Below are positions 1-6,144 of a DNA stretch of 6,144 bases, piece by piece. The stretch spans positions 1 through 6,144 of the forward strand of contig JBFLYA010000218.1 in NCBI GenBank assembly GCA_040757115.1, given 5' to 3'. Every line of letters begins with the position of its first letter. The first letter of the stretch is position 1. Both the position numbers and the translations under genes were made by a program. Below the pieces are notes generated by a model that was not told the origin of the DNA, searched no databases, and saw only the letters and a list, made by a program, of their open reading frames with translations. The DNA comes from a bacterium (GTDB lineage: Bacteria > UBA9089 > CG2-30-40-21 > SBAY01).

Positions 1-40
1 GAGATTGAAAGATGGGATTAGGAGATTTGTTTTATAATTC

Positions 41-86
41 TTCGTGCTCTTCCGGGGTACCCACTTGTGGGTCGTTCGTGGTTTTA
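41..86 (-). repeat. Broken copy of the CACGAAT-type spacer repeat
   Basis: On the plus strand this reads TTCGTGCTCTTC, then a 22-base GC-rich stretch (53-74), then TTCGTGGTTTT. Without the 22 bases it matches the complement of the repeat at 6076-6093 (ACCACGAAT then GAACACGAAT). The inserted stretch contains the palindrome ACCCAC-TT-GTGGGT (59-72) and is flanked by TTC on both sides (50-52 and 75-77). The function is unknown. The match is short and was judged by eye. Confidence 0.4.
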
Positions 87-107
87 AAAGATGTGAGGAA
101 GGTTAAT

Positions 108-147
108 CTAACCGCACAGGTGGAAAAAATTCCACCTGTGCAGTTAG
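108..147. repeat. 40-bp near-perfect palindrome (CACAGGTGGAA family)
   Basis: Two 18-base arms (108-125 and 130-147) are complementary at 17 of 18 positions around an AAAA loop. The single difference is C113 against T144 in arm sense, which would be a G-T pair. The core is GCACAGGTGGAA / TTCCACCTGTGC. Degenerate relatives occur at 446-487 and 1005-1039 and a half copy at 4755-4768, so this is a dispersed repeat. No T-run follows it on either side, so it does not look like a plain intrinsic terminator. Confidence 0.75.
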
Positions 148-222
148 GTCGTAGGCTGTTAAATTAAGTAAGGACGAGGTTGCTTTATCCCTACTTTCTC
201 ATTACTTCTTACTATATTCAGT

Positions 223-251
223 TAAACATTTCGCTCCTACGGAGCTGAATT
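223..251 (+). repeat. REP-like palindromic repeat, copy 1
   Basis: The unit is AAACAT-TTCGCTCC-TAC-GGAGCTGAAT. Its core stem is GCTCC/GGAGC around a TAC loop. It is the reference copy for four related units between 223 and 385, which differ in the stem but keep pairing. Such units resemble REP elements mobilised by IS200/IS605-like (RAYT) transposases, although no such transposase is present here. Confidence 0.7.
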
Positions 252-273
252 CTTTAAGGATTATCATAGTCTA

Positions 274-300
274 CAAATATATCACTCCTAACGGAGTTTA
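274..300 (+). repeat. REP-like palindromic repeat, copy 2
   Basis: This unit has the same orientation as copy 1 but is more diverged: CAAATATATCACTCC-TAAC-GGAGTTTA. The stem is ACTCC/GGAGT, so the terminal G-C pair of copy 1 has become A-T with pairing kept. The loop is one base longer. Confidence 0.6.
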
Positions 301-307
301 AAAATAT

Positions 308-336
308 ATTCAGCCCTGTAAGGGCGAGATGTTTAT
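308..336 (-). repeat. REP-like palindromic repeat, copy 3 (inverted)
   Basis: Read on the minus strand this is ATAAACAT-CTCGCCCT-TAC-AGGGCTGAAT. The stem GCCCT/AGGGC differs from copy 1 at two base pairs. Both are changed on both sides, so the hairpin is conserved. It faces copies 1 and 2. Confidence 0.65.
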
Positions 337-358
337 AGATTTATCGTCTCAACATCAA

Positions 359-385
359 ATTAGCTCTGTAGGAGCGATATGTTTA
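359..385 (-). repeat. REP-like palindromic repeat, copy 4 (inverted)
   Basis: Read on the minus strand this is TAAACAT-ATCGCTCC-TAC-AGAGCTAAT. The stem GCTCC/AGAGC keeps pairing except for a C-A (G-T on the other strand) position. With copy 1 it forms an inverted pair about 160 bp across. Confidence 0.65.
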
Positions 386-445
386 TTGAGAAAGTTATAG
401 ATATTTTCGTGCAAAAGTTAGTTGTCAGATTATTGCTAATAATTT

Positions 446-487
446 CTAACTGCACAGGTCAAGAATTTTTTCAACCTGTGAAATAGG
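446..487. repeat. Imperfect 42-bp palindrome, left edge of the GxxExxY module
   Basis: The left half begins CTAACTGCACAGGT, identical to the arm of the palindrome at 108-147. The right half ends ACCTGTGAAATAGG, which recurs inverted at 1005-1018. The CACAGGT/ACCTGTG stem (453-459, 474-480) is perfect and the AT-rich centre is imperfect. A second hairpin precedes it: GTGCA-AAA-GTTAG (409-421) can pair with CTAACTGCAC (446-455), so the two structures compete for the same bases. Confidence 0.6.
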
Positions 488-506
488 AATATTTTGATCG
501 TGGTTA

Positions 507-541
507 GTATAAGAAAGGGGATAAGGGGATAAAGGGGATAT
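507..541. repeat. Inner inverted repeat, left copy (GGGGATAA tandem units)
   Basis: GTATAAGAAA is followed by three tandem units GGGGATAA, GGGGATAAA and GGGGATAT (517-541). The stretch overlaps the start codon of the GxxExxY gene and supplies its only Shine-Dalgarno-like bases. It is complementary, with gaps, to 926-967. Confidence 0.55.
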
Positions 542-920
542 GGAGATATCAAAAGAATATCAAGAAAATTTACTTACTGAGATAATAATTCAATGTATTA
601 TTAAGGTACACCAGACACCGGGTCCAGGTTTTCTGGAAAGTATTTACCGCAGGGCAATGGTAATTGAACTTACAAAACAGGGATTGAGAGTTGAGACAGA
701 GAAAGAAATACTAATCTACTACGAAGGAGAAGAAGTTGGGAAACACAGATTGGATATTCTTGTAGAAAGCAAGGTAATAGTAGAACTAAAAACGGTGGAG
801 GAATTAAGCAAAGCTCATTATGCTCAGGTTCGCTCATATTTAAAAGCTACAGGTGTAAAAGTGGCTATTCTTGTAAACTTTGCTAAAGAAAAGGCAGATT
901 TTTTAGAAGAGTGGAATTAG
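540..920 (+). CDS. GxxExxY protein, PD-(D/E)XK nuclease-like family
   Basis: This is a 126-residue soluble protein without signal peptide or membrane segment, a normal length for the family. The family-defining motif is visible as G30-F-L-E33-S-I-Y36, inside PGPGFLESIY. A nuclease-fold signature follows: D72 in RLDILV, then E82-L-K84 in IVELK, then Q96 in the AQVRSYLKATG segment. Families of this kind are assigned to the PD-(D/E)XK superfamily, but the biological role is not established and activity here is inference. The ATG at 540 is preceded by three GGGGATA-type units (517-541). The nearest GGGG is only two bases from the ATG, so the one at 525-528 is the more usable ribosome site. The gene stands alone between inverted repeats, suggesting acquisition as a unit. 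Confidence 0.88.
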   Translation: MEISKEYQENLLTEIIIQCIIKVHQTPGPGFLESIYRRAMVIELTKQGLRVETEKEILIYYEGEEVGKHRLDILVESKVIVELKTVEELSKAHYAQVRSYLKATGVKVAILVNFAKEKADFLEEWN

Positions 921-925
921 AATAA

Positions 926-967
926 TATCCCCTTATCTCCTTAATCTCCCTATCTCTTTTTCTTACA
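926..967. repeat. Inner inverted repeat, right copy
   Basis: The pyrimidine-rich stretch starts ATATCCCCTTATCTCC just after the GxxExxY stop codon and ends TTTCTTACAC. Its complement reads GTGTAAGAAA followed by GGGAGATTA/GGAGATAA/GGGGATAT units, matching 507-541 with small gaps. Confidence 0.55.
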
Positions 968-1000
968 CCAAGTAGTGGAGTATAATTTTGTTTTCCCATG

Positions 1001-1030
1001 TCGACCTATTTCACAGGTCGAATTTTTTTT
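1001..1030 (+). terminator. Probable intrinsic terminator after the GxxExxY gene
   Basis: The stem TCGACCT (1001-1007) pairs perfectly with AGGTCGA (1015-1021) over a 7-base loop, followed by A and eight T (1023-1030). It could end the GxxExxY transcript before the scpA promoter. The stem is only 7 bp with four G-C pairs, so strength is uncertain. It lies within the repeat copy at 1005-1039. Confidence 0.45.
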
Positions 1031-1039
1031 GACAAATGG
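1005..1039. repeat. Right-edge repeat of the GxxExxY module
   Basis: CCTATTTCACAGGT (1005-1018) is the exact complement of 474-487. The following GAA, T-run and TTGACA correspond to the TTCTTGACC seen on the minus strand of the left copy (456-465). The last part is degenerate. The repeat supplies the -35 hexamer of the scpA promoter. Confidence 0.55.
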
Positions 1040-1057
1040 ATGATTTTGTGATATGAT
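1029..1057 (+). promoter_or_regulatory. Sigma-70-type promoter for scpA-scpB
   Basis: The -35 TTGACA (1029-1034) is a perfect consensus, the spacer is 17 bases, and the -10 is TATGAT (1052-1057, five of six). Transcription would start near 1064, leaving a leader of about 57 bases before scpA. No competing promoter is seen between here and the gene. Confidence 0.75.
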
Positions 1058-1120
1058 AATAAGTGTTCGGGGCTCAAGGGATAAGTATTAGATGTTAGGT
1101 ATCAGGTAGGGAGGCGAGAG

Positions 1121-1816
1121 ATGTATCAAATAAAATTACCCGTATTTGAAGGACCGTTTGATTTATTATTATATTTGATACGCAAAGACGAGATTAATAT
1201 CTATGATATTCCTATTGCTAAGATTACTAAACAATATCTGGAATATTTAAGTTTGATGGAGTCTTTAGATTTAGAGGTAGCCTCTGAATTTCTGGTTATC
1301 GCCGCCCTGCTACTATCTATAAAGTCAAGAATGCTTCTTCCTAAATCTCAAGTAATTGAAGGTGAGTCTGAAGAGGCAGAAGACCCAAGATTAGAGTTAG
1401 CTAAAAGACTTACAGAATATAAAACATATAAAGAGCTGGCTAGTAAATTTGAACAAAGACTGGATTTTTATCAAGGAATATTCACTCATCCTTATCACTT
1501 AGAGATAGAAGAGGATACTGAGCTGATAGAATGTGACCTGTTTGAACTTATTAAGGCATTCCAGAAGATACTAAAAGAAAAAGATGGGAAAATGGAGATA
1601 ACCGTAGACGATACTTCTCTCGAACAAAAAATGGCGTATCTGCAGAATTTGTTAGATCACAATGAAAAAGTCTCTTTCTTGAATTTATTTAAGGGAACAA
1701 AGATGAAGATAGAGGTAGTCATTACCTTTTTAGCCCTTTTAGAACTTATAAAATTAAAAAAGGTTTATATTCGTCAACATCGGTTATTTTCCGATATTTG
1801 GATATATAGGATATGA
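1121..1816 (+). CDS. scpA: Segregation and condensation protein A
   Basis: ScpA is the kleisin subunit of the bacterial SMC-ScpAB condensin. It bridges the SMC head domains and helps compact and separate sister chromosomes on the nucleoid. The 231 residues are normal for the family. The N-terminal kleisin segment is clear in VFEGPFDLLLYLIRKDEINI (8-27) and IAKITKQYL (32-40), followed by the helical EVASEFLVIAALLLSIKSRMLLP stretch (52-74). The C-terminal winged helix carries VSFLNLFKG and FLALLELIKLKKV. The middle is acidic (ESEEAED, about 82-88), as expected of the linker. The ATG has a good site, AGGGAGG (1108-1114), six bases upstream. It is the first gene after a strong promoter and overlaps scpB by four bases, so the two subunits are made together. 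Confidence 0.96.
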   Translation: MYQIKLPVFEGPFDLLLYLIRKDEINIYDIPIAKITKQYLEYLSLMESLDLEVASEFLVIAALLLSIKSRMLLPKSQVIEGESEEAEDPRLELAKRLTEYKTYKELASKFEQRLDFYQGIFTHPYHLEIEEDTELIECDLFELIKAFQKILKEKDGKMEITVDDTSLEQKMAYLQNLLDHNEKVSFLNLFKGTKMKIEVVITFLALLELIKLKKVYIRQHRLFSDIWIYRI

Positions 1817-2349
1817 AAGATTATTCAAAAGCCAAAAAGATAATTGAGGTATTATTATTTGTTGCGGCAGAGCCGTTGTCTGTAGATAAGATTAGTCAAA
1901 TATTAGAGATGAAAGGCTCCCAGGTGCAAAATTTAATCTTTGAGTTAAAAAAAGAATACTGGGAAGACCAAAAAGGGATTGATATTATTGAAATAGCCAA
2001 CGGCTATCAGATGTGCACTCGTTATGAATACTCACCCTGGATTAACAAACTAAAAAAACAACGAAAAGAAAACAAACTATCTACCTCTGCATTAGAATCT
2101 CTGGCCATAATCGCCTATAAACAACCAATTTCAAAAATAGAAATAGACAATATCCGTGGGGTAAATTCAACTGGTGTCCTTCAAACATTATTAGAGAAGA
2201 AATTGATTAAAATCGTTGGTCGAAAAGAAGTCCCTGGCAAACCACTGCTTTATGGCACAACCGTAGAATTCTTAAAAATCTTTGGACTACCTAACCTATC
2301 GGCATTACCACAAATTGATGAAGTGATTGGAAAAGAGCTCAATCTGTAA
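1813..2349 (+). CDS. scpB: Segregation and condensation protein B
   Basis: ScpB forms a dimer of winged-helix proteins that binds the linker of ScpA and completes the SMC condensin. The 178 residues cover two winged helices. The first spans about 7-80 (KKIIEVLLFVAAEPLSVDKI). The second spans about 88-160 with the hallmark TSALESLAIIAYKQPISKIE, IRGVNS and GRKEVPGKPLLYGTT segments. The C-terminal FGLPNLSALP is also typical. Its ATG shares the ATGA sequence (1813-1816) with the scpA stop codon, and only a short AGGA lies directly before it, so translation is probably coupled to scpA. The usual acidic C-terminal tail is short here. Nothing suggests disruption. Confidence 0.96.
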   Translation: MKDYSKAKKIIEVLLFVAAEPLSVDKISQILEMKGSQVQNLIFELKKEYWEDQKGIDIIEIANGYQMCTRYEYSPWINKLKKQRKENKLSTSALESLAIIAYKQPISKIEIDNIRGVNSTGVLQTLLEKKLIKIVGRKEVPGKPLLYGTTVEFLKIFGLPNLSALPQIDEVIGKELNL

Positions 2350-2411
2350 TGCCGTGTATTCACATAATTGAAATCTTAATTTCTTATGCCTTTGTGGCGA
2401 AATAGGTACAA

Positions 2412-3149
2412 ATGCATACAAATAATATTTTGTTAGAAAGGAAAGGTTCAAATACTAAATATTTACTCTCTAAAAAAGCAGGCAAGGCGATTAAAGATTA
2501 TGATATGATTCAAGATGGGGATAAGATTATCGTTGCGGTCTCCGGCGGTAAAGATAGTTTGACTTTACTTGAGATACTACGAGATAGACAACGATATGCA
2601 CCGATTAAATTTGAACTTCTCCCGGTTCATATCAAAATAGACTTTCAGAATATAGATGTTGCCAGATTAGAAGGCTATTTTAAAGAGAAAGGCTATAATT
2701 ATCACATTGAACCAATAAACCTCTTGAAAGATAATGAAAAAGTAGAATGTTTTTATTGTGTCTGGAGTCGAAAAAAGACTCTTTTTGAGGTGGCGGATAG
2801 GTTTGGTTGTAAAAAGATAGCTGTGGCACATCATAAGGATGATATACTTGAAACATTCCTTCTAAATCTTATATTTCACGGAGAAATTGGCACGATGACT
2901 CCCAATGAGAAATTTTTTGGTGGAAGATTCTGGATTATAAGGCCATTAGTGTATGTAGAAGAAAAAGAAATGGTAAAATTTGCTAACCTGTATCATTTAC
3001 CAGTCTTAAATTTTGATTGCCCATATCGAGGGACAAAAAGGGAATTTATGAAGAAATTACTAAAAACCCTTGAGAAAGATTGTAGTATTCACGCTAAAGC
3101 AAATATATTTAATGCCTTGAAAAGGGTAAAAAAAGACTATCTTTTATAA
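2412..3149 (+). CDS. ttcA: tRNA 2-thiocytidine synthase TtcA-like, PP-loop ATPase
   Basis: TtcA uses ATP to adenylate cytidine 32 of certain tRNAs and an iron-sulfur cluster to deliver sulfur. This 245-residue protein has the PP-loop SGGKDS (44-49) after the typical MIQDGDKIIVAV. It has C113-F-Y-C116 followed by the conserved helix, HHKDD (140-144) in the AVAHHKDDILETFLLNLIF block, IRPLVYVEEKE, and C203 in FDCPYRGTKREF. C113, C116 and C203 are placed as the three cluster ligands of the family. The region around C203 has one cysteine rather than a CxxC pair. The start has only a weak AGG (2404-2406) before it. The gene lies 62 bases after scpB with no terminator between, so co-transcription is likely. 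The exact modified base is inferred from the family; a paralogous thiolase is possible. Confidence 0.85.
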   Translation: MHTNNILLERKGSNTKYLLSKKAGKAIKDYDMIQDGDKIIVAVSGGKDSLTLLEILRDRQRYAPIKFELLPVHIKIDFQNIDVARLEGYFKEKGYNYHIEPINLLKDNEKVECFYCVWSRKKTLFEVADRFGCKKIAVAHHKDDILETFLLNLIFHGEIGTMTPNEKFFGGRFWIIRPLVYVEEKEMVKFANLYHLPVLNFDCPYRGTKREFMKKLLKTLEKDCSIHAKANIFNALKRVKKDYLL

Positions 3150-3150
3150 G

Positions 3151-3202
3151 TATAGCAGTTATTATTCAAAATTTTAATGCTTACTTTTGACTAACTGTTT
3201 TA
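3151..3202. repeat. Short relative of the MITE end, fused to an inverted half copy
   Basis: Positions 3151-3176 match 4771-4796 at 25 of 26 bases (TATAGCAGTTATTATTCAAA...). The downstream TTTTGACTAACTG (3185-3197) is a partial inverted copy of CAGTTATTATTCAAAA (3156-3171) missing three bases. The whole can fold into a hairpin of about 45 bases directly after the ttcA stop codon. It may act as a transcription end, but there is no proper T-run. Confidence 0.6.
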
Positions 3203-3210
3203 AGCCTTTT

Positions 3211-3302
3211 TAAACACCGAAAAACGCGAAAAACACGAAAAAAAGATATTTTCCTCTCTGTTTCTCTGCGTCTCTGCGGTAAATTACCCCCTGAACGGTT
3301 AC
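3211..3302 (-). repeat. Dispersed spacer repeat (CACAGAG / CCGTTCAGGG type), copy 1
   Basis: Read on the minus strand it starts GTAACCGTTCAGGG (3302-3289), runs through CCGCAGAGACGCAGAGAAACAGAGAGG (partly quoted: CGCAGAGAAACAGAGAGG) and ends in TTCGTGTTTTTCGCG. The first 14 bases are identical to 6018-6031, and the CAGAG-rich block follows in both copies. It fills most of the gap between the convergent ttcA and gatC genes. No coding potential is seen. Confidence 0.6.
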
Positions 3303-3324
3303 GATTTTCACAATTTTCTCACTC

Positions 3325-3609
3325 TCAAATTATTCGTGGGACTTTAAAGAATTGATTCTCTTCATCCGGGGCATTGGCTAATACATTTGCTACTGGCAGG
3401 GAATTCTGGATTTCATCTTCGCGCAGGACATTAGTTAATGCCAGAGGATGCGAAGTTGGTGGTATATTTTCAGTATTTAGTTCGTTGATTTTAGTCGCAT
3501 AATTTAAGATATTATTCAGTTGATGAGTAAATTCCTCCTTTTCTTCCTCTTCTAATTTTAACCTTGCCAATAAACATACATGTTCAACTTCTTTTTTGGT
3601 AATACCCAT
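3325..3609 (-). CDS. gatC: Asp-tRNA(Asn)/Glu-tRNA(Gln) amidotransferase subunit C
   Basis: GatC is the small subunit that stabilises GatA and GatB in the complex converting Glu-tRNA(Gln) or Asp-tRNA(Asn) to the correct amidated form. The 94 residues match the family end to end: ITKKEVEHVCLLARLKLEEEE (3-23), FTHQLNNILNYATKINELNT, the PPTSHPL loop, LREDE and the C-terminal FFKVPRII, which packs on GatA. A GGGAG site (complement of 3618-3622) sits eight bases upstream of the ATG. It is the last gene of a minus-strand cluster, 55 bases after the unknown gene at 3665-4282. Unusually, no gatA or gatB follows; the downstream side is repeat-filled and then meets the convergent ttcA. Confidence 0.94.
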   Translation of the reverse strand: MGITKKEVEHVCLLARLKLEEEEKEEFTHQLNNILNYATKINELNTENIPPTSHPLALTNVLREDEIQNSLPVANVLANAPDEENQFFKVPRII

Positions 3610-3664
3610 TTTTTCTGCTCCCTTTTTTTAACTGGATAATGTCAAAAATTCACTCTCAACCTTC

Positions 3665-4282
3665 TTAATGTCCTCCGCCTTCTTTAGCCTCTTTCTTCCA
3701 TTGGTATAATCGAGGATAGAGTTTATTATGTAGATATTGAGTCCTTACTGCTTCTAATTTTTCTTTTACCTCTATATCTTTTTCTGCCTTATTTAAAAGT
3801 CCCAGTTCAATCTGGCACATCGTGATTATTTCTTTTCTCTGTTTAATCCAGGGAGCATTCTGACTGGCGTCTTTAGTCTCTAACCAATATAGTTTATCTT
3901 TTTGTTTTTTTATGGTGCGTGCTATTTTTTGTTTTGTTGCTTTAGGTTTGTTCAGGTCGATGAGACTAAGTGCCTCGAGCACCACATCGGGAGTAACATT
4001 AAATCGGGTGGATAATTCGACAATAATTTTTAATGTCGTTTCATCTAATTTGTAATCTTTATACAGTTTGAGTAACTCATTTAATTGATTTCCTTCTGTT
4101 CTGGTAGTTTCTGCAATCCATGTTTTTGTCTTTTTTTCTCTTAATTCCTTTTCTTGTTTAAGCACTTTTTGTTTTTCAGCGGTTTTATTATAAACAATAT
4201 TATAAGTCACAATAAAGACTATTACCGTTATTGTGACTAATATTATTAGACCAATGATTTTACTTATTATTTTTAACAACAT
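3665..4282 (-). CDS. Unknown membrane-anchored, highly charged protein
   Basis: I do not recognise this family. The 205-residue product has one N-terminal membrane helix (about 5-28, [23 protein letters not shown] in part). A lysine- and glutamate-rich segment follows (about 33-55, [16 protein letters not shown]) that could form a coiled coil. The rest is a helical soluble part without cysteine-based or catalytic motifs; it includes [27 protein letters not shown] and ends in GGGH. The helix is probably a signal anchor with the C-terminal part on one membrane face; the orientation is not clear. The ATG at 4282 has AGAGG (complement of 4292-4296) nine bases upstream. A TTG one codon earlier (4285) is an equal-frame alternative. 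The start lies inside the end of the dCMP deaminase gene (23-bp overlap), which supports coupled translation. Confidence 0.8.
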
Positions 4283-4709
4283 CAATATTTGCCTCTTTTA
4301 AGAGATTCATTGCTAACTCATCCGGATACGCACCTTCATAGACTATCTTTTTAATTCCAGCATTAATTAACATTTTAACACATAAAATACAAGGTTGATG
4401 GGTGCAATAAAGTGATGCTCCATTAATACCCATTCCATGTAATGCAGATTGAATAATAGCATTTTGTTCAGCATGTAATCCCCGGCAGAGTTCATGTCGT
4501 TCTCCAGAGGGAATTTGCATTTTATCCCGCAGACAACCTATTTCATCACAATGTTTTAGTCCTGTCGGAGCACCATTATAACCGGTAGATAAAATATACT
4601 TATCTTTAACGATAACGGCGCCCACCTGCCTTCTCAGACAGGTCGAGCGTTTCGCAACCAAGTGAGCAATTTCCATAAAATATGTATCCCATGACGGTCT
4701 TGTTTTCAT
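4260..4709 (-). CDS. comEB: dCMP deaminase (ComEB-like)
   Basis: The enzyme deaminates dCMP to dUMP, feeding thymidylate synthesis in the cytoplasm. The 149 residues carry the full zinc-site signature: H79-A-E81 in [10 protein letters not shown] and P106-C107-I-L-C110 in THQPCILC. Glu81 is the expected proton shuttle. The dCMP-specific context is also present: [12 protein letters not shown] (4-15), [14 protein letters not shown] (21-34), GYNGAP (43-48), HCDEIGCLR, and [11 protein letters not shown] (67-77), with cysteine/histidine residues that in relatives bind a second zinc. ComEB in Bacillus lies in a competence operon, but no competence genes are here, so plain nucleotide metabolism is the better reading. 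An in-frame stop lies two codons before the ATG, fixing the start. No ribosome site lies close; GAGGAGGG is 31 bases upstream. It is first in a cluster with the unknown gene and gatC. Confidence 0.94.
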
Positions 4710-4718
4710 TATTTAATC

Positions 4719-4748
4719 AGAAGACAACTTCTATCTTCTACCCTCCTC
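4719..4748 (-). promoter_or_regulatory. Distant Shine-Dalgarno with hairpin spacer, dCMP deaminase leader
   Basis: On the minus strand GAGGAGGG (complement of 4741-4748) is followed by AGAAGA-N9-TCTTCT (4739-4734 with 4724-4719), then GATTAAATA and the ATG. An alternative smaller hairpin AGAAG-N4-CTTCT is also possible (4732-4719). Folding would shorten the gap from 31 to about 10 bases. This is inference; the hairpin is weak. Confidence 0.3.
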
Positions 4749-4754
4749 AAAAGA

Positions 4755-4768
4755 TTTCCACCTGTGCA
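4755..4768. repeat. Half copy of the CACAGGTGGAA palindrome
   Basis: TTTCCACCTGTGCA matches one arm of the palindrome at 108-147. It directly abuts the left end of the MITE-like element at 4771 and lies in the leader of the dCMP deaminase transcript. The other arm is absent, as if the element had interrupted or replaced it. Confidence 0.5.
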
Positions 4769-4777
4769 ATTATAGCA
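4769..4777 (-). promoter_or_regulatory. Extended -10 promoter for the dCMP deaminase cluster
   Basis: On the minus strand this reads TGCTATAAT, a perfect TGN-TATAAT extended -10. Transcription would start near 4762, about 50 bases before the ATG at 4709. The optimally spaced -35 is poor; TTGACT is present but only nine bases upstream of the -10. The first seven bases lie in the terminal repeat of the element at 4771-4994. Confidence 0.5.
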
Positions 4778-4994
4778 GTTATTAGTCAAAATTTTACTCA
4801 GGGTGGATAAGTAAAAAATCCCAAATCCCAAGCACCAAATTCCACATACCAAAAAGCGAATTAGAGATTAGTGAATTAGAGATTAGATTTTACTAATTCG
4901 CTAATTCGCTTAATTCACTAATTCACTAATTGGAATTTGTGATTTGGAATTTCATAGCCATATCTGGGTCAAATTTCGATTAATAAGTGCTATA
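4771..4994. mobile_element. 224-bp foldback MITE-like element
   Basis: Terminal inverted repeats of about 31 bases begin TATAGCA (4771) and end TGCTATA (4994), with roughly 26 of 31 matches. Inside lies a second inverted pair (CCAAATCCC...AAATTCCA at 4821-4843 against TGGAATTTGTGATTTGG at 4931-4947). A third pair comes from tandem units: two 15-mers of GYGAATTAGAGATTA (4856-4885) against CTAATTCR octamers (4893-4931). The whole can form one long hairpin and encodes no protein. Ends of the form TA-TAGCA...TGCTA-TA would fit insertion at TA, as for IS630/mariner-related MITEs, but the relation is not demonstrated. A relative of its end lies at 3151-3202. Confidence 0.55.
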
Positions 4995-5018
4995 GAAATA
5001 AAGGGATAGAATTTTTTC

Positions 5019-5046
5019 TTGACAATTATATTAAGTTAAATATAAA
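5019..5046 (+). promoter_or_regulatory. Promoter of the membrane protein gene, near-leaderless
   Basis: The -35 TTGACA (5019-5024) is perfect, the spacer is 16 bases, and the -10 is TATAAA (5041-5046, five of six). The predicted start near 5053 is only about three bases before the ATG at 5056. No Shine-Dalgarno sequence is present in the AT-rich stretch before the ATG. Confidence 0.6.
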
Positions 5047-5055
5047 ATTATATCT

Positions 5056-6021
5056 ATGCGTGAAAGATACACTGATTGGAAAATATTTTTTATTTTCTAT
5101 CTTCCATTAGCCTTCATTACTACCTACATCCACATCCGATTTACCAGTGAATTTGGTTATGAGTGTGAGGTATTTGGCAAACCTAATGGTCATTCAGCCA
5201 TCATAGAAGGACAAGCGTTTGCTCCAACTCAATATCGAATATTAATGCCATTTTGTGCAGAGTTTATCCATCAAGTGCTAAATATCTCTATTGCCAGTAG
5301 TTATCATTCACTCCGTGTGATTACCACATTTTTAGTTCTTTCGCTTTTTCATATCTACCTTACCAGATGGTTTGATACACCAAAGGCACTTATTGGCACA
5401 CTTTACCTCGCTGGCTCGATTCCTTTATCTTATCTGTATTGGCCCTATCCCCAGGATATGTTTAACTTAATGATGTTTATCATAGGATTCATCGCTATTC
5501 GTGAGCATAAAGACAATTGGCTTTATCTTATCCTCATCTTAGGCGGCCTGAATTATGAAACGATAGTGTTTTTAATCTTATTCTATTTCTTCTATCATTC
5601 TGGGCAGATGAAGTTTAAAAAATTAATTTTACGGACAATAAGTTATCTGGCAATTTGGACTTTAGTTATGGTTCTAATTCGCTTAAAATATGGACTTTTA
5701 CCCAATTTTATGGATAATCAGGTTCATTTAATTGGCTATCCAATGTATCAAACTAATCTAAAGATGTATGCAAACATCTTTAAAAATATCTCTTTAACCA
5801 ATGGTTGTTTTTATATCTTTTTGCTTTTTGGTTTTTTTTGGATATTAGCCTTTCTTCATCTGAGTAAAAAGCCAAAATTTTTAGTAAAAACGGCGTGGGT
5901 AATTCCGATATATTTAGTATTTCATTTTTTCATCGCCAGTTTTGGTGAAACACGGGTATTTCTACCGTTGTTTTTGTTACTTATTCCTCTGGGACTTTTT
6001 TCAATATTTAAAGTTTGGTAA
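5056..6021 (+). CDS. Polytopic membrane protein, possibly glycosyltransferase-like
   Basis: The 321-residue product is strongly hydrophobic with about eight or nine membrane helices (near 9-27, 88-102, 109-128, 134-148, 155-178, 190-209, 248-268, 278-294 and 299-318). A polar loop of about 60 residues follows the first helix. It contains APTQYRILMPF (56-66), which resembles the 'QYR.L.P' segment of uncharacterised bacterial membrane proteins related to lipid-linked glycosyltransferases. GGLNYET (163-169) and FGETRVFLPL (296-305) are further polar motifs at helix borders. This is a family resemblance from memory, not a firm assignment, and no acidic DxD-type site is evident. No signal peptide is expected because the first helix is an anchor. 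The gene is transcribed alone, apparently with almost no leader. A dispersed repeat starts on its stop codon. Confidence 0.8.
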   Translation: MRERYTDWKIFFIFYLPLAFITTYIHIRFTSEFGYECEVFGKPNGHSAIIEGQAFAPTQYRILMPFCAEFIHQVLNISIASSYHSLRVITTFLVLSLFHIYLTRWFDTPKALIGTLYLAGSIPLSYLYWPYPQDMFNLMMFIIGFIAIREHKDNWLYLILILGGLNYETIVFLILFYFFYHSGQMKFKKLILRTISYLAIWTLVMVLIRLKYGLLPNFMDNQVHLIGYPMYQTNLKMYANIFKNISLTNGCFYIFLLFGFFWILAFLHLSKKPKFLVKTAWVIPIYLVFHFFIASFGETRVFLPLFLLLIPLGLFSIFKVW

Positions 6022-6095
6022 CCGTTCAGGGATATAGCCACAGAGTCACAGAGAACACAGAGGGAATATATAACCACGAATGAACACGAATAATA
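6018..6095 (+). repeat. Dispersed spacer repeat (CCGTTCAGGG / CACAGAG type), copy 2
   Basis: GTAACCGTTCAGGG (6018-6031) is identical to the complement of 3289-3302. A CAGAG-rich block follows (CACAGAGTCACAGAGAACAC, then AGAGGG), then ACCACGAATGAACACGAATAA (partly quoted). The repeat includes the stop codon of the membrane protein (6019-6021). The remaining bases to 6144 show no gene, hairpin or promoter that I can support. Confidence 0.6.
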
Positions 6096-6144
6096 AAAAG
6101 ATTTGTAGTGCGAGGCTTATGGTTTTTGCAAAATTAACTTCCAC

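Follow-up and report, generated by a model that had tools for sequence, protein, structure and literature searches.

Parts of the unit described here have counterparts in a number of known systems. In Coxiella, an rRNA intervening sequence (IVS) contains an S23 open reading frame (ORF) preceded by tandem GACAGAT heptamers, has a 28-bp terminal stem and is excised by RNase III (PMC4990558). It has been described as a selfish element, and the function and origin of rRNA intervening sequences are called unclear (PMC4990558). The mobile insertion cassette of qnrS2 (PMC5444012) combines IS-type ends and a target duplication with a passenger, lacks a transposase and is accompanied by a resident insertion sequence (IS) with such ends. 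Heptamer repeats are also described for Beggiatoaceae (TAACTGA, PMC4679880), almost all of them direct and not inverted around a gene.

The DNA that we analysed is a window of 6,144 nt (the whole stretch, at its full length) from a bacterial genome of 4.3 Mb in 462 contigs (G000; C-numbers denote its contigs). With good confidence we interpret one part of it, from its sequence, as a 549-bp non-autonomous transposon with ISKra4/ISLre2-like ends, carrying a GxxExxY gene enclosed by arrays as its cargo and moved in trans by an IS. Its features are as follows.

464..471, no strand assigned: left 8-bp target-site duplication AATTTTTT, an exact direct repeat with 1021-1028
472..487, plus strand: left terminal inverted repeat CAACCTGTGAAATAGG (consensus CGACCTGTGAAATAGG), shared with the IS at C221:1160-2819 and with other copies in the genome
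504..549, plus strand: left inner arm, an array of AAGGGGATA / GGAGATA-like units that overlaps the start codon; similar arms at C2, C4, C7 and C10
540..920, plus strand: GxxExxY / PDDEXK_3 gene, 126 aa, with D72, E82, K84 and QxxxY intact (PF13366 7e-39, TIGR04256 5e-39, homologue alignment, AlphaFold pLDDT 90)
899..904, plus strand: run of six T, 2 nt longer than in sister copies (C33, C76 and others), so that the final residues are read in a shifted frame
925..971, minus strand: right inner arm, in which the left array recurs in inverted form (repeat comparison)
1005..1020, minus strand: right terminal inverted repeat, an inverted match to the left end
1021..1028, no strand assigned: right 8-bp target-site duplication AATTTTTT, an exact direct repeat with 464-471

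By its anatomy the unit can be classed as a MITE or mobile insertion cassette that carries a passenger: its ends are shared with a transposase-bearing IS, its 8-bp duplication is as long as that of the IS, and it has no transposase of its own. It differs from mobile insertion cassettes in that the passenger is a nuclease-like gene and not an adaptive trait, and in that this passenger is an inverted-array module also found in other carriers. The likeness to the Coxiella IVS (PMC4990558) consists of one small ORF within complementary terminal repeats, together with tandem units. Unlike an IVS, however, the unit is intergenic (upstream of scpA) and encodes a PD-(D/E)XK protein, and arms of this kind lack an RNA-strand bias in broad sets of loci. 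Since it does not lie in rRNA, we reject the identification of its core as an rRNA IVS; a search of the window likewise gave no Rfam match.

The first-pass annotation had reported a 14-bp outer inverted repeat (474-487 / 1005-1018), which is real and slightly longer: 470-487 and 1005-1022 are complementary over 18 nt at 94%. Alignment of the genome copies shows sharp ends at 472 and 1020, closed on both sides by 16-bp terminal inverted repeats. When G000 was searched with the terminal 16-mer, a perfect pair was found 1,660 bp apart at C221:1160-2819, enclosing a 369-aa ORF that matches the NCBIfam models of ISKra4 (2e-22, 79.9 bits) and ISLre2 (3e-15, 56.5 bits). Given that these scores lie far under the curated cut-offs (205 and 200), the element can only be called ISKra4/ISLre2-like, the likeness consisting of matches to both models, short ends, an 8-bp duplication (here AAAGATTT) and a length of 1.66 kb; it is probably a divergent relative. 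Fragments of similar transposases are present at C275, C66, C72 and C268. The only ORF inside the window unit is GxxExxY, and outer ends of the same type also enclose unrelated gene-less sequence (C32, C44, C290 and C153). Sequence comparison thus assigns the outer layer to an ISKra4/ISLre2-like IS. As the ends are common to this IS, to gene-broken copies and to unrelated gene-less sequence, the unit appears to be a non-autonomous passenger-carrying element, and given the identical ends it is most likely moved in trans by the IS transposase. The earlier suggestion that the encoded nuclease recognises the outer palindromes finds no support, because the ends belong to an IS, surround unrelated contents at the four places just mentioned (the kind of finding that the first-pass annotation had itself set as refuting), and are absent from most other GxxExxY copies in the genome.

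A sequence search with window positions 440-1045 yields 65 matches in G000 (copy numbers here come from searches together with individually retrieved genome stretches). Near-full copies with 95-98% identity are located at C33 and C76, the copy at C344 is truncated by the contig end, and many others are shortened; with so many near-full and partial copies elsewhere in the genome, the layout is not due to chance. An exact 8-bp target duplication surrounds 7 of the 12 complete copies, against 2 of 132 mismatched flank pairs; the remaining 5 are without an exact duplication. Two 362-bp copies (C267 and C16) are 99.4% identical, have the identical internal deletion of the gene and occupy different sites with duplications of their own, which argues that gene-broken copies have moved and that an intact GxxExxY gene in cis is not needed. 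The view of the first-pass annotation that this could be a mobile non-autonomous unit is therefore borne out by its copy number, its target duplications and the derivatives that moved after internal deletion. For the copy at C55 an insertion-free counterpart with one target copy (GAAAATAG) is present in the sister genome G001, though as a repeated sequence it may be a paralogue. The scpA gene of G001 (98% identity) is without the unit; the DNA upstream is unalignable and so is silent on insertion. A phage origin was rejected, as 50,697 phage records yielded no match; among plasmid sequences only distant homologues were found.

Some further palindromes lie close by. Positions 446-459, the first 14 nt of the span as originally reported, form one half of a different palindrome, which lies outside the element. 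It is of the kind seen in the palindrome CTAACCGCACAGGTGGAAAAAATTCCACCTGTGCAGTTAG at window positions 108-147, and the C76 copy sits inside a similar one; this type resembles a pair of related IS ends that face outward, with a short A/T spacer between them. The minus strand of 4260-4709 encodes an ordinary neighbour, a dCMP-deaminase-like gene (ComEB model 4e-38, under the cut-off).

The first-pass annotation had rightly placed a single small PD-(D/E)XK-like gene inside the repeats. On profile comparison its product is a clear member of GxxExxY / PDDEXK_3 (TIGR04256, PF13366), scoring 133 bits against cut-offs of 35 and 22, and the residues D72, E82, K84, Q96 and Y100 as well as those of the GxxExxY motif are invariant in an alignment of 27 homologues. 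The GxxExxY profile has 68 matches in G000, many of which are partial genes. GxxExxY and S23 are both small, widespread protein families for which we know of no established role. Searching the PDB by sequence was unproductive (best E 0.31), and it is the AlphaFold model that points to a PD-(D/E)XK nuclease fold of the Cas4/RecB-like kind: the nearest structure is the Cas4 protein SSO0001 (Foldseek E 2e-4; superposition with Z 9.8 over 99 residues at 3.9 A), with AdnAB, LHK-Exo and Hjc-like resolvases ranking below it. A shared fold does not establish function. Besides the fold, the D-ExK-QxxxY residues are common to both, but with just 126 aa the window protein has no Cys cluster, helicase part or CRISPR context. 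The Cas4 models gave weak partial Cas4b matches only (E 0.0016) and none over the full length; for this reason, and for want of the Cys cluster, we do not count the protein as a Cas4. Where sister copies have four T the window gene has six, which alters the C-terminus from ...ADFRRVELE to ...ADFLEEWN, and given these two extra T the window copy may be decaying.

The inner repeat, annotated earlier as an imperfect repeat at 507-541 / 926-967, also proves real. It is an imperfect array of AAGGGGATA/GGAGATA-like units extending over about 504-549 and 925-971. As had been noted, the left arm provides the bases before the start: it is the source of a purine-rich stretch there and extends across the start codon. 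Nearly all other GxxExxY genes in G000 are flanked by inverted short-unit arrays as well, with a unit that varies by protein subfamily (CGCAGAG, CGCAAAG, CACGGAG, ACGAATT, CGCAGATT, GGAGAAA and GGGGAAA; GGGGATA in the window), and these genes have differing outer ends or none. One such end class, GTAACYRTTCA, carries both GxxExxY derivatives and S23 genes, and shows exact 8-bp duplications in 17 of 67 candidate pairs (4 of 4,422 mismatched pairs). The 13-mer GTAACYRTTCAGG occurs 379 times in G000, against 2 occurrences for a control; ends of this type flank an IS66-family transposase gene at C277 (1,563 bp, duplication not visible). Arms closely resembling the inner arms of the window lie within IS66-type GTAACCGTTCAGG ends at C2, C4, C7 and C10, and GTAACCGTTCAGG ends also bound an IS66-family transposase gene. 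Window-type inner arms are thus found in two carriers (with ISKra4-like and with IS66-type ends), which indicates that inner arms and outer ends are separable modules.

More arrays are present elsewhere in the window. Gene-less nested inverted arrays, with AAATCCCAAGCACCAAATTCC-type arms around GCGAATTAGAGATTAG-type arms, cover 4823-4952 and have units resembling those that flank S23 genes elsewhere; those at 3210-3302 and 6018-6095 adjoin GTAACCGTTCAG ends (3291-3302 in reverse; 6018-6029 forward, followed by CCACAGAGTCACAGAGAACACAGAG). At one locus of G001 (L220, on C89 of that genome), with matching places at C39, C118, C30 and C116 in G000, two GxxExxY units adjoin repeats that resemble integron attC sites (GTCTAAC...) and are many-copy in G000. 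Such attC-like repeats may be a third carrier of GxxExxY units.

The arrays extend far beyond this genome. From a collection of species-level genomes we took 80 named GxxExxY loci, 73 of them with full flanks. The scan was made with a profile of 9 proteins (a profile of all 27 being too diverse), and consequently the sample consists mainly of the LGPGLLESAY clade and close relatives of the query proteins. It includes Acidobacteriota, Cyanobacteria, Nitrospinota, Alpha-, Beta-, Gamma- and Zetaproteobacteria, Chloroflexota, Planctomycetota, Verrucomicrobiota, Hydrogenedentota, Armatimonadota, Omnitrophota, Bacteroidota, Chlamydiota, KSB1, Neomarinimicrobiota and one Methanothrix. An inverted repeat across the gene with a score of at least 25 is seen in 57 of the 73 loci, against 9 of 195 ORFs of the same loci, and at a score of 40 the counts are 36 and 0. 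For the GxxExxY genes of G000 and of its relatives, a score of at least 25 is found in 14 of 19 and 16 of 20, respectively. In 72 of 77 loci at least one flank contains two or more units of the type C[AG]C[AGT][GA]AG (CACRRAG-type), and in 57 both flanks do; of 693 control windows, 8 on one strand and 11 on the other have as many. Successive units are usually 8, 9 or 10 bp apart, and 418 units are directed to the gene against 132 otherwise; in one acidobacterial locus (L251) the units are reversed and directed away from the gene.

The proteins of these named genes share 59% identity on average, and the fourfold-degenerate positions of the genes are saturated (26.8% identical, against 25.2% expected from composition). 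The CACRRAG unit has hence persisted beyond the point at which neutral similarity is lost, and this speaks for selection acting on it or for its steady renewal. Protein and array similarity are correlated (Mantel r 0.45, reached in 0 of 2,000 permutations), a correlation that joint inheritance would equally yield. Taken from the sequences, the inverted arrays appear as a feature that the GxxExxY family has kept in many bacterial phyla, independent of the outer ends. In a search of mainly freely accessible literature we found no published description of inverted arrays flanking GxxExxY genes; the word GxxExxY itself is present in just 2 of 5.39 million papers.

Similar tendencies are observed for the genes of the S23/IVP four-helix-bundle family (TIGR02436), with 27 matches in G000. 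In G000 and its relatives (e.g. L148-L167 and L380-L407) they have the same architecture as GxxExxY, with units that are seemingly arbitrary. A flank score of at least 25 is reached by 15 of 16 of these genes in G000, by 22 of 23 in relatives and by 9 of 126 control ORFs. By analogy, this shared architecture connects S23 genes that stand alone with the rRNA intervening sequences. At L148 (on C42 of G000), upstream of 1429, a CRISPR-like array with repeat GTAGGAAAATAAGACCTGATGAATAAGGGATTGCGAC adjoins the S23 unit.

Several explanations have to be weighed against the one we prefer. A one-gene transposon in which GxxExxY itself serves as transposase and recognises the 16-bp outer ends seems to us highly improbable. 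Transposition can involve PD-(D/E)XK nucleases (TnsA being an example), and gene-bearing copies have clean ends, with a target duplication in the case of the window copy; yet identical ends bound an IS that encodes its own transposase as well as sequence that is unrelated and gene-less, other GxxExxY genes of the genome have different outer ends or none, and gene-broken copies have moved. For the inner arrays it might be argued that they are homing sites, where the nuclease cuts gene-less arrays and repair copies the gene in. The conserved, recognition-like unit and the nuclease fold of the encoded protein would fit, as would an S23 locus (L161) at which the gene lies between direct arrays in G000 and the sister genome G001 has the array only, a difference that may reflect gain or loss. 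At another site (L222) different arrays occupy one slot in the two genomes, which are 90-99% identical in the flanks of other sites. The only GxxExxY site with a readable direction, however, shows loss. At L216 the element in G001 has arms TCTCGCAAAGGCGCAAAG, and the same place in G000 (flanks 99-100% identical) retains both arms as a bare hairpin with no gene, in which TTGTAA, the last codon of the gene plus its stop, is kept. This retention points to loss of the gene by internal deletion, and by this one site the core can lose its gene and leave a bare array hairpin. Together with the lack of a proven gene gain, this makes homing doubtful in our view.

Alternatively, the arrays may act in RNA, as a long stem around the gene that is removed by RNase III and renders insertions harmless. 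The Coxiella S23 element has a like architecture (PMC4990558), and the arms are complementary in register: those of one element are 89% matched, and the best shift by one unit gives 63% (the former somewhat favoured, as local alignment chose the register), and among 55 loci the best partner of the left arm is its own right arm in 28 cases. If a sense RNA stem were selected, G-U pairs should exceed A-C mismatches. There is no such excess in the two broad sets (125 against 122 for GxxExxY, 80 against 85 for S23); only the set of G000 and its relatives, which contains close copies, gives 90 against 49. The mismatch pattern thus weakly favours a process at the DNA level. Given also that conservation of the GxxExxY unit sequence exceeds what pairing alone requires, we regard a role in RNA as unlikely. 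A passive origin, in which short-period arrays arise by replication slippage and the genes simply happen to lie within them, would agree with the variation in unit and length and with the many bare arrays. We nonetheless think it rather improbable, in view of the strong enrichment at two particular gene families over control ORFs, the opposite orientation on the two sides of the gene and the conservation of the CACRRAG unit past synonymous saturation.

The explanation that we prefer combines two modules. A resident IS transposase would move 472-1020 in trans and produce 8-bp duplications at A/T-rich targets, as suggested by the anatomy, so that the IS ends would supply transport from site to site. 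The cargo of 472-1020 is the other module, in which inverted short-unit arrays enclose a GxxExxY nuclease gene. These arrays may be DNA sites recognised by the encoded PD-(D/E)XK nuclease, and such recognition might help the core to persist or to be copied; the window copy itself is probably decaying. That the nuclease recognises the arrays is our leading guess, made more likely by the conservation of the arrays across phyla. On the other hand, S23 genes share the architecture without a nuclease, and hence nuclease recognition cannot be the whole story; gene-less arrays may also be functionless decay products.

More tentatively, and with somewhat less than even confidence, we propose that GxxExxY genes with inverted CACRRAG arrays belong together with S23 genes with inverted arrays of arbitrary units, as a single cross-phylum class of minimal selfish elements that has not been described before. 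Here the GxxExxY array would be a nuclease recognition site, the rRNA IVS would be the one visible S23 member and IS ends would serve as interchangeable transport shells. The systematic inverted short-period arrays give GxxExxY and S23 a common anatomy and link both families to rRNA intervening sequences. Bare arrays are at least partly relics of such elements, and may explain part of the intergenic repeats in genomes of this kind. For the GxxExxY family, the CACRRAG array offers a concrete substrate for a first biochemical test.
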